DNA of 45,315 bases from contig JAIBBN010000022.1 of the NCBI GenBank assembly GCA_019694655.1, positions 1 to 45,315 of the forward strand, in the 5' to 3' direction. Positions 1 through 45,315 of the stretch are shown piece after piece (position 1 is the first letter of the stretch; every line of letters starts with the position of its first letter). Source of the DNA: Leptospirales bacterium. GTDB taxonomy: Bacteria; Spirochaetota; Leptospiria; Leptospirales; Leptonemataceae. The translations under genes were made by a program, and so were the position numbers. The notes beneath the pieces are model-generated. The model did not search any database. It saw nothing but the letters and a program-made list of their open reading frames with translations, and was not told where the DNA came from.

Positions 1-514
1 CGGGCTGAAAACTGCGCAGCTGCTGGCGAGCTTGCCAGTGCATCGGACCAATGCCGTCGGTCTGTAGGTCCGTAATGTGAGCGATCCTTACTGGCGCCGA
101 GATGCGCCGATCCTCAATTGCGAAATGATCGGTCTGCAACTGTCTGGGTTCAATCGCTTCCGCGTACAGCTTCAGCAGCAGCAAGGCAAATGCCGCCAGG
201 GCCAGCGCGGCGCGCGCCGCACCTGACCAGCGTCGAGCTATCAATATACAGCTGAGCGGCAGGGCCGCTGTCAGCATGGTCCAAAAGTAGTGAACCACGA
301 GGAATCCAGCGTGCGGACGGGCCGCTATGAATATCATGGAGAGCGGGAAATGCAAGGCAAAGGCCAAAAGAGCGCTGCGTCCGGCGCTCTGCGCTGGCCC
401 GCGCAGGCCGCGAAATAGCAGTGCGCATAGCAGCCAGACGACGCCAAATCCTCCTACAAAAGCCAGGTCGTAGCTGAGGTTCAGCGGACTCCAGTCATTC
501 CAGTAGAAGTTCAT
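1..514 (-). CDS. membrane-anchored calcineurin-like metallophosphoesterase (3' part missing)
   Basis: The frame is open from an ATG at 514 to the window edge, so about 171 N-terminal residues are visible and the catalytic core lies outside. The start has a good ribosome site (AGAGGAG about 8 bases upstream). Four hydrophobic segments are visible (roughly residues 16-33, 44-60, 68-86 and 92-111). They are followed by a charged linker and the sequence RIAHITDLQTDGIG near residues 145-158. That matches the first metal-binding block of membrane metallophosphoesterases (hydrophobic-x-H/S-x-x-D-hydrophobic). The expected architecture is a polytopic membrane anchor plus a metal-dependent phosphohydrolase domain. 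The substrate cannot be told. The second and later metal motifs are not in the window, so the call rests on one motif plus architecture. Confidence 0.7.
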   Translation of the reverse strand, partial: MNFYWNDWSPLNLSYDLAFVGGFGVVWLLCALLFRGLRGPAQSAGRSALLAFALHFPLSMIFIAARPHAGFLVVHYFWTMLTAALPLSCILIARRWSGAARAALALAAFALLLLKLYAEAIEPRQLQTDHFAIEDRRISAPVRIAHITDLQTDGIGPMHWQARQQLRSFQP

Positions 515-631
515 GCGCTTGCTCCTCTGCGCAGCGCGGACGCTGCGTCACGATCCAGCATTGCCAGTGAAGATGGGAACGCAATGAAGCGGGAGTGAAG
601 AGGGCATGAAGTTCGCTGCAGCGAGCTATTA

Positions 632-667
632 CAAATAGGCATAGTAAGAATAGGACATATCTATTTG
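632..667. promoter_or_regulatory. AT-rich intergenic inverted repeat
   Basis: Perfect 7-bp arms CAAATAG (632-638) and CTATTTG (661-667) are separated by 22 bases. They lie in a conspicuously AT-rich stretch between the divergent metallophosphoesterase and methyltransferase genes (515-724). This is a plausible promoter/operator region for the methyltransferase, but arms this short can arise by chance. Confidence 0.25.
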
Positions 668-724
668 CATTATGACTCGGAGCGTGCCATACCATTCCTC
701 TGCCATTTGCAGAAGGAGAACTCT

Positions 725-1417
725 ATGAATCCCTCCAATGCCGCCAGACTCTGGGCGGCCAATGCCGCCTACTACGATCCGGAACGACGGCGCTTGATTC
801 CTTGCTTCGATGCCTTTTACGGAGCAGGTCTTAAATTTGCGGAATCCGAAACACACACGGCCAGCATCCTGGAGCTGGGCTGTGGAACAGGAATGTTCAG
901 CGCCATGCTTCGCCAGCGTCATCCGGCGGCTTTGCTTACGCTGATCGATTCCTCGCCGGAAATGCTGCAAAAGGCCGGCCGACGCTTTGCCGGCGATGCG
1001 CGCGTTGTGTTACGGCAATGCGACTACAGCAGCGACGCTGATCGCCAGGCATTGGAAGGGGGGCAATTTGACCTGGTCGCCTCTGCGCTTTCCATCCACC
1101 ACCTGGAGGATGAAGCAAAGCAATCGCTCTTCGCTGCAGCGTATCGCTGGTTGCGGCCCGGCGGTCGCTTTGTCAATGTCGATCAAGCGCGCGGAAGCGG
1201 CGCCTGGTTTGAACGGAGATTTGAGGAGGATTGGCTGGAGCAGGTACGGGCTACGGACCTCAGCGCTGCGGCAATTGCTGCGTCGCAGGAGCGGCGTAAA
1301 CTGGACCGCAACGCCACGGTCGAGGAACAGCTTGGCTGGCTGCGCGCTGCTGGATTTCGCCACGCAGATCTGGTTTTTCGCGATGGGTTCTTTGCCGTTT
1401 TCGTCGCCCTGGCCTGA
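725..1417 (+). CDS. class I SAM-dependent methyltransferase
   Basis: The 230-residue protein has a class I (Rossmann-fold) methyltransferase core. Motif I is ILELGCGTGMFS, binding S-adenosylmethionine. An acidic residue at the end of strand 2 follows (TLIDSSPEML, ribose-binding Asp). Motif IV-like sequence FDLVASALSIHHL and the post-motif LRPGGRFVNVD complete the core. Length and order fit the small-molecule methyltransferase families (methyltransferase 11/12 type). The substrate cannot be inferred. The ATG at 725 is chosen over an in-frame ATG at 665 because GAAGGAG lies 6 bases upstream and the domain begins soon after. It is divergent from the metallophosphoesterase gene and converges on the protease gene, so it is probably transcribed alone. 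Confidence 0.88.
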   Translation: MNPSNAARLWAANAAYYDPERRRLIPCFDAFYGAGLKFAESETHTASILELGCGTGMFSAMLRQRHPAALLTLIDSSPEMLQKAGRRFAGDARVVLRQCDYSSDADRQALEGGQFDLVASALSIHHLEDEAKQSLFAAAYRWLRPGGRFVNVDQARGSGAWFERRFEEDWLEQVRATDLSAAAIAASQERRKLDRNATVEEQLGWLRAAGFRHADLVFRDGFFAVFVALA

Positions 1418-1454
1418 CGACCTGCAGTCATTTGACCTGCGCCGCCGCGCAGAT

Positions 1455-2345
1455 TCAGCGCGGCGGTAGCGAGGCGAAATAAGCGGAGAAGCGGCGTCGG
1501 CCTTGTGTGTCGAAGCTTCGCATTTCCTCGCGACCATCGGCATATAGCAGATGCCAGACAGTAACCACGCCGTCCACAGGCGGACCCGGCGGCGGATCTT
1601 CGGACTGAGCGCTTGAGCCTTCGACAGTAAAGCGCGAACCAATCGTTCCGGAGGCGTAGTAAGAGGGGAAGCTGAATTGCCGGAGATAAGGACCGCCAGC
1701 ACCGCCCTGGTAGAAATTGTCGCCGTTGGCTACGCTGGGAGGCCCGACCGGCGAATAGCCGTCGGCAACGGCAGCCAGCTCAGCGGCGTTGGGCGTATTG
1801 GCGCCAGAGGTGTCCGGATACATGATATTGAGCGTAGAGGCAGTATGCTTGAGGCCCAGGCAGTGGCCCACTTCATGAGTAAAGACGGATTGCGCTTCCA
1901 CGGATGAAGCTGATTGCTGAAAAGTGTCCAGCATTACGGCCGTTGTATCGACAATCTCGCCTGTTGCGGTGTAGTAGCGCGTGGCGCAAACGCCGATCAC
2001 ACCGCCAGAAAGCGGACAATTGCTGCCCTGCATATCCCCAGGCACCCCTTTGGCGGCACAGGTCGAACCGGCTACTGTAATCCAGTTCTTGGGATTGTAC
2101 TGAAAGCTGCTGATCGTAGAGCGACCGCTGGCGCTGAGACCGGTCTGCAGTCCAATTTGCCAGGCATCAAGCGCATTGGCGGCTCGGTTGACATAGAGTT
2201 GTACGGGCGGCGGATTGTCGATGATCAAGTAGGCGACGAGAAAGGTCAGAAAGTCGTCGCTGCCATCTTCGCTGCTGGAACATTGCAACGCCCCGCACAG
2301 ACTGCTACAAACTACTAGAATAAGTAATGCTCTTTTCGGCCTCAT
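1455..2345 (-). CDS. matrixin-like zinc metalloprotease lipoprotein (metzincin)
   Basis: The 296-residue protein begins with a lipoprotein signal (MRPKRALLILVV, then GALQC as a loose spirochaete-type lipobox). An acidic linker (SSSEDGSDD) and a hydrophobic stretch follow. The C-terminal half carries the full metzincin signature HEVGHCLGLKH (three zinc His, catalytic Glu). A Met-turn-like NIMYP lies about ten residues later, as in M10A matrixins. It is therefore predicted to be a cell-surface or periplasmic endopeptidase. The start at 2345 is preferred to longer in-frame starts because it places the signal peptide at the N-terminus; the ribosome site is weak. No propeptide Cys-switch is evident. 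It is divergent from the exported protein gene at 2422. Confidence 0.82.
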   Translation of the reverse strand: MRPKRALLILVVCSSLCGALQCSSSEDGSDDFLTFLVAYLIIDNPPPVQLYVNRAANALDAWQIGLQTGLSASGRSTISSFQYNPKNWITVAGSTCAAKGVPGDMQGSNCPLSGGVIGVCATRYYTATGEIVDTTAVMLDTFQQSASSVEAQSVFTHEVGHCLGLKHTASTLNIMYPDTSGANTPNAAELAAVADGYSPVGPPSVANGDNFYQGGAGGPYLRQFSFPSYYASGTIGSRFTVEGSSAQSEDPPPGPPVDGVVTVWHLLYADGREEMRSFDTQGRRRFSAYFASLPPR

Positions 2346-2421
2346 CGATGAATCTGCAATCGACGTCCAGCAGCCAGTTCTGGCAAGAAGCGATTGCAAC
2401 CAGTATTTTGGAGCCGTCTGC

Positions 2422-2813
2422 ATGGGAAGCAAGCGAATGTTCTCAATTCGACGCAAATTCAGGGCAATTGTCTGCAGTCTGTTCATGGGCCTGAGCGTCT
2501 GCCAAAGCCCTGCGGACGCACAAAGCGGGGGCCGGCAGTGGCAGGATGCAGATCTGCGACTGGATCTTCGCTCGGGATTTGTCAGCACGGCGCAAGCCTA
2601 CAGCCATAGCATTGCAATCGTCGGCCCTCCAGGAGCGCGAGGCCTGGAGCTGGAGCTCAACGCCGGCTCTTACACTGGCGCAGTTTGCGCGAAAGCGATG
2701 ATCGCGTTTGCGCTGGCCAGCAGCGCTTTTCGGACGCCCTGCGTCCCTTGATCGAGCAGGCATTGCGGCCGGGTTGCCCATCGCTTGCCGACATTCCGCT
2801 CAACGGGACGTAA
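2422..2813 (+). pseudogene. exported small protein, apparently frameshifted
   Basis: The N-terminal frame starts at the ATG at 2422 (GGAG 8 bases upstream). It encodes a signal peptide ending in ADA-QS and about 45 residues of plausible mature protein. From about 2662-2680 onward the in-frame continuation turns to low-quality sequence and stops at 2751. The frame one base back reads on convincingly (SLRESDDRVCAGQQRFSDAL, then LRPLIEQALRPGCPSL) to a TAA at 2811-2813. A single-base deletion (or two-base insertion) around 2665-2680 would join them into a protein of about 130 residues. This could be a real lesion or a sequencing error. No family recognised. It lies 114 bases upstream of malic enzyme. 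Confidence 0.5.
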
Positions 2814-2927
2814 TCCAGCAGAGCGCCGCCATGATTCTGTCCGTCCCCAGCCGCAAAGCGCCGGACTTCAGGCCCTTTCCGCTGGCCGATAAGGCCGCTT
2901 CCGAGAGCATGGCCAGGGGCCGCACTT

Positions 2928-4118
2928 ATGGACATTTACGAAGAATCCCTGCAGTTTCACCGCGAGATAGGCGGCAAACTTTCCATTGCTCCGCGCGCGC
3001 CCATTCGCAATCGGCATGACCTCTCCCTGCAGTATACGCCCGGCGTTGCCCGTGCCTGTCAGGAGATTGCGCTCGATCCCGCGCAGGCCTACCAGTTAAC
3101 CATCAAGCGCAATACCGTGGCTGTGGTCAGCGACGGGTCTGCAGTACTGGGACTGGGCAACATCGGCGCACATGCCGCTATTCCGGTGATGGAGGGCAAG
3201 GCGGTTCTATTCAAGGAGTACGCTGATATCGATGCCTTCCCGATTTGCATCAGCACTCAGGATACCGGCGATCTCATTCAGATCGTTCGCAATATTGCGC
3301 CGGTATTTGGCGGCATCAATCTCGAAGACATTGCCGCCCCGCGCTGCTTTGAAGTGGAGGAGGCCCTGCAGGATCTAGGCATTCCAGTTTTCCATGATGA
3401 TCAACATGGCACTGCCGTTGTCCTCTATGCCGCTCTGCTCAACGCGGCGCGCCTGGCGGAGAAGAAATTTTCAGAATTGCGCGTCGTGATCAATGGTTCC
3501 GGCGCTGCCGGCACGGCCATCGCCTATATGCTGCTGGGCGTCGGTCACGAGAGCGGTAAAACGGAGGCAGTGGCCGATGTGATCGCTTGCGATACCAAGG
3601 GAATCATCAGCCGCGATCGCGGCGACATCAAAAGCAATCCGGCCAAGGCGCGCCTGTCGCTGGCCACCAATAAGTGGGACCTGCACGGACAACTGGAAGA
3701 CGCCGTCGCCGGCGCGGATGTATTTATCGGTGTAAGCGCGGCAAACCGCATGACCGTCGACATGGTCAAATCGATGGCGCCACGCTCGATCATCTTTGCT
3801 CTGGCCAATCCGATTCCAGAAATCATGCCTGACGTAGCGCTCGGCGCCGGCGCCTTTGTGGTCGGCACCGGCCGTAGCGACCTGCCAAACCAGGTGAACA
3901 ATGTGCTTGCATTTCCCGGGATCTTTCGCGGCGCGCTGGACATACGCGCTCCGCGCATCACCAACCGCATGAAGCTGGCCGCCGCCAGAGCGCTGGCGGC
4001 CCATGTGCAGGAAATTGGCCCCGAAAGTATTATTCCTTCGGCGCTGGACAAAGTCGCTGCCAGTTCTGTTGCCAGCGCTGTAAAAGCGGAATGGGAAAAA
4101 GAGCGCGCCCAGGTCTGA
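2928..4118 (+). CDS. NAD(P)-dependent malic enzyme (oxaloacetate-decarboxylating)
   Basis: The 396-residue protein is a compact bacterial malic enzyme, oxidatively decarboxylating L-malate to pyruvate plus CO2 with NAD(P)+. The N-terminal malic domain shows the conserved block [14 protein letters not shown], then [20 protein letters not shown] and [19 protein letters not shown]. The metal/substrate residues lie in [12 protein letters not shown]. The Rossmann domain begins with [19 protein letters not shown] (GxGxxG-like), followed by the family block [11 protein letters not shown]. The length matches the short form without a phosphotransacetylase extension. The start is set by AGGGG upstream of 2928. 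NAD versus NADP preference cannot be read with confidence. It provides pyruvate/acetyl units in an organism whose neighbouring genes suggest lipid-based metabolism. Confidence 0.95.
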
Positions 4119-4134
4119 GCCGCCGGCGGCTCAG
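4115..4134. terminator. 20-bp perfect palindrome spanning two convergent stop codons
   Basis: CTGAGCCGCCGGCGGCTCAG is its own reverse complement. The TGA of malic enzyme (4116-4118) and the TGA of the minus-strand lipoprotein gene (read from TCA at 4131-4133) are its symmetric halves. There is no T-run on either side, so it is a possible bidirectional RNA hairpin rather than a classical intrinsic terminator. Confidence 0.45.
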
Positions 4135-4805
4135 TGCGTCAGCCGGAACATAGCGCCAGAATCCAGCTCAATCTTTTCGTCGGCTTCGGCCGGACTCAGT
4201 CGCGGACCTGGCAACTCGTCATAAAGGGCCCGAATCATTCGCCAGTAGGCCGGAACCAGGCGAGGTTCCCCGTAGCGTTCGCCATATGCGTGCGTGGCGC
4301 CGCGCAGCCCGCTATCGACGGCCGCCCATGTTGAAGCGCCGCTGATTCGCCAGAGCGGCTCGCCGTCGGTACAGCTCAAGAGCGTTGAGACAACGGCAAG
4401 CTGCACTTCATCGTCAGCGATTTGCAATTGCTCAATTTTGCTGCTCAATACTGCGTCTGCACTCCGTCCGCCGAAGCGTTGCCGGCAAAGGGTCGGCGGA
4501 TTGCCGGCAGCGACCGAGACGTTAGCGGCCTCGGAGACAGGGCTTCCGCCGAGGATCAAGTATTCGCTGTGATGAGCTAGATAGTCGCGCAACATTCCCA
4601 AATACATCCACTGCGCCGCCGCCGACATCTCGGCGGGTCCGGCCAGGCTCAGAGCGATACGCTTCTGCGCTGCGGCGCCATCCGGCGCAAAACGAGGATG
4701 CGCGTAGCGCGACTGTACTACACAGGAAAAGAGCAACAGGGCGGCAGGCAACGCAGCCAGGCGGCGCGACGCGTTCCATTCTGGAAGCAGACGAATCGTT
4801 TTCAT
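4131..4805 (-). CDS. lipoprotein of the MlaC/RND operon
   Basis: The 224-residue protein has an N-terminal hydrophobic segment ending in LLLFSCVV, a plausible lipobox. About 195 residues without a recognised catalytic motif follow. The body contains a conserved-looking alternating pattern (KRIALSLAG, LGMLRDYLAHHSEYLIL) and an ISGASTWAAVD-type segment. This resembles, from memory, small lipoproteins annotated in Leptospira and Myxococcus next to RND transporters; no search could be run. Its ATG overlaps the stop of the RND gene in an ATGA, indicating translational coupling. It is the third gene of the operon 8345-4131. An outer-membrane partner of the transporter is the natural inference. Confidence 0.7.
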   Translation of the reverse strand: MKTIRLLPEWNASRRLAALPAALLLFSCVVQSRYAHPRFAPDGAAAQKRIALSLAGPAEMSAAAQWMYLGMLRDYLAHHSEYLILGGSPVSEAANVSVAAGNPPTLCRQRFGGRSADAVLSSKIEQLQIADDEVQLAVVSTLLSCTDGEPLWRISGASTWAAVDSGLRGATHAYGERYGEPRLVPAYWRMIRALYDELPGPRLSPAEADEKIELDSGAMFRLTH

Positions 4806-7693
4806 ATTTTTGCAGATTCCTGAGCAGCAAGTTCCTCTTCATGGCGCCGAGCCTGCAGTCTGGCCTGATGGGCGCGCTCGCGGAGCGCCGGTGTAATCGG
4901 TTCCAGCGTACGTAGCAGAGCAGGCAAGAAGATCAGGGTAGCAATCATCATTGCTGTTAGACCGGCGACGGCCAGCAGTCCCATCGAACGCAGTCCTGGA
5001 TGCGAGGTCAGAGCAATCGCGCCCCAGCCGGCCAGAGAGGTTAGTATGGAGCCGAGTGCAGCGGCGCCCGTGCGGTAGATAGTGCGAAATACATCGCCGC
5101 ACTCCAGATAGCGATGGAAGATAAAGATTCCGCTATTTACGCCGTAGCCAAAGAGGATGGGAACAACCACGATGTTGAAATAGTTCAGAGAGATCTTGAA
5201 CATCCCAAGAGCGCCGGCAGTGAGGACAATACCCGCTGCCAACGGGGCCATGGCAATTAGCGTAAATGAAAATCGACGCACGCTGATGGCCAGCATCAAG
5301 ATAGTCAAAAGCAAACTGGATATCAAAATGGTACGCAGTTCGCGTTGTACGATTTCCATGAATTTGGCGAGGATGGAGTTGGCGCCGGCGGCGCGACCTT
5401 GCAGTTTGTGCGCCTGCAAAGCCTGCAGTGAATCGAAGGGACGGCCGTTCAACAGCGTTTGCACGGCCAGCTGCGAAAGTCCAACGCTGCGCCGCAAATA
5501 ACTCTCATCGGCAAGGTTGGCTACTAGCAGTGCGCCCTGAATGTCGCTCTCGCTGAGATCCAGACCCTCGATGCCGGCGACCGGCTGAGGAATCCGCGAA
5601 CCGCGCAGGGCCATTCCGCGGCTGGCAGCAAACGAGGGGCCAAAGTAGGCCAGATCGCGAATGCTCTGTCGACCAATGACCGGAAAGCGCACCAGTTCGA
5701 TCAGTTTGCCAAAAGTCTGTACGCCCGCGGCATCATCGAGCTGGTCGATGATCGGATAGATGATGGTAAGCCAGACCTCTTCGCGGACATCAGGGGCCTG
5801 ACGGAATGGCGCCAGTGCAGAAGAAGGTACATCTTCGATGCGGAAGGTCGGTTCATTGATCATTGAAAGCGCGTAATGATACAGTCCGCGGTATTCTTCG
5901 GGAACCGCGCCGGGCGGGATAGCGCTGCTCTCCGCCAGAAACTTCTGCATCAGACGATGGTTTTCCAGCTGCTGGGTGCGCGGCGGCACAAAGGTAAAGG
6001 GCGAAATTACCTGAGCGATCGACTTGCGTTGTTCGTCGGTCAGCGGTTCCATCGCTTCCCAGAGGGCGCGCGTTTGGTCGAGGTCGGGCAGGGCGATTAC
6101 TGACGGCGATCCTGCCACATCAAAACGGACGGAGAGTTCGTCGGTCAAACGATCGGCAGGTACGCTTTGATCAACCATCGTGCTGGCGCGGCCGTCGAAG
6201 GAAACGCGGCTGGCAAAGAGCGCTGCAATGGTCAGCAGCGCCATCAGTGAAATCAAGGTGATGCGCACTACGCGCGGCCCGCTCAGTCGGTGTTTCAGCC
6301 GTTCCTCGTTGCGAGCATAAACCTTGCGAGCGCTGGCATCGCCAAGCAGTCCCGGCTGCAACTTGAGCATCAGAGCCAGAAAAATCGGCGTTACAAAGAA
6401 CATACACAGCCAGGTAAAGAGCAGGCCATAGGCTGAAATCAGGCCGAGCTGGCTGAAGCCGCCAAAGGCGGAAGGAATCAAAGTTGCGAAAGCGGCAATC
6501 GTCGTGGCGGCGGAGAAGGCAGCCGCGGCGCCAGAGTGCCAGATCGCCTGCGCCACCGCCTCGGGAAAGGCAAGGCCCTCGGACAATTCCTCGCGAATCC
6601 GATACACCAGATGAATGCCAAAATCAATGCCAAAACCAGCCAGGATGCCGCCAAAAATTGACGTTAGGACGTTCAATTGTCCAAGCACATAGCCTGTGAA
6701 TCCGGCGGCGATTGCGATTGAATAGAGCAGGCCAAGCATCAGCGCCACTACGGCGCCAATGCGACGGATGAATGCAGCCAGGACCAGCGCGACGCCGGCC
6801 AGCGCAATCAGCGTCGTTGGCGCGAGACTGTTTCGAATCGAATCGTAGCCTTCTACATACAACGTATAGTTTCCAGCAAATGCAGTCTCGATGCCTCGAT
6901 CCTCCAGTTTCAGCCGGGTTACGGCCATCTGAATGCGCTGGATCAGGTCGCGGCTGCGCGCCAGATCATCCGAGCCAAAGACCGGCTTGATGCCGATTAC
7001 CAGCATCTTCTTATCGATGGAGATGTTGTATTCGTCGCTAATATCCTTTTTGCCGACAGTGCGATAACGATCAATCAAGTCGCCGACGTCCAGGCGATAG
7101 CCGGGTTGACCGAGGTCGACGTAGAAGGGGCTGGCGCGCTCTACCAGTTCGTCGCGCTTCAGTCCAATGCGTCGAAAGCCCTCGCGTAAATCATTTGTAC
7201 GTACAAAGTACAGAGCCTTGCGCCGCATCAGGTCCAGTTCAACCTTGTAGGATGCATACTGGACGTCGGGCATCTGCTGAATCAATGCGCCGAGCTCTTC
7301 AGCGGCCTGCTTCAAGCTTTGCGATTGTGCGCGATTGGCGGGCAGCAACCGGCGGTACTCCTGGCGCGCACGCTCCAGCAATGCGTCGCCCTCGGCGCGC
7401 GAGCCAGCGCGGCGCAGATCCAGTCCGCGGTAGAAGAGTTCATCGCCGGCATCGCGATCCTTCATGCGCAAAGCCACGGACAGATAGCCGGCGCCGCCCA
7501 GCAAACGGGCGACGCGAATCGATTCGGCCACAGTCGGATCGCTGGCCGGCAGCAAATTTAGCTGGTTCGAGTCGATGGTCAACCGCATCGCGCCGTTGAC
7601 AGCAACTGCCAACAGCGCCATCACAACCAGCAGGCTGCGCCACGGGCGCGAAAGGTAGTAGACGCAAAAGCGTCGCAATCGTTGTCGAATCAC
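4802..7693 (-). CDS. RND/MMPL-family lipid transporter, HpnN-like
   Basis: The 963-residue protein has the RND superfamily layout. A first transmembrane helix lies near residues 17-35, then a large periplasmic loop. A helix bundle around 285-450 contains FGIDFGIHLVYRIREE, the characteristic charged RND motif. A second periplasmic loop and a final helix bundle around 790-930 follow. Length and motifs match MMPL/HpnN-type transporters, which move hydrophobic lipids such as hopanoids outward using the proton gradient. It starts 4 bases after the MlaC-like gene and overlaps the following lipoprotein gene by 4 bases. The pairing with an MlaC/Ttg2D-like protein parallels HpnM-HpnN. No hopanoid synthesis genes are in the window, so the cargo is open. 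Confidence 0.88.
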   Translation of the reverse strand: MIRQRLRRFCVYYLSRPWRSLLVVMALLAVAVNGAMRLTIDSNQLNLLPASDPTVAESIRVARLLGGAGYLSVALRMKDRDAGDELFYRGLDLRRAGSRAEGDALLERARQEYRRLLPANRAQSQSLKQAAEELGALIQQMPDVQYASYKVELDLMRRKALYFVRTNDLREGFRRIGLKRDELVERASPFYVDLGQPGYRLDVGDLIDRYRTVGKKDISDEYNISIDKKMLVIGIKPVFGSDDLARSRDLIQRIQMAVTRLKLEDRGIETAFAGNYTLYVEGYDSIRNSLAPTTLIALAGVALVLAAFIRRIGAVVALMLGLLYSIAIAAGFTGYVLGQLNVLTSIFGGILAGFGIDFGIHLVYRIREELSEGLAFPEAVAQAIWHSGAAAAFSAATTIAAFATLIPSAFGGFSQLGLISAYGLLFTWLCMFFVTPIFLALMLKLQPGLLGDASARKVYARNEERLKHRLSGPRVVRITLISLMALLTIAALFASRVSFDGRASTMVDQSVPADRLTDELSVRFDVAGSPSVIALPDLDQTRALWEAMEPLTDEQRKSIAQVISPFTFVPPRTQQLENHRLMQKFLAESSAIPPGAVPEEYRGLYHYALSMINEPTFRIEDVPSSALAPFRQAPDVREEVWLTIIYPIIDQLDDAAGVQTFGKLIELVRFPVIGRQSIRDLAYFGPSFAASRGMALRGSRIPQPVAGIEGLDLSESDIQGALLVANLADESYLRRSVGLSQLAVQTLLNGRPFDSLQALQAHKLQGRAAGANSILAKFMEIVQRELRTILISSLLLTILMLAISVRRFSFTLIAMAPLAAGIVLTAGALGMFKISLNYFNIVVVPILFGYGVNSGIFIFHRYLECGDVFRTIYRTGAAALGSILTSLAGWGAIALTSHPGLRSMGLLAVAGLTAMMIATLIFLPALLRTLEPITPALRERAHQARLQARRHEEELAAQESAKI

Positions 7694-7697
7694 AATA

Positions 7698-8345
7698 TCA
7701 GTGCGACTTGTTGCGCAGCTCTTCGACCAGAGCGTTCAGTTTTTCCAGAACCAGGTCGATGCCGCCCTGCCGCAGCAGCGGTTGGATTTGACGATCGCGC
7801 GAACTCTGCATGCTGGATACGCCCTGCGCATTCAGAAAGTCGACCACTTGGTAGCGTCCTGCCGTTTGTTCCAGCACCCAGCTGAATCGGGCGCGTTCGC
7901 TGCCCAGATAGGCGATGGAAGAAGGAATGCGCACACGCCCTCCCGTGAAGGCCGGCGCACCGTAGCTGATATCGATATCCTTAAAATAGCCGCGGGCCTG
8001 AGGAAAGGCGTTGAGGCGAATGTATTCGCTCAGCAACTCCTCAAAACGAGCGCGCTTCTCCGGGGGCGTGCGTGAATACTCGGCGCCCAGCAATTGCTGG
8101 GCGAGGGCCTGCATATTTACAAGCTGCAGGGCACGATCGTCTCTTTCGTATCGAATGAATCCAACCAGCCGTCGAACGGCGGCCACGGCCGGATGATCGT
8201 CCGCACCGCCACCCGCCTGAAAGTCCTCGTCCTCGGCGCTGGCGCAGGCGGCCAGACCTGCTACAATGATCAAAGCTGCGATGGAGCGGGACCATCGGCT
8301 GCAAGCGCGTTTCCTGGTCAGGATATTCAGACGGAAGCTGGGCAT
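7698..8345 (-). CDS. MlaC/Ttg2D-like phospholipid-binding lipoprotein (HpnM-like)
   Basis: The 215-residue protein starts at MPSFRLN (GGAG 11 bases upstream). A long in-frame extension toward 8486 is rejected because it lacks signal-peptide character. The signal ends in VAGLAAC, a good lipobox. The mature part shows the MlaC/toluene-tolerance Ttg2 pattern: helical RFEELLSEYIRLNAF, then YFKDIDISYGA and short strands with VRIPSSIAYLGSERARFSWVL. A YQVVDFLNAQGVSSMQSSRDR block, diagnostic of the family (V-x-D-hydrophobic-x-x-x-G-V-S), and a C-terminal helix follow. MlaC proteins ferry phospholipids or other lipids across the periplasm. It is first in the operon with the RND transporter and the third-gene lipoprotein. 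Lipidation, unlike soluble MlaC, suggests a membrane-tethered carrier. Confidence 0.85.
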   Translation of the reverse strand: MPSFRLNILTRKRACSRWSRSIAALIIVAGLAACASAEDEDFQAGGGADDHPAVAAVRRLVGFIRYERDDRALQLVNMQALAQQLLGAEYSRTPPEKRARFEELLSEYIRLNAFPQARGYFKDIDISYGAPAFTGGRVRIPSSIAYLGSERARFSWVLEQTAGRYQVVDFLNAQGVSSMQSSRDRQIQPLLRQGGIDLVLEKLNALVEELRNKSH

Positions 8346-8461
8346 GAGTTTGGGCTCTCCTCGATCGACGAACACATGACTGCGCCTGGCTTGCGCCGAC
8401 GCAGCCACTTTTTTAGGCCGAGCCTGGGTTTCCTTTTCTTGTGGTCGTGAAGGCGGCGGCA

Positions 8462-9532
8462 ATGCTTGCTGACTCCAGGATGACACAAATTGATCGCAGC
8501 GCTCCTGTTCTGGTCACCGGCGGGGCTGGTTTTATTGCGTCGTGGATTGTCCGCTATTTGCTGGAGGATGGATTTGTCGTCCGGGCCACGGTACGCAACC
8601 CGACCGATGAGCAACGGCTGACCCATCTAAAAGAACTCGGTCAGAAGTATCCCGGCAAGCTTCAGCTATTTGCAGCAGACCTGTTGCAGGCCGGCGCCTT
8701 TCAAGAAGCGATGCAGGGCTGCCAGCTAGTGATGCACACAGCATCGCCCTTCATGATCACGGGCATCAAGGATGCACAGAAACAATTGGTTGAGCCGGCC
8801 GTACAGGGCACGCGGGAGGTGCTGGAAGAGGCCAATCGTTGCGTCTCGGTCCGGCGAGTCGTTCTAACCTCAAGTATCGTCGCCATTATGGGCGATGGCG
8901 CGGACGCTGCTCAAGTCGACGGCGGCGTATTCAATGAGACGCACTGGAATTTCAGCAGCAGCTTGAAGCGGCAACCCTATGCTTTTTCCAAGAAACTGGC
9001 GGAGGAGGAGGCCTGGAAAATCGCCCGGCAACAGCAGCGCTGGGATCTGGTTGTCGTCAATCCAGCATTTGTGCTGGGTCCGGCGCTGTCCGGTCGCGCC
9101 GAATCAGTGAGCATCAATTTCATTCGGTCAATGACCAATGGCGAGTATCGTCCTGGCTGTCCTGATTTGACGATGAGCATTGTCGATGTCCGTGATGTGG
9201 CTCGCGCTCACATCCTCGCCGGCCTGATTCCGTCGGCCAGCGGGCGCCATATTCTGGCGGCGGACACAGTGCCAATGATCGAGCTGGCCCGGCAACTGAG
9301 CGCCCACTACGGCCGGCGTTTCCCCCTGCCAACGCGGGTGCTTCCGAAATTCATGCTCTACTTGATCGGGCCTTTCTTTGGGTTGAGCTGGGATTATATT
9401 TCGCGCAACGTAGGCGCGCCTTACTCCTTCGATGCCAGCTACAGCAAGAAGGACCTTGGTCTGGAGTATCGACCGATCCAGCAAACCCTGGTCGATGCGG
9501 TGGAACAAGCGCTAAGCGCCGGCCAGGTCTAA
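8462..9532 (+). CDS. NAD(P)-dependent epimerase/dehydratase, dihydroflavonol-reductase-like extended SDR
   Basis: The protein is about 356 residues from the ATG at 8462, which has AAGG 8 bases upstream; the ATG at 8480 is an alternative. An extended SDR fold is clear: VLVTGGAGFIASWIVRYLL (TGxxGxxG nucleotide site), VMHTASPF, VVLTSSIVAI (catalytic Ser region), then YAFSKKLAEE giving the YxxxK catalytic pair. NPAFVLGPAL and a C-terminal substrate domain follow. The family reduces carbonyls or epimerises NDP-sugars. The HTASPF and LGP pattern favours the dihydroflavonol-4-reductase/cinnamoyl-CoA-reductase branch, that is, reduction of a ketone or aldehyde. It is followed by the crotonase gene 69 bases downstream, so the two may share a transcript. 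Confidence 0.88.
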   Translation: MLADSRMTQIDRSAPVLVTGGAGFIASWIVRYLLEDGFVVRATVRNPTDEQRLTHLKELGQKYPGKLQLFAADLLQAGAFQEAMQGCQLVMHTASPFMITGIKDAQKQLVEPAVQGTREVLEEANRCVSVRRVVLTSSIVAIMGDGADAAQVDGGVFNETHWNFSSSLKRQPYAFSKKLAEEEAWKIARQQQRWDLVVVNPAFVLGPALSGRAESVSINFIRSMTNGEYRPGCPDLTMSIVDVRDVARAHILAGLIPSASGRHILAADTVPMIELARQLSAHYGRRFPLPTRVLPKFMLYLIGPFFGLSWDYISRNVGAPYSFDASYSKKDLGLEYRPIQQTLVDAVEQALSAGQV

Positions 9533-9601
9533 TAGCAGCTGCCGTTTCGCCTCTGTGGCAAAACGGCTTGCCTCTGCATCCTTAGCGGCGCTGGCTGGCC
9601 T

Positions 9602-10378
9602 ATGGCCGGCAGCGCTCATTTTCCCTTTGAAATCGAAGAACGCAAACGCGGCAAGGTTGCCATCCTTACAATTCACGCGATCGATCCCAACAACACGCTG
9701 AGCGGCGCAATGCTTCCGGAGATGCTGCAAAGCATGAAAGAAGCCTGCGCTGTGGCCGATGGCATTCTGGTGCGCTCGGCGCATCCAAAATTTTTTTCCA
9801 ATGGTCTTGATGGCAAACTGCTGCTGGACTCGTCGCCTGCCGAACGCTTGAAGACTATTCAGGGCATGACGCGCTTCCTGGGCGAGCTGCTGCGCATTGA
9901 GAAGCCCTGGATCGCTGAAATCGCCGGCCATGCCATGGCCGGCGGCGCCGTGATTTCAGTCTGCGCCGACTATCGTTACATGTTGAAGGACAGCGGTCGG
10001 ATTGGCTTTTCCGAAATGGCCGTGGGCCTGCCCTTGCCGCGCGTCTATACCCATTTTATGCATCGCCTGGTCCATCCGCGAAATGTGCGCGAAATGGTGG
10101 AGGGCATGGCTTACAAACCGGAAGAGGCGCTGGCCGCTGGCTTGATCGATGGCGTCGAGCCAAATCTTGAAGCGCTGCGCGCTGCCTGCATGAAGCGAAT
10201 GGATGCAATTCTGCGCCTTGATCAGGAAGCATGGATCCTGACCAGGAAGTCCTATCGATCGGCAATCTTACACGACATTGAACGCGATGAGCCCGACGAT
10301 CTGAAGTACATTGAATGGCTGATTCAGCAACCGGTGTTTGAGAGAGCGCTGAACAATATCGCTGGCCGCAATCGCTGA
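9602..10378 (+). CDS. enoyl-CoA hydratase/isomerase (crotonase) family protein
   Basis: The 258-residue protein has the crotonase fold, and its length is typical. The two oxyanion-hole blocks are visible: FFSNGLDGKLL (first amide donor) and IAGHAMAGGAVISVCADYRY (the GG-containing helix start). SEMAVGLPLP carries a Glu at one of the positions used for acid-base catalysis in this superfamily. The other catalytic Glu is not clearly present, so hydratase versus isomerase activity cannot be decided. Plant and bacterial delta3,delta2-enoyl-CoA isomerases with a single Glu look similar. The substrate is expected to be an acyl-CoA. It lies just downstream of the SDR gene and converges on pdxH. Confidence 0.85.
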   Translation: MAGSAHFPFEIEERKRGKVAILTIHAIDPNNTLSGAMLPEMLQSMKEACAVADGILVRSAHPKFFSNGLDGKLLLDSSPAERLKTIQGMTRFLGELLRIEKPWIAEIAGHAMAGGAVISVCADYRYMLKDSGRIGFSEMAVGLPLPRVYTHFMHRLVHPRNVREMVEGMAYKPEEALAAGLIDGVEPNLEALRAACMKRMDAILRLDQEAWILTRKSYRSAILHDIERDEPDDLKYIEWLIQQPVFERALNNIAGRNR

Positions 10379-10415
10379 GCTTTCGTCTGGTTTTTCAACG
10401 GCGCTGCCGCTCAGC
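10374..10415. terminator. inverted repeat across convergent crotonase/pdxH ends
   Basis: Arms GCTGAGC (10374-10380, containing the crotonase TGA) and GCTCAGC (10409-10415) are perfectly complementary with a 28-base spacer. The spacer contains TGGTTTTTC. The repeat abuts the pdxH stop at 10416-10418. It is a possible bidirectional terminator hairpin; no T-run follows it immediately. Confidence 0.35.
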
Positions 10416-11066
10416 TCAAGGTTGAAGACGAGTGCGATCCCATTGCGATCCGTGGCGCCGATAAATCAGACGATCGTGCAATCGTCCGCTGCGTCCTTGC
10501 CAGAATTCCAGGCTGTGCGGCAAGAGCCGAAAGCCGCCCCAGGCGTCAGGCAATGGCGTCTCTTCCTCCGGAAAACGGCTTTCAGCCGCGGCGAAGCGGC
10601 GATCCAGCGCTTCACGGTCTTCGATCGGCGCGCTTTGCTGCGAGGCATGGGCCCCCAGCCGGCTCTCTCGCGGTCGTGTCCGAAAGTAGTCGGCAGATTC
10701 TTCACGACTGACGCGCTCTACGCGGCCTTCGATACGCACCTGCTTCTCCATCTCGCGCCAGTAAAAGCACATTGCAGCGCGCGGGTTGGAAGCCAGATCG
10801 TCGCCTTTTCGACTGCCATAGTTAGTATAGAAAACAAAGCCCTTGTCGTCGGCTTCCTTGAGCAGCAACACGCGAGCGGAGGGTTGGCCTTGATTGTCGG
10901 CGGTGGCCAGGGTAAAGGCGTTAGCCTGTGGTATTTCCAGACGCAGCGCCTCTGAGAACCATTCTTGAAAGAGGGCCAGCGGATCCCCGCCCGCTTCCGC
11001 TTCCTTCAGTTCGCTCTTGTTGAATACGCAGGGCAGGCTGCGTAGAGTATCACGATCTACGGCCAT
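10416..11066 (-). CDS. pdxH: pyridoxamine 5'-phosphate oxidase
   Basis: The 216-residue protein is the usual PdxH length. It oxidises pyridoxine/pyridoxamine 5'-phosphate to pyridoxal 5'-phosphate with FMN and O2. Family blocks in order: an N-terminal helix with DPLALFQEWFSEAL, AFTLATADNQGQPSARVLLLK (FMN binding), and FVFYTNYGSRKGDDLASNP. AAMCFYWREMEKQVRIEG follows, then the C-terminal EFWQGRSGRLHDRLIYRR ending in RLQP (PLP/FMN contacts). The start at 11066 has TGAGG 9 bases upstream; longer in-frame starts give non-homologous sequence. It lies 11 bases downstream of the PilZ gene on the same strand, likely co-transcribed. The enzyme implies aerobic PLP salvage/synthesis. Confidence 0.96.
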   Translation of the reverse strand: MAVDRDTLRSLPCVFNKSELKEAEAGGDPLALFQEWFSEALRLEIPQANAFTLATADNQGQPSARVLLLKEADDKGFVFYTNYGSRKGDDLASNPRAAMCFYWREMEKQVRIEGRVERVSREESADYFRTRPRESRLGAHASQQSAPIEDREALDRRFAAAESRFPEEETPLPDAWGGFRLLPHSLEFWQGRSGRLHDRLIYRRHGSQWDRTRLQP

Positions 11067-11077
11067 GGCAACGGACC

Positions 11078-11431
11078 TCAGTCCTGCATACTGAGGCTGC
11101 GCGCCGTCAGCGACTCGGGCAGAGCAAGCGCTGACTGGAAATGAATGCCAGCCATGGTAAGCTGTTCGTGCTCGCCTTCTGCCGGAGCAGTCCACACGAT
11201 ATCTCCGCGAAATTCAATCGGCTCTTTGAGGTGCCGACTGAGAATATTGCCGCGCTCGATTTGCCGGCAATCGTCCGGGATTTCCACGTTCCCGGGAATC
11301 AGTACGCACAGCCCATCCTCAGAGATGTTGCCCAGCATTCCGGAAAAGAAGCTGTCTCCGGCCAGCAATTGCACCGAGTAATCTTCAAAATCGCGCGGCG
11401 AAACGCGCGGATAGGCTCTTTCGCTCCTCAT
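11078..11431 (-). CDS. PilZ domain protein (putative cyclic-di-GMP receptor)
   Basis: The 117-residue single-domain protein opens with RSERAYPRVSPRD, matching the PilZ RxxxR block. About 25 residues later comes GNISEDGLCV, matching the [D/N]xSxxG block. Together these residues bind cyclic-di-GMP. The rest is beta-rich, ending with a GIHF strand typical of the PilZ barrel (the G-[I/V]-x-F end). A GAGG ribosome site precedes the ATG. Stand-alone PilZ proteins act as effectors on motility, envelope or exopolysaccharide functions; no target is visible here, as the only operon partner is pdxH, an unrelated cofactor gene. Both c-di-GMP motifs appear intact, so binding is likely. Confidence 0.85.
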   Translation of the reverse strand: MRSERAYPRVSPRDFEDYSVQLLAGDSFFSGMLGNISEDGLCVLIPGNVEIPDDCRQIERGNILSRHLKEPIEFRGDIVWTAPAEGEHEQLTMAGIHFQSALALPESLTARSLSMQD

Positions 11432-11560
11432 TCCGACCTCGCCTGAGACTGCACTCAGTCTCTAACGGGAAAATCGACAGTCGCCGGCCGAGGGGCAAGT
11501 CCTTTTTTGTGCAGTGCAAAAAAGATTGTGATCCAGTCTCAATGCCTGGCCGGGCGCCAG

Positions 11561-11589
11561 AAAAGCGGATGCCAGTGCTGGCATCCGCT
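11561..11589 (-). terminator. intrinsic terminator of the 12862-11599 transcript
   Basis: Perfect 12-bp arms AGCGGATGCCAG (11564-11575) and CTGGCATCCGCT (11578-11589) have a 2-base loop, 10 bases past the stop of the gene ending at 11599. On the minus strand the stem is followed by a short T-run. The rest of 11432-11598 has no other feature I can support. Confidence 0.65.
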
Positions 11590-11598
11590 CTGTGCGCT

Positions 11599-12648
11599 TC
11601 AAAAATCAGGCGAAGCTGCGCCGCGAAAGACCACATTCAATGCGCTTAGAACGGCGGTCGTGATGCTTACGCCGTCGCCATCTGCCGCGCCGCCCAATTC
11701 GCCAAAGAGCGCATTGACGCTTGCCACAGTCGGATAGTTCGGGTCGAGGTCTGTAGTAACGCCCTCCTGAACAAAATATCTACTGGAATCGGATGCAAAT
11801 CCGTTGGCGTTGATGTTGAAATAGGCGTTGTTCAGCGGATTTGCGCCGCCGCACACTGTTGCGGCGATCGCGTTGTCGTTGAAGCCAAAGCGCGCCGTGG
11901 TATAGAATGGATTTGCATTTCTGGCAATGAAAGCCATGGCGTAGACATCGGCATTTCCGCCAGCGCAGGGGTTGGCAATCGCTATAGCGGCGCCCTTCAC
12001 GCTGACCAAGCCTGAAACGCTGTTCGGATCGACTTTGAATCTTCCAGCGGTCACGGCGCCGGGATTCTCGATCGGTCCGTTCCAGGAACAGACCATGAAG
12101 CCATTGCTTGCGCCTCCGCTCATTGCACATTCGATTTTGTTAGAGCCAGCGGGGTTGACCGTTGCGTCCACGACGTTTGGCTGCCAGATCACCAGCGCCT
12201 CGTTCCTGGCAGTGGCGCTATCGAAATACAATTCGAGAAACTTCACTCCATCGTTGCGCCACGCTTCAAAGCTCACGTTGTAGCTTCGCGCGCCCAGGGC
12301 GGTGCTGGTAACGGAGCTGCTGAAGTTCGGATTCAACTTGATCTTTAGATTCCCCGAAGTGGTGCGCAAGATGCTGCTCTGGCTGAGCGCTCCGGAATTT
12401 TGCAGACCGACAATGATCCGGTCTACGCCTCGAGTCACATCGTTGATGAATGTGGTCACGCCACGTACGCCGTCCCAGCTGGAGGAAGCGGCAAATACCG
12501 GCGCCAGTCCAGACAGCTGTAAATCGCCGGTGGGCAAGAATACCGACGGGTCCGTTCGGCGTTGCTTGTAGCTGGCGGATACGCCAAAAAAAGCCGCCGC
12601 GACGGCGAAGGCTGCGACCCATACCTTGATTTTTCGCAATGCATTCAT
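11599..12648 (-). CDS. exported protein of unknown function
   Basis: The 349-residue protein from MNALRKIKV has a GAGG ribosome site and a signal peptide that appears to end near FFGVSAS. No lipobox is present. The mature protein is rich in Asn, Ala, Gly and Ser, with short beta-like stretches. It has four Cys in two apparent pairs (around residues 182-195 and in NPCAGG / TVCGG). Segments such as NVSFEAWRNDGVKFLELYFDS and EALVIWQPN look like beta-sandwich strands. I do not recognise a family. It is encoded 4 bases after the small lipoprotein gene 12653-12862, so the two are made together and may act together at the surface. Confidence 0.75.
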   Translation of the reverse strand: MNALRKIKVWVAAFAVAAAFFGVSASYKQRRTDPSVFLPTGDLQLSGLAPVFAASSSWDGVRGVTTFINDVTRGVDRIIVGLQNSGALSQSSILRTTSGNLKIKLNPNFSSSVTSTALGARSYNVSFEAWRNDGVKFLELYFDSATARNEALVIWQPNVVDATVNPAGSNKIECAMSGGASNGFMVCSWNGPIENPGAVTAGRFKVDPNSVSGLVSVKGAAIAIANPCAGGNADVYAMAFIARNANPFYTTARFGFNDNAIAATVCGGANPLNNAYFNINANGFASDSSRYFVQEGVTTDLDPNYPTVASVNALFGELGGAADGDGVSITTAVLSALNVVFRGAASPDF

Positions 12649-12652
12649 GTTC

Positions 12653-12862
12653 TTACCTCGTGGCCATGCCGAGCGGTATGGTAATGAAGAATCCTGAGCT
12701 TTGCGACTGCAGCGCCGCAAGTCCCAGCAACAGTAGAAGCTCATCATTGTTTGAGTCTTCCTTTTGACAGCCGCTCTGGATTGTCAGAGCGACTGCTATG
12801 AACAGCGTTACCGCTGCGGTTACAATCGCCCTGCGGCTCAGGGGAATGATCTTTGGTATCAT
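12653..12862 (-). CDS. small lipoprotein with acidic/Leu-rich segment
   Basis: The 69-residue protein has an AGGAGA ribosome site before ATG 12862. A hydrophobic signal (VTLFIAVALTIQSGC) ends at a plausible lipobox Cys. QKEDSNNDE follows, then a run of Leu (LLLLLGLAAL). The Cys-acidic-Leu-run order resembles short lipoproteins common in Leptospira and also the mature start of the protease lipoprotein at 2345. No enzymatic motif is present. The stop overlaps the ribosome site of the following gene (ATG 12648), indicating coupled translation. Function unknown; a membrane partner of the larger exported protein is one possibility. Confidence 0.6.
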   Translation of the reverse strand: MIPKIIPLSRRAIVTAAVTLFIAVALTIQSGCQKEDSNNDELLLLLGLAALQSQSSGFFITIPLGMATR

Positions 12863-13068
12863 CTTGACACATCTCCTGCTGCGATCCGCCAGCAGACCGC
12901 ACGTCAGCAGTAGTCCGCCGCCGCCAGTTCCGTACCAAAAAAAGTCCAGAGGCGCTTACAGCGAAATCGGACAAAAATAGCGGGGTTCTACTTGGACCTT
13001 CCAAAAAAATGGTTCCGCTGGGGGATTGCTGGACTACGGCAAGAGCCGGCGCAAGCACGGATTGCGTC

Positions 13069-13596
13069 ATGGAATCGGAGGCTGTTCCAGACATTGCTGA
13101 GTTGTATCGAACCCATCGCCGGGCGCTTTGCTCGCGACTGACACAGATGTGCGGCGACGCTGACCTGGCTGAGGAACTGACGCAGGACGCTTTTCTGGCG
13201 GCGCGCCGCTACCTTCACACTTTTCGACCGGAGAAAGGCGACGCACGCTCCTGGATATTTGCGATTGGCGCCAATCTGGTGCGACGGCGCCAGCAGCGTA
13301 CGGCGGGAAGGGAGAGTGTTGGGCTGGACATTGAGCCAGCGGATATGCGGCCAAATTTTGGCGAGGCTGCGGAACGCCGGGAGCGCGATCAGGCGATCGG
13401 CGAAGCTCTGGAATCCCTGCCGGAGCCGGACCGCAGCCTGTTGCGCTGGAAATACTATGAGAACCTGTCGCTCAAGGAATGCGCCGAACGATTGACTATG
13501 CCGCCAAGCACGGCCGCCCGACGCTTTGCAGACGCGCTGAAGCGAATGCGCGCTGCATTGCAAAGCAAGGGTTTTGAATTCGAGGGAGGGCTGTAA
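13069..13596 (+). CDS. ECF (extracytoplasmic function) RNA polymerase sigma factor
   Basis: The 175-residue protein contains sigma region 2 (LYRTHRRAL, then CGDADLAEELTQDAFLAARR and GDARSWIFAIGANLVRRRQQ). Region 4 is ALESLPEPDRSLLRWKYYEN followed by the helix-turn-helix LSLKECAERLTMPPSTAARR. There is no region 3, as in ECF factors. ATG 13069 is chosen because it starts just before region 2; ATG 13009 is an in-frame alternative, and neither has a strong ribosome site. Its TAA overlaps the ATG of the FecR-like gene (TAATG). By family precedent it directs transcription of an envelope-stress or uptake regulon in response to the neighbouring membrane protein. Confidence 0.9.
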   Translation: MESEAVPDIAELYRTHRRALCSRLTQMCGDADLAEELTQDAFLAARRYLHTFRPEKGDARSWIFAIGANLVRRRQQRTAGRESVGLDIEPADMRPNFGEAAERRERDQAIGEALESLPEPDRSLLRWKYYENLSLKECAERLTMPPSTAARRFADALKRMRAALQSKGFEFEGGL

Positions 13597-14924
13597 TGGA
13601 AAAGATTCCAAAAGCAACAGCTCGCGCCGAATTCGAAACATTGCTCGGTCGATTGCTCTGGAACGATCTGGATCGTTACGGGAAACGACGTCTGCTGCTG
13701 TTGATTCTTGCCAGCGAGGACTTTGCCCGCGAGTTTCAGGAGGCCTGCGAGCTGGATACACAGCTGCTGTCCGCTACGCCTGCAAACTCGGCTCTGGCCG
13801 CAGCCGCAAGCGCCAGGCGCAGCCATTTTCAAGAATCCGCTTCGCGCCGTCGAGGCGGCGCTCGACGCGGGCCCTGGCAATGGGCGCTGGCCGCTCTTGT
13901 TTTTGGCGCGATGGCCCTTGGTCTGTGGTTGTCGCGCCAATCGATTGAAACTTTGTTCAGGCCACAGACCACCGTCGCCTTTGGCGAGTACTGCCGGCGC
14001 GAAAATGGCATCAGACCTGGACCGCTGCTGGCCGGGAACTATGCCGGCTGGATGATTGGCAACGCCAGTCCTTCCCATTTCTGCGAATTGCGCCTGGCAT
14101 CCGGATACGTTCTGGTGCGACTCTTTCCAGGTGCGCTCAGCCGAATCTACCAGAGCGAAGGTCGAATCCAGCTTCGTCTGGAAGAAGGACGCCTTCTGGC
14201 GATCGGATTGCGGTCGGGCGCCGACCGCGAATTTGAACTCTACAGCGGCGCCGCGCGCGTACGATTGATTGGCACTCGCGTTTACTTGAGTCGTACTAAC
14301 CATCATCTGCAAGTATCGGTGCTGGAAGGCCGGGCCTCGCTGCAACAGGATCCGCTGTTTCTGGCGCCTCCGGCCGGTCAGGCATCGCTGCGCGAGGCGC
14401 TGGCCCAGCCGACTTCCACAGAATCGTTACAGACCATTGCCGATGGTCAAAGCGTATCGATTGAGGAAGACGCAACGCAGCTTGCAAAGGCGCGTCAGGC
14501 TTTACTGCGCGCACCGCAAGGCGACGCCGCTGCCGATCCCGGCAATTCCAGTCCGGACCGCGCTCAGTTGCAGAGCTGGCGCCAATCGCTCTCTGCGGAA
14601 GAGTTGCGAGCCCTGCAGGGACTGAACTCGGATTCACGCGTGGTTCAACTGGATGCCGGGCACAGTCGACTCTTGCAATCGCTGAGCGAGGCGGCTGAAA
14701 TCACGGAATCGCAGCACAGGGAGCTTGGCGAGGCGCAAGAGTCGTCCTTGCCTCGACATCGTGCACGCACCGCAGCCGGCTCGCCTCATCGAATTCTCTT
14801 AGTCGACGGCCGAATCCTGTATGGTCGCGCGGTGCAGGAGGGCGAGTCGCTGCGCGTTTTTGATGCAAGCGGCGGCGTCCAGTCGATCCCGCTGAGTCAG
14901 GTGCGGAGTGTTGAAAGCCAGTGA
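13596..14924 (+). CDS. FecR-domain membrane protein with C-terminal 'DGR' beta motif; putative anti-sigma factor
   Basis: The 442-residue protein has a cytoplasmic N-terminus of about 90 residues with an N-terminal acidic/basic helix (anti-sigma-like). A transmembrane helix lies near 94-112. A FecR-like periplasmic beta domain spans about 160-250 (LASGYVLVRLFPGAL, EFELYSGAARVRLIGTRVYL, VSVLEGRASL). A helical, Gln/Glu-rich linker follows at about 290-390. A short C-terminal beta motif around 397-440 contains LLVDGRILYG and IPLSQVRSVES. FecR proteins transmit a signal to a cognate ECF sigma factor; the one-base overlap with the sigma gene supports that pairing. The C-terminal motif is not part of classical FecR and recurs in the next gene's product. 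Confidence 0.82.
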   Translation: MEKIPKATARAEFETLLGRLLWNDLDRYGKRRLLLLILASEDFAREFQEACELDTQLLSATPANSALAAAASARRSHFQESASRRRGGARRGPWQWALAALVFGAMALGLWLSRQSIETLFRPQTTVAFGEYCRRENGIRPGPLLAGNYAGWMIGNASPSHFCELRLASGYVLVRLFPGALSRIYQSEGRIQLRLEEGRLLAIGLRSGADREFELYSGAARVRLIGTRVYLSRTNHHLQVSVLEGRASLQQDPLFLAPPAGQASLREALAQPTSTESLQTIADGQSVSIEEDATQLAKARQALLRAPQGDAAADPGNSSPDRAQLQSWRQSLSAEELRALQGLNSDSRVVQLDAGHSRLLQSLSEAAEITESQHRELGEAQESSLPRHRARTAAGSPHRILLVDGRILYGRAVQEGESLRVFDASGGVQSIPLSQVRSVESQ

Positions 14925-15799
14925 ATCCGCATCCTACAGCTGCCGCCGTTTTGTGCTCGGCTCTTTGCCTCGCCATAGGTTTCCGCGGACTAATTGCCGA
15001 TACCGTCGTGTTGAAGGATGGCCGGCGCTTTGAAAACGTTCGCACCAGACTTGGTCGTCGCGTGGTAGAGGTGCAAACGGAAGATGGGCGACGGTTGAAT
15101 TTTCCGGTAAGGTCGATGCAATCTCTGCGCTATGCGCCGGTGCAATGGGCGCCCGGTGCAGTTGACAATCAAACAGCATCGCCCTCGGTCCGTGAAGCCG
15201 ATCGCCAATCTGGATCGAACGATGTAAGCGAAACGGCGTCCGTGGCGTCGTCGTCGACGATCGGTTCGTCTGAACCAGCCGTCGTTCCCGGCGCTTGCCG
15301 CAGCGAGTTTCCTTTTCTAGAAGGTCTGATTCCCATCTGGACGCCGCACTATTGTGCGGGACGACCCTACTGGGGCTTGTTTTTCTCAGCCAGCGAATCT
15401 CTGCTCTTGTGGCAGGCCTTATTGTGGCGTAACGCTCCGGTTCTTCAGAATGACGACTTTGGATATACTGTTACGGGGCTGGCCGGCGCCAATGCCCTTC
15501 CGTCGGGCACAGGCGAACGATTTGTATTTCTTTACTATTGGTTTGATCAGGGCGCAAGGACTGTGCGCCACCCGCTTTCCAGCAAAGGTTACTTGAGTGA
15601 AGCTGACTACCGCAAGCGGCGCAATGCGTCCCTTGGCCTGTTACTTTCGGCGCTGCTGCTAGACGGATATCTGGCCTGGCTCTGGCAACCCGATTCAGCC
15701 GCCGGAAACGATGCCAGCAGTGCGGCAACCGTTGATCTGCAGCTTTTGCCCATCGGTCGCGACCAATCGCTTAGCTTTGCTTTACGCTGGCGATTTTGA
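14921..15799 (+). CDS. membrane protein with N-terminal 'DGR' beta motif, partner of the FecR-like protein
   Basis: The 292-residue protein starts at GTG 14921, whose GTGA overlaps the stop of the FecR gene (translational coupling). A signal peptide or anchor at residues 8-26 ends near LIADT. It is followed at once by VVLKDGRRFENV and FPVRSMQSLRY (about 28-71). This has the same spacing pattern as the C-terminus of the FecR-like protein. A Ser-rich linker (about 85-130) and a C-terminal part with two hydrophobic segments (about 142-163 and 236-256) follow. No enzyme motif is visible. As third gene of a sigma/FecR cassette it may be the sensor or the structural target. I do not recognise a named family. 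Confidence 0.78.
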   Translation: MNPHPTAAAVLCSALCLAIGFRGLIADTVVLKDGRRFENVRTRLGRRVVEVQTEDGRRLNFPVRSMQSLRYAPVQWAPGAVDNQTASPSVREADRQSGSNDVSETASVASSSTIGSSEPAVVPGACRSEFPFLEGLIPIWTPHYCAGRPYWGLFFSASESLLLWQALLWRNAPVLQNDDFGYTVTGLAGANALPSGTGERFVFLYYWFDQGARTVRHPLSSKGYLSEADYRKRRNASLGLLLSALLLDGYLAWLWQPDSAAGNDASSAATVDLQLLPIGRDQSLSFALRWRF

Positions 15800-15863
15800 C
15801 GCCGGCCTGACCCGGATTGGCTTGCCCCTGGCCCGCTTTTGCCCGAAAATTGGCGGGGAACAG

Positions 15864-16592
15864 ATGAACAATTTAAACATCAAGGACCCAGAACTCAGCG
15901 TCATTGTACCCTGTTTGAACGAGGCGCGCTACCTGGCGGCAACAGTCGCTCGCTTGCGTCAGGTCGGCGGCGCCGAAGATTACGAGCTGATTGTGGCCGA
16001 TTCTGGATCAAGCGACGGTACGCCGGAGCTTGCACGCCAATTGGGGGCCCGGGTCCTGGCCGATGCGACAATTGATTGTCGCGCCGACGCCTGCAATCTT
16101 GGCGCTTCCCAGGCCCGCGGTCGCGTGCTACTTTTTCTCGACGCCGACAGTGAAGCGCCGGAGGAAATGTTCTTACACATCCGCAGGCTTCTGGCTGATC
16201 CGCGCGTTATCGGCGGCGCTTTTGAATTCGCCCTGAGCGGACCAGGAATTCCCTTGCGAATTGTTGAGCTGGTCAACCGCCTTCGCTACCGGATCTGGCG
16301 GCGATACTATGGCGATCAGGGGCTCTTCGTGCGCACGGAAATCTTTCACCAGGCTCAAGGCTTCCCCCGGCGCCGCATACTGGAGTCCTCCGACTTGTGC
16401 AAGAAGCTGGGGCAATTTGGTCAGTTGCGTCTGGCGCCAGCCAGAATGTTTACTTCTTCGCGACGCTTCAGAGAAGGCGGCGTATGGCGCGTATTTGGCC
16501 GCGATATTGCAATTTGGTTTTTAGACCTGATCGGTTTGCCGACCGATCGCTATGGCGCCGCTTACTGGCGTCAAAATCGCGAACGTCGCTAA
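15864..16592 (+). CDS. family 2 glycosyltransferase
   Basis: The 242-residue protein starts at the ATG at 15864 (GGGGAA upstream). The GT-A nucleotide-sugar fold is clear: LSVIVPCLNEARYLAATVAR, ELIVADSGSSDGTPELARQL, then RADACNLGASQARGRVLLFL ending in the metal-binding DAD (FLDADSEAP). The C-terminal part has GGAFEFALSGPG and a hydrophobic tail (FGRDIAIWFLDLIGLP), giving membrane association. The short length and NEARYLAATVARLR opening match the TIGR04283-type group, often linked to membrane lipid or aglycone glycosylation. Donor and acceptor cannot be inferred. A preceding in-frame extension to 15711 overlaps the previous gene and is rejected. It converges on the patatin gene 43 bases downstream. 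Confidence 0.9.
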   Translation: MNNLNIKDPELSVIVPCLNEARYLAATVARLRQVGGAEDYELIVADSGSSDGTPELARQLGARVLADATIDCRADACNLGASQARGRVLLFLDADSEAPEEMFLHIRRLLADPRVIGGAFEFALSGPGIPLRIVELVNRLRYRIWRRYYGDQGLFVRTEIFHQAQGFPRRRILESSDLCKKLGQFGQLRLAPARMFTSSRRFREGGVWRVFGRDIAIWFLDLIGLPTDRYGAAYWRQNRERR

Positions 16593-16635
16593 AAACGCCG
16601 GCCGTCGCAGAAGCCTCTCCGGATCCGACCTTCAG

Positions 16636-18636
16636 TTAGCCGCGCCCGCGCAGCAAGGCCTCTTTAATCTCATGAATATGCTCGTTGGCCGTTCGCCGCC
16701 CGGCTTCGATAATGGCGTCGCGTCGATGAAAATCAAATACGTCATATTCCGAAACGGCCGGCGAGAGAATGAAATCAAAGTCATCGAAGCGCAGTTTCAT
16801 CAGCTCTATGCCCTGTACGGCAATGGAACGCGAAATGATCTTCAGGATTGGCGGCAAAGATATGTAGTCCTTAATCTTTTGCAGCGGGCCGCCGCGTCGA
16901 TCCTCCAGGCGCGTGCGCGCCGCGCGACGATCCTCCATCGGAGTCACAGTAATGCCGACCACGCGATGGAACCCCTTGCTGCGCAGTACGTTGCCTGGCA
17001 AATTGTTAAGTACTCCGCCGTCCACCAGCGCTCTTCCATCCAGTTGCATGGGCGGAAAGACCCCGGGCAAACTGACTGAAGCGCGGATCGCCGTAGCAAT
17101 GTAGCCCTGTTCAAAGAGCACGGTAGCGCCGGTATCAAGATCGACTGCGTTGCAATAGAATGGAATCTCCAGGTCCTCGAAGCGCAGATCGCCAAAAGCG
17201 CGCAATATCGTCCGCGCCAGACGCCGACCGCGAAAGAAGCTCACGAGGGGAACTGTCTTATCCAGAACCGACGTGGAATCGGGGATGATTTCCTTCACCA
17301 TGCGTCCGATTTCGGCGCTATCGCGGCCGGCGGCGTAGGCCGCGGCGATCACGGCGCCCATCGATACGCCGATTACGGCATCAAAGTCCACATCGGCCTG
17401 TTCAAAGACTTCCAGCGCGCCAATGTGGGCAAAGGCGCGCGCGCCGCCGCCGCCCAGACAAAGCGCACGGCTCGCCCCGCTCAGGCGACGGGCGGCGCGG
17501 TTAACCCCGGTATGGAAGTTCCGTTCTGGGTTAAGATGCGGCGGCGCTCCGCTGCTGGAGCGAATTGTCAAATGGTTGCGGTAAAGCGCCGAATTGATAT
17601 TGAATTCATAACGCGAGCCCCCTTGCGTAGTGTCTTCATCGCTGAGGATCAAGACCCGCTCAAAAAAATCCTCGATAGCCTCCGTGCAAAAAGCCGAGAT
17701 CTCCCGCCAGCGCAGGGATTCCGCAGCAAAAGAGCTGCGCACCAGTACGACCTGGTCGCACTGCGATACAAAGCGCTCCAGCGCCGGGCTGTTGCAATTG
17801 TCGCCGGCATCGATCAGGATTCGCGAGTAGTACTGGCGCAGTCTGCCCAGCAAGTCCGCAGCAATTTCCGCCAGTCGATCGCCTTGCTGCAAATCATCGG
17901 CGCAGGAGGCGGCATTCAAGGTGTCAAAGTCGACGCCGGATTGATCAATCAGGCGCAGGACCTCCAGCATGTTGGCCTGCGGCCAATGATTCAAAATGTA
18001 ATCAATGGCATCGTCGCCGCGATTGGCCAGCGGCGAGTCGCGATTGAAACACAGGGCCAGCGTCGGACCTGGATTCTGATGCAGCATGGTCTCCGCCAGC
18101 GCCGAAACGTACTCGCCGCCCCGACGCGCTCGGTCCGGATAGAAGAGCACCGCGATGCGCGCCGGACTCCCGCCCGGCGCTTCCACCAGCGTGGAATGTA
18201 AGCGCTCGGATAGTAATTCGCTCATGGCGCGGCCCACGGAAGGTTCCGCGGCCAGCAATTGTAGAAATGCCTCGCCCTTGATGCGATAGATACTGGAGTC
18301 CAGCGAAGCGACCGCGTCGGAGGAATGATCCTCCTGAGTCATCAAACTTACTTCGCCAAATAAACTGCCGCGCCCGTGGATGCTCACCGGCTTTTGGCCG
18401 AAGCTTTCGCCGCCGGATTGTAAAATGTGCACCTCGCCATGCCGCACCAGATAAACAAAAAACGATCTTTCGCCGCGCCGATATACTACATCGCCGCGAT
18501 CTATATGGATCAGTTCAAGAGCAGCCAGAAAGCGCTGAAACGCCTGGCTGCGCGGTGCAACGCGTTGGAAGAGTGGCTGCGCGCTCAGGAACTGAGCGTG
18601 GCTGCGGCGGTCCTTTTGGTCAGCGCTGCGGACCAT
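16636..18636 (-). CDS. cyclic-nucleotide-binding domain / patatin-like phospholipase (NTE-type)
   Basis: The 666-residue protein has three parts. Residues about 20-145 form a cNMP-binding beta barrel (IDRGDVVYRRGERSFFVYLV, then GSLFGEVSLM). Residues about 155-385 form an alpha/beta region with RIAVLFYP, VDFDTLN and SRILIDAGDN, reminiscent of a degenerate ParA/MinD-like fold. The patatin domain runs from about 390: oxyanion loop LGGGGARAFAHIG, nucleophile elbow GVSMG (Ser425) and catalytic Asp539 in LVDGG. This matches neuropathy-target-esterase-like lysophospholipases of bacteria, active on membrane phospholipids at the inner membrane. It lies 60 bases downstream of the acylase gene on the same strand, probably in one transcript. 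Confidence 0.92.
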   Translation of the reverse strand: MVRSADQKDRRSHAQFLSAQPLFQRVAPRSQAFQRFLAALELIHIDRGDVVYRRGERSFFVYLVRHGEVHILQSGGESFGQKPVSIHGRGSLFGEVSLMTQEDHSSDAVASLDSSIYRIKGEAFLQLLAAEPSVGRAMSELLSERLHSTLVEAPGGSPARIAVLFYPDRARRGGEYVSALAETMLHQNPGPTLALCFNRDSPLANRGDDAIDYILNHWPQANMLEVLRLIDQSGVDFDTLNAASCADDLQQGDRLAEIAADLLGRLRQYYSRILIDAGDNCNSPALERFVSQCDQVVLVRSSFAAESLRWREISAFCTEAIEDFFERVLILSDEDTTQGGSRYEFNINSALYRNHLTIRSSSGAPPHLNPERNFHTGVNRAARRLSGASRALCLGGGGARAFAHIGALEVFEQADVDFDAVIGVSMGAVIAAAYAAGRDSAEIGRMVKEIIPDSTSVLDKTVPLVSFFRGRRLARTILRAFGDLRFEDLEIPFYCNAVDLDTGATVLFEQGYIATAIRASVSLPGVFPPMQLDGRALVDGGVLNNLPGNVLRSKGFHRVVGITVTPMEDRRAARTRLEDRRGGPLQKIKDYISLPPILKIISRSIAVQGIELMKLRFDDFDFILSPAVSEYDVFDFHRRDAIIEAGRRTANEHIHEIKEALLRGRG

Positions 18637-18696
18637 GGCAAGACCTTAAAAACGCTCATGCAGTGCGGAATTGTCTATCGCAAAAATGTCAGCGGG

Positions 18697-20904
18697 TCAG
18701 TTGGCAGCAGGTTCCTCGCCCGGATGATAAACGGAGCGTGTGCGCTCCGCCAGGTCGGCGGGATCGAAGAGACTGTCGCGAAGCTGTCTATGTGCAAAGA
18801 GCGGCGCCTGGTCGGCATAGTGTTCGGAGCTGACGCGCTCCGATTGGCCAAATTGATGCAGCGACCAGCTGTGCGGTCCGTGGGGACCAAACTCCACGAT
18901 ATTGATATAGCTGTCGCCGGCAAAGCCTACAAGCCGGCCATCTCTTAATTCACAATGTATGGCGTTGAGTACATCGGGTCCGCCGCCCAGGGGCAGGTCC
19001 AGTCGTCCGCGGTGCAGGCGCTGCACCTCGCCCAGCTTTGGGTCCACGCGATCGAAGCGTTGCATCAGGAACTGCACGGCCTTTTGGAAGGCAACGTCCA
19101 GCGCCGGCAATTGGTCGCCAGGCTTGCGATCCACTTCGGTTGACTTCCATCGCTCGCGCCAGACTAGTATGGCAAGGGCGGCGGCGCGTGAATCTTCGTC
19201 CGTGCTGCGATCCCAGCGACGCAGCAGTTCAAGCGCCCGGGCCTCATCCTCATTCTCCGGCTTATATTCGGCCAGCAGCGGCAGGATTGCTTCGCGCATG
19301 ATGGGAGCGTCTGGCGCGTAGCTGCGGTCCCACTTATAGCGAATGAAATCGGCGCGCGTAATTTGAGCGTCGCCGCCAAAGAGCTGCAGCGCACGCAGCG
19401 CTCGATTGGTCATTCGCGTTTCAATGCCGGCCTCCACGGGAAACCGACGCGGGTCGGGATTTCCCGGATCGAGAGTGGTGCGCCAGGGCGTGGAGTTTGC
19501 GTTTTGCAAAAAGTCGGCAGGCGGATTCAAAATCTGCGGCAACTCCGCAAAGGACATATAGTCCTTCCAGAAATAGTCGCTGCGATCGCCAGGCAGCACG
19601 CCGTGATAATTGACGCCCGCCTTGCGCCGCGGCAGGAGCGCATTGTAGACATAAAATATGTTCTGAGAGTCGGCATAGATTGTGTGAAACATTGGCAGAC
19701 CCTGAATCTCCATTGCCTTTTGCCACTCGCCAAAATTGCGCGCACGATTCATACGATACCACTGTTCCGCGGCGCGCATCAGCCGTCCCTGGCCGGCAAA
19801 ACGAATGGCAAAGTAGCCCTGCTTGCCCCGCAGTACCGGACCAAATTCGCTATAGAGGTAATCGCTGGCATAGGGAATGGCAGCAATACCAATATCAATT
19901 TGAATTGTAGAACGGAGCACATCAAAGGACTTCCACTGGCCATCGATGCTGTACTGGCCAGGATGGGCGTCGTCTGTCTTGAGCTGGTAGACGTCCCAGA
20001 GGTCCGGCGCGTTGACGGTATGCGCCCAGCCCAGAAAATCATTGTGTCCATGAAAGATAAAGGGGCCGCCCGGAAACGTCCCGCCAATCATGTTCCATCC
20101 TTCCTCGGAGCTGATGTGCGCCTCGTACCAGGCGACGGGACCGGTCCACGGTTGATGAGAATTAATATTTAATCGAACCATACCATCGGCGCTGCGCCGC
20201 CGGCCAACGGCATGGGCATTGGAGGCCGCCATATTGTAGGCCGCCAATCCAGTTTGCGGCGATTGCACTTGCAGATCGGTTAGCGGCCATTCGATGAGAT
20301 CGCCTGCCGCCAGATTGCTGCGCTCCCGAATTGCTTCCAGCGCCCGATTTACGCCCATGAAGAGCGGAATCTTGTGCACAAATCCGGCGGCCAGATCGAT
20401 GCCGTTGATTGGAAAGAGGCGGCCATCGGCCTCGCCGGGATGGAGCGCGGCGTAGTAATTTACGCCGGCGGCGTAGCCCTCCAGCACTGCGCGCGTCTCT
20501 TTGCTCAGCTGTTGCTCGTAGTTGAGTTGCGATTCCAGCTCGACGCGCATCAGTCGCGTATAGTAGTCATTGATCAGCGCCGTCTTCGAGAGATGCAGCA
20601 GGCTCAACTGTCCGCGGGTGGCGGCAAGGATATCCTGCAGGGTTTCAAAGTTGTCTTCACACTGTGCATAGGCGAGGCCAAAGGCGGCATCGGCATCGCT
20701 CTGGCCATGAATATGTGCGACGCCCCATTCATCGCGACGGATTTGGACGCGCGACGCGTGGCGACGCTGGATGTCATTTGTCCGCGGAATGGGACGCAGG
20801 CCGCGCCGTATGGCGAAGACCAGCGCCAGTGCAAGCAGGGCCAGCGTCAGGCCCAGCAAGATACGACGATATCGCAGAAATTTGCGTCTTTTGGATTCTG
20901 CCAT
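18697..20904 (-). CDS. penicillin acylase/AHL acylase-family Ntn hydrolase
   Basis: The 735-residue protein starts at MAESKRRKF (AGAGG 6 bases upstream). An N-terminal membrane segment (15-32) acts as signal or anchor. The alpha-chain block RDEWGVAHIHGQSDADAAFG and AYAQCEDNF are canonical for the family. Autocleavage is predicted before Ser228 in MAASNAHAVG, which exposes the N-terminal nucleophile Ser of the beta chain. The variant with SNAxAVG and a following RSADG is closer to acylases of long-chain amides (PvdQ/aculeacin type) than to penicillin G acylase. The substrate may be an acyl-homoserine lactone or another N-acyl amide; no quorum-sensing synthase is visible. It is divergent from the SDR gene. 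Confidence 0.88.
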   Translation of the reverse strand: MAESKRRKFLRYRRILLGLTLALLALALVFAIRRGLRPIPRTNDIQRRHASRVQIRRDEWGVAHIHGQSDADAAFGLAYAQCEDNFETLQDILAATRGQLSLLHLSKTALINDYYTRLMRVELESQLNYEQQLSKETRAVLEGYAAGVNYYAALHPGEADGRLFPINGIDLAAGFVHKIPLFMGVNRALEAIRERSNLAAGDLIEWPLTDLQVQSPQTGLAAYNMAASNAHAVGRRRSADGMVRLNINSHQPWTGPVAWYEAHISSEEGWNMIGGTFPGGPFIFHGHNDFLGWAHTVNAPDLWDVYQLKTDDAHPGQYSIDGQWKSFDVLRSTIQIDIGIAAIPYASDYLYSEFGPVLRGKQGYFAIRFAGQGRLMRAAEQWYRMNRARNFGEWQKAMEIQGLPMFHTIYADSQNIFYVYNALLPRRKAGVNYHGVLPGDRSDYFWKDYMSFAELPQILNPPADFLQNANSTPWRTTLDPGNPDPRRFPVEAGIETRMTNRALRALQLFGGDAQITRADFIRYKWDRSYAPDAPIMREAILPLLAEYKPENEDEARALELLRRWDRSTDEDSRAAALAILVWRERWKSTEVDRKPGDQLPALDVAFQKAVQFLMQRFDRVDPKLGEVQRLHRGRLDLPLGGGPDVLNAIHCELRDGRLVGFAGDSYINIVEFGPHGPHSWSLHQFGQSERVSSEHYADQAPLFAHRQLRDSLFDPADLAERTRSVYHPGEEPAAN

Positions 20905-21025
20905 GCCGAACCTCTGAATTGCAGCCTGTCCGTAGCCGCCTTTGCGGCAACCGCGATTTCCAGTCTGCAGATGACGCTGCTGGCTGTCCCAGTCTGCTTG
21001 GCGAGCGGCAAACAATTGAGCACAT

Positions 21026-21043
21026 TGTCTGAAGCGGCAGACA
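21026..21043. promoter_or_regulatory. small dyad in the acylase/SDR divergent spacer
   Basis: TGTCTG and CAGACA are perfect 6-bp arms separated by six bases, 21 bases before the SDR start in the 160-base divergent spacer (20905-21064). It could be an operator; chance is not excluded. Nothing else in the spacer stands out. Confidence 0.25.
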
Positions 21044-21064
21044 GGCGGGGAGCGTAGAACTATC

Positions 21065-21859
21065 ATGAAGAAAATCTTGATTACCGGAGCAACGGACGGC
21101 ATCGGTCTGGAAACTGCAGCGCAGTTGGCTGAAAGCGGACATCAAGTCTGGCTGCACGGTCGCAATCAATCCAGGGGCGAGGCGGCGCTGAGCAGCGTGC
21201 AAAAACGAGCCCCTGCGGCGAAATTGAGCTTTGTGCGCGCCGATCTGGCCGACCTCGAACAGGTTCGGTCCATGGCTCAATCACTGGGCGATCAGCGCTT
21301 CGATGTTCTGATCAACAATGCTGGCGTCTTCATGAAGGAGCGGATTTTGAGCGCCCAGGGTCTGGAAATGAGCTTTGCCGTAAATCATCTGGCGCATTTC
21401 TTACTCACCGGTCTTTTGCTGCCGGCTATGCAGACAGGAGCGCGCATCATTACGCTCAGTTCCATTGCCCATCTGCGCGCTGCCCTGGATTTCGACAACT
21501 TACAGTTCGAGCGAGGCTTCAGCGGCTATGCATCTTATTCAACTTCGAAACTCGAAAACGCGATGTTTGCACGGGAACTCAGCGATCGACTTGCCGGTCG
21601 CGGCATCGCCAGCAATTCGGCGCATCCCGGCGTCATCAGTACCAAACTGCTGAAGAGCGGATTCAACGTAAGCGGCGCAAGCTTAACCGAAGGCGCAGCC
21701 ACTTCAGTTTACCTGGCCGATTCGCCCGCGGCGGAAGGCCTCAGCGGCAAGTATTTTTCCGATTGTAGCGAGACGCGAAGTAATCCGCTGGTCGAGGATG
21801 CTGGAGCGCGTCAGAGGCTCTGGCAGATCAGCGAGCAGCTTTGCGGTCTGCGCTACTGA
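21065..21859 (+). CDS. short-chain dehydrogenase/reductase
   Basis: The 264-residue protein is a classical SDR: MKKILITGATDGIGLETAAQ (TGxxxGxG coenzyme site), DLADLEQVR, INNAGVF (NNAG) and IITLSSIAHL (catalytic Ser). Then YASYSTSKLEN gives the YxxxK Tyr and Lys, followed by SAHPGVISTKL (PG motif). The arrangement resembles retinol-dehydrogenase/WW-domain-oxidoreductase-like SDRs, which often act on hydrophobic alcohols or ketones with NADP(H). The exact substrate is unknown. Its 3' end overlaps the minus-strand kinase gene by 32 bases, so the two genes are convergent and overlapping. Confidence 0.92.
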   Translation: MKKILITGATDGIGLETAAQLAESGHQVWLHGRNQSRGEAALSSVQKRAPAAKLSFVRADLADLEQVRSMAQSLGDQRFDVLINNAGVFMKERILSAQGLEMSFAVNHLAHFLLTGLLLPAMQTGARIITLSSIAHLRAALDFDNLQFERGFSGYASYSTSKLENAMFARELSDRLAGRGIASNSAHPGVISTKLLKSGFNVSGASLTEGAATSVYLADSPAAEGLSGKYFSDCSETRSNPLVEDAGARQRLWQISEQLCGLRY

Positions 21860-23414
21860 TCCGGCGTCGCACCTCGTCCAGGCCTGTAGCGCGCTGATCT
21901 TCGTTTTCTGTATCGAGAGTGATGAGAAATTGCTCCTCGCTTTCGGAAAACTGGTAGCCGCGTTGCAGTTGAGCCTCAAGAACCTCAAGATCAGCTTCCG
22001 AGGCATTCTTCCCCTTTTCAATTCGCCGCTGCACGCGAGCGCGCAGAGTTGCGGCGCTGGCATTGCAATGCAGAATCAAAAATGCAGCGCCCTCGGCGGC
22101 GGCGAGGTCGGCAAAGGTCTGCCGGCGCCGCGACTCCAGAAACGTTGCGTCGACTATCGTTGGAAAGCCGGCCCGCAGCAGGGCGCGAGCCAGATCCAGC
22201 AGCCGCTGGTAGGTTCGCTCGCTGGAGTCGCTGGCGTAGATTCCGCTGTCCATAGCGGAGTAACTGTTAGCCTCGGGCGCCAAACCATGCAGGCGCTTGC
22301 GTTCGACATCTGATCTTACTCGGATGACTCCGGCGTCAAAAAGTTCGCGCGTAGCGCGGCTTTTGCCTGAGCCGGACAGGCCGCAGGTCAGGATCAAGAT
22401 TGGCCGCCGCTCCTCAGCCAGCTCCATAGCCAGCGATTCGTAGCGCCGCAAATCGGCGCCGTTGATTCGGTGTTGCGCTTCGCTAGCAGTCTGCGTAAGA
22501 CGCAAGGCTGCCACCAGAGCGCGCACCATGGCCCGGTAGCACAGGAAGAAACGCAAGACGGCGGCGCCCTCGTAGTCGCCGCTCAATTCAAGATAGCGAT
22601 TGGCAAAGCGCCAGGCGTGGTCGCGTCGGCCGCGTGCGCAGAAGTCCATGATCGCAAAGGCGATGTCGGAGCAGACGTCGATCCAGCGCAGTTCGGCGGA
22701 AAACTCGATGCAGTCGAAAAGCGCAACCTTGCCTTGAAAGAGGGCCATATTGGCCAGATGCAGATCGCCATGACACTCGCGCACCGCTCCGGCGCGCTTG
22801 CGTTCTTCCAGGACGGGCGCCAGTTCCTGCAGCGTGCGTTGCGACCAGTGATGCAGACGCTCCAGTCGTACAGAAAGCTCCGGCGCTTTGCCATCCACGG
22901 CGGAGAAGTTTGCCTCAGCAAACTGCGCCGTCTGCGCTACGCTTCCATAAGGCGTCTGCGGTCCCGCCTGCGCCGCCGTGCGGTGTAGCGCCCAGCAGGC
23001 GTCTGCGATTTCTTCGACTTGTGCATCACTCAATTCGCCGCGCGCTTCCAGCTGATCCAGGCTCTGACTCTCTTCAAAGCGCGCCATGCGCAGTCCGTAC
23101 TCCAGCACTTCCGACTCATTGGCCGTTGCTACATCCACAATCTGCGGCGAGCTTGCGCTGCCGACAACGGCAATGATTCCCTGGTAAAGTTGCGGCGTGC
23201 TGCGGCTGTTGAGGCGTAACTCCTCCTCGCAAAAGTAGCGCCGCAGCTGAAGCGTGCTGAAGTCGGCAAAATCGAAGCGCACCGGCTTCTTAAATTTATA
23301 GGCGTGATCGCCGCTCAAGAGAACCCAGGATATGTGCGTTTCGTGGAGCAGCGCTGCGCCGGCGCCGCCGACGGCGCCAGAAGTCTGAAGCAGGGCTGAT
23401 AGCCAGGGCGGCAT
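21828..23414 (-). CDS. APH-like phosphotransferase fused to P-loop kinase
   Basis: The 528-residue protein has two domains. The N-terminal (about 1-330) is aminoglycoside-phosphotransferase-like: YKFKKPVRFDF (Lys region), HGDLHLANMALF (Brenner HGDxHxxN), then ALFDCIEF as the metal-binding Asp strand. The C-terminal (about 345-528) is an AAA/zeta-toxin-like P-loop kinase with Walker A GLSGSGKS and VDATFLESRRRQTF, resembling small nucleoside/metabolite kinases. This domain pair is a known widespread family (bifunctional aminoglycoside phosphotransferase/ATP-binding protein) of unknown substrate; true antibiotic resistance is not implied. ATG 23414 is chosen by domain start; no clear ribosome site precedes it. 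Confidence 0.85.
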   Translation of the reverse strand: MPPWLSALLQTSGAVGGAGAALLHETHISWVLLSGDHAYKFKKPVRFDFADFSTLQLRRYFCEEELRLNSRSTPQLYQGIIAVVGSASSPQIVDVATANESEVLEYGLRMARFEESQSLDQLEARGELSDAQVEEIADACWALHRTAAQAGPQTPYGSVAQTAQFAEANFSAVDGKAPELSVRLERLHHWSQRTLQELAPVLEERKRAGAVRECHGDLHLANMALFQGKVALFDCIEFSAELRWIDVCSDIAFAIMDFCARGRRDHAWRFANRYLELSGDYEGAAVLRFFLCYRAMVRALVAALRLTQTASEAQHRINGADLRRYESLAMELAEERRPILILTCGLSGSGKSRATRELFDAGVIRVRSDVERKRLHGLAPEANSYSAMDSGIYASDSSERTYQRLLDLARALLRAGFPTIVDATFLESRRRQTFADLAAAEGAAFLILHCNASAATLRARVQRRIEKGKNASEADLEVLEAQLQRGYQFSESEEQFLITLDTENEDQRATGLDEVRRRISSADRKAAR

Positions 23415-23476
23415 AGGCGTGAAACATTCGGCAAAGCAAGGCGACGCCCGCGCGCAGGCGCCGCGCCTTGCAGCAG

Positions 23477-24436
23477 TTATCGACTGGCGTTCAGTATGGC
23501 GAATTCCGGCGTATCGCCTGCGCCTCCGAAGAGACGATTGAGTCGCGCGCTCAAGACATACGCCTCGTTGCCGCGCAAGGCGGCGGTAGTCGGGAAATCC
23601 CATGGCTTTTCTACGCTGCGCGTTTCGGATCCAGTCTTCCAGCCATCTGAGCTGGTAATGAAGTGTACGCCGTCTTTGCCGCCGCCGACGTTGGTAACCA
23701 CAAGCAGCGTACTGTCATCCATGCGCAACAGTCCGTCGGCGCCGGGAAGCGGCGCTGCCAGGGAAATTGCCTCAAAAGCCTCGGGATTGGCAAGGGGAAT
23801 GCGAAACAGGGTTCCCTCATTGTACTTCGACACAATCAAGTTGTCGCCAATTACTTCGATGCCGTTGAGATTGAAGCCCTGACCGGCAAAGCGATCGTTA
23901 CGCAGAAACTCGGTCGACTTGTAGTTTTCATCCACCTTATAGATGACTGGACTGAAGCTATCAGTTACATAGATAGCGCCATGCGAATCGACGACGGCAT
24001 CATTGGCAAAGTGTTCGCCATCGATTCCCTCGGCCAGGTTGGCGTAGTGCAGCAGCGATCCATCGACCAGCGAGTATACCGCCAAGCCTGCCAGCTTCTT
24101 CTGTGTGGCCGGACTGGTGCGCACGGCCACGCCCGGATCGGAGATGCAGACAATCAAGCGATTGCGATCAACGTCGATGTGCAGGCCGATGGCAGATACC
24201 AGACGGTTGTCCTTGATGAAGGGCGTGTAGCGTCCATCGTCGGTGACCTGTCCGATATCGCCGCGAGTCAGCGAGCTGACCAGAAAACGCGAGCGCGGTG
24301 CGTCGTAGACCACGCCTTCCGGATACAGGTTCAATTCATGGATGGTCGCCTGCTGGATCTGGGTCACGCGACCGCAGGCCGCGCCCAGGCTCACAAGCGC
24401 TGCCAGAAACACAAAAGGAAGCGAGCGAGTTTGCAT
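23477..24436 (-). CDS. SMP-30/gluconolactonase-like beta-propeller lipoprotein
   Basis: The 319-residue protein starts at MQTRSLPF with AGG about 8 bases upstream and a signal ending in LVSLGAAC (lipobox). The mature part is a beta-propeller repeat. Examples are LYPEGVVYDAPRSRFLVSSL, ANDAVVDSHGAIYVTDSFSP, NLNGIEVIGDNLIVSKYNEG and LLRMDDSTLLVVTNVGGG. These repeats (N/D-x-hydrophobic-x-V, then D/G-x-L-x-V) resemble SMP-30/LRE lactonases and NHL-type propellers. The metal ligands of SMP-30 cannot be placed with certainty, so binding protein versus lactonase is open. It lies at the outer surface of a membrane by lipidation. It is divergent from the ApbE-like gene, with a 58-base spacer. Confidence 0.8.
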   Translation of the reverse strand: MQTRSLPFVFLAALVSLGAACGRVTQIQQATIHELNLYPEGVVYDAPRSRFLVSSLTRGDIGQVTDDGRYTPFIKDNRLVSAIGLHIDVDRNRLIVCISDPGVAVRTSPATQKKLAGLAVYSLVDGSLLHYANLAEGIDGEHFANDAVVDSHGAIYVTDSFSPVIYKVDENYKSTEFLRNDRFAGQGFNLNGIEVIGDNLIVSKYNEGTLFRIPLANPEAFEAISLAAPLPGADGLLRMDDSTLLVVTNVGGGKDGVHFITSSDGWKTGSETRSVEKPWDFPTTAALRGNEAYVLSARLNRLFGGAGDTPEFAILNASR

Positions 24437-24494
24437 TCCAGAAGCCTGAAGATGGGCCGCTTGCTGGCAATGAAAAAAGCGCTGCCAGACTGGA

Positions 24495-25670
24495 ATGCGC
24501 CGGCAGTCTGGCAGCGTGCGTCGCCGCAAACAGAACGCCTTTCTTTTCAGCTATCGCCGCCGTTGGCCCGTTCTTCTGCTGCAGGGCATCGTCGGCCTGA
24601 CGGCTGCCATATGGTCTGCGACCTTGTGCCGGCAAGAACCACAGCCAGATTTGCAGAGTCCGACTGCGGGAGGCGAACGCATCCAGGGAGAAGTCCGACT
24701 GCAGGGTTTTGCCTTTGGCGCCAACTATCAGGTGCGCGCCTATCCCGCCGATCCGCAAGCGCCGCTTGATGTGCGGAAGCTGCAGGCCTTGATCGATGAC
24801 TGGATAGCTCGCTTTGATCTGCAACTCTCCAACTGGCGGCCGGATAGCGAGGTTTCGCGCTTCAACCGACTGCCGCCCGGCGGGACACTGAGGGTCGGAT
24901 CAGAATTCATAAGTGTATACCAAGAATCATTATGGCTGGCGCGGGCCAGCAGCGGGGCCTTTGACCCCGGTCGCGCTGTCCTCTTTGAGCGCTGGGGTTT
25001 TGGGCCGGCCGCGGCCTCGCAGCAGCCGCCGGACGCCGAGGAATTGCAGCTCTTGCTTTCCGAGAGCGGGATCGTGCAGACCCGGCTGCGCGGCGGGCAA
25101 TTGACCAAGCTGGGCCGTCGGGCGGAGTTGAACTTTAGCGCCCTGGTCAGCGGGCTGGTCTCGGATCGAATCTTTGCCAGCCTGCGCGCCGCGGGGGCCG
25201 GCGCCCTGTTGATTGATTTCAGCGGCGAGATCCGCGCCGGCGGGGCCCCGCCAGGCGCTGCTGCCTGGCGCGTGGGCATCGAGCGGCCGGAGTACGACGG
25301 CAGTCGCTCGGTGGAATACGTACTGCGATTGCGCGACTTGTCCACGGCGACCTCTGGAGACTATCGCAATTACATAGAAGCAAATGGTCGCCGCCGATCG
25401 CATATTCTCGATGCGCGCAGCGGTCGCCCCAGCGCTACAGGCATCGCTGCTGTTACTGTCGTCGGGCCAGGCTGTATGCGCGCCGACGCCCTGGCCACCG
25501 CCTTGCTGAGTCTTTCCCTGGACCAGGCGCTGGAATTGCTGAAAAAGGTCCCCGGCTATCACGCGCTCTTCTATCTTCATGGAGAAAACGGGCGACTGCA
25601 CGCTCGCTGGAGTCCCGGCATGAAGGCGCTGCTGGAAAGCGGCAGCGAGGCCGGGCCGCCGACGCCATGA
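24495..25670 (+). CDS. apbE: ApbE-like FAD:protein FMN transferase
   Basis: The protein is 391 residues from ATG 24495; the ribosome site is poor and a nearby GTG at 24516 is an alternative. An N-terminal membrane segment (about 24-42) is followed by the ApbE domain: GFAFGANYQVRAY, DLQLSNWRPDSEVSRFNRL and GAFDPGRAVLFERWGFG. The catalytic block HILDARSGRP matches HxxDPxTGxP with Ala for Pro, then DALATALLSL (metal Asp and Thr). ApbE covalently attaches FMN to Thr of exported flavoproteins such as Nqr/Rnf subunits. No such substrate is in the window. The N-terminal helix places it on the periplasmic face. Confidence 0.88.
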   Translation: MRRQSGSVRRRKQNAFLFSYRRRWPVLLLQGIVGLTAAIWSATLCRQEPQPDLQSPTAGGERIQGEVRLQGFAFGANYQVRAYPADPQAPLDVRKLQALIDDWIARFDLQLSNWRPDSEVSRFNRLPPGGTLRVGSEFISVYQESLWLARASSGAFDPGRAVLFERWGFGPAAASQQPPDAEELQLLLSESGIVQTRLRGGQLTKLGRRAELNFSALVSGLVSDRIFASLRAAGAGALLIDFSGEIRAGGAPPGAAAWRVGIERPEYDGSRSVEYVLRLRDLSTATSGDYRNYIEANGRRRSHILDARSGRPSATGIAAVTVVGPGCMRADALATALLSLSLDQALELLKKVPGYHALFYLHGENGRLHARWSPGMKALLESGSEAGPPTP

Positions 25671-25751
25671 GCATGGCGCTCCGTTGTAGCATTTCAATCT
25701 GGCGGCGAAATCTGGTTTGCCCTTTCGCGGCGGCAGGCCCAGCTTGTCGGT

Positions 25752-27212
25752 ATGGCGCAATGGTCCGCCCCCGAGGAGCAGTCGCACCGGCCCCGGGAAG
25801 AGTGCGGCATCTATGGGATCTACGGCTGCCCGGAAGCCGCCAACTACACCTACCTGGGATTGTACTCGCTGCAGCACCGCGGCCAGGAATCGGCGGGCAT
25901 TGTCAGCACCAATGGCGAGCGTCTGTTTCGCTATGCGGGCATGGGTCAGGTCGCTCACGTATTCAATCGTGACAAATTGCGCGATCTTGTGGGCCATGCT
26001 GCCATCGGACACAATCGCTACAGTACAACCGGCGCTTCCTTTCTGCGCAACGCGCAGCCAATTCGCGTCGATTCCTATCTGGGCGGCTTTTCTCTGGCGC
26101 ACAATGGCAACCTGACAAACTCCTGGACCATTCGTCGTCAGTTAGAGAGCAGCGGCTCTATCTTTCAGACAACCATCGATTCGGAAGTTATTGTTCATCT
26201 GATGTCGCGATCCGGCGCTGCAGATTTCATCGAAGCGCTGGGCGTCGCCCTGCGCGAGATCAAGGGCGCCTACAGTCTACTGGTACTCAACAAGGACGCG
26301 TTGTACGCAGTCCGCGATCCCAACGGCTTTCGGCCGCTGGTGCTCGGCAAACGCAACGACGGCAGCTGGGTCGCGGCCTCCGAAACCTGCGCCTTCGACA
26401 TCACCGAGGCGGAATACGTGCGCGACATCGCGCCGGGCGAGTTGGTACGCATCGACCAGAATGGCGTAACATCATATTTTCCATACGGCGCCACCCGCGA
26501 GTCGATGTGCATTTTTGAGAATATCTACTTTGCCCGTCCGGACTCGATGATCTTTGGCGGATCGGTCTATGATGCACGCAAGCATCTGGGACACTATCTG
26601 GCGCGCGAGTTTCCGGTGGAGGCCGATGCCGTGGTGCCCGTGCCGGATTCCTCAACCGTTGCGGCTCTGGGCTACGCCGAGGAAAGCGGAATTCCCTATA
26701 CCGTTGGTCTGATTCGATCGCATTATATTGGCCGCACCTTCATCGAACCGGAGCAGAAGATCCGGGACTTCGGCGCCAAGATCAAGTACAACGTCATTCC
26801 CGCCGCAGTGCGTGGAAAACGCATTGTGCTGGTGGACGATTCCATCATGCGCGGAACTACATCGCGCAAAATCATTAAGATGATACGCAAGGCGGGAGCG
26901 AGCGAGGTGCACATGCGCATCAGCGCACCGCCCACGCGCTTCCCCTGCTACTATGGCATCGACATACCAACTCGTCAGGAGCTGATAGCCGCCACGCATA
27001 CCCTTGAGGAGATGGTGAAGTACTTACGCGTTGATTCGCTGGGTTATCTCAAATTGGAATCGGCGCACGCCGCGATGCGCGAGGCCTTTGGCAATCAACG
27101 CCGTTGGTGCGATGCTTGTTTTTCCGGAGACTATCCGGTAGCCTTCGAAGATGGACGGGAGGGCAACCAGAAGGATCTGTTTCCGGAGTATCTGGTGGAG
27201 GAAATCTACTGA
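25752..27212 (+). CDS. purF: amidophosphoribosyltransferase, Fe-S type
   Basis: The 486-residue enzyme transfers ammonia from glutamine to PRPP, the first committed step of purine synthesis. An 17-residue propeptide (MAQWSAPEEQSHRPREE) precedes Cys18 of CGIYGIYG, the glutaminase nucleophile, so autoprocessing is expected. Family blocks: YLGLYSLQHRGQESAGI, IGHNRYSTTG, SLAHNGNL, and the PRPP loop IVLVDDSIMRGTTSRKI. Four cluster cysteines of the Bacillus-type enzyme are present (SMCIFE, FPCYYGID, and the pair WCDACFSGDYP), so a 4Fe-4S form is predicted. It follows apbE by 81 bases and precedes the receiver protein by 6 bases. Confidence 0.96.
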   Translation: MAQWSAPEEQSHRPREECGIYGIYGCPEAANYTYLGLYSLQHRGQESAGIVSTNGERLFRYAGMGQVAHVFNRDKLRDLVGHAAIGHNRYSTTGASFLRNAQPIRVDSYLGGFSLAHNGNLTNSWTIRRQLESSGSIFQTTIDSEVIVHLMSRSGAADFIEALGVALREIKGAYSLLVLNKDALYAVRDPNGFRPLVLGKRNDGSWVAASETCAFDITEAEYVRDIAPGELVRIDQNGVTSYFPYGATRESMCIFENIYFARPDSMIFGGSVYDARKHLGHYLAREFPVEADAVVPVPDSSTVAALGYAEESGIPYTVGLIRSHYIGRTFIEPEQKIRDFGAKIKYNVIPAAVRGKRIVLVDDSIMRGTTSRKIIKMIRKAGASEVHMRISAPPTRFPCYYGIDIPTRQELIAATHTLEEMVKYLRVDSLGYLKLESAHAAMREAFGNQRRWCDACFSGDYPVAFEDGREGNQKDLFPEYLVEEIY

Positions 27213-27218
27213 GCGGCC

Positions 27219-27599
27219 ATGCACGCGCTGATACTGGACGATGATCCCGATTCGGTCGCGTTGTTGCGCAAGGCTGTAACGGAAGCGGGCTTTCAGGCGG
27301 CGGACTGTAGCCGCGCTGCCGATGCCATCAATCTATTCGATCAATACAAACCGCAGCTGCTCTTGCTGGACATTGGCCTGCCCGGGCAGGATGGATTTTT
27401 TGCCCTGCGCCGTCTGCGCGCCCGCCATCAAGCGCTGAACGACGGCGTCCATCGCGTTTTTTTGATGGTTTCGGCGCGCAGCGACTACAACGCCGCCGAA
27501 GACGCCGCTAACTTTGGCGCTGATGGTTTTGTGAATAAGCCTTTCAATATTCAAGAATTACAGGGGAAAATACGCATGCTCTTTGGCCGGAAGGATTGA
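27219..27599 (+). CDS. single-domain response-regulator receiver
   Basis: The 126-residue protein has the CheY-like receiver fold: the acidic pocket LILDDDPDSVALL, the phosphoacceptor Asp in LLLLDIGLPGQDG, a Ser in MVSARS, and the Lys of NKPFNIQEL. It has no output domain, so it acts by binding a partner or as a phosphorelay intermediate. It begins 6 bases after purF and ends 24 bases before the metallo-hydrolase gene, in the same direction, so it is probably co-transcribed with purF. The reason for a receiver in this operon is not evident; no kinase is encoded nearby. Confidence 0.9.
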   Translation: MHALILDDDPDSVALLRKAVTEAGFQAADCSRAADAINLFDQYKPQLLLLDIGLPGQDGFFALRRLRARHQALNDGVHRVFLMVSARSDYNAAEDAANFGADGFVNKPFNIQELQGKIRMLFGRKD

Positions 27600-27623
27600 G
27601 CAGGCGCAACGTAGGGCGGACCT

Positions 27624-29024
27624 ATGCGAATTCGCTTTTTTGGCGCGGCCGGCACAGTGACTGGGTCGCTGCATCAACTGCAAACCGAGTCCATTTCTCT
27701 GCTGCTGGATTGCGGACTGTATCAGGGGCGCCGGGCGGAGTCCTTCGAACGTAATCGGAACCTGCCAGATTTTGCCATCGGAGCGGACGCCGTGGTGCTC
27801 AGTCACGCTCACATCGATCACTGCGGCAATATTCCAAGCCTGGTGAAGCGCGGGTTTCGCGGCAACATCTACATGACTCCGGCCACACGCGATCTGGCTG
27901 CCGTCATGCTGCAAGACTCTGCGGAGATTCAGGAGCAGGACGCCGCCTTTCTTGGCAAGCGCGCTCGCAAGCAGGGCAGAGAAGCCAGCTACGAAGCGCT
28001 GTATACCGTGCAGGATGCAGTGAAGTCTCTGGATCAATTTGTATCGGTAGGCTACCGTCGCGAGTTTCCGCTGAATCGCGAGATGAGCTTTCAATTCTTC
28101 GACGCCGGACACATTCTCGGATCGGCGATGGTAATGCTGCGATTTCAGCATCGCGGCGAGGAAACGCGTCTGCTCTTCAGCGGCGACCTGGGTCGACGTA
28201 ACATGCCAATCCTGCGCGATCCGGATTTGCCCGATGGCGCCGACTACCTGATACTGGAGTCGACATACGGCGACCGTTCGCACGAGGCGCGCGACGCCAT
28301 GGATGGAAAAATCGCCGCCGAGATTGAGCGCATTGTCAATACCCGCGGAAAGCTGTACATTCCAAGTTTTGCTCTGGAGCGCGCTCAGGAAATTTTGCTG
28401 TCTCTGCATCGCCTGGAAATGGCCGGTCGCATTCCCATCTTGCCGGTATACCTGGATTCGCCGCTGGCCACGCGAGTAACCGATGTTTTTCGTCTGCACC
28501 CGGAATGTTTTGACGCCGAGTTGCAGCGCGAGGTGAGCGCGCGCAACGCATTGTTTCGCACGGAACAGCTGAGCTCTGTGCATGACGCCCAGGAATCGCG
28601 ACGCATCATGGCGCTGGATGAATCGGCCATTATCATTGCCGGTTCTGGGATGTGCGAAAATGGCCGTATACGTCACCACCTGGCTTGGGGTCTGTCTGAT
28701 GTGCGCAATACGGTGCTGCTTGTTGGCTTCCAGGCGGCGGAAACTCTTGGACGCAAGCTCAAGGAAGGGGCCCGTCAGGTGCGCATCTTTGGCGAGGACC
28801 AGCGCGTCGACGCACGCATCGTAAGCCTCGATGGATTCAGCGCCCACGCCGATCGCGAGGACTTGATTGAATTTGTGGAACGATTGAATGAGCGCCGTCC
28901 GCTGCGCCGCGTATTTCTGGTGCATGGCGAAGACCAGGCCCGTCGGGCGCTGAAGGATTCGCTACGACAGCGAATTCCGGCAGAGATCCTGGCGCCGCAG
29001 TCAGGAGAGGCCTTCGAACTCTAG
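27624..29024 (+). CDS. beta-CASP metallo-beta-lactamase-fold RNase/hydrolase
   Basis: The 466-residue protein has an MBL core plus beta-CASP insertion, as in RNA-processing metallo-hydrolases (CPSF73/Ysh1-like bacterial group). Motif 2 is SHAHIDHCGN (HxHxDH zinc ligands). Motif 3 is FDAGHILGSAMVML, with LLFSGDLGRRN as motif 4 following (GDxG, bridging Asp). The beta-CASP motifs are: A around LILESTYGDRSH, B in IIIAGSGMCENGRIRHHLA, C in GFSAHADREDL, and the terminal LVHGEDQARRAL. All ligands appear present. Expected activity is endo- or exonucleolytic RNA cleavage; this family is abundant in bacteria with few verified substrates. It lies 24 bases after the receiver gene. Confidence 0.9.
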   Translation: MRIRFFGAAGTVTGSLHQLQTESISLLLDCGLYQGRRAESFERNRNLPDFAIGADAVVLSHAHIDHCGNIPSLVKRGFRGNIYMTPATRDLAAVMLQDSAEIQEQDAAFLGKRARKQGREASYEALYTVQDAVKSLDQFVSVGYRREFPLNREMSFQFFDAGHILGSAMVMLRFQHRGEETRLLFSGDLGRRNMPILRDPDLPDGADYLILESTYGDRSHEARDAMDGKIAAEIERIVNTRGKLYIPSFALERAQEILLSLHRLEMAGRIPILPVYLDSPLATRVTDVFRLHPECFDAELQREVSARNALFRTEQLSSVHDAQESRRIMALDESAIIIAGSGMCENGRIRHHLAWGLSDVRNTVLLVGFQAAETLGRKLKEGARQVRIFGEDQRVDARIVSLDGFSAHADREDLIEFVERLNERRPLRRVFLVHGEDQARRALKDSLRQRIPAEILAPQSGEAFEL

Positions 29025-29079
29025 GGAGCAGGCTAATCTCGATTGACGCAACCCGAGCCTTGCCAGCGCACTTCCGGCC

Positions 29080-29748
29080 ATGATGATTCGGGCGACTGCC
29101 TTCCGCGGAATTGCGCTATTGCTGGCGACCATCGGCTTGCTGAGTTCGGCCTGTAGCGCCGTCGAAGTCCAGGTCAATAATATCGTAATCGAAAGCTCCG
29201 AGCCCCTGCGCGTGGCGATCCTGCCATTTCAAATCCAGGGCGCAGACTGGGGTCGCGAGTTTGCCGATTCCCTTGGCTTGCAGCTGGCTCGCAGCGGTCG
29301 ATTTGTCCAGGTAGAACGCGGACGCGAATTGCAGCGTCTGTTGCAAGAGCAACGTTTCAATGAATCAGGTCTCATTGAAGACCGGACCCGCGTCCAGATT
29401 GGAAGGCTGACCGGGGCCCGCTTGATTATTACTGGCGATGGTCGCGCCATGAAGATGCGCGACTCGGATGGTCGCATGAATGAAAACCTCATCGATACTT
29501 GCACCGTTCGCGCCATCGACGTACAAACGGGCGAGCATGTGATTACCTTGCGAAAGACGCCCGGACGCGCCTGGACTGCCGCCTTTCGCGCCAAGTATTT
29601 CCTGACCCTGGGCTTTGGCTGGGATCTGCGCGACATAAGCATCGAGAGCGCCGAATACGATGAGGTGGCGCGCCAGTTTTCGCAGCGCATCGCCGACCAT
29701 TTTCCGCAAGTTGGGGTCATCGAAGTGATCGATCGCAGCCTGCGATGA
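29080..29748 (+). CDS. CsgG/LpoB-like lipoprotein
   Basis: The 222-residue protein has a signal ending at LLSSAC (lipobox), then a short linker and a CsgG/LpoB-type alpha/beta domain. The blocks are PLRVAILPFQIQG (first strand), ADSLGLQLARSGRFVQVERG, LQRLLQEQRFNESGLIED and QIGRLTGARLIITGDG. These are typical of the family that includes curli export CsgG, LpoB and related outer-membrane lipoproteins. Two adjacent ATGs (29080, 29083) are possible starts with no strong ribosome site. CsgG-like channels need a longer barrel; at this length an assembly or regulator role (LpoB/FlgT-like) is more likely. It may end the purF transcript. Confidence 0.78.
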   Translation: MMIRATAFRGIALLLATIGLLSSACSAVEVQVNNIVIESSEPLRVAILPFQIQGADWGREFADSLGLQLARSGRFVQVERGRELQRLLQEQRFNESGLIEDRTRVQIGRLTGARLIITGDGRAMKMRDSDGRMNENLIDTCTVRAIDVQTGEHVITLRKTPGRAWTAAFRAKYFLTLGFGWDLRDISIESAEYDEVARQFSQRIADHFPQVGVIEVIDRSLR

Positions 29749-29803
29749 TCGCCGTCAGTGACTGGCGCAAGGCGCTTTTTGGGCCTGCCTGCTGTTTTCC
29801 TGC

Positions 29804-29834
29804 TTGACCATTTGGCCAGATAAGTGCATATACA
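29804..29834 (+). promoter_or_regulatory. candidate sigma-70 promoter overlapping the 29824 palindrome
   Basis: TTGACC (29804-29809) and TATACA (29829-29834) resemble -35 and -10 elements with a long 19-base spacer. The -10-like element lies inside the left arm of the palindrome at 29824-29856. If real, binding at the palindrome would block the promoter. Spacer length is suboptimal, so confidence is modest. Confidence 0.35.
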
Positions 29835-29856
29835 CCTTATAAGGGTGTATATGCAC
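29824..29856. promoter_or_regulatory. large palindromic operator upstream of thiolase
   Basis: Perfect 13-bp arms GTGCATATACACC (29824-29836) and GGTGTATATGCAC (29844-29856) are separated by 7 bases (TTATAAG). An offset inner dyad, CCTTATAAGG, is also symmetric. It lies in the 199-base gap between the CsgG-like lipoprotein and the thiolase, 91 bases upstream of the thiolase ATG. This degree of AT-rich symmetry in GC-rich DNA is typical of a dimeric repressor site. The MarR gene behind the thiolase is the nearest candidate regulator. Confidence 0.7.
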
Positions 29857-29947
29857 GGAATTGCCGCGTTTCTGGCAAGCCGCTGCACGAAGGCCGACCG
29901 GGCCGCGTTCTCTGGGCCGGATCGGTCCGCCCGCAGGGAGCCTCTTT

Positions 29948-31165
29948 ATGGAAACTGTATATTTGGTCGATGCCGTCCGCACGCCGCGGGGCAAAGGCAA
30001 GAAGCGCGGATCGCTGGCGCATATGCATCCGCAGAGTCTGGCCGGCGAAACGCTCAAGGCGCTGGCCGCGCGTAACAAGCTGAACCCAGAAGCAGTCGAG
30101 GATGTGATTCTCGGTTGCGTGTCGCAGGTCAACGACCAGGCGGCCTGTGTCGCTCGCTATTCCGTAATGGCCGCGGACTGGCCGGATAGCGTGCCTGGCT
30201 ACACTGTAAACCGCTTTTGCGGATCAGGTCTGCAGGCAATCAACAATGCCGTAGGCATGGTTGGTTCAGGGACAATGGACGTCGTTGTTGCCGGCGGAGT
30301 GGAAAGCATGAGCCGCGTCAAGATGGGCGCCGATATGGGCGACCTTGACATGAGCATTGGCAATCCTTACATCGCTGAGCACTACAACCTGGTGCCGCAG
30401 GGTATTTCCGCCGATTTGATTGCAACTATAAACAATATTTCTCGCGAGCAGGTAGACCAGTTTGCCGTCAATTCACAGCAAAAAGCGGACAGGGCAATCA
30501 AGGCCGGTTACTTTCAAAAAAGCATTACGCCGATTCCCGATGGCAACGGCGGAATGGTGACGGCCGACGAGCATCCGCGCATTGAAAGCGACCTGGCCTT
30601 TCTTTCCGGTCTGGGCCCCGTATTCAAGACCATTGGCGAAAAGGAATTGGATGCCATTGCACTCAAGACCTATCCCGATGTGAAGAAGATCAATCATGTG
30701 CATACGCTGGGCAACAGCTCCGGCGTGGTCGATGGCGCTGCCACGGTGCTTTTGGCCAGCGAGAAGGCGCTCAAGCAGTACGGCCTCAAGCCGCGGGCGC
30801 GCATCGTTTCCGTGGGCGCAACGGGCAGCGAACCGACGATCATGCTGACCGGACCGGTCAGCGCATCGAAGAAGGCTCTGGAAAAGGCCGGTCTGAAACC
30901 GGATGACATCGATCTGTGGGAGATCAACGAGGCCTTTGCCGCCGTAGTTCTCTACGTGCAGAAGGAGCTGAAAATCCCTGACGAAAAGATCAATGTCAAC
31001 GGCGGCGCGATCGCTCTGGGCCATCCGCTGGGCGGCACGGGCGCGATTCTGCTGGGAACTGTGGTCGATGAGCTGGAGCGACAGAACAAGCGCTATGGCC
31101 TGGTGACGCTGTGCATTGGCGGCGGCATGGGTATCGCCACGGTCGTTGAGCGTATCGCCAATTGA
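29948..31165 (+). CDS. acetyl-CoA acetyltransferase/3-ketoacyl-CoA thiolase
   Basis: The 405-residue protein starts at [15 protein letters not shown] (GGGAG 7 bases upstream). All thiolase active-site blocks are present: [14 protein letters not shown] (acyl-accepting Cys91), [22 protein letters not shown] (NEAFA), [15 protein letters not shown] (catalytic His), and LCIGGGMG (second Cys). The reaction is reversible cleavage of 3-ketoacyl-CoA by CoA or acetyl-CoA condensation. The length and NRFCGSG pattern fit the degradative, FadA/FadI-like group. No hydratase-dehydrogenase partner is adjacent. It sits behind the palindrome at 29824-29856 and is followed 64 bases later by a MarR-family regulator. 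This suggests an inducible acyl-CoA (fatty acid) function. Confidence 0.95.
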
Positions 31166-31229
31166 TTGATTGCTACACAGCATGCGGCTGGCGCAACTAC
31201 GCGTCGGCCGCAGCGCCTGGAGCTATTGC

Positions 31230-31718
31230 ATGGCGCGCCTGAAGCTCAATCCGAAGCTGGATCGCGCTCGTCGAACGCAATTGAAGCGCGCTGGAATTAC
31301 CTGCGTGTGCTACAATCTGCGCAAAGCCAGCCGGGTGGTCACGCGCATCTTCGACCAGCACCTGGAAGAGGCCGGCATGAGCTCGACGCAATTTCAGATT
31401 CTGGCCGCCATCGCCCGTCATGATACCCTATCCATCAGCCAGCTGGCCGAGCTGATGCTGATGGACCGCACTACGCTGACGCGCAATCTGAAGCCGCTGG
31501 AAAAATCGCGCTGGATTCGCCATGCCGACGAGGACGAAGACCGTCGCCGTCGCAGCGTGCAGCTGAGCGCCGCCGGCGATCGGGCGCTGGAGAAGGCGTT
31601 GCCGCTCTGGGAAAAGGCTCAAGAAGATGTACTGGCGCGCGCAGGCGATGAGAACACCAAAGCCTTGCTGGTGAATCTGTGGCGCTTCATCTACGGCAAG
31701 CGCTACCTGGGCGCCTGA
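31230..31718 (+). CDS. MarR-family transcriptional regulator
   Basis: The 162-residue protein has ATG 31230 chosen because GGAG lies 7-8 bases upstream; longer in-frame starts overlap the thiolase-proximal spacer. It has the winged helix-turn-helix MarR core: CYNLRKASRVVTRIFDQHL, SSTQFQILAAIARHDTLSIS, then QLAELMLMDRTTLTRNLKPL (recognition helix). The wing DEDEDRRRRSVQLSAAGDRAL is the hallmark DxRxxxxxLT-type block. C-terminal helices dimerise. MarR proteins bind palindromes and release on small ligands such as phenolics or acyl-CoAs. Its position downstream of the thiolase and palindrome suggests control of that gene, possibly by an acyl-CoA or aromatic-CoA. Confidence 0.92.
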   Translation: MARLKLNPKLDRARRTQLKRAGITCVCYNLRKASRVVTRIFDQHLEEAGMSSTQFQILAAIARHDTLSISQLAELMLMDRTTLTRNLKPLEKSRWIRHADEDEDRRRRSVQLSAAGDRALEKALPLWEKAQEDVLARAGDENTKALLVNLWRFIYGKRYLGA

Positions 31719-31747
31719 GCCGATCAGGCCGATGCCCGGACGAATCC

Positions 31748-32341
31748 TCAGACGCTCTTGTGCAATTGTATGCGCTCCAGAATGCGCAACAGCAGCGTTT
31801 CCGCGGAGCGTTCCTGCTTGAGAAAATGCAGATGGCCCATTTGCTGCAGGCTCAAGAGTCCATGCACTGCAGCCCAGTGCGCCACCGCCATATCGGCGCC
31901 GGTCGAATCGCTGATTCGTGGATGAAGCTGGCGCACTGCGCCCTGCAGTATGAGAAAGCAGCGCATGGAGGCCTGCTCCAGCAGGGCGTGGTCGGGCGTC
32001 GCAAAGAGACTCTCCTTCCACATCAGCTCGTAACGCTGGGGATTGGCCAGAGCAAAGCGCATGTAACAGCGCGCCAGTTGCAGCAGTCCTTGCCTTGCGC
32101 CCGTCGCCTTCTGTGTTTCCAGCAGGGCCTGCTCCAGATCGGCAAAGGCCTGTACGGCGACTGCCGCCAGCAAGGCCTCGCGGTCCGCAAAATGGCGGTA
32201 GGGAGCATTGTGACTGACGCCGACGCGTCGGGCCGTTTCGCGGATGGTCAGCGCCTCGTAGCCGGATTCGGCAATGAACTCGGTGGCGGCGGCGACCAGC
32301 GCGGCGCGCAGATCGCCATGATGATAGCTGTCTTTGGCCAT
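31748..32341 (-). CDS. TetR-family repressor (TetR/AcrR), divergent from the oxidoreductase
   Basis: The 197-residue protein starts with SYHHGDLRAALVAAATEFIA, a signature opening of one TetR subgroup. The DNA-binding helix-turn-helix is YEALTIRETARRVGVSHNAP followed by YRHFADREALLAAVA. A helical ligand-binding and dimerisation domain contains YMRFALANPQRYELMW. By family precedent it represses its divergent neighbour and itself until a small hydrophobic ligand binds. The two tandem dyads at 32399-32438, directly between it and the oxidoreductase gene, are its likely operators. A short, weak dyad at 31714-31751 (CTGAG/CTCAG) also spans the convergent stops with the MarR gene. Confidence 0.92.
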   Translation of the reverse strand: MAKDSYHHGDLRAALVAAATEFIAESGYEALTIRETARRVGVSHNAPYRHFADREALLAAVAVQAFADLEQALLETQKATGARQGLLQLARCYMRFALANPQRYELMWKESLFATPDHALLEQASMRCFLILQGAVRQLHPRISDSTGADMAVAHWAAVHGLLSLQQMGHLHFLKQERSAETLLLRILERIQLHKSV

Positions 32342-32398
32342 GATCGATTGTCGGGCGCCTGCATTTTGCCCCCTGCCTGCAAGCCCGGCAAGTAAAAA

Positions 32399-32417
32399 AT
32401 GTTGACGTCGACAACAT
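32399..32417. promoter_or_regulatory. TetR operator O1 (19-bp dyad)
   Basis: ATGTTGACGTCGACAACAT is symmetric about its central T except for one base pair (A/A at positions 7 and 13). It starts 58 bases beyond the TetR ATG and lies 63 bases upstream of the oxidoreductase ATG. It is followed two bases later by a second copy. Confidence 0.75.
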
Positions 32418-32419
32418 CA

Positions 32420-32438
32420 ATGTGGACAATGACAACAT
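32420..32438. promoter_or_regulatory. TetR operator O2 (19-bp dyad)
   Basis: ATGTGGACAATGACAACAT matches O1 at 14 of 19 positions, including all of ATGT/ACAAC. Center-to-center distance to O1 is 21 bp, two helical turns, which places two repressor dimers on the same DNA face. The ATG of the oxidoreductase is 24 bases downstream. Confidence 0.72.
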
Positions 32439-32461
32439 GGCCAGTGGCGAGGGGCCTGAAA

Positions 32462-33040
32462 ATGAAGAAGATACTTGTGGTGCAGGGCAATCCGCGCCTG
32501 GACAGTTTTTGTGGAGCGCTGGCCGATGCCTATGCCCACGAGGCGGCGCAGGCTGGCGCCGAAGTGAAGCGCTTGGATCTTTCGGAGCTGAGTTTTGATC
32601 CCATTCTGCGCGAGGCATATCTGCGCGATACGCCGCTGGAACCGGACCTGCAGCGCGCACAGCAGTGGATCCAGGAAAGTCAGCATCTGGTCTTTGTCTA
32701 TCCGGTGTGGTGGGGTTCGATGCCCGCTCTGTTGAAAGGATTTGTGGACCGCACCTTTCTGCCTGGCTTTGCCTTCAAGTACCGCAAGGACTCCTCGCTG
32801 TGGGATCGATTGCTGGTCGGCCGTTCGGCGCGGATGATTCTGACGATGGATGCGCCGCTCTGGTACAACGCGCTGATCTATCGCAAGTGCAGCGAGCGGG
32901 CGATGAAGGCCGCCGTACTGGAGTATTCTGGCATCAAGCCGGTGCGCGTTACGGCCTTTGGGCAGATTCGCAAATCGACTCCTGAGCAACGCGATCGCTA
33001 TTTGTCGAAAGTCGCTGCGCTCGGAGCGCAGATGATCTGA
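32462..33040 (+). CDS. flavodoxin-fold NAD(P)H/quinone oxidoreductase
   Basis: The 192-residue protein has GAGGGG 7 bases before ATG 32462. The flavodoxin fold of the MdaB/DT-diaphorase group is visible: MKKILVVQGNPRLDSFCGAL (FMN/FAD phosphate loop), LVFVYPVWWGSMPALLKGF (isoalloxazine contact, PVWW hallmark) and DRTFLPGFAFKY. These enzymes reduce quinones or nitro compounds with two electrons and NAD(P)H. It is divergent from a TetR gene with two tandem operators between them, a typical xenobiotic- or quinone-inducible arrangement. A phosphatase-like gene follows 5 bases downstream and is likely co-transcribed. Confidence 0.92.
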   Translation: MKKILVVQGNPRLDSFCGALADAYAHEAAQAGAEVKRLDLSELSFDPILREAYLRDTPLEPDLQRAQQWIQESQHLVFVYPVWWGSMPALLKGFVDRTFLPGFAFKYRKDSSLWDRLLVGRSARMILTMDAPLWYNALIYRKCSERAMKAAVLEYSGIKPVRVTAFGQIRKSTPEQRDRYLSKVAALGAQMI

Positions 33041-33045
33041 AGGCT

Positions 33046-33504
33046 ATGGAGCTGGAAGCGATTCGCAATTTCCGACGCCAGGACGAGCGGATTGTCACCG
33101 GCGGTCAGCCCAGCGAGGAGCAGCTTCGAGTTGTGGCGAGCGCCGGCATTGACGTCGTTATCAATCTGGCACTCCACGACCAACCGCAATACTCGCTGCC
33201 CGATGAACGGGCGCTGGTTGAAGGTCTGGGCATGGAGTACGTACATATTCCGGTACAGTGGGATGCGCCTCTGGAAAGCGATCTGCTGGCATTCTTTCAA
33301 GCAATGGATGCCCGCACTGCGCAACGCATTCTGATTCATTGCGCGGCAAACAAGCGGGTTACTGCTTTTCTTGGTCTTTACAATTTATTGCGTCTGCACC
33401 ACAGTCGAGAACAGGCCTTCCGTTTGATGAACGACATCTGGCAACCGGAAGGCGTTTGGGCGGACTTTATCAGGGCAATGTCACTCAAGTACAGTAAAGC
33501 CTGA
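33046..33504 (+). CDS. tyrosine-phosphatase-fold protein with CX4R loop
   Basis: The 152-residue protein has the layout of the DUF442/beta-lactamase-hydrolase-like phosphatase group. GGQPSEEQLRVVASAGIDVV is the opening, then INLALHD and the P-loop region IHCAANKRVTAFLGLY. The loop has Cys, four residues, then Arg (HCAANKR). The classical phosphatase loop is HCX5R. The catalytic Asp/His loop is not obvious. The fold suggests phosphate-ester or sulfur chemistry, but activity is uncertain because of the short loop. It follows the quinone oxidoreductase by 5 bases and probably shares its TetR-controlled transcript, so it may be part of the same stress response. Confidence 0.75.
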   Translation: MELEAIRNFRRQDERIVTGGQPSEEQLRVVASAGIDVVINLALHDQPQYSLPDERALVEGLGMEYVHIPVQWDAPLESDLLAFFQAMDARTAQRILIHCAANKRVTAFLGLYNLLRLHHSREQAFRLMNDIWQPEGVWADFIRAMSLKYSKA

Positions 33505-33541
33505 ATGACATTTTCGAAGTTGACTGTGGCTTTGATGGCCG

Positions 33542-34453
33542 ATGGCTGCGGCTATGAAACTACGAAGCGGCGCCAGACTGTGTACGTTTAGTTTACTTCT
33601 GCTTGCGTTGCCGCCGCTTGTCGCTCAAAGCCTGGTAATCGATAGGCATGAGCCACTGGCCGGGACCGGCGTTGCCGTCGACACCTACAAGAACAACGAC
33701 AGCACTATTTTTGAAATTCGCGTCTCCAATTCAGAAAGCGTAGCCTATCACATTGATTTGACCTTCGAGCTGGAAAATATGAGCTCCAGCGTTCCAACGC
33801 CGCTGCGGGCCGACGTGCCAGCGCTCTCGACCGAACTTGTACTGGTGCGTTTCCAGCGCAGCAATGCAAGTCGACCCTACGCCTTTCGCGAACTGTACTG
33901 GTTCGTGCATCCAGGTCCGCTGCCGCCGCCAGGCGGAGTGCAAAATTCGGCAGTCTATGAACTGCCCTGGGCGCGAGGCGCAAGCTTTGATGTGGCCAAC
34001 GCGTTTCATGGCACGGGCGCTCACCAGGGGCTGCTGGCCTACGCCGTCGATTTCACCATGCCGCCTGGCACGCCGATTCACGCTGCGCGCGGCGGTCGGG
34101 TGATTGCTGTGGTCGACCGATTCACCAGAGGAGGTCCGGATCCGGCGCTACCGGCAAACTATGTGGCGATTTTGCACGACGACGGCAGTGTAGCCCGTTA
34201 TCTGCACTTGCGTCGGGGCGGCGCTGTGGCGCGCATTCATGCAATGGTTCGCGTCGGAGAACTCCTTGGCTACAGCGGCAATACCGGATGGTCTCTTGGA
34301 CCGCACCTGCACTTCGATGTCATTGCCTACGATGACGAGCAGGGGATGCGCAGTTTGCCCTTTCAGTTTCGCGGTGCAGATGGGCAGTCCTTCGAGCCAG
34401 TCGCGGGCATGCGGCTCAGGCGCGGCCCAGAGGGGGCGGAGATCGAAGAATAG
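33542..34453 (+). CDS. M23-family peptidoglycan endopeptidase-like protein
   Basis: The protein is 303 residues from ATG 33542; an ATG at 33554 is an alternative, and neither has a good ribosome site. It has a signal peptide (LLLLALPPLVA-QS) and an N-terminal beta domain (about 35-150). The C-terminal LytM/M23 domain has HQGLLAYAVDFTMPPGTPIH (first zinc His and Asp of the family), ARGGRVIAVV and a DDGSVARYLHL strand. LLGYSGNTGWSLGPHLHFDV supplies the HxH zinc/catalytic His pair. M23 enzymes cleave peptide cross-bridges in cell wall; periplasmic location fits. All expected ligands seem present, so activity is likely. The preceding gene is a phosphatase on the same strand, 37 bases away. Confidence 0.88.
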   Translation: MAAAMKLRSGARLCTFSLLLLALPPLVAQSLVIDRHEPLAGTGVAVDTYKNNDSTIFEIRVSNSESVAYHIDLTFELENMSSSVPTPLRADVPALSTELVLVRFQRSNASRPYAFRELYWFVHPGPLPPPGGVQNSAVYELPWARGASFDVANAFHGTGAHQGLLAYAVDFTMPPGTPIHAARGGRVIAVVDRFTRGGPDPALPANYVAILHDDGSVARYLHLRRGGAVARIHAMVRVGELLGYSGNTGWSLGPHLHFDVIAYDDEQGMRSLPFQFRGADGQSFEPVAGMRLRRGPEGAEIEE

Positions 34454-34537
34454 CCATTGCACCAGCTCAATCGCTTTGATTGACGAGATGCAATGGCGGC
34501 GTCCTCGCTGACGGAGGAAACCAAAACGCAGGACGCC

Positions 34538-35347
34538 ATGAAGATTCAAAATACAATCGCCGTTGTTCTCGGCGCATCGCAGGGCATCGGCAAAGCTATT
34601 GCATTGGAGCTGGCCAGTCGCGGCGCTACAGTTGCGTTGCTGGCGCGCAGTGCGGGTGCATTGAAGTCCGCAGCGACAGAGGCGCCTGGCGGCCGCGCGC
34701 ATGCCTTTGTCTGCGATGTCAGCAAGGATAGCGAGCTGGTTGCTACGCTTCGGAAAATTGAGAAGCAGTTTGGTCGCATCGATATTCTGGTGAACAACGC
34801 TGGCGTGGGAACCTTCAAGCCGCTGCACAAAATGAGTCTGGAAGAAGCGACTGCGCCGGTTCAACTGCCGCTACGCTGCGCCCTTGTCGCCTGCCACACT
34901 GTACTGCCAGGCATGCGCTCTCGCAAGGGCGGGCAGATCGTGAATCTGACCAGTCCCTCGGCCTATTTTCCGTTCCCCTACATGGCGCCTTACCTGGCAG
35001 CGCGCCATGCTATGCTGGGCCTTTCCCTTGCACTGCGTGAAGAACTGCGTCCGGCAGGTATTGGCGTTTCGCTGATCTGTCCGGGACACGTTGACACTGG
35101 CTACTTTCAGCGAAACGATGCGGACATTGAGTATTTCCCGCGGATTGAGAAGCTGTTTCCGGTTCTGACGCCAGTTCAGGTTGCAAAGCGGACAGCCGCC
35201 GCCATTGAGAAGAATCAACGGGAGGCTATCTTTCCTGGCTCATTGTGGTTCATTACCCGCTTTTTTCAGACCTTTCCGAGGCTATCATTGGCATTCTTGC
35301 GCGTCACCGGCCTGCTGCGACCTACCCGGCAGGTCGCCAATGCATAG
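34538..35347 (+). CDS. short-chain dehydrogenase/reductase with YxxxR in place of YxxxK
   Basis: The 269-residue protein starts at MKIQNTIAVVLGASQGIG (AGGA upstream; ATG 34493 is an in-frame alternative with a GAG site). SDR motifs: GASQGIG coenzyme site, FVCDVSKD, ILVNNAGVG, and IVNLTSPSAY (Ser region). PYMAPYLAARHAML follows, in which the catalytic Tyr is followed by Arg where Lys is normal; then ICPGHVDTGYF. The Arg may retain some function or mark a diverged enzyme. A hydrophobic C-terminus (FITRFFQTFPRLSLAFLRVT) suggests membrane association. The substrate is unknown. It is the last plus-strand gene before the 5S rRNA. Confidence 0.85.
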   Translation: MKIQNTIAVVLGASQGIGKAIALELASRGATVALLARSAGALKSAATEAPGGRAHAFVCDVSKDSELVATLRKIEKQFGRIDILVNNAGVGTFKPLHKMSLEEATAPVQLPLRCALVACHTVLPGMRSRKGGQIVNLTSPSAYFPFPYMAPYLAARHAMLGLSLALREELRPAGIGVSLICPGHVDTGYFQRNDADIEYFPRIEKLFPVLTPVQVAKRTAAAIEKNQREAIFPGSLWFITRFFQTFPRLSLAFLRVTGLLRPTRQVANA

Positions 35348-35433
35348 CTGCCGCGCTCGGTCCGGGTTAGCCATCCTTTCAGTCGCCGAAGTTTTTTTTG
35401 TTTGACCGTCCAGCGACGCGCCTGAAGATGCCG

Positions 35434-35549
<116 letters not shown>

Positions 35550-35583
35550 TTTGCAATATTTTACATGATGCGCGCTGCGCAGG

Positions 35584-35611
35584 AAACCCGGCCTTCTGGC
35601 CGGGTTTTTTT
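35584..35611 (+). terminator. intrinsic terminator of 5S rRNA
   Basis: AAACCCGGCC-TTCT-GGCCGGGTTT is a perfect 10-bp stem with a four-base loop, followed by a T-run to 35611. The A-run on the left also makes it usable in reverse for the gene ending at 35642. Confidence 0.9.
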
Positions 35612-35641
35612 ATGATCCGGGGCCAGCGGCCGGGGACTTTG

Positions 35642-36337
35642 CTATCGGCCGGTATTGTTCAGGGCGATCGGAATCTGAAACCTTGTGATTTCTGGCGCAG
35701 CCCCAAAGGCGTCGCGAAATTGCGTCTGCCAGGCGGCGTTCAGGCCCTCGTCAGCGTGCGCTTCGTCCAGCCATTGGTATACCAGGCTCAGATTGCCATC
35801 GCTGTCTGCAATCAGATAGGCGCGCCTCAGACCAGCCACGGCGCTCAGCTGCGATTTTCGCGCCGAAAACCAGTTCATTGCGTTGCGCCGGTCGACGCCA
35901 GCGGGGAGGGCGACCAAACAATCGATCATTTCACCCTCGCGCACCGCCGGCTGCGCATCGCTTTCGATTGCCTCCAGAATACTGTAGATTTTCACATAGT
36001 AGGCTGATCCAAATCGTTCCCTGCTGCGCTCCATGTAAGTCTGATTGTAACGCGCCTGGGCCTGGCGCCGCGTAGCGTAGCTGTAAAGGCCGCCAAAGGC
36101 GCCTTCCTGATCATTGATTGCGAAATCTTTGTAGCGCAGGCCGTCAATCGCCTGGTACTCCGGGATGCTGCTGCGCATCTTGCTGCGTACCAGAAACCAC
36201 GGTGCATACCAGGGTCGCGGCGCGGACACGCGGATCAGCACTGGATCCGATGGCTCGCCAGCTCCTTGAGCAAAGGCCGAGCCAGCGGCCAGCGCCGCCG
36301 GGATGGCCAGCGCCCGAATCAATAGAAAATGTTTCAT
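35642..36337 (-). CDS. exported two-domain ABM/YdhR-like protein
   Basis: The 231-residue protein starts at MKHFLLIRA with a perfect GGAGG six bases upstream; a longer frame to 36409 runs through the operators and is rejected. The signal peptide ends at SAFA-QG. The first domain (about 30-120) shows the antibiotic-biosynthesis-monooxygenase-like (ABM/YdhR) pattern GLRYKDFAI, GAFGGLYSYATRRQAQARY. The second (about 135-225) has a similar ABM/EthD-like pattern with GLRRAYLIADSDGNLSLVYQ. Cytosolic ABM proteins act on quinones or polyketides; a periplasmic tandem version is unusual. It is divergent from the TetR gene at 36489 with two operators between, so it is probably that repressor's target. 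Confidence 0.78.
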   Translation of the reverse strand: MKHFLLIRALAIPAALAAGSAFAQGAGEPSDPVLIRVSAPRPWYAPWFLVRSKMRSSIPEYQAIDGLRYKDFAINDQEGAFGGLYSYATRRQAQARYNQTYMERSRERFGSAYYVKIYSILEAIESDAQPAVREGEMIDCLVALPAGVDRRNAMNWFSARKSQLSAVAGLRRAYLIADSDGNLSLVYQWLDEAHADEGLNAAWQTQFRDAFGAAPEITRFQIPIALNNTGR

Positions 36338-36376
36338 GAATTCCTCCTCAGCTCCGGCGTCAGAAGGCCGTCCGGA

Positions 36377-36394
36377 ATAGACCAGATGGTCTAT
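36377..36394. promoter_or_regulatory. TetR operator A
   Basis: ATAGACCAGATGGTCTAT has perfect 8-bp arms (ATAGACCA/TGGTCTAT) with a 2-bp center, 40 bases upstream of the ABM-like gene's ATG (minus) and between the divergent starts. Confidence 0.75.
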
Positions 36395-36411
36395 CTGCAG
36401 GGAGCGCAATA

Positions 36412-36427
36412 TAGACCATATGGTCTA
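36412..36427. promoter_or_regulatory. TetR operator B
   Basis: TAGACCATATGGTCTA is a perfect 16-bp palindrome sharing the TAGACCA/TGGTCTA halves with operator A. Center-to-center spacing is 34 bp. It lies 61 bases upstream of the TetR ATG. Confidence 0.75.
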
Positions 36428-36488
36428 CTACTTTTTCTGGACGACGGGCGGGTTTCCTGCGTCGGTAGTCAAATCGGAAACTTCTGTT

Positions 36489-37076
36489 ATGCCCGAGGAA
36501 GGTCCCAGAGAACGGCTGCTGCGCGCAGCGCGCGCCGAATTCATTGAACGCGGCTTTGCCGACGCATCAACCAACCAGATTCTGGCGGCTGCAGGCGCGC
36601 ATAAGGCCAGCCTCTATCGCTATTTTCCAGACAAGACCTCGCTCTGTCTGGCAGTGCTGGAGGCCATTGGTCAGGAATTTGCCGGCGGACTGGAAGCCAT
36701 TGCCGGTCGAGCCGCGGACTGGCCGGATTTTGTAACGCGCTGGTCGCGACTGTTGCGCAAGCAGATTCGTGTCGGGCACTTTCAGGGCTGCCCCTTGAGC
36801 CGGGTTGTTAGCGCGCTGCCGCAGGATCAGACTGCGCTGCGCCAGGCCGGTCGAAGCGTATTCGAACTCTGGGCGGCGACGCTGAGTCGTATCTTTATTG
36901 GACTGCACGGATCTACGCAAGACGAGTCGCTCGCCGCAGAATACGGGCGCACCATCTTGATTCTCTACGAGGGCGCCGCCCAGATGTTTACGCTGACCGG
37001 CGCTGTGTCCGCCTTCGATTTGATGGAGAAACAACTCAAGGCGATGGACGATCGGCCTGCCGCGTTGCGAGGTTGA
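36489..37076 (+). CDS. TetR-family regulator
   Basis: The 195-residue protein has ATG 36489 chosen; the longer frame from 36420 runs through the operator region. Its N-terminal HTH is RERLLRAARAEFIERGFADA, then STNQILAAAGAHKASLYRYF with PDKTSLCLAVLEAIG. The C-terminal ligand domain contains GHFQGCPLSRVVSALPQD, a Cys-containing block found in the LmrA/YxaF-like TetR subgroup. That subgroup includes quercetin/flavonoid-responsive repressors. Operators A and B lie just upstream and share a motif quite unlike that of the TetR at 31748. Autoregulation and control of the divergent ABM-like gene are inferred. It converges on psd. Confidence 0.9.
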   Translation: MPEEGPRERLLRAARAEFIERGFADASTNQILAAAGAHKASLYRYFPDKTSLCLAVLEAIGQEFAGGLEAIAGRAADWPDFVTRWSRLLRKQIRVGHFQGCPLSRVVSALPQDQTALRQAGRSVFELWAATLSRIFIGLHGSTQDESLAAEYGRTILILYEGAAQMFTLTGAVSAFDLMEKQLKAMDDRPAALRG

Positions 37077-37105
37077 GCCTTTCAAAGAAAATGGCTTTGC
37101 TCAAC
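37072..37105. terminator. inverted repeat spanning convergent TetR/psd stops
   Basis: GTTGAGC (37072-37078, including the TetR TGA) and GCTCAAC (37099-37105, including the psd stop) are perfect 7-bp arms with a 20-base spacer. This is the same type of stop-embedding dyad as at 4115-4134. Confidence 0.35.
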
Positions 37106-39140
37106 GCTGGAGCAAGGCGATCGCCTCGCCAAGACGCACCACGCGATCTTCGCCGGGGCCCGTTGGACGGACAGCGCCCTTGCTGAAAAGAAGTACCACG
37201 GTGCTGCCCATTTCAAAGCGGCCAAGTTCCGCGCCGCGCGCTATGGCCTGTGGAACCGGAAAACGAAATTGAGCTGGATTGCGATGCCAGCGATTGGTGC
37301 GCACGTCGGCGTAGGTGACGCGCATTGAGCCGACGTTGGTGGCGCCTACCTTGACCATCGCAAACATATGTCGCCCGCACTGCATCAAGGTGGTCAGTCG
37401 CTCATTTTTTGGAAAGAGATCCCGGACCTGGGAAACGGCCAGCAGATTCACCGGCAGGAGCAGTCCGGGTCGATAGTCATAACCCAGAATTTCGCCGGCC
37501 AGCGGCGTGTGGATGCGGTGGTAGTCGCGCGGACTGAGGTAGATCGTACAATACCAGCCGCCCTCAAATTGATTGGCCAGGGCGGCGCTGCCAAGCAAGT
37601 CCAGGCAGCTGTACTGCAAGCCCTTGGCCTGGATCATGGCGTCGCCGTGAATTAAACCAGAGCGCGCCAGCACGCCATCCACGGGCGAAACAACGGCTGC
37701 TGGATGGGCGTCGATGGGGCGCAGGCCTGGCTTCAGGGCTCTGGTGAAGAAATCGACCATGCTGCCGTACTCGGCCGGCGTCTTTTCGGCCTCGGCAATA
37801 TTGACTCCAAATTTCCTTATGTACCAACCAAATATTTTTGGACGCAGCGCCGGCGCGATGGGCAAACGGGCGATCAGGCCAAACAGCCTGCTGAGCAAGG
37901 CCGAGGGAAAGGCGTGCAAAAACAACAGCATCAGCGAATCGCCAAAACCAGGCGCATCGAAGAGCGCTTCCCTCTCACGGTAGCGTAAGTACTCGCTCTG
38001 CGCTTCCTCGGCGTGCATGAAGCCGCGCAGCCAGGCTGCCAGCGTCGAAAGACCGCCGGCCAGCAGCACGCCGCCCAGAATAGTCGCGTCTGACTCCGGA
38101 CTGCTGACGCTCCAGAACCAGGCAATCAGCAGGGCCGGCGCCAGCAGCAAAAGCAGCCAGCGCGCCGCCATCGCTCCAATCGCCAGACGCAATGTGCGCG
38201 CTGCCGTTTCAGCAGCGGCCATGAACTGAATCAAGCCCAGGCTGAGCGCGGCCAAACCAAGGGCGGCCAGCACAAACTCGTTGATAGCAGCGCCTGCTTG
38301 CGGCATGCGCAGCAATACGACGCTGGCCACGACAGCAGCGAGGTAGGGACGAAGCATCAGCGCCAGAGCCGGGCGCGCCAGTTCAGAATCCTCTAAGCGC
38401 AGCGCCCAGTCGACGCTGCGCAGGCCGCCCGAAGCGGCCACTGTAAGAAAAACGCCGGCCGTGAGAAGGCGAAGCAAAAGCCCTTCGACGGAATCGGGAA
38501 CGAACTGAGCAACGATCGCCGCGCCATGGCCGGCAGCGGAGCGCGTGCACAAATCGATCAATAGCGCAACCAGCGTCGAGACAAGGCCCAGTTTCGCGGC
38601 GTAGCGAATGAGAACACGCTGCGCCAGGGGACGCGCCATCCAGATCAGAGTATAGCCCAGAGTGCAAGCAAGCGCCAGCGTTACAAAAATCCAGGGCGGC
38701 AAGGCAAAACCCTCCCACAGCTGCACAGTAAGCGAAGCTGGCAGTGCGGCGCCCTGGAAAATGGCGCAAAGGATAGCAATGAAGGCAAGGGCCGGCGTGA
38801 AGCGCAGCGAGCGCAAGGCCGGCGCCGCCGCAGCGTTGAATTCCATAGCGCCCGCGGCAATGGCGGCAATCCAGATGTAAATCAGGGCTCCAGGACCAAC
38901 ATGCGCAGCGGCAAACCAGCCAGCAATTGCGCCGCCCAGGATTACATCGAAGCTGGCGGCGGCCAGAAATGCCTCCCAGGGGCGCGGCCGATCAACCGTG
39001 GCCGCTCGATCGCGCACGCCGGCCAGGGCAAAGAGCGAAGCGCGCAGTGGCGGCAGGAAAGGCAAACGGAAAGCGATGGCCAGATAAAGGGCGCCTGCAA
39101 TACCAAGCAGGACCAATGCGATTTGCAATAGTTCCGTCAT
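37101..39140 (-). CDS. psd: phosphatidylserine decarboxylase with N-terminal AGCS-like membrane domain
   Basis: The 679-residue protein starts at MTELLQIALV (GGAG 7 bases upstream). The C-terminal 248 residues are a complete Psd proenzyme. They contain VVSPVDGVL, SPRDYHRIHTPLAG and VGATNVGSMRV. The cleavage/pyruvoyl site is in FEMGSTVVLLFSKG (Gly-Ser, Ser at about 646). It converts phosphatidylserine to phosphatidylethanolamine. About 430 residues precede it, forming at least nine hydrophobic helices. GGAIAGWFAAAHVGPGALIY, then IWIAAIAAGAMEFNAA, recalls the AGCS sodium:alanine symporter block GNIAGVATAIALGGPGA, but with the GTGN-like residues altered. Normal bacterial Psd is about 285 residues, so this is a fusion. 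It converges on the TetR gene. Confidence 0.88.
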   Translation of the reverse strand: MTELLQIALVLLGIAGALYLAIAFRLPFLPPLRASLFALAGVRDRAATVDRPRPWEAFLAAASFDVILGGAIAGWFAAAHVGPGALIYIWIAAIAAGAMEFNAAAAPALRSLRFTPALAFIAILCAIFQGAALPASLTVQLWEGFALPPWIFVTLALACTLGYTLIWMARPLAQRVLIRYAAKLGLVSTLVALLIDLCTRSAAGHGAAIVAQFVPDSVEGLLLRLLTAGVFLTVAASGGLRSVDWALRLEDSELARPALALMLRPYLAAVVASVVLLRMPQAGAAINEFVLAALGLAALSLGLIQFMAAAETAARTLRLAIGAMAARWLLLLLAPALLIAWFWSVSSPESDATILGGVLLAGGLSTLAAWLRGFMHAEEAQSEYLRYREREALFDAPGFGDSLMLLFLHAFPSALLSRLFGLIARLPIAPALRPKIFGWYIRKFGVNIAEAEKTPAEYGSMVDFFTRALKPGLRPIDAHPAAVVSPVDGVLARSGLIHGDAMIQAKGLQYSCLDLLGSAALANQFEGGWYCTIYLSPRDYHRIHTPLAGEILGYDYRPGLLLPVNLLAVSQVRDLFPKNERLTTLMQCGRHMFAMVKVGATNVGSMRVTYADVRTNRWHRNPAQFRFPVPQAIARGAELGRFEMGSTVVLLFSKGAVRPTGPGEDRVVRLGEAIALLQR

Positions 39141-39241
39141 TCTTGCGCTCCTGGGCGAGCGCTTTGCATCGCTTCGCAGCAGGCAAGCGTCAATCAAAAA
39201 CGTTGCGGCAACGAAGGGCGCAATCGCCAACCGGCGGATTT

Positions 39242-40117
39242 GTGGCGCGCCTGGCAGGCCCCGTCGTCCTTCTCAGCGCACTGATTTCAGCGTCGCTCTA
39301 TGCCGAAGCCGAAAGCAGCGCTTCCTATGCGGAATTAGGAGTAGCGGGCGCGCTTGGCTCGCGTCTTCCAGATCGTTTCGATCGCGGCATGACTCATTTT
39401 CGTTCCTCGTTGCAGACCAACGTCTACAATGTCGTGGAGGTCGACGGCTGGACGGAACAGGCGACGCCATCCTTTGAGGTCTTTCTACGTTTGTATGGTC
39501 TGTTTGGCGAGGCCGATCACAACGCCCTGGGCTTTGCCGCCGGTCAGTATGATGTAAGCGGCATCCAGTTGCGCGAGTATCGCAGCGATTTCGCGCTGAC
39601 ACAGCAAAATTGGCGCTTCACTTTTCCATACTTTATGTTTACATATCATTATGGCGAGGACATCGGTCTGCGGCCGCTGCGCGGCTGGCGCTGGGAGGCC
39701 GGCGGAGGGTTTGGGCTGATATTCAATCCGCTCTGGAACTCCGAGGGATACACCGCAGGCGCCGGCGGGTTCTCACAGCTGGGCAGCCGGCAGCGCGGCC
39801 GCAGCGGCGTCATGGCGCGCGTTGACCTGGCCCTGCGTCGCTCGCTGGGCGAACATCTTGCCTTGCGTCTTGGACCGCGCTTTGTTTATGCATACATGGG
39901 ACAATTTCGCTCCAGCAGCGGCGGGACATTCGGCGCGCGCTGGTTCTATCTGCGCAACGGCGGCTTGTTTCTGGCGTCGACGCCGGCGGCGATTGCAGCG
40001 CCACGCTTGATCTTTGATGAGAATCTGGGACTGGGCCAGGCGTTGCTGGCAAAGCAAGCGGCCGACGTTTCCTACAGCGCCCTGGAATTGCAAGTATCGC
40101 TGGCATTGCGCTTTTGA
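39242..40117 (+). CDS. outer-membrane beta-barrel protein
   Basis: The 291-residue protein starts at GTG 39242, giving the signal peptide VARLAGPVVLLSALISASLY-AEAE. An upstream ATG at 39116 is in frame and would overlap the psd start by 25 bases, and adds a non-signal N-terminus. The mature part has alternating, Tyr/Phe-rich strands (NWRFTFPYFMFTYHYG, ALRLGPRFVYAYMGQF) and ends in SLALRF. A C-terminal Phe is the BAM recognition signature of outer-membrane proteins. No channel or enzyme family is recognised. It is divergent from psd, with a 101-base spacer. Confidence 0.75.
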   Translation: MARLAGPVVLLSALISASLYAEAESSASYAELGVAGALGSRLPDRFDRGMTHFRSSLQTNVYNVVEVDGWTEQATPSFEVFLRLYGLFGEADHNALGFAAGQYDVSGIQLREYRSDFALTQQNWRFTFPYFMFTYHYGEDIGLRPLRGWRWEAGGGFGLIFNPLWNSEGYTAGAGGFSQLGSRQRGRSGVMARVDLALRRSLGEHLALRLGPRFVYAYMGQFRSSSGGTFGARWFYLRNGGLFLASTPAAIAAPRLIFDENLGLGQALLAKQAADVSYSALELQVSLALRF

Positions 40118-40204
40118 GGCCGACCGGCGCCGCGCCGATTGCTTCGGCCGGCCCAGCATTTCCGATTTACAGCGCTGCATGAGGGCGCATGCTGCCCGCA
40201 GCCC

Positions 40205-40603
40205 ATGAAAGCCTTGCCGAAAGTAATCGGGCTTGCTTTGTTGAGTCTGGCTCTAGCCGGTTGCGGTATGGACGGCTTGTATTCGCCCTCGGTTATTGGC
40301 GGCGATGAGGCCTTGGATCGCCTTTCCGACGCCGCCTATGCCGGTTACAGCGCCTGTCTGCAGCGTACAAATCCGAGCTCGATCGCCAGCGCGGACGCGG
40401 TGGCTCTGCTTCTGGCGGGCCAGGCAGTTCAGCGCGGCTATCTGAAAGATTTCTATGGAATTGACGAAAGCCGCGGCTACAAGTCGGCGGATGTCGATGA
40501 CTGCGCCACGCAAACGGTCCAGCTGCTGGCATTGCAAAGCACTTGCGCAATAGCGCCGCCCAAGTGTTATCTGGCGCCAGTGGACCGCTATACCGGCAAT
40601 TGA
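40205..40603 (+). CDS. small Leptospira-type lipoprotein
   Basis: The 132-residue protein has the signal LALLSLALAGC with an ideal lipobox. The mature 113 residues contain two Cys-pair regions (SACLQ, DDCATQ, STCAIAPPKCYLAP) that could form disulfides. Helical segments SIASADAVALLLAGQAVQRG follow the first Cys. No enzyme signature is visible. Similar short four-Cys lipoproteins are known in Leptospira (an impression from memory; not checked). The ATG at 40205 has no strong ribosome site. It lies 87 bases after the barrel protein gene and 23 bases before the next gene, all on the plus strand, so a three-gene transcript is plausible. Confidence 0.65.
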   Translation: MKALPKVIGLALLSLALAGCGMDGLYSPSVIGGDEALDRLSDAAYAGYSACLQRTNPSSIASADAVALLLAGQAVQRGYLKDFYGIDESRGYKSADVDDCATQTVQLLALQSTCAIAPPKCYLAPVDRYTGN

Positions 40604-40626
40604 AGCCGCCATCGCCAAGAGGACGC

Positions 40627-40875
40627 ATGAATCAAGACAAAGCCATTTCGCTGCCGGTCAAAGAAATCGCCCATCTGAAGGTCATCCTGGCCACCTGGTA
40701 CTCTTTCCTGCGCGATCAAAGCGACAGTCTGAGCAAAGAGGAATTCACGCGCTACTTGAACACTCCGGTAATCTATGATCTGGAAAACGACGAGATCGAG
40801 CTGCTGTTCACCGGAAGTGAAGAGTTGCTGGGTCGTTTTAAAGACCACGTGCTGAAGGGTCAGCCCGCAGGCTGA
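40627..40875 (+). CDS. small hypothetical protein
   Basis: The 82-residue acidic protein has AGAGGA just before the ATG at 40627, the best evidence that it is real. A predicted helix ([20 protein letters not shown]) is followed by a Glu-rich region ([18 protein letters not shown]). No cysteine, signal or transmembrane segment is present, so it is cytoplasmic. I do not recognise a family. A longer in-frame start at 40543 overlaps the lipoprotein gene and is not supported by a ribosome site. It is 23 bases after the lipoprotein gene. Confidence 0.6.
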
Positions 40876-41002
40876 GACTCGGCTACAAAGCCTGCCGCCA
40901 GCGGCCCGCGCGCCGCGAAAAAGCAGTTTCCCCGTCGGCTTGCAGGCGTCCTATGGCATACAGGGTGCGGATCTGGCCGCAGCCCGGCGGGAGAGGGGAA
41001 TC

Positions 41003-42283
41003 ATGAGCACTATTGAACCGGTCATTCTGGGCGGGTCGCAAACCGATTTTGCGCGCAACTGGAGCAAAGAGGGTAAGACCTTTATGTCGATGATGCGCGA
41101 GATCGTCGACGACGGCCTTGGCGCGGTAGGTCTCAGCTACGAAGAGATCAAGCGGCTGAATCAAGACAATCGCATTGCCGTCTTTGTAGGCAACTTCGAC
41201 ATGGAGCAGTACGGCAACCAGGGTCACCTGGGCGGTTTTCTTACTGAAGTGCACCCGGCTTTCTACGGCGTGCCCGGCGCACGTTACGAGGCGGCCTGCG
41301 CCTCCGGATCGGTGGCGCTGGATGCAGCTGGCGCTCACATCCGCGCTGGCGACTACGATGTTGCTGTGGTGGTCGGCATCGAAGTGATGAAGACCGTCAA
41401 TTCTAAGATCGGCGGCGACTTTCTGGGCACCGCCGCATACTATGAGCTGGAAGCCAAGGGCGTGGAATTCCCGTTTCCGAAATTGTTCGGAAAGCTGGCC
41501 GATGTGATCCTGGAACGCAACGCCGCCATCGGCGACGAGCGGGTAATGAAGGATCTGGCCGAAATCTCGCGCATCAACTATGACAATGGCAAGTTGAATC
41601 CGCGGGCGCAAACGCGCAGCTGGTTCATGAATCGCGAGCACGCGGAAAAACGCGGCGGCGAATTCAATATGGCTGTCGGCGGCAAGCTGGCCATTACCGA
41701 CTGTTCGCAGGTCACAGATGGCGCGGCCTTGCTGGTGGTTGCGTCGCCTGAATACGCGCGCAGCTTTGCCCAGAAGAGCGGCAAAAGTCTGAAGCAGATG
41801 GCAGTGGTTAAGGGCTGGGGCCATCGCGTGGCGCCGATGCGTTTCACTAAGAAGGTGGAAGAGTCGGCAAACAATGAATACATCCTGCCCTGGACGCGTC
41901 AGGCGGTGCTGGACGCCTACAAGCGCGCCAAAATGGACATCGACAAGATCGACGTCATCGAGACGCACGATTGCTTCACCTCCAGCGAATATGCGGCCAT
42001 ATCCGCCTTTGGCATCACCGGCCCAGGCAAGGAATACCAGGCGATTGAAGATGGCGTCATTGATATCAAAGGAAAGAAACCAATCAATCCCAGCGGCGGA
42101 CTGATTGGCGCCGGGCATCCGGTGGGCGCCTCCGGCGTGCGCATGGCGCTGGATATTTACAAGCAGGTGACCGATCAAGCGGGCGGCTATCAGGTGGCCG
42201 GCGCAAAAAATGGCATCATGTTGAACATCGGCGGCAGCGCCACTACCAACATGACCTTTGTCATTTCCAACGCCGCACAGTAG
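41003..42283 (+). CDS. thiolase superfamily protein, SCP2/non-decarboxylating type
   Basis: The 426-residue protein starts at [11 protein letters not shown] (GAGGGG four bases upstream). It carries the thiolase Cys in [17 protein letters not shown], the Asp/His block [13 protein letters not shown], and the terminal His in [18 protein letters not shown]. The thiolase signature NEAFA is replaced by HDCF, which is characteristic of SCP2/SCPx-type thiolases. The usual second catalytic Cys block reads NIGGSATTN instead, so cleavage activity may be altered. It may act in breakdown of branched or sterol/bile-like side chains. It is second in this window after the FadA-like thiolase at 29948; the two are clearly different subfamilies. 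Confidence 0.9.
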
Positions 42284-42332
42284 CAGCCAGAGAAATTAAG
42301 GCGATCGCGGCATTGGACCGCGACAGTCTGAG

Positions 42333-42363
42333 AAAAGCCGGGTCAGGTGGCCCGGCTTTTTTT
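42333..42363. terminator. bidirectional intrinsic terminator
   Basis: AAAAGCCGGG (42333-42342) and CCCGGCTTTT (42351-42360) form a perfect 10-bp stem with an 8-base loop. A T-run follows on the plus strand and the A-run gives Ts on the minus strand. It serves the thiolase (plus) and the membrane protein ending at 42395 (minus). Confidence 0.9.
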
Positions 42364-42394
42364 CTCCTGAGTCAGAGTATGTCGTAATCAATTG

Positions 42395-42841
42395 TTAAGA
42401 ATCCGGGGCCTTGATCCGGCTGCGAAACCAGATGTAGAGTACGGCAAATACAACGCCAGATGTCACAAGAATTAGAACGGCCGAATTGAGGATCGGATGC
42501 AGCGCCAGAATGGTGTCTCCGGAATTTGCTGAATTGATTCGGTACCATCCAGGCCAGGTTGCTACAACGGTCTCGCTGGCGCCAGCGCCGCGAAAAGGCG
42601 AATAGCGATTCGCAAATAGCCAGCATCCGGGTTTTTCCGGGACCTTAGGTCTTTCCAGTATGTAGATACAGTAAGCGCCGGGTACTGGCGCCAGAAAGCT
42701 GTTCTTGCTGACAGGCATACCGGTAAATACAAGGACCAGTAGCACGAAGCAGTAAAGGGTGCATGCAGTTGCAAGGACTGCAACCGGCAATCTGAGCATT
42801 GGTTTCGATTTGCCGGTACCTGCGGCTTGATCGGGGTTCAT
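42395..42841 (-). CDS. small two-helix membrane protein
   Basis: The 148-residue protein has a first hydrophobic helix near 16-40 (RLPVAVLATACTLYCFVLLV). An extracytoplasmic middle follows with three Cys (YCIYIL, GCWLF, and Cys in helix 1) and aromatic residues. A second helix lies near 117-138 (ILNSAVLILVTSGVVFAVLY) with a basic end. No family or enzyme motif recognised. There is no clear ribosome site; an in-frame ATG fifteen codons later is an alternative. It lies 15 bases after the winged-helix gene on the same strand and ends at a bidirectional terminator. Confidence 0.6.
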   Translation of the reverse strand: MNPDQAAGTGKSKPMLRLPVAVLATACTLYCFVLLVLVFTGMPVSKNSFLAPVPGAYCIYILERPKVPEKPGCWLFANRYSPFRGAGASETVVATWPGWYRINSANSGDTILALHPILNSAVLILVTSGVVFAVLYIWFRSRIKAPDS

Positions 42842-42856
42842 GACAGAGTGCGGCTG

Positions 42857-43129
42857 CTATGGATTGGCCCTGGCCAGGGCGTCCTTGCGCCCTCGTGCGG
42901 CAGCGAGGAAGGCGTTGCCAAGCGCCGAGCGGGAGATTTGCGATTCTGATTTTTCTCCGCTCTCTATTTCGACATATCCCAGCGCGCAGGCATCTTCCCA
43001 TACCGGCAGGCGCGGACAGGACGTGCGCCACGCTTCCATAACCTCGGAGTAAGGCCGCGATCCGTCCCCGATCCACTCCAGCAGATCAAGTATCAGCGGT
43101 TTCAATGTGGCAGAGGGGGCTTCATTCAT
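42857..43129 (-). CDS. small winged-helix-like conserved protein
   Basis: The 90-residue protein starts at MNEAPSATLKP; a longer start at 43246 adds 39 residues of low-quality sequence. The core LLEWIGDGSRPYSEVMEAWR, then TSCPRLPVWEDACALGYVEI and ISRSALGNAFLAA, matches a small conserved bacterial family I know from many proteobacteria (PYSEVMEAWRTSCPRLxVWEDA...). The arrangement is winged-helix-like (helix-strand-wing). Its role is not known to me. The conserved Cys in the TSCPR block may be functional. It is co-directional with the membrane protein gene. Confidence 0.65.
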   Translation of the reverse strand: MNEAPSATLKPLILDLLEWIGDGSRPYSEVMEAWRTSCPRLPVWEDACALGYVEIESGEKSESQISRSALGNAFLAAARGRKDALARANP

Positions 43130-43320
43130 GTCTTCGGCGCTATTCACCTGCAATATACGGCTTCCTGAGTACGGAGTCAAGATGTCTAAGTCGGCCAGGC
43201 GCCTTTTCCCAATTGCCCAAGCGGTCGATGGCGCCGTTGCCATCATTCAAGAGCACAAATTAACTGGTTGAAAATGGAAGGATATGTGCCCTGCTGCACA
43301 ACGAATCGAGGGGAACAAGC

Positions 43321-44853
43321 ATGTACAGATGGACCGGATGGGTTGCGGAACTTCTCCTGAAGTTGCTGAGCAGAAAAGCGCCTTTATCCTTCGAGCAGAG
43401 CTGTCGTTCCCAGAGCAAGATCCTTCAGGATTTGGTGCATCGAGCAGCGGCGACCAGGTTTGGGATCGATCACGATTTCAAATCCATTCGGACGATTGAA
43501 GAATACCAGCAGCAGGTAAGGCTGCGCAGTTACGCTGATTTCTGGAGCGAATACTGGGAAAAGGCCTTTCCGCGTCTGGTAAACAACACCTGGCCGGGGC
43601 GGATTCCCTATTTTGCAAGGACCTCGGGAACGACCACTGGCAAGAGCAAGTACATACCCTGCACGCTGGAGATGGTCCGGTCAAACAACAGAGCGGGCCT
43701 TGTCGTTATGCTGGAGCATTTGCGAAACAGGCCCAGAAGCAAGGTCCTTCGCGGCCGTTACTTTATGTTTGCTGGCAGTCCAAATTTGGAGCAGTTGAGC
43801 GCGGACGTTTTTGCCGGCGAATTGAGCGGCATTGCAGCCCGCGAAACCCCAAGCTGGGCTGGCAAGGACCGTAACTACCCCCCGCCTGAACTGGCCAGGA
43901 TTACGGACTGGAACGAGAAACTGGATGCAGTCAGCGCCGATTGTCTGAACAAAAACATTCGTGCGATCAGCGGACTTCCGTCCTGGCTTCAGATTCTCTT
44001 TCTTCGCATCTTTAAGGATAAGCCCGTGGCCAATGCCGGCCTGGCGAGTTATTTTCCCGATCTTGAATTGATTGTACACGGGGGAATGAGCCTCGAGCCC
44101 TATCGCCAGTACTTCCAGCAAATCGCTGCCGGAATGAATCTTGATTATAGAGAAATCTATGCCGCCAGCGAAGGATTCTTTGCCATCGCCGACCGCGCTC
44201 ACGGCGAGGGCTTGCGCTTGATTCCCGACAACGGAATCTTCTATGAATTCGTACGATTGGAAGACTTTCATTCATTGAATCCAAAACGCAACTGGATTGA
44301 GAATATCGAAAACGACGTCGACTATGTTCTCGTCGTGTCTACCTGCGCCGGCCTATGGAGTTATGTCGTCGGAGATATCGTTCGCTTTGTCGACCGGAAG
44401 AACCTGCGGCTGCTGTTCAGCGGCCGGCTTTCACAGACGCTGTCGATGTTTGGCGAAAAAGTTCTGAATGAAGAGGTCGAACTGGCTCTGTCGAAGGCCT
44501 TGAAGGCCCTGAACGCGACCCTCAAGGATTTTGCCATCCACTCTGCATTTACAAAAGAGGACAGGGCAAAAGGTATTCACACATATATTATCGAACTGGC
44601 AGAGGAAGCCGCTGGAATCGAACAGAAGCTGGCGCGAATGATTGATCAGAACTTGATTGATAGCAATTCTGGATATGCCACCAGGCGAAAGAGCGATATC
44701 AATATTGTCGAACCGCGCGTGATCCTTGGCCGAAAGGGACTCTTCGAGAGCTGGATGAATTCCATGGGAAAAACCGGGGGACAGCATAAGGTTCCCCGGC
44801 TGATCAATGATGCGCAGATGACCGATCTTCTTGCCAGGAATCAGGCGCAGTGA
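43321..44853 (+). CDS. GH3-family acyl-adenylate-forming enzyme
   Basis: The 510-residue protein has a GGGGAA ribosome site before ATG 43321. The GH3 (auxin-responsive promoter family) fold is recognised by ATP-binding ARTSGTTTGKSKYIP, then the GH3-type YAASEGFFAIADR (the YxxSEG motif) and VVSTCAGLWSYVVGDIVRFV. C-terminal FSGRLSQTLSMFGEKVLNEE completes the signature. GH3 enzymes adenylate an acyl acid and transfer it to an amino acid amine. Bacterial members are widespread but few have known substrates. It is transcribed alone after a 191-base spacer that shows nothing else. Confidence 0.92.
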   Translation: MYRWTGWVAELLLKLLSRKAPLSFEQSCRSQSKILQDLVHRAAATRFGIDHDFKSIRTIEEYQQQVRLRSYADFWSEYWEKAFPRLVNNTWPGRIPYFARTSGTTTGKSKYIPCTLEMVRSNNRAGLVVMLEHLRNRPRSKVLRGRYFMFAGSPNLEQLSADVFAGELSGIAARETPSWAGKDRNYPPPELARITDWNEKLDAVSADCLNKNIRAISGLPSWLQILFLRIFKDKPVANAGLASYFPDLELIVHGGMSLEPYRQYFQQIAAGMNLDYREIYAASEGFFAIADRAHGEGLRLIPDNGIFYEFVRLEDFHSLNPKRNWIENIENDVDYVLVVSTCAGLWSYVVGDIVRFVDRKNLRLLFSGRLSQTLSMFGEKVLNEEVELALSKALKALNATLKDFAIHSAFTKEDRAKGIHTYIIELAEEAAGIEQKLARMIDQNLIDSNSGYATRRKSDINIVEPRVILGRKGLFESWMNSMGKTGGQHKVPRLINDAQMTDLLARNQAQ

Positions 44854-44898
44854 AGCGAGCGTCCCTCGTTTTTGGGGCGCAAGCGAGCGCGCTGCAAG

Positions 44899-45099
44899 CT
44901 ACTGCTGGCTCTTTCTATAGTCGTCGGTTAGCATACCCGAATATCCCCAGTGATCCTCCGCAATCTGCTGAATCACAATATGGGTATGTTCCGGCCGTTT
45001 GCCGAGGATACGCGTCACTGAATCCGTGACCTCTTTGACCAATTGAGAGCGCTGTTCTCGCGTTGCTCCTTGCGTAATCTGGATGTTCACATAGGGCAT
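44899..45099 (-). CDS. 4-oxalocrotonate tautomerase-family enzyme
   Basis: The 66-residue protein has the classical start PYVNIQITQGATREQRSQLV. After Met removal the N-terminal Pro is the catalytic base. Arg and Lys residues around position 38-40 and the TDSVTRILGKRPEHTHIVIQ block match the family. Two starts are possible in a MPMPYV sequence (45105 or 45099). The ribosome site AGGAG abuts the first but is 6 bases from the second, so 45099 is chosen and gives the proper Pro. These tautomerases interconvert enol and keto acids in aromatic-ring catabolism, but many have other roles. Confidence 0.85.
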   Translation of the reverse strand: MPYVNIQITQGATREQRSQLVKEVTDSVTRILGKRPEHTHIVIQQIAEDHWGYSGMLTDDYRKSQQ

Positions 45100-45235
45100 A
45101 GGCATCTCCTCCAAAGACCGGTACAGGAGATTGCTTCGCGATGTCACGGGAGAAATTCAACCCGCAGCAGATTCGGCGGGACCGGGCGGGATAACGTGCC
45201 GATTCTTTCGCAAATAGGAGCGGGTTCCACCTGAC

Positions 45236-45315
45236 TCAAGCGCTTGCCGACTCCTGCGCTTCGCCTCTTAATAGATCAATATTCAAATACTTCCGCGATG
45301 TCCACTGCGTTCCAG
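45236..45315 (-). CDS. C-terminal fragment of an unidentified protein
   Basis: One minus-strand frame is open from the window edge to a stop at 45236-45238 and reads GTQWTSRKYLNIDLLRGEAQ, then ESASA. It looks protein-like. The other frame ending at 45276 (WNAVDIAEVFEY) is also open for 13 codons, so this is a weak call. The gene would start beyond the window. No function assigned. Confidence 0.3.
   Translation of the reverse strand, partial: GTQWTSRKYLNIDLLRGEAQESASA

Follow-up and report, generated by a model that had tools for sequence, protein, structure and literature searches.

A Leptospirales ECF sigma factor cassette in which the FecR-type anti-sigma factor and an exported neighbour carry one predicted Sm-like barrel domain

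The window, i.e. the whole stretch of DNA analysed here (45,315 nucleotides; Leptospirales bacterium, assembly GCA_019694655.1, contig JAIBBN010000022.1), contains three overlapping forward-strand genes: one for an ECF sigma factor, one for an anti-sigma factor of the FecR type and one for an exported third protein. The genes and their features are as follows:

13069..13596, + strand: ECF sigma factor gene, 175 aa (Pfam Sigma70_r2 5.7e-13, Sigma70_r4_2 1.8e-10; TIGR02937 sigma70-ECF 2.3e-22)
13596..14924, + strand: FecR-type membrane anti-sigma factor gene, 442 aa (Pfam FecR; NCBIfam NF047528)
13878..13934, + strand: single transmembrane helix of the anti-sigma factor, residues 95-113 (Kyte-Doolittle scan)
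14151..14336, + strand: FecR (periplasmic, CJM-type) domain, residues 186-247 (PF04773 in the genome search)
14784..14915, + strand: predicted C-terminal Sm-like "DGR" domain of the anti-sigma factor, residues 397-440 (profile tests; AlphaFold; fold matches)
14921..15799, + strand: third gene, 292 aa, with signal peptide, Sm-like DGR domain, linker and hydrophobic helices (placed alike in loci L117, L118 and L120; AlphaFold)
14921..14995, + strand: signal peptide, residues 1-25, with an LIAD junction (hydrophobic segment 7-25)
14996..15139, + strand: predicted N-terminal Sm-like DGR domain of the third protein, residues 26-73 (NF047433 4e-5; AlphaFold strands)
15365..15682, + strand: hydrophobic helical region, helices about 149-168 to 227-254 (AlphaFold; alignment with DUF5683/PGWGQ relatives)

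The three genes overlap by 1 and 4 bases, as the initial annotation had read them: the ECF/FecR junction is TAATG, with a 1-base overlap, and the FecR and third genes have the 4 bases GTGA in common, the third gene beginning with GTG. The sigma factor consists of regions 2 and 4, and its gene overlaps that of its regulator. Pfam finds Sigma70_r2, Sigma70_r4_2 and FecR, in agreement with the description of the locus as an ECF sigma/FecR cassette; the FecR match (PF04773, residues 186-247) scores 27.5 bits against a cut-off of 24. The one hydrophobic helix, at residues 95-113, gives the FecR protein the topology of a membrane anti-sigma factor, and its relatives have the same single transmembrane helix by the Kyte-Doolittle scale. 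The alignment with NCBIfam NF047528 (LIMLP_03685 anti-sigma family) spans the full profile (residues 19-440 on profile positions 3-347 of 347), but at 69.6 bits the window protein falls short of the 200-bit cut-off; no genome rises above this cut-off in class-wide searches. A promoter and terminator scan of the cassette region gave no signal above shuffles, and a plasmid search with the third protein as query gave zero matches. Elsewhere in the window, two long minus-strand ORFs resemble by eye a cyclic-nucleotide/patatin protein (16636-18636) and a penicillin acylase family protein (18697-21102).

In the third protein, the AD at the start of the DGR domain is invariant in the family alignment. 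Its two hydrophobic helices are modelled by AlphaFold with a pLDDT of about 77-85, the membrane part being of low confidence overall. DUF5683 (PF18935) has no match in the third protein at 0.05 and is matched by 8 of the 18 aligned relatives. Many relatives have a C-terminal aromatic residue, a sequence feature with which an outer-membrane location may be considered.

The initial annotation had proposed that one domain is common to the anti-sigma factor and its neighbour. The FecR tail and the third-protein domain are 18% identical, and their pairwise Smith-Waterman alignment is not significant against shuffles (p = 0.20); the shared-domain claim therefore depends on profiles, which, unlike the two sequences alone, are significant. 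A domain profile built without either window protein recovers FecR residues 400-440 at 13.1 bits and third-protein residues 27-69 at 17.7 bits, while the best of 6000 shuffled proteins reaches 5.7 bits. When the two segments are compared as profiles, as had been suggested, FecR C-termini match third-protein N-termini with a probability of 96.1% and a score of 41.3 (95.0% with the window members taken out), against a maximum of 18.8 for 200 column-shuffled nulls. The NCBIfam profile NF047433 (Lepto_7_Nterm; cut-off 43) gives 23.3 bits (E 4e-5) for the third protein and a weak match, 11.5 bits (E 0.19), for the FecR tail, both under the cut-off. A profile made without cassette-type third proteins did not recover the window third protein (4.9 bits vs 6.4 for shuffles), so the third-protein domain is a divergent subtype.

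Structure prediction agrees with the profiles. Modelled alone, the FecR tail forms five strands, the fifth being preceded by a short helical turn (mean pLDDT 86). Residues 25-73 of the third protein show the same strand order (25-31, 36-44, 48-52, 58-62 and 66-73) at a pLDDT of about 90; a fold common to the two segments is thus predicted. By DSSP and top fold matches, both models are five-stranded barrels with the helical turn before the last strand. The nearest solved folds are common to both: Hfq (Foldseek: Synechocystis Hfq 3hfo, rmsd 1.0), the DUF903/YgdR periplasmic lipoproteins (DUF903-like 2k57, Z 7.6, rmsd 1.3 over 49 residues) and a cytochrome barrel. The Z values lie below 8, and support is therefore limited to the Sm-like fold class, with no function implied. 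Hfq/Sm and DUF903 (YgdI/YgdR) lipoproteins thus share the closest solved fold with both predicted window barrels; unlike them, the window barrels are exported, fused to other domains and low in sequence identity, and an RNA role is not implied. The genome's own Hfq (L025, G000:C3:273331) has a weak Lepto_7_Nterm match (E 0.24), which fits an Sm-like fold. On profiles and models together, the FecR C-terminus (398-440) and the mature N-terminus of the third protein (26-73) are one domain.

The shared domain is Lepto_7_Nterm or a close relative of it, and it is not private to the anti-sigma/partner pair: these genomes encode a large family of paralogues. At E <= 0.1 the source genome has 14 domain matches, and relatives within the same family have up to 30 per genome; the proteins concerned vary widely in length. 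Five other proteins of the source genome exceed the NF047433 cut-off. At the FecR C-terminus the barrel occurs in 45 distinct FecR proteins among the fetched loci, some of them ECF-linked elsewhere in the phylum, so the FecR-barrel fusion is not peculiar to the window locus. ECF-adjoining FecR genes with a C-terminal barrel are found at 4 loci of the source genome and in G105, G148, G153, G155 and G161. The last 40 positions of NF047528 itself match a Lepto_7-type domain (G105:C4:62488-62613).

Like Lepto_7_Nterm (NF047433), LIC11435-family and DUF5683 proteins, many of which carry a PGWGQ-type membrane region, the window partner is exported with the same N-terminal barrel; unlike ordinary Lepto_7_Nterm proteins, the cassette partners form a distinct subtype tied to sigma/FecR loci. 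LipL45-type leptospiral lipoproteins (NF033165) combine FecR with a C-terminal barrel, like the window FecR protein, but are exported and lipoprotein-like, without the cytoplasmic anti-sigma part.

The cassette is also kept in other genera, as the initial annotation's reading implied, in several gene orders with the set held together; neither outcome that the initial annotation had named as refuting was seen. Four ECF-FecR-barrel pairs of the source genome have an exported barrel protein close by (window, L057, L061 and L058). The arrangements are:

Window layout, ECF-FecR-partner: also L117 (MAG Leptospiraceae bacterium HKST-UBA05), L118 (MAG Spirochaetia Bin_58_12), L120 and L145
Partner-first layout: L139, L144 and L141 (cut by the contig end); in L057, partner-ECF-FecR
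L061: ECF-FecR-OMP-partner
L058 (L058:7018-10188, G000:C4): ECF, FecR-barrel, LipL45-like lipoprotein (FecR + C-terminal barrel, 191.5 bits)
L131:2501-5658 (G153:C125): ECF, FecR-barrel, LipL45-like exported protein (FecR + C-terminal barrel, 178.5 bits)
L119 (G105): ECF-FecR, then SpoIIE-type phosphatase, TPR and barrel-DUF5683-like genes (by eye)
L116: locus stops at the contig edge

At the two loci where LipL45-like genes lie beside an ECF/FecR-barrel pair, an abundant leptospiral lipoprotein type thus has both domains of the neighbouring anti-sigma factor. The SpoIIE-type phosphatase/TPR/barrel-DUF5683-like trio, called by eye, is itself conserved (L058:3-3527 and L119:3743-7723), and in G105 it lies directly 3' of the ECF-FecR-barrel pair. 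Other arrangements were seen as well. In one genus (g5; L121, L122, L123 and L125), a short lipoprotein-like protein has a partner-subtype barrel at its end, and its gene is divergent from a FecR-barrel gene, with a sigma-like ORF about 1 kb further. At L060:3289-5088 (G000:C5), a barrel-less FecR gene adjoins a third-protein-like barrel protein (SLIPFYSGFYR region), with no ECF nearby. At L133:2459-8532 (G154:C18), a stretch of less than 6 kb encodes four partner-subtype barrel proteins, all in the same orientation, and the 12 kb fetched there include neither an ECF nor a FecR gene.

Members of the partner subtype mostly have NV[RK] following the DGR strand, and often PVxW following the domain; the subtype is recognised by this signature. 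For the linkage test, the third protein alone served as query, the window was excluded, and an ECF gene within 2.5 kb was counted. Such a gene lies near 9 of 16 partner-subtype members and near none of the 20 ordinary Lepto_7 proteins with the highest scores (Fisher p = 1.2e-4); the other 7 subtype members have none nearby. With a wider control that takes in all ordinary barrel proteins of the loci fetched, the comparison is 9/16 vs about 1/36; these denominators depend to some extent on judgement, since the subtype is called by eye from its motif. A chance arrangement of the cassette was rejected because of the controls.

Distances were compared for nine complete cassettes, and by identity these sort into three lineages: A (window, L117, L118 and L120), B (L057, L139 and L144) and C (L061 and L145). 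G148, G153 and G161 each contain two of the lineages, and the source genome contains all three. The identity matrices of sigma factor and partner agree (rho 0.80, p = 3e-4), as do those of FecR and partner (rho 0.50, p = 0.002). The three lineages and the agreeing matrices indicate that the cassettes diverged as units. For the two barrels, that of FecR and that of the partner, the matrices are uncorrelated (rho 0.03, p = 0.43; nine pairs, short domain), so there is no sign of pairwise coevolution. This result is the chief argument against a contact private to the two barrels.

Cell-surface signalling systems of the Pup, Fox and Fec types provide the closest known comparison. PupR has a C-terminal STN after its FecR-type subdomain, and PupB has an STN as its signalling domain; the two STNs bind one another, and binding requires both PupR subdomains (PMC7186176). 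In the Fox system, the STN of FoxA protects FoxR. Like PupI/PupR/PupB, FoxI/FoxR/FoxA and FecI/FecR/FecA, the window has an ECF sigma factor and a FecR anti-sigma factor, and it follows the same logic of one domain type on the anti-sigma C-terminus and on the partner (PMC7186176, PMC11637429). The claim that no described FecR system has such a layout is therefore not supported, given the STNs of PupR and PupB (PMC7186176). What differs is the part in the STN position, a predicted five-stranded Sm-like barrel instead of a beta-alpha-beta STN, and the partner, which is not a TonB-dependent receptor. Pfam finds no STN at the window FecR C-terminus (FecR alone is found), and STN (PF07660) has no match at E <= 0.05 in the source genome, which is 96% complete, with a positive E. 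coli control. What is new suggests a variant of the FecI/FecR switch with a different inhibitor-partner plug, the shared-domain logic itself being known from STN.

Within the genus Leptospira, the sigma/FecR half of the cassette resembles LIC_12757/LIC_12756 of Leptospira interrogans, an ECF sigma factor with a single-pass FecR-like anti-sigma factor (PMC12155086, PMC13118517); unlike in the window cassette, a domain-sharing partner is not described there. LIC_12756 is both anti-sigma factor and activator; its N-terminal domain is the anti-sigma part, and its periplasmic part is required for full activation (PMC13118517, PMC12655853). A TonB-dependent receptor that bears a signalling extension is not known for this leptospiral FecI/FecR-like pair (PMC12655853, PMC13118517).

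We read the cassette, with middling confidence, as a FecI/FecR-like surface-signalling unit in which the Sm-like barrel replaces the STN docking domain. By sequence, the anti-sigma factor consists of a cytoplasmic N-terminus, the FecR domain and the predicted C-terminal barrel. The parts, their homology, the predicted folds and the linkage are what the analysis shows; we infer that both barrels would lie in the periplasm in mutual contact, possibly edge to edge like Sm barrels. The third protein, with its possibly DUF5683-like membrane part, would sense or transduce the signal. At rest, its barrel would stabilise the FecR tail; a membrane or envelope change would loosen the contact, after which the anti-sigma factor might be cut and the sigma factor released. 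The source genome has one M50 protease, a site-2 protease candidate for such a cut. The barrel would thus do the job that STN does on both PupR and PupB, or on FoxR and FoxA. It is plausible that the anti-sigma factor and the third protein bind each other, or that they respond to a common cue.

The barrel occurs in many other exported proteins of each genome and so may bind something general. It might then be a general periplasmic anchor or ligand-binding module (e.g. for peptidoglycan, lipid or polysaccharide) that brings both proteins to the same place or ligand with no mutual contact. The size of the family (14 matches here, up to 30 per genome) and its spread over proteins of many lengths, the barrel of LipL45-like lipoproteins and the uncorrelated barrel matrices all fit such a module. 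It accounts less well for a sigma/FecR linkage that is confined to one barrel subtype and is seen for none of the 20 top-scoring ordinary barrels, or for the joint inheritance of partner and sigma factor, and we consider it rather unlikely.

ECF operons often contain targets of their own sigma factor, and the third gene overlaps the anti-sigma gene. The third protein could accordingly be a mere sigma target, co-transcribed with the regulator and with no part in sensing. Elsewhere, however, the partner gene lies upstream of the sigma gene or is split from FecR by another gene, with the barrel subtype kept, and such a role on its own seems improbable. The target and partner readings are not exclusive, since the transducer of canonical cell-surface signalling is both. 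A further alternative takes the shared motif for a chance resemblance, or for a functionless leftover of an old local domain copy, as 18% identity and a non-significant direct alignment might suggest. The profile-profile probability of 96%, the common predicted fold, and the conservation of FecR C-terminal barrels, both throughout the family and in other ECF-linked FecR genes of the phylum, leave it very little room; on these profile and fold tests it appears largely refuted, and we give it hardly any credence.

Extending the signalling-unit reading beyond this genome is a more tentative step, and a somewhat doubtful one. Leptospira-type spirochaetes would have several parallel STN-free cassettes in which a FecR barrel docks with the like barrel of a membrane partner devoted to it. 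Such a partner would then provide the leptospiral pair with its missing transducer, and LipL45-type proteins would be soluble relatives of this docking system. For leptospiral anti-sigma signalling, the cassette offers a candidate class of partners encoded in the same operon, with a putative contact surface. Lepto_7_Nterm, a domain of unassigned function that is present in many copies and also forms a LipL45-like C-terminus, gains a predicted fold and a signalling context.
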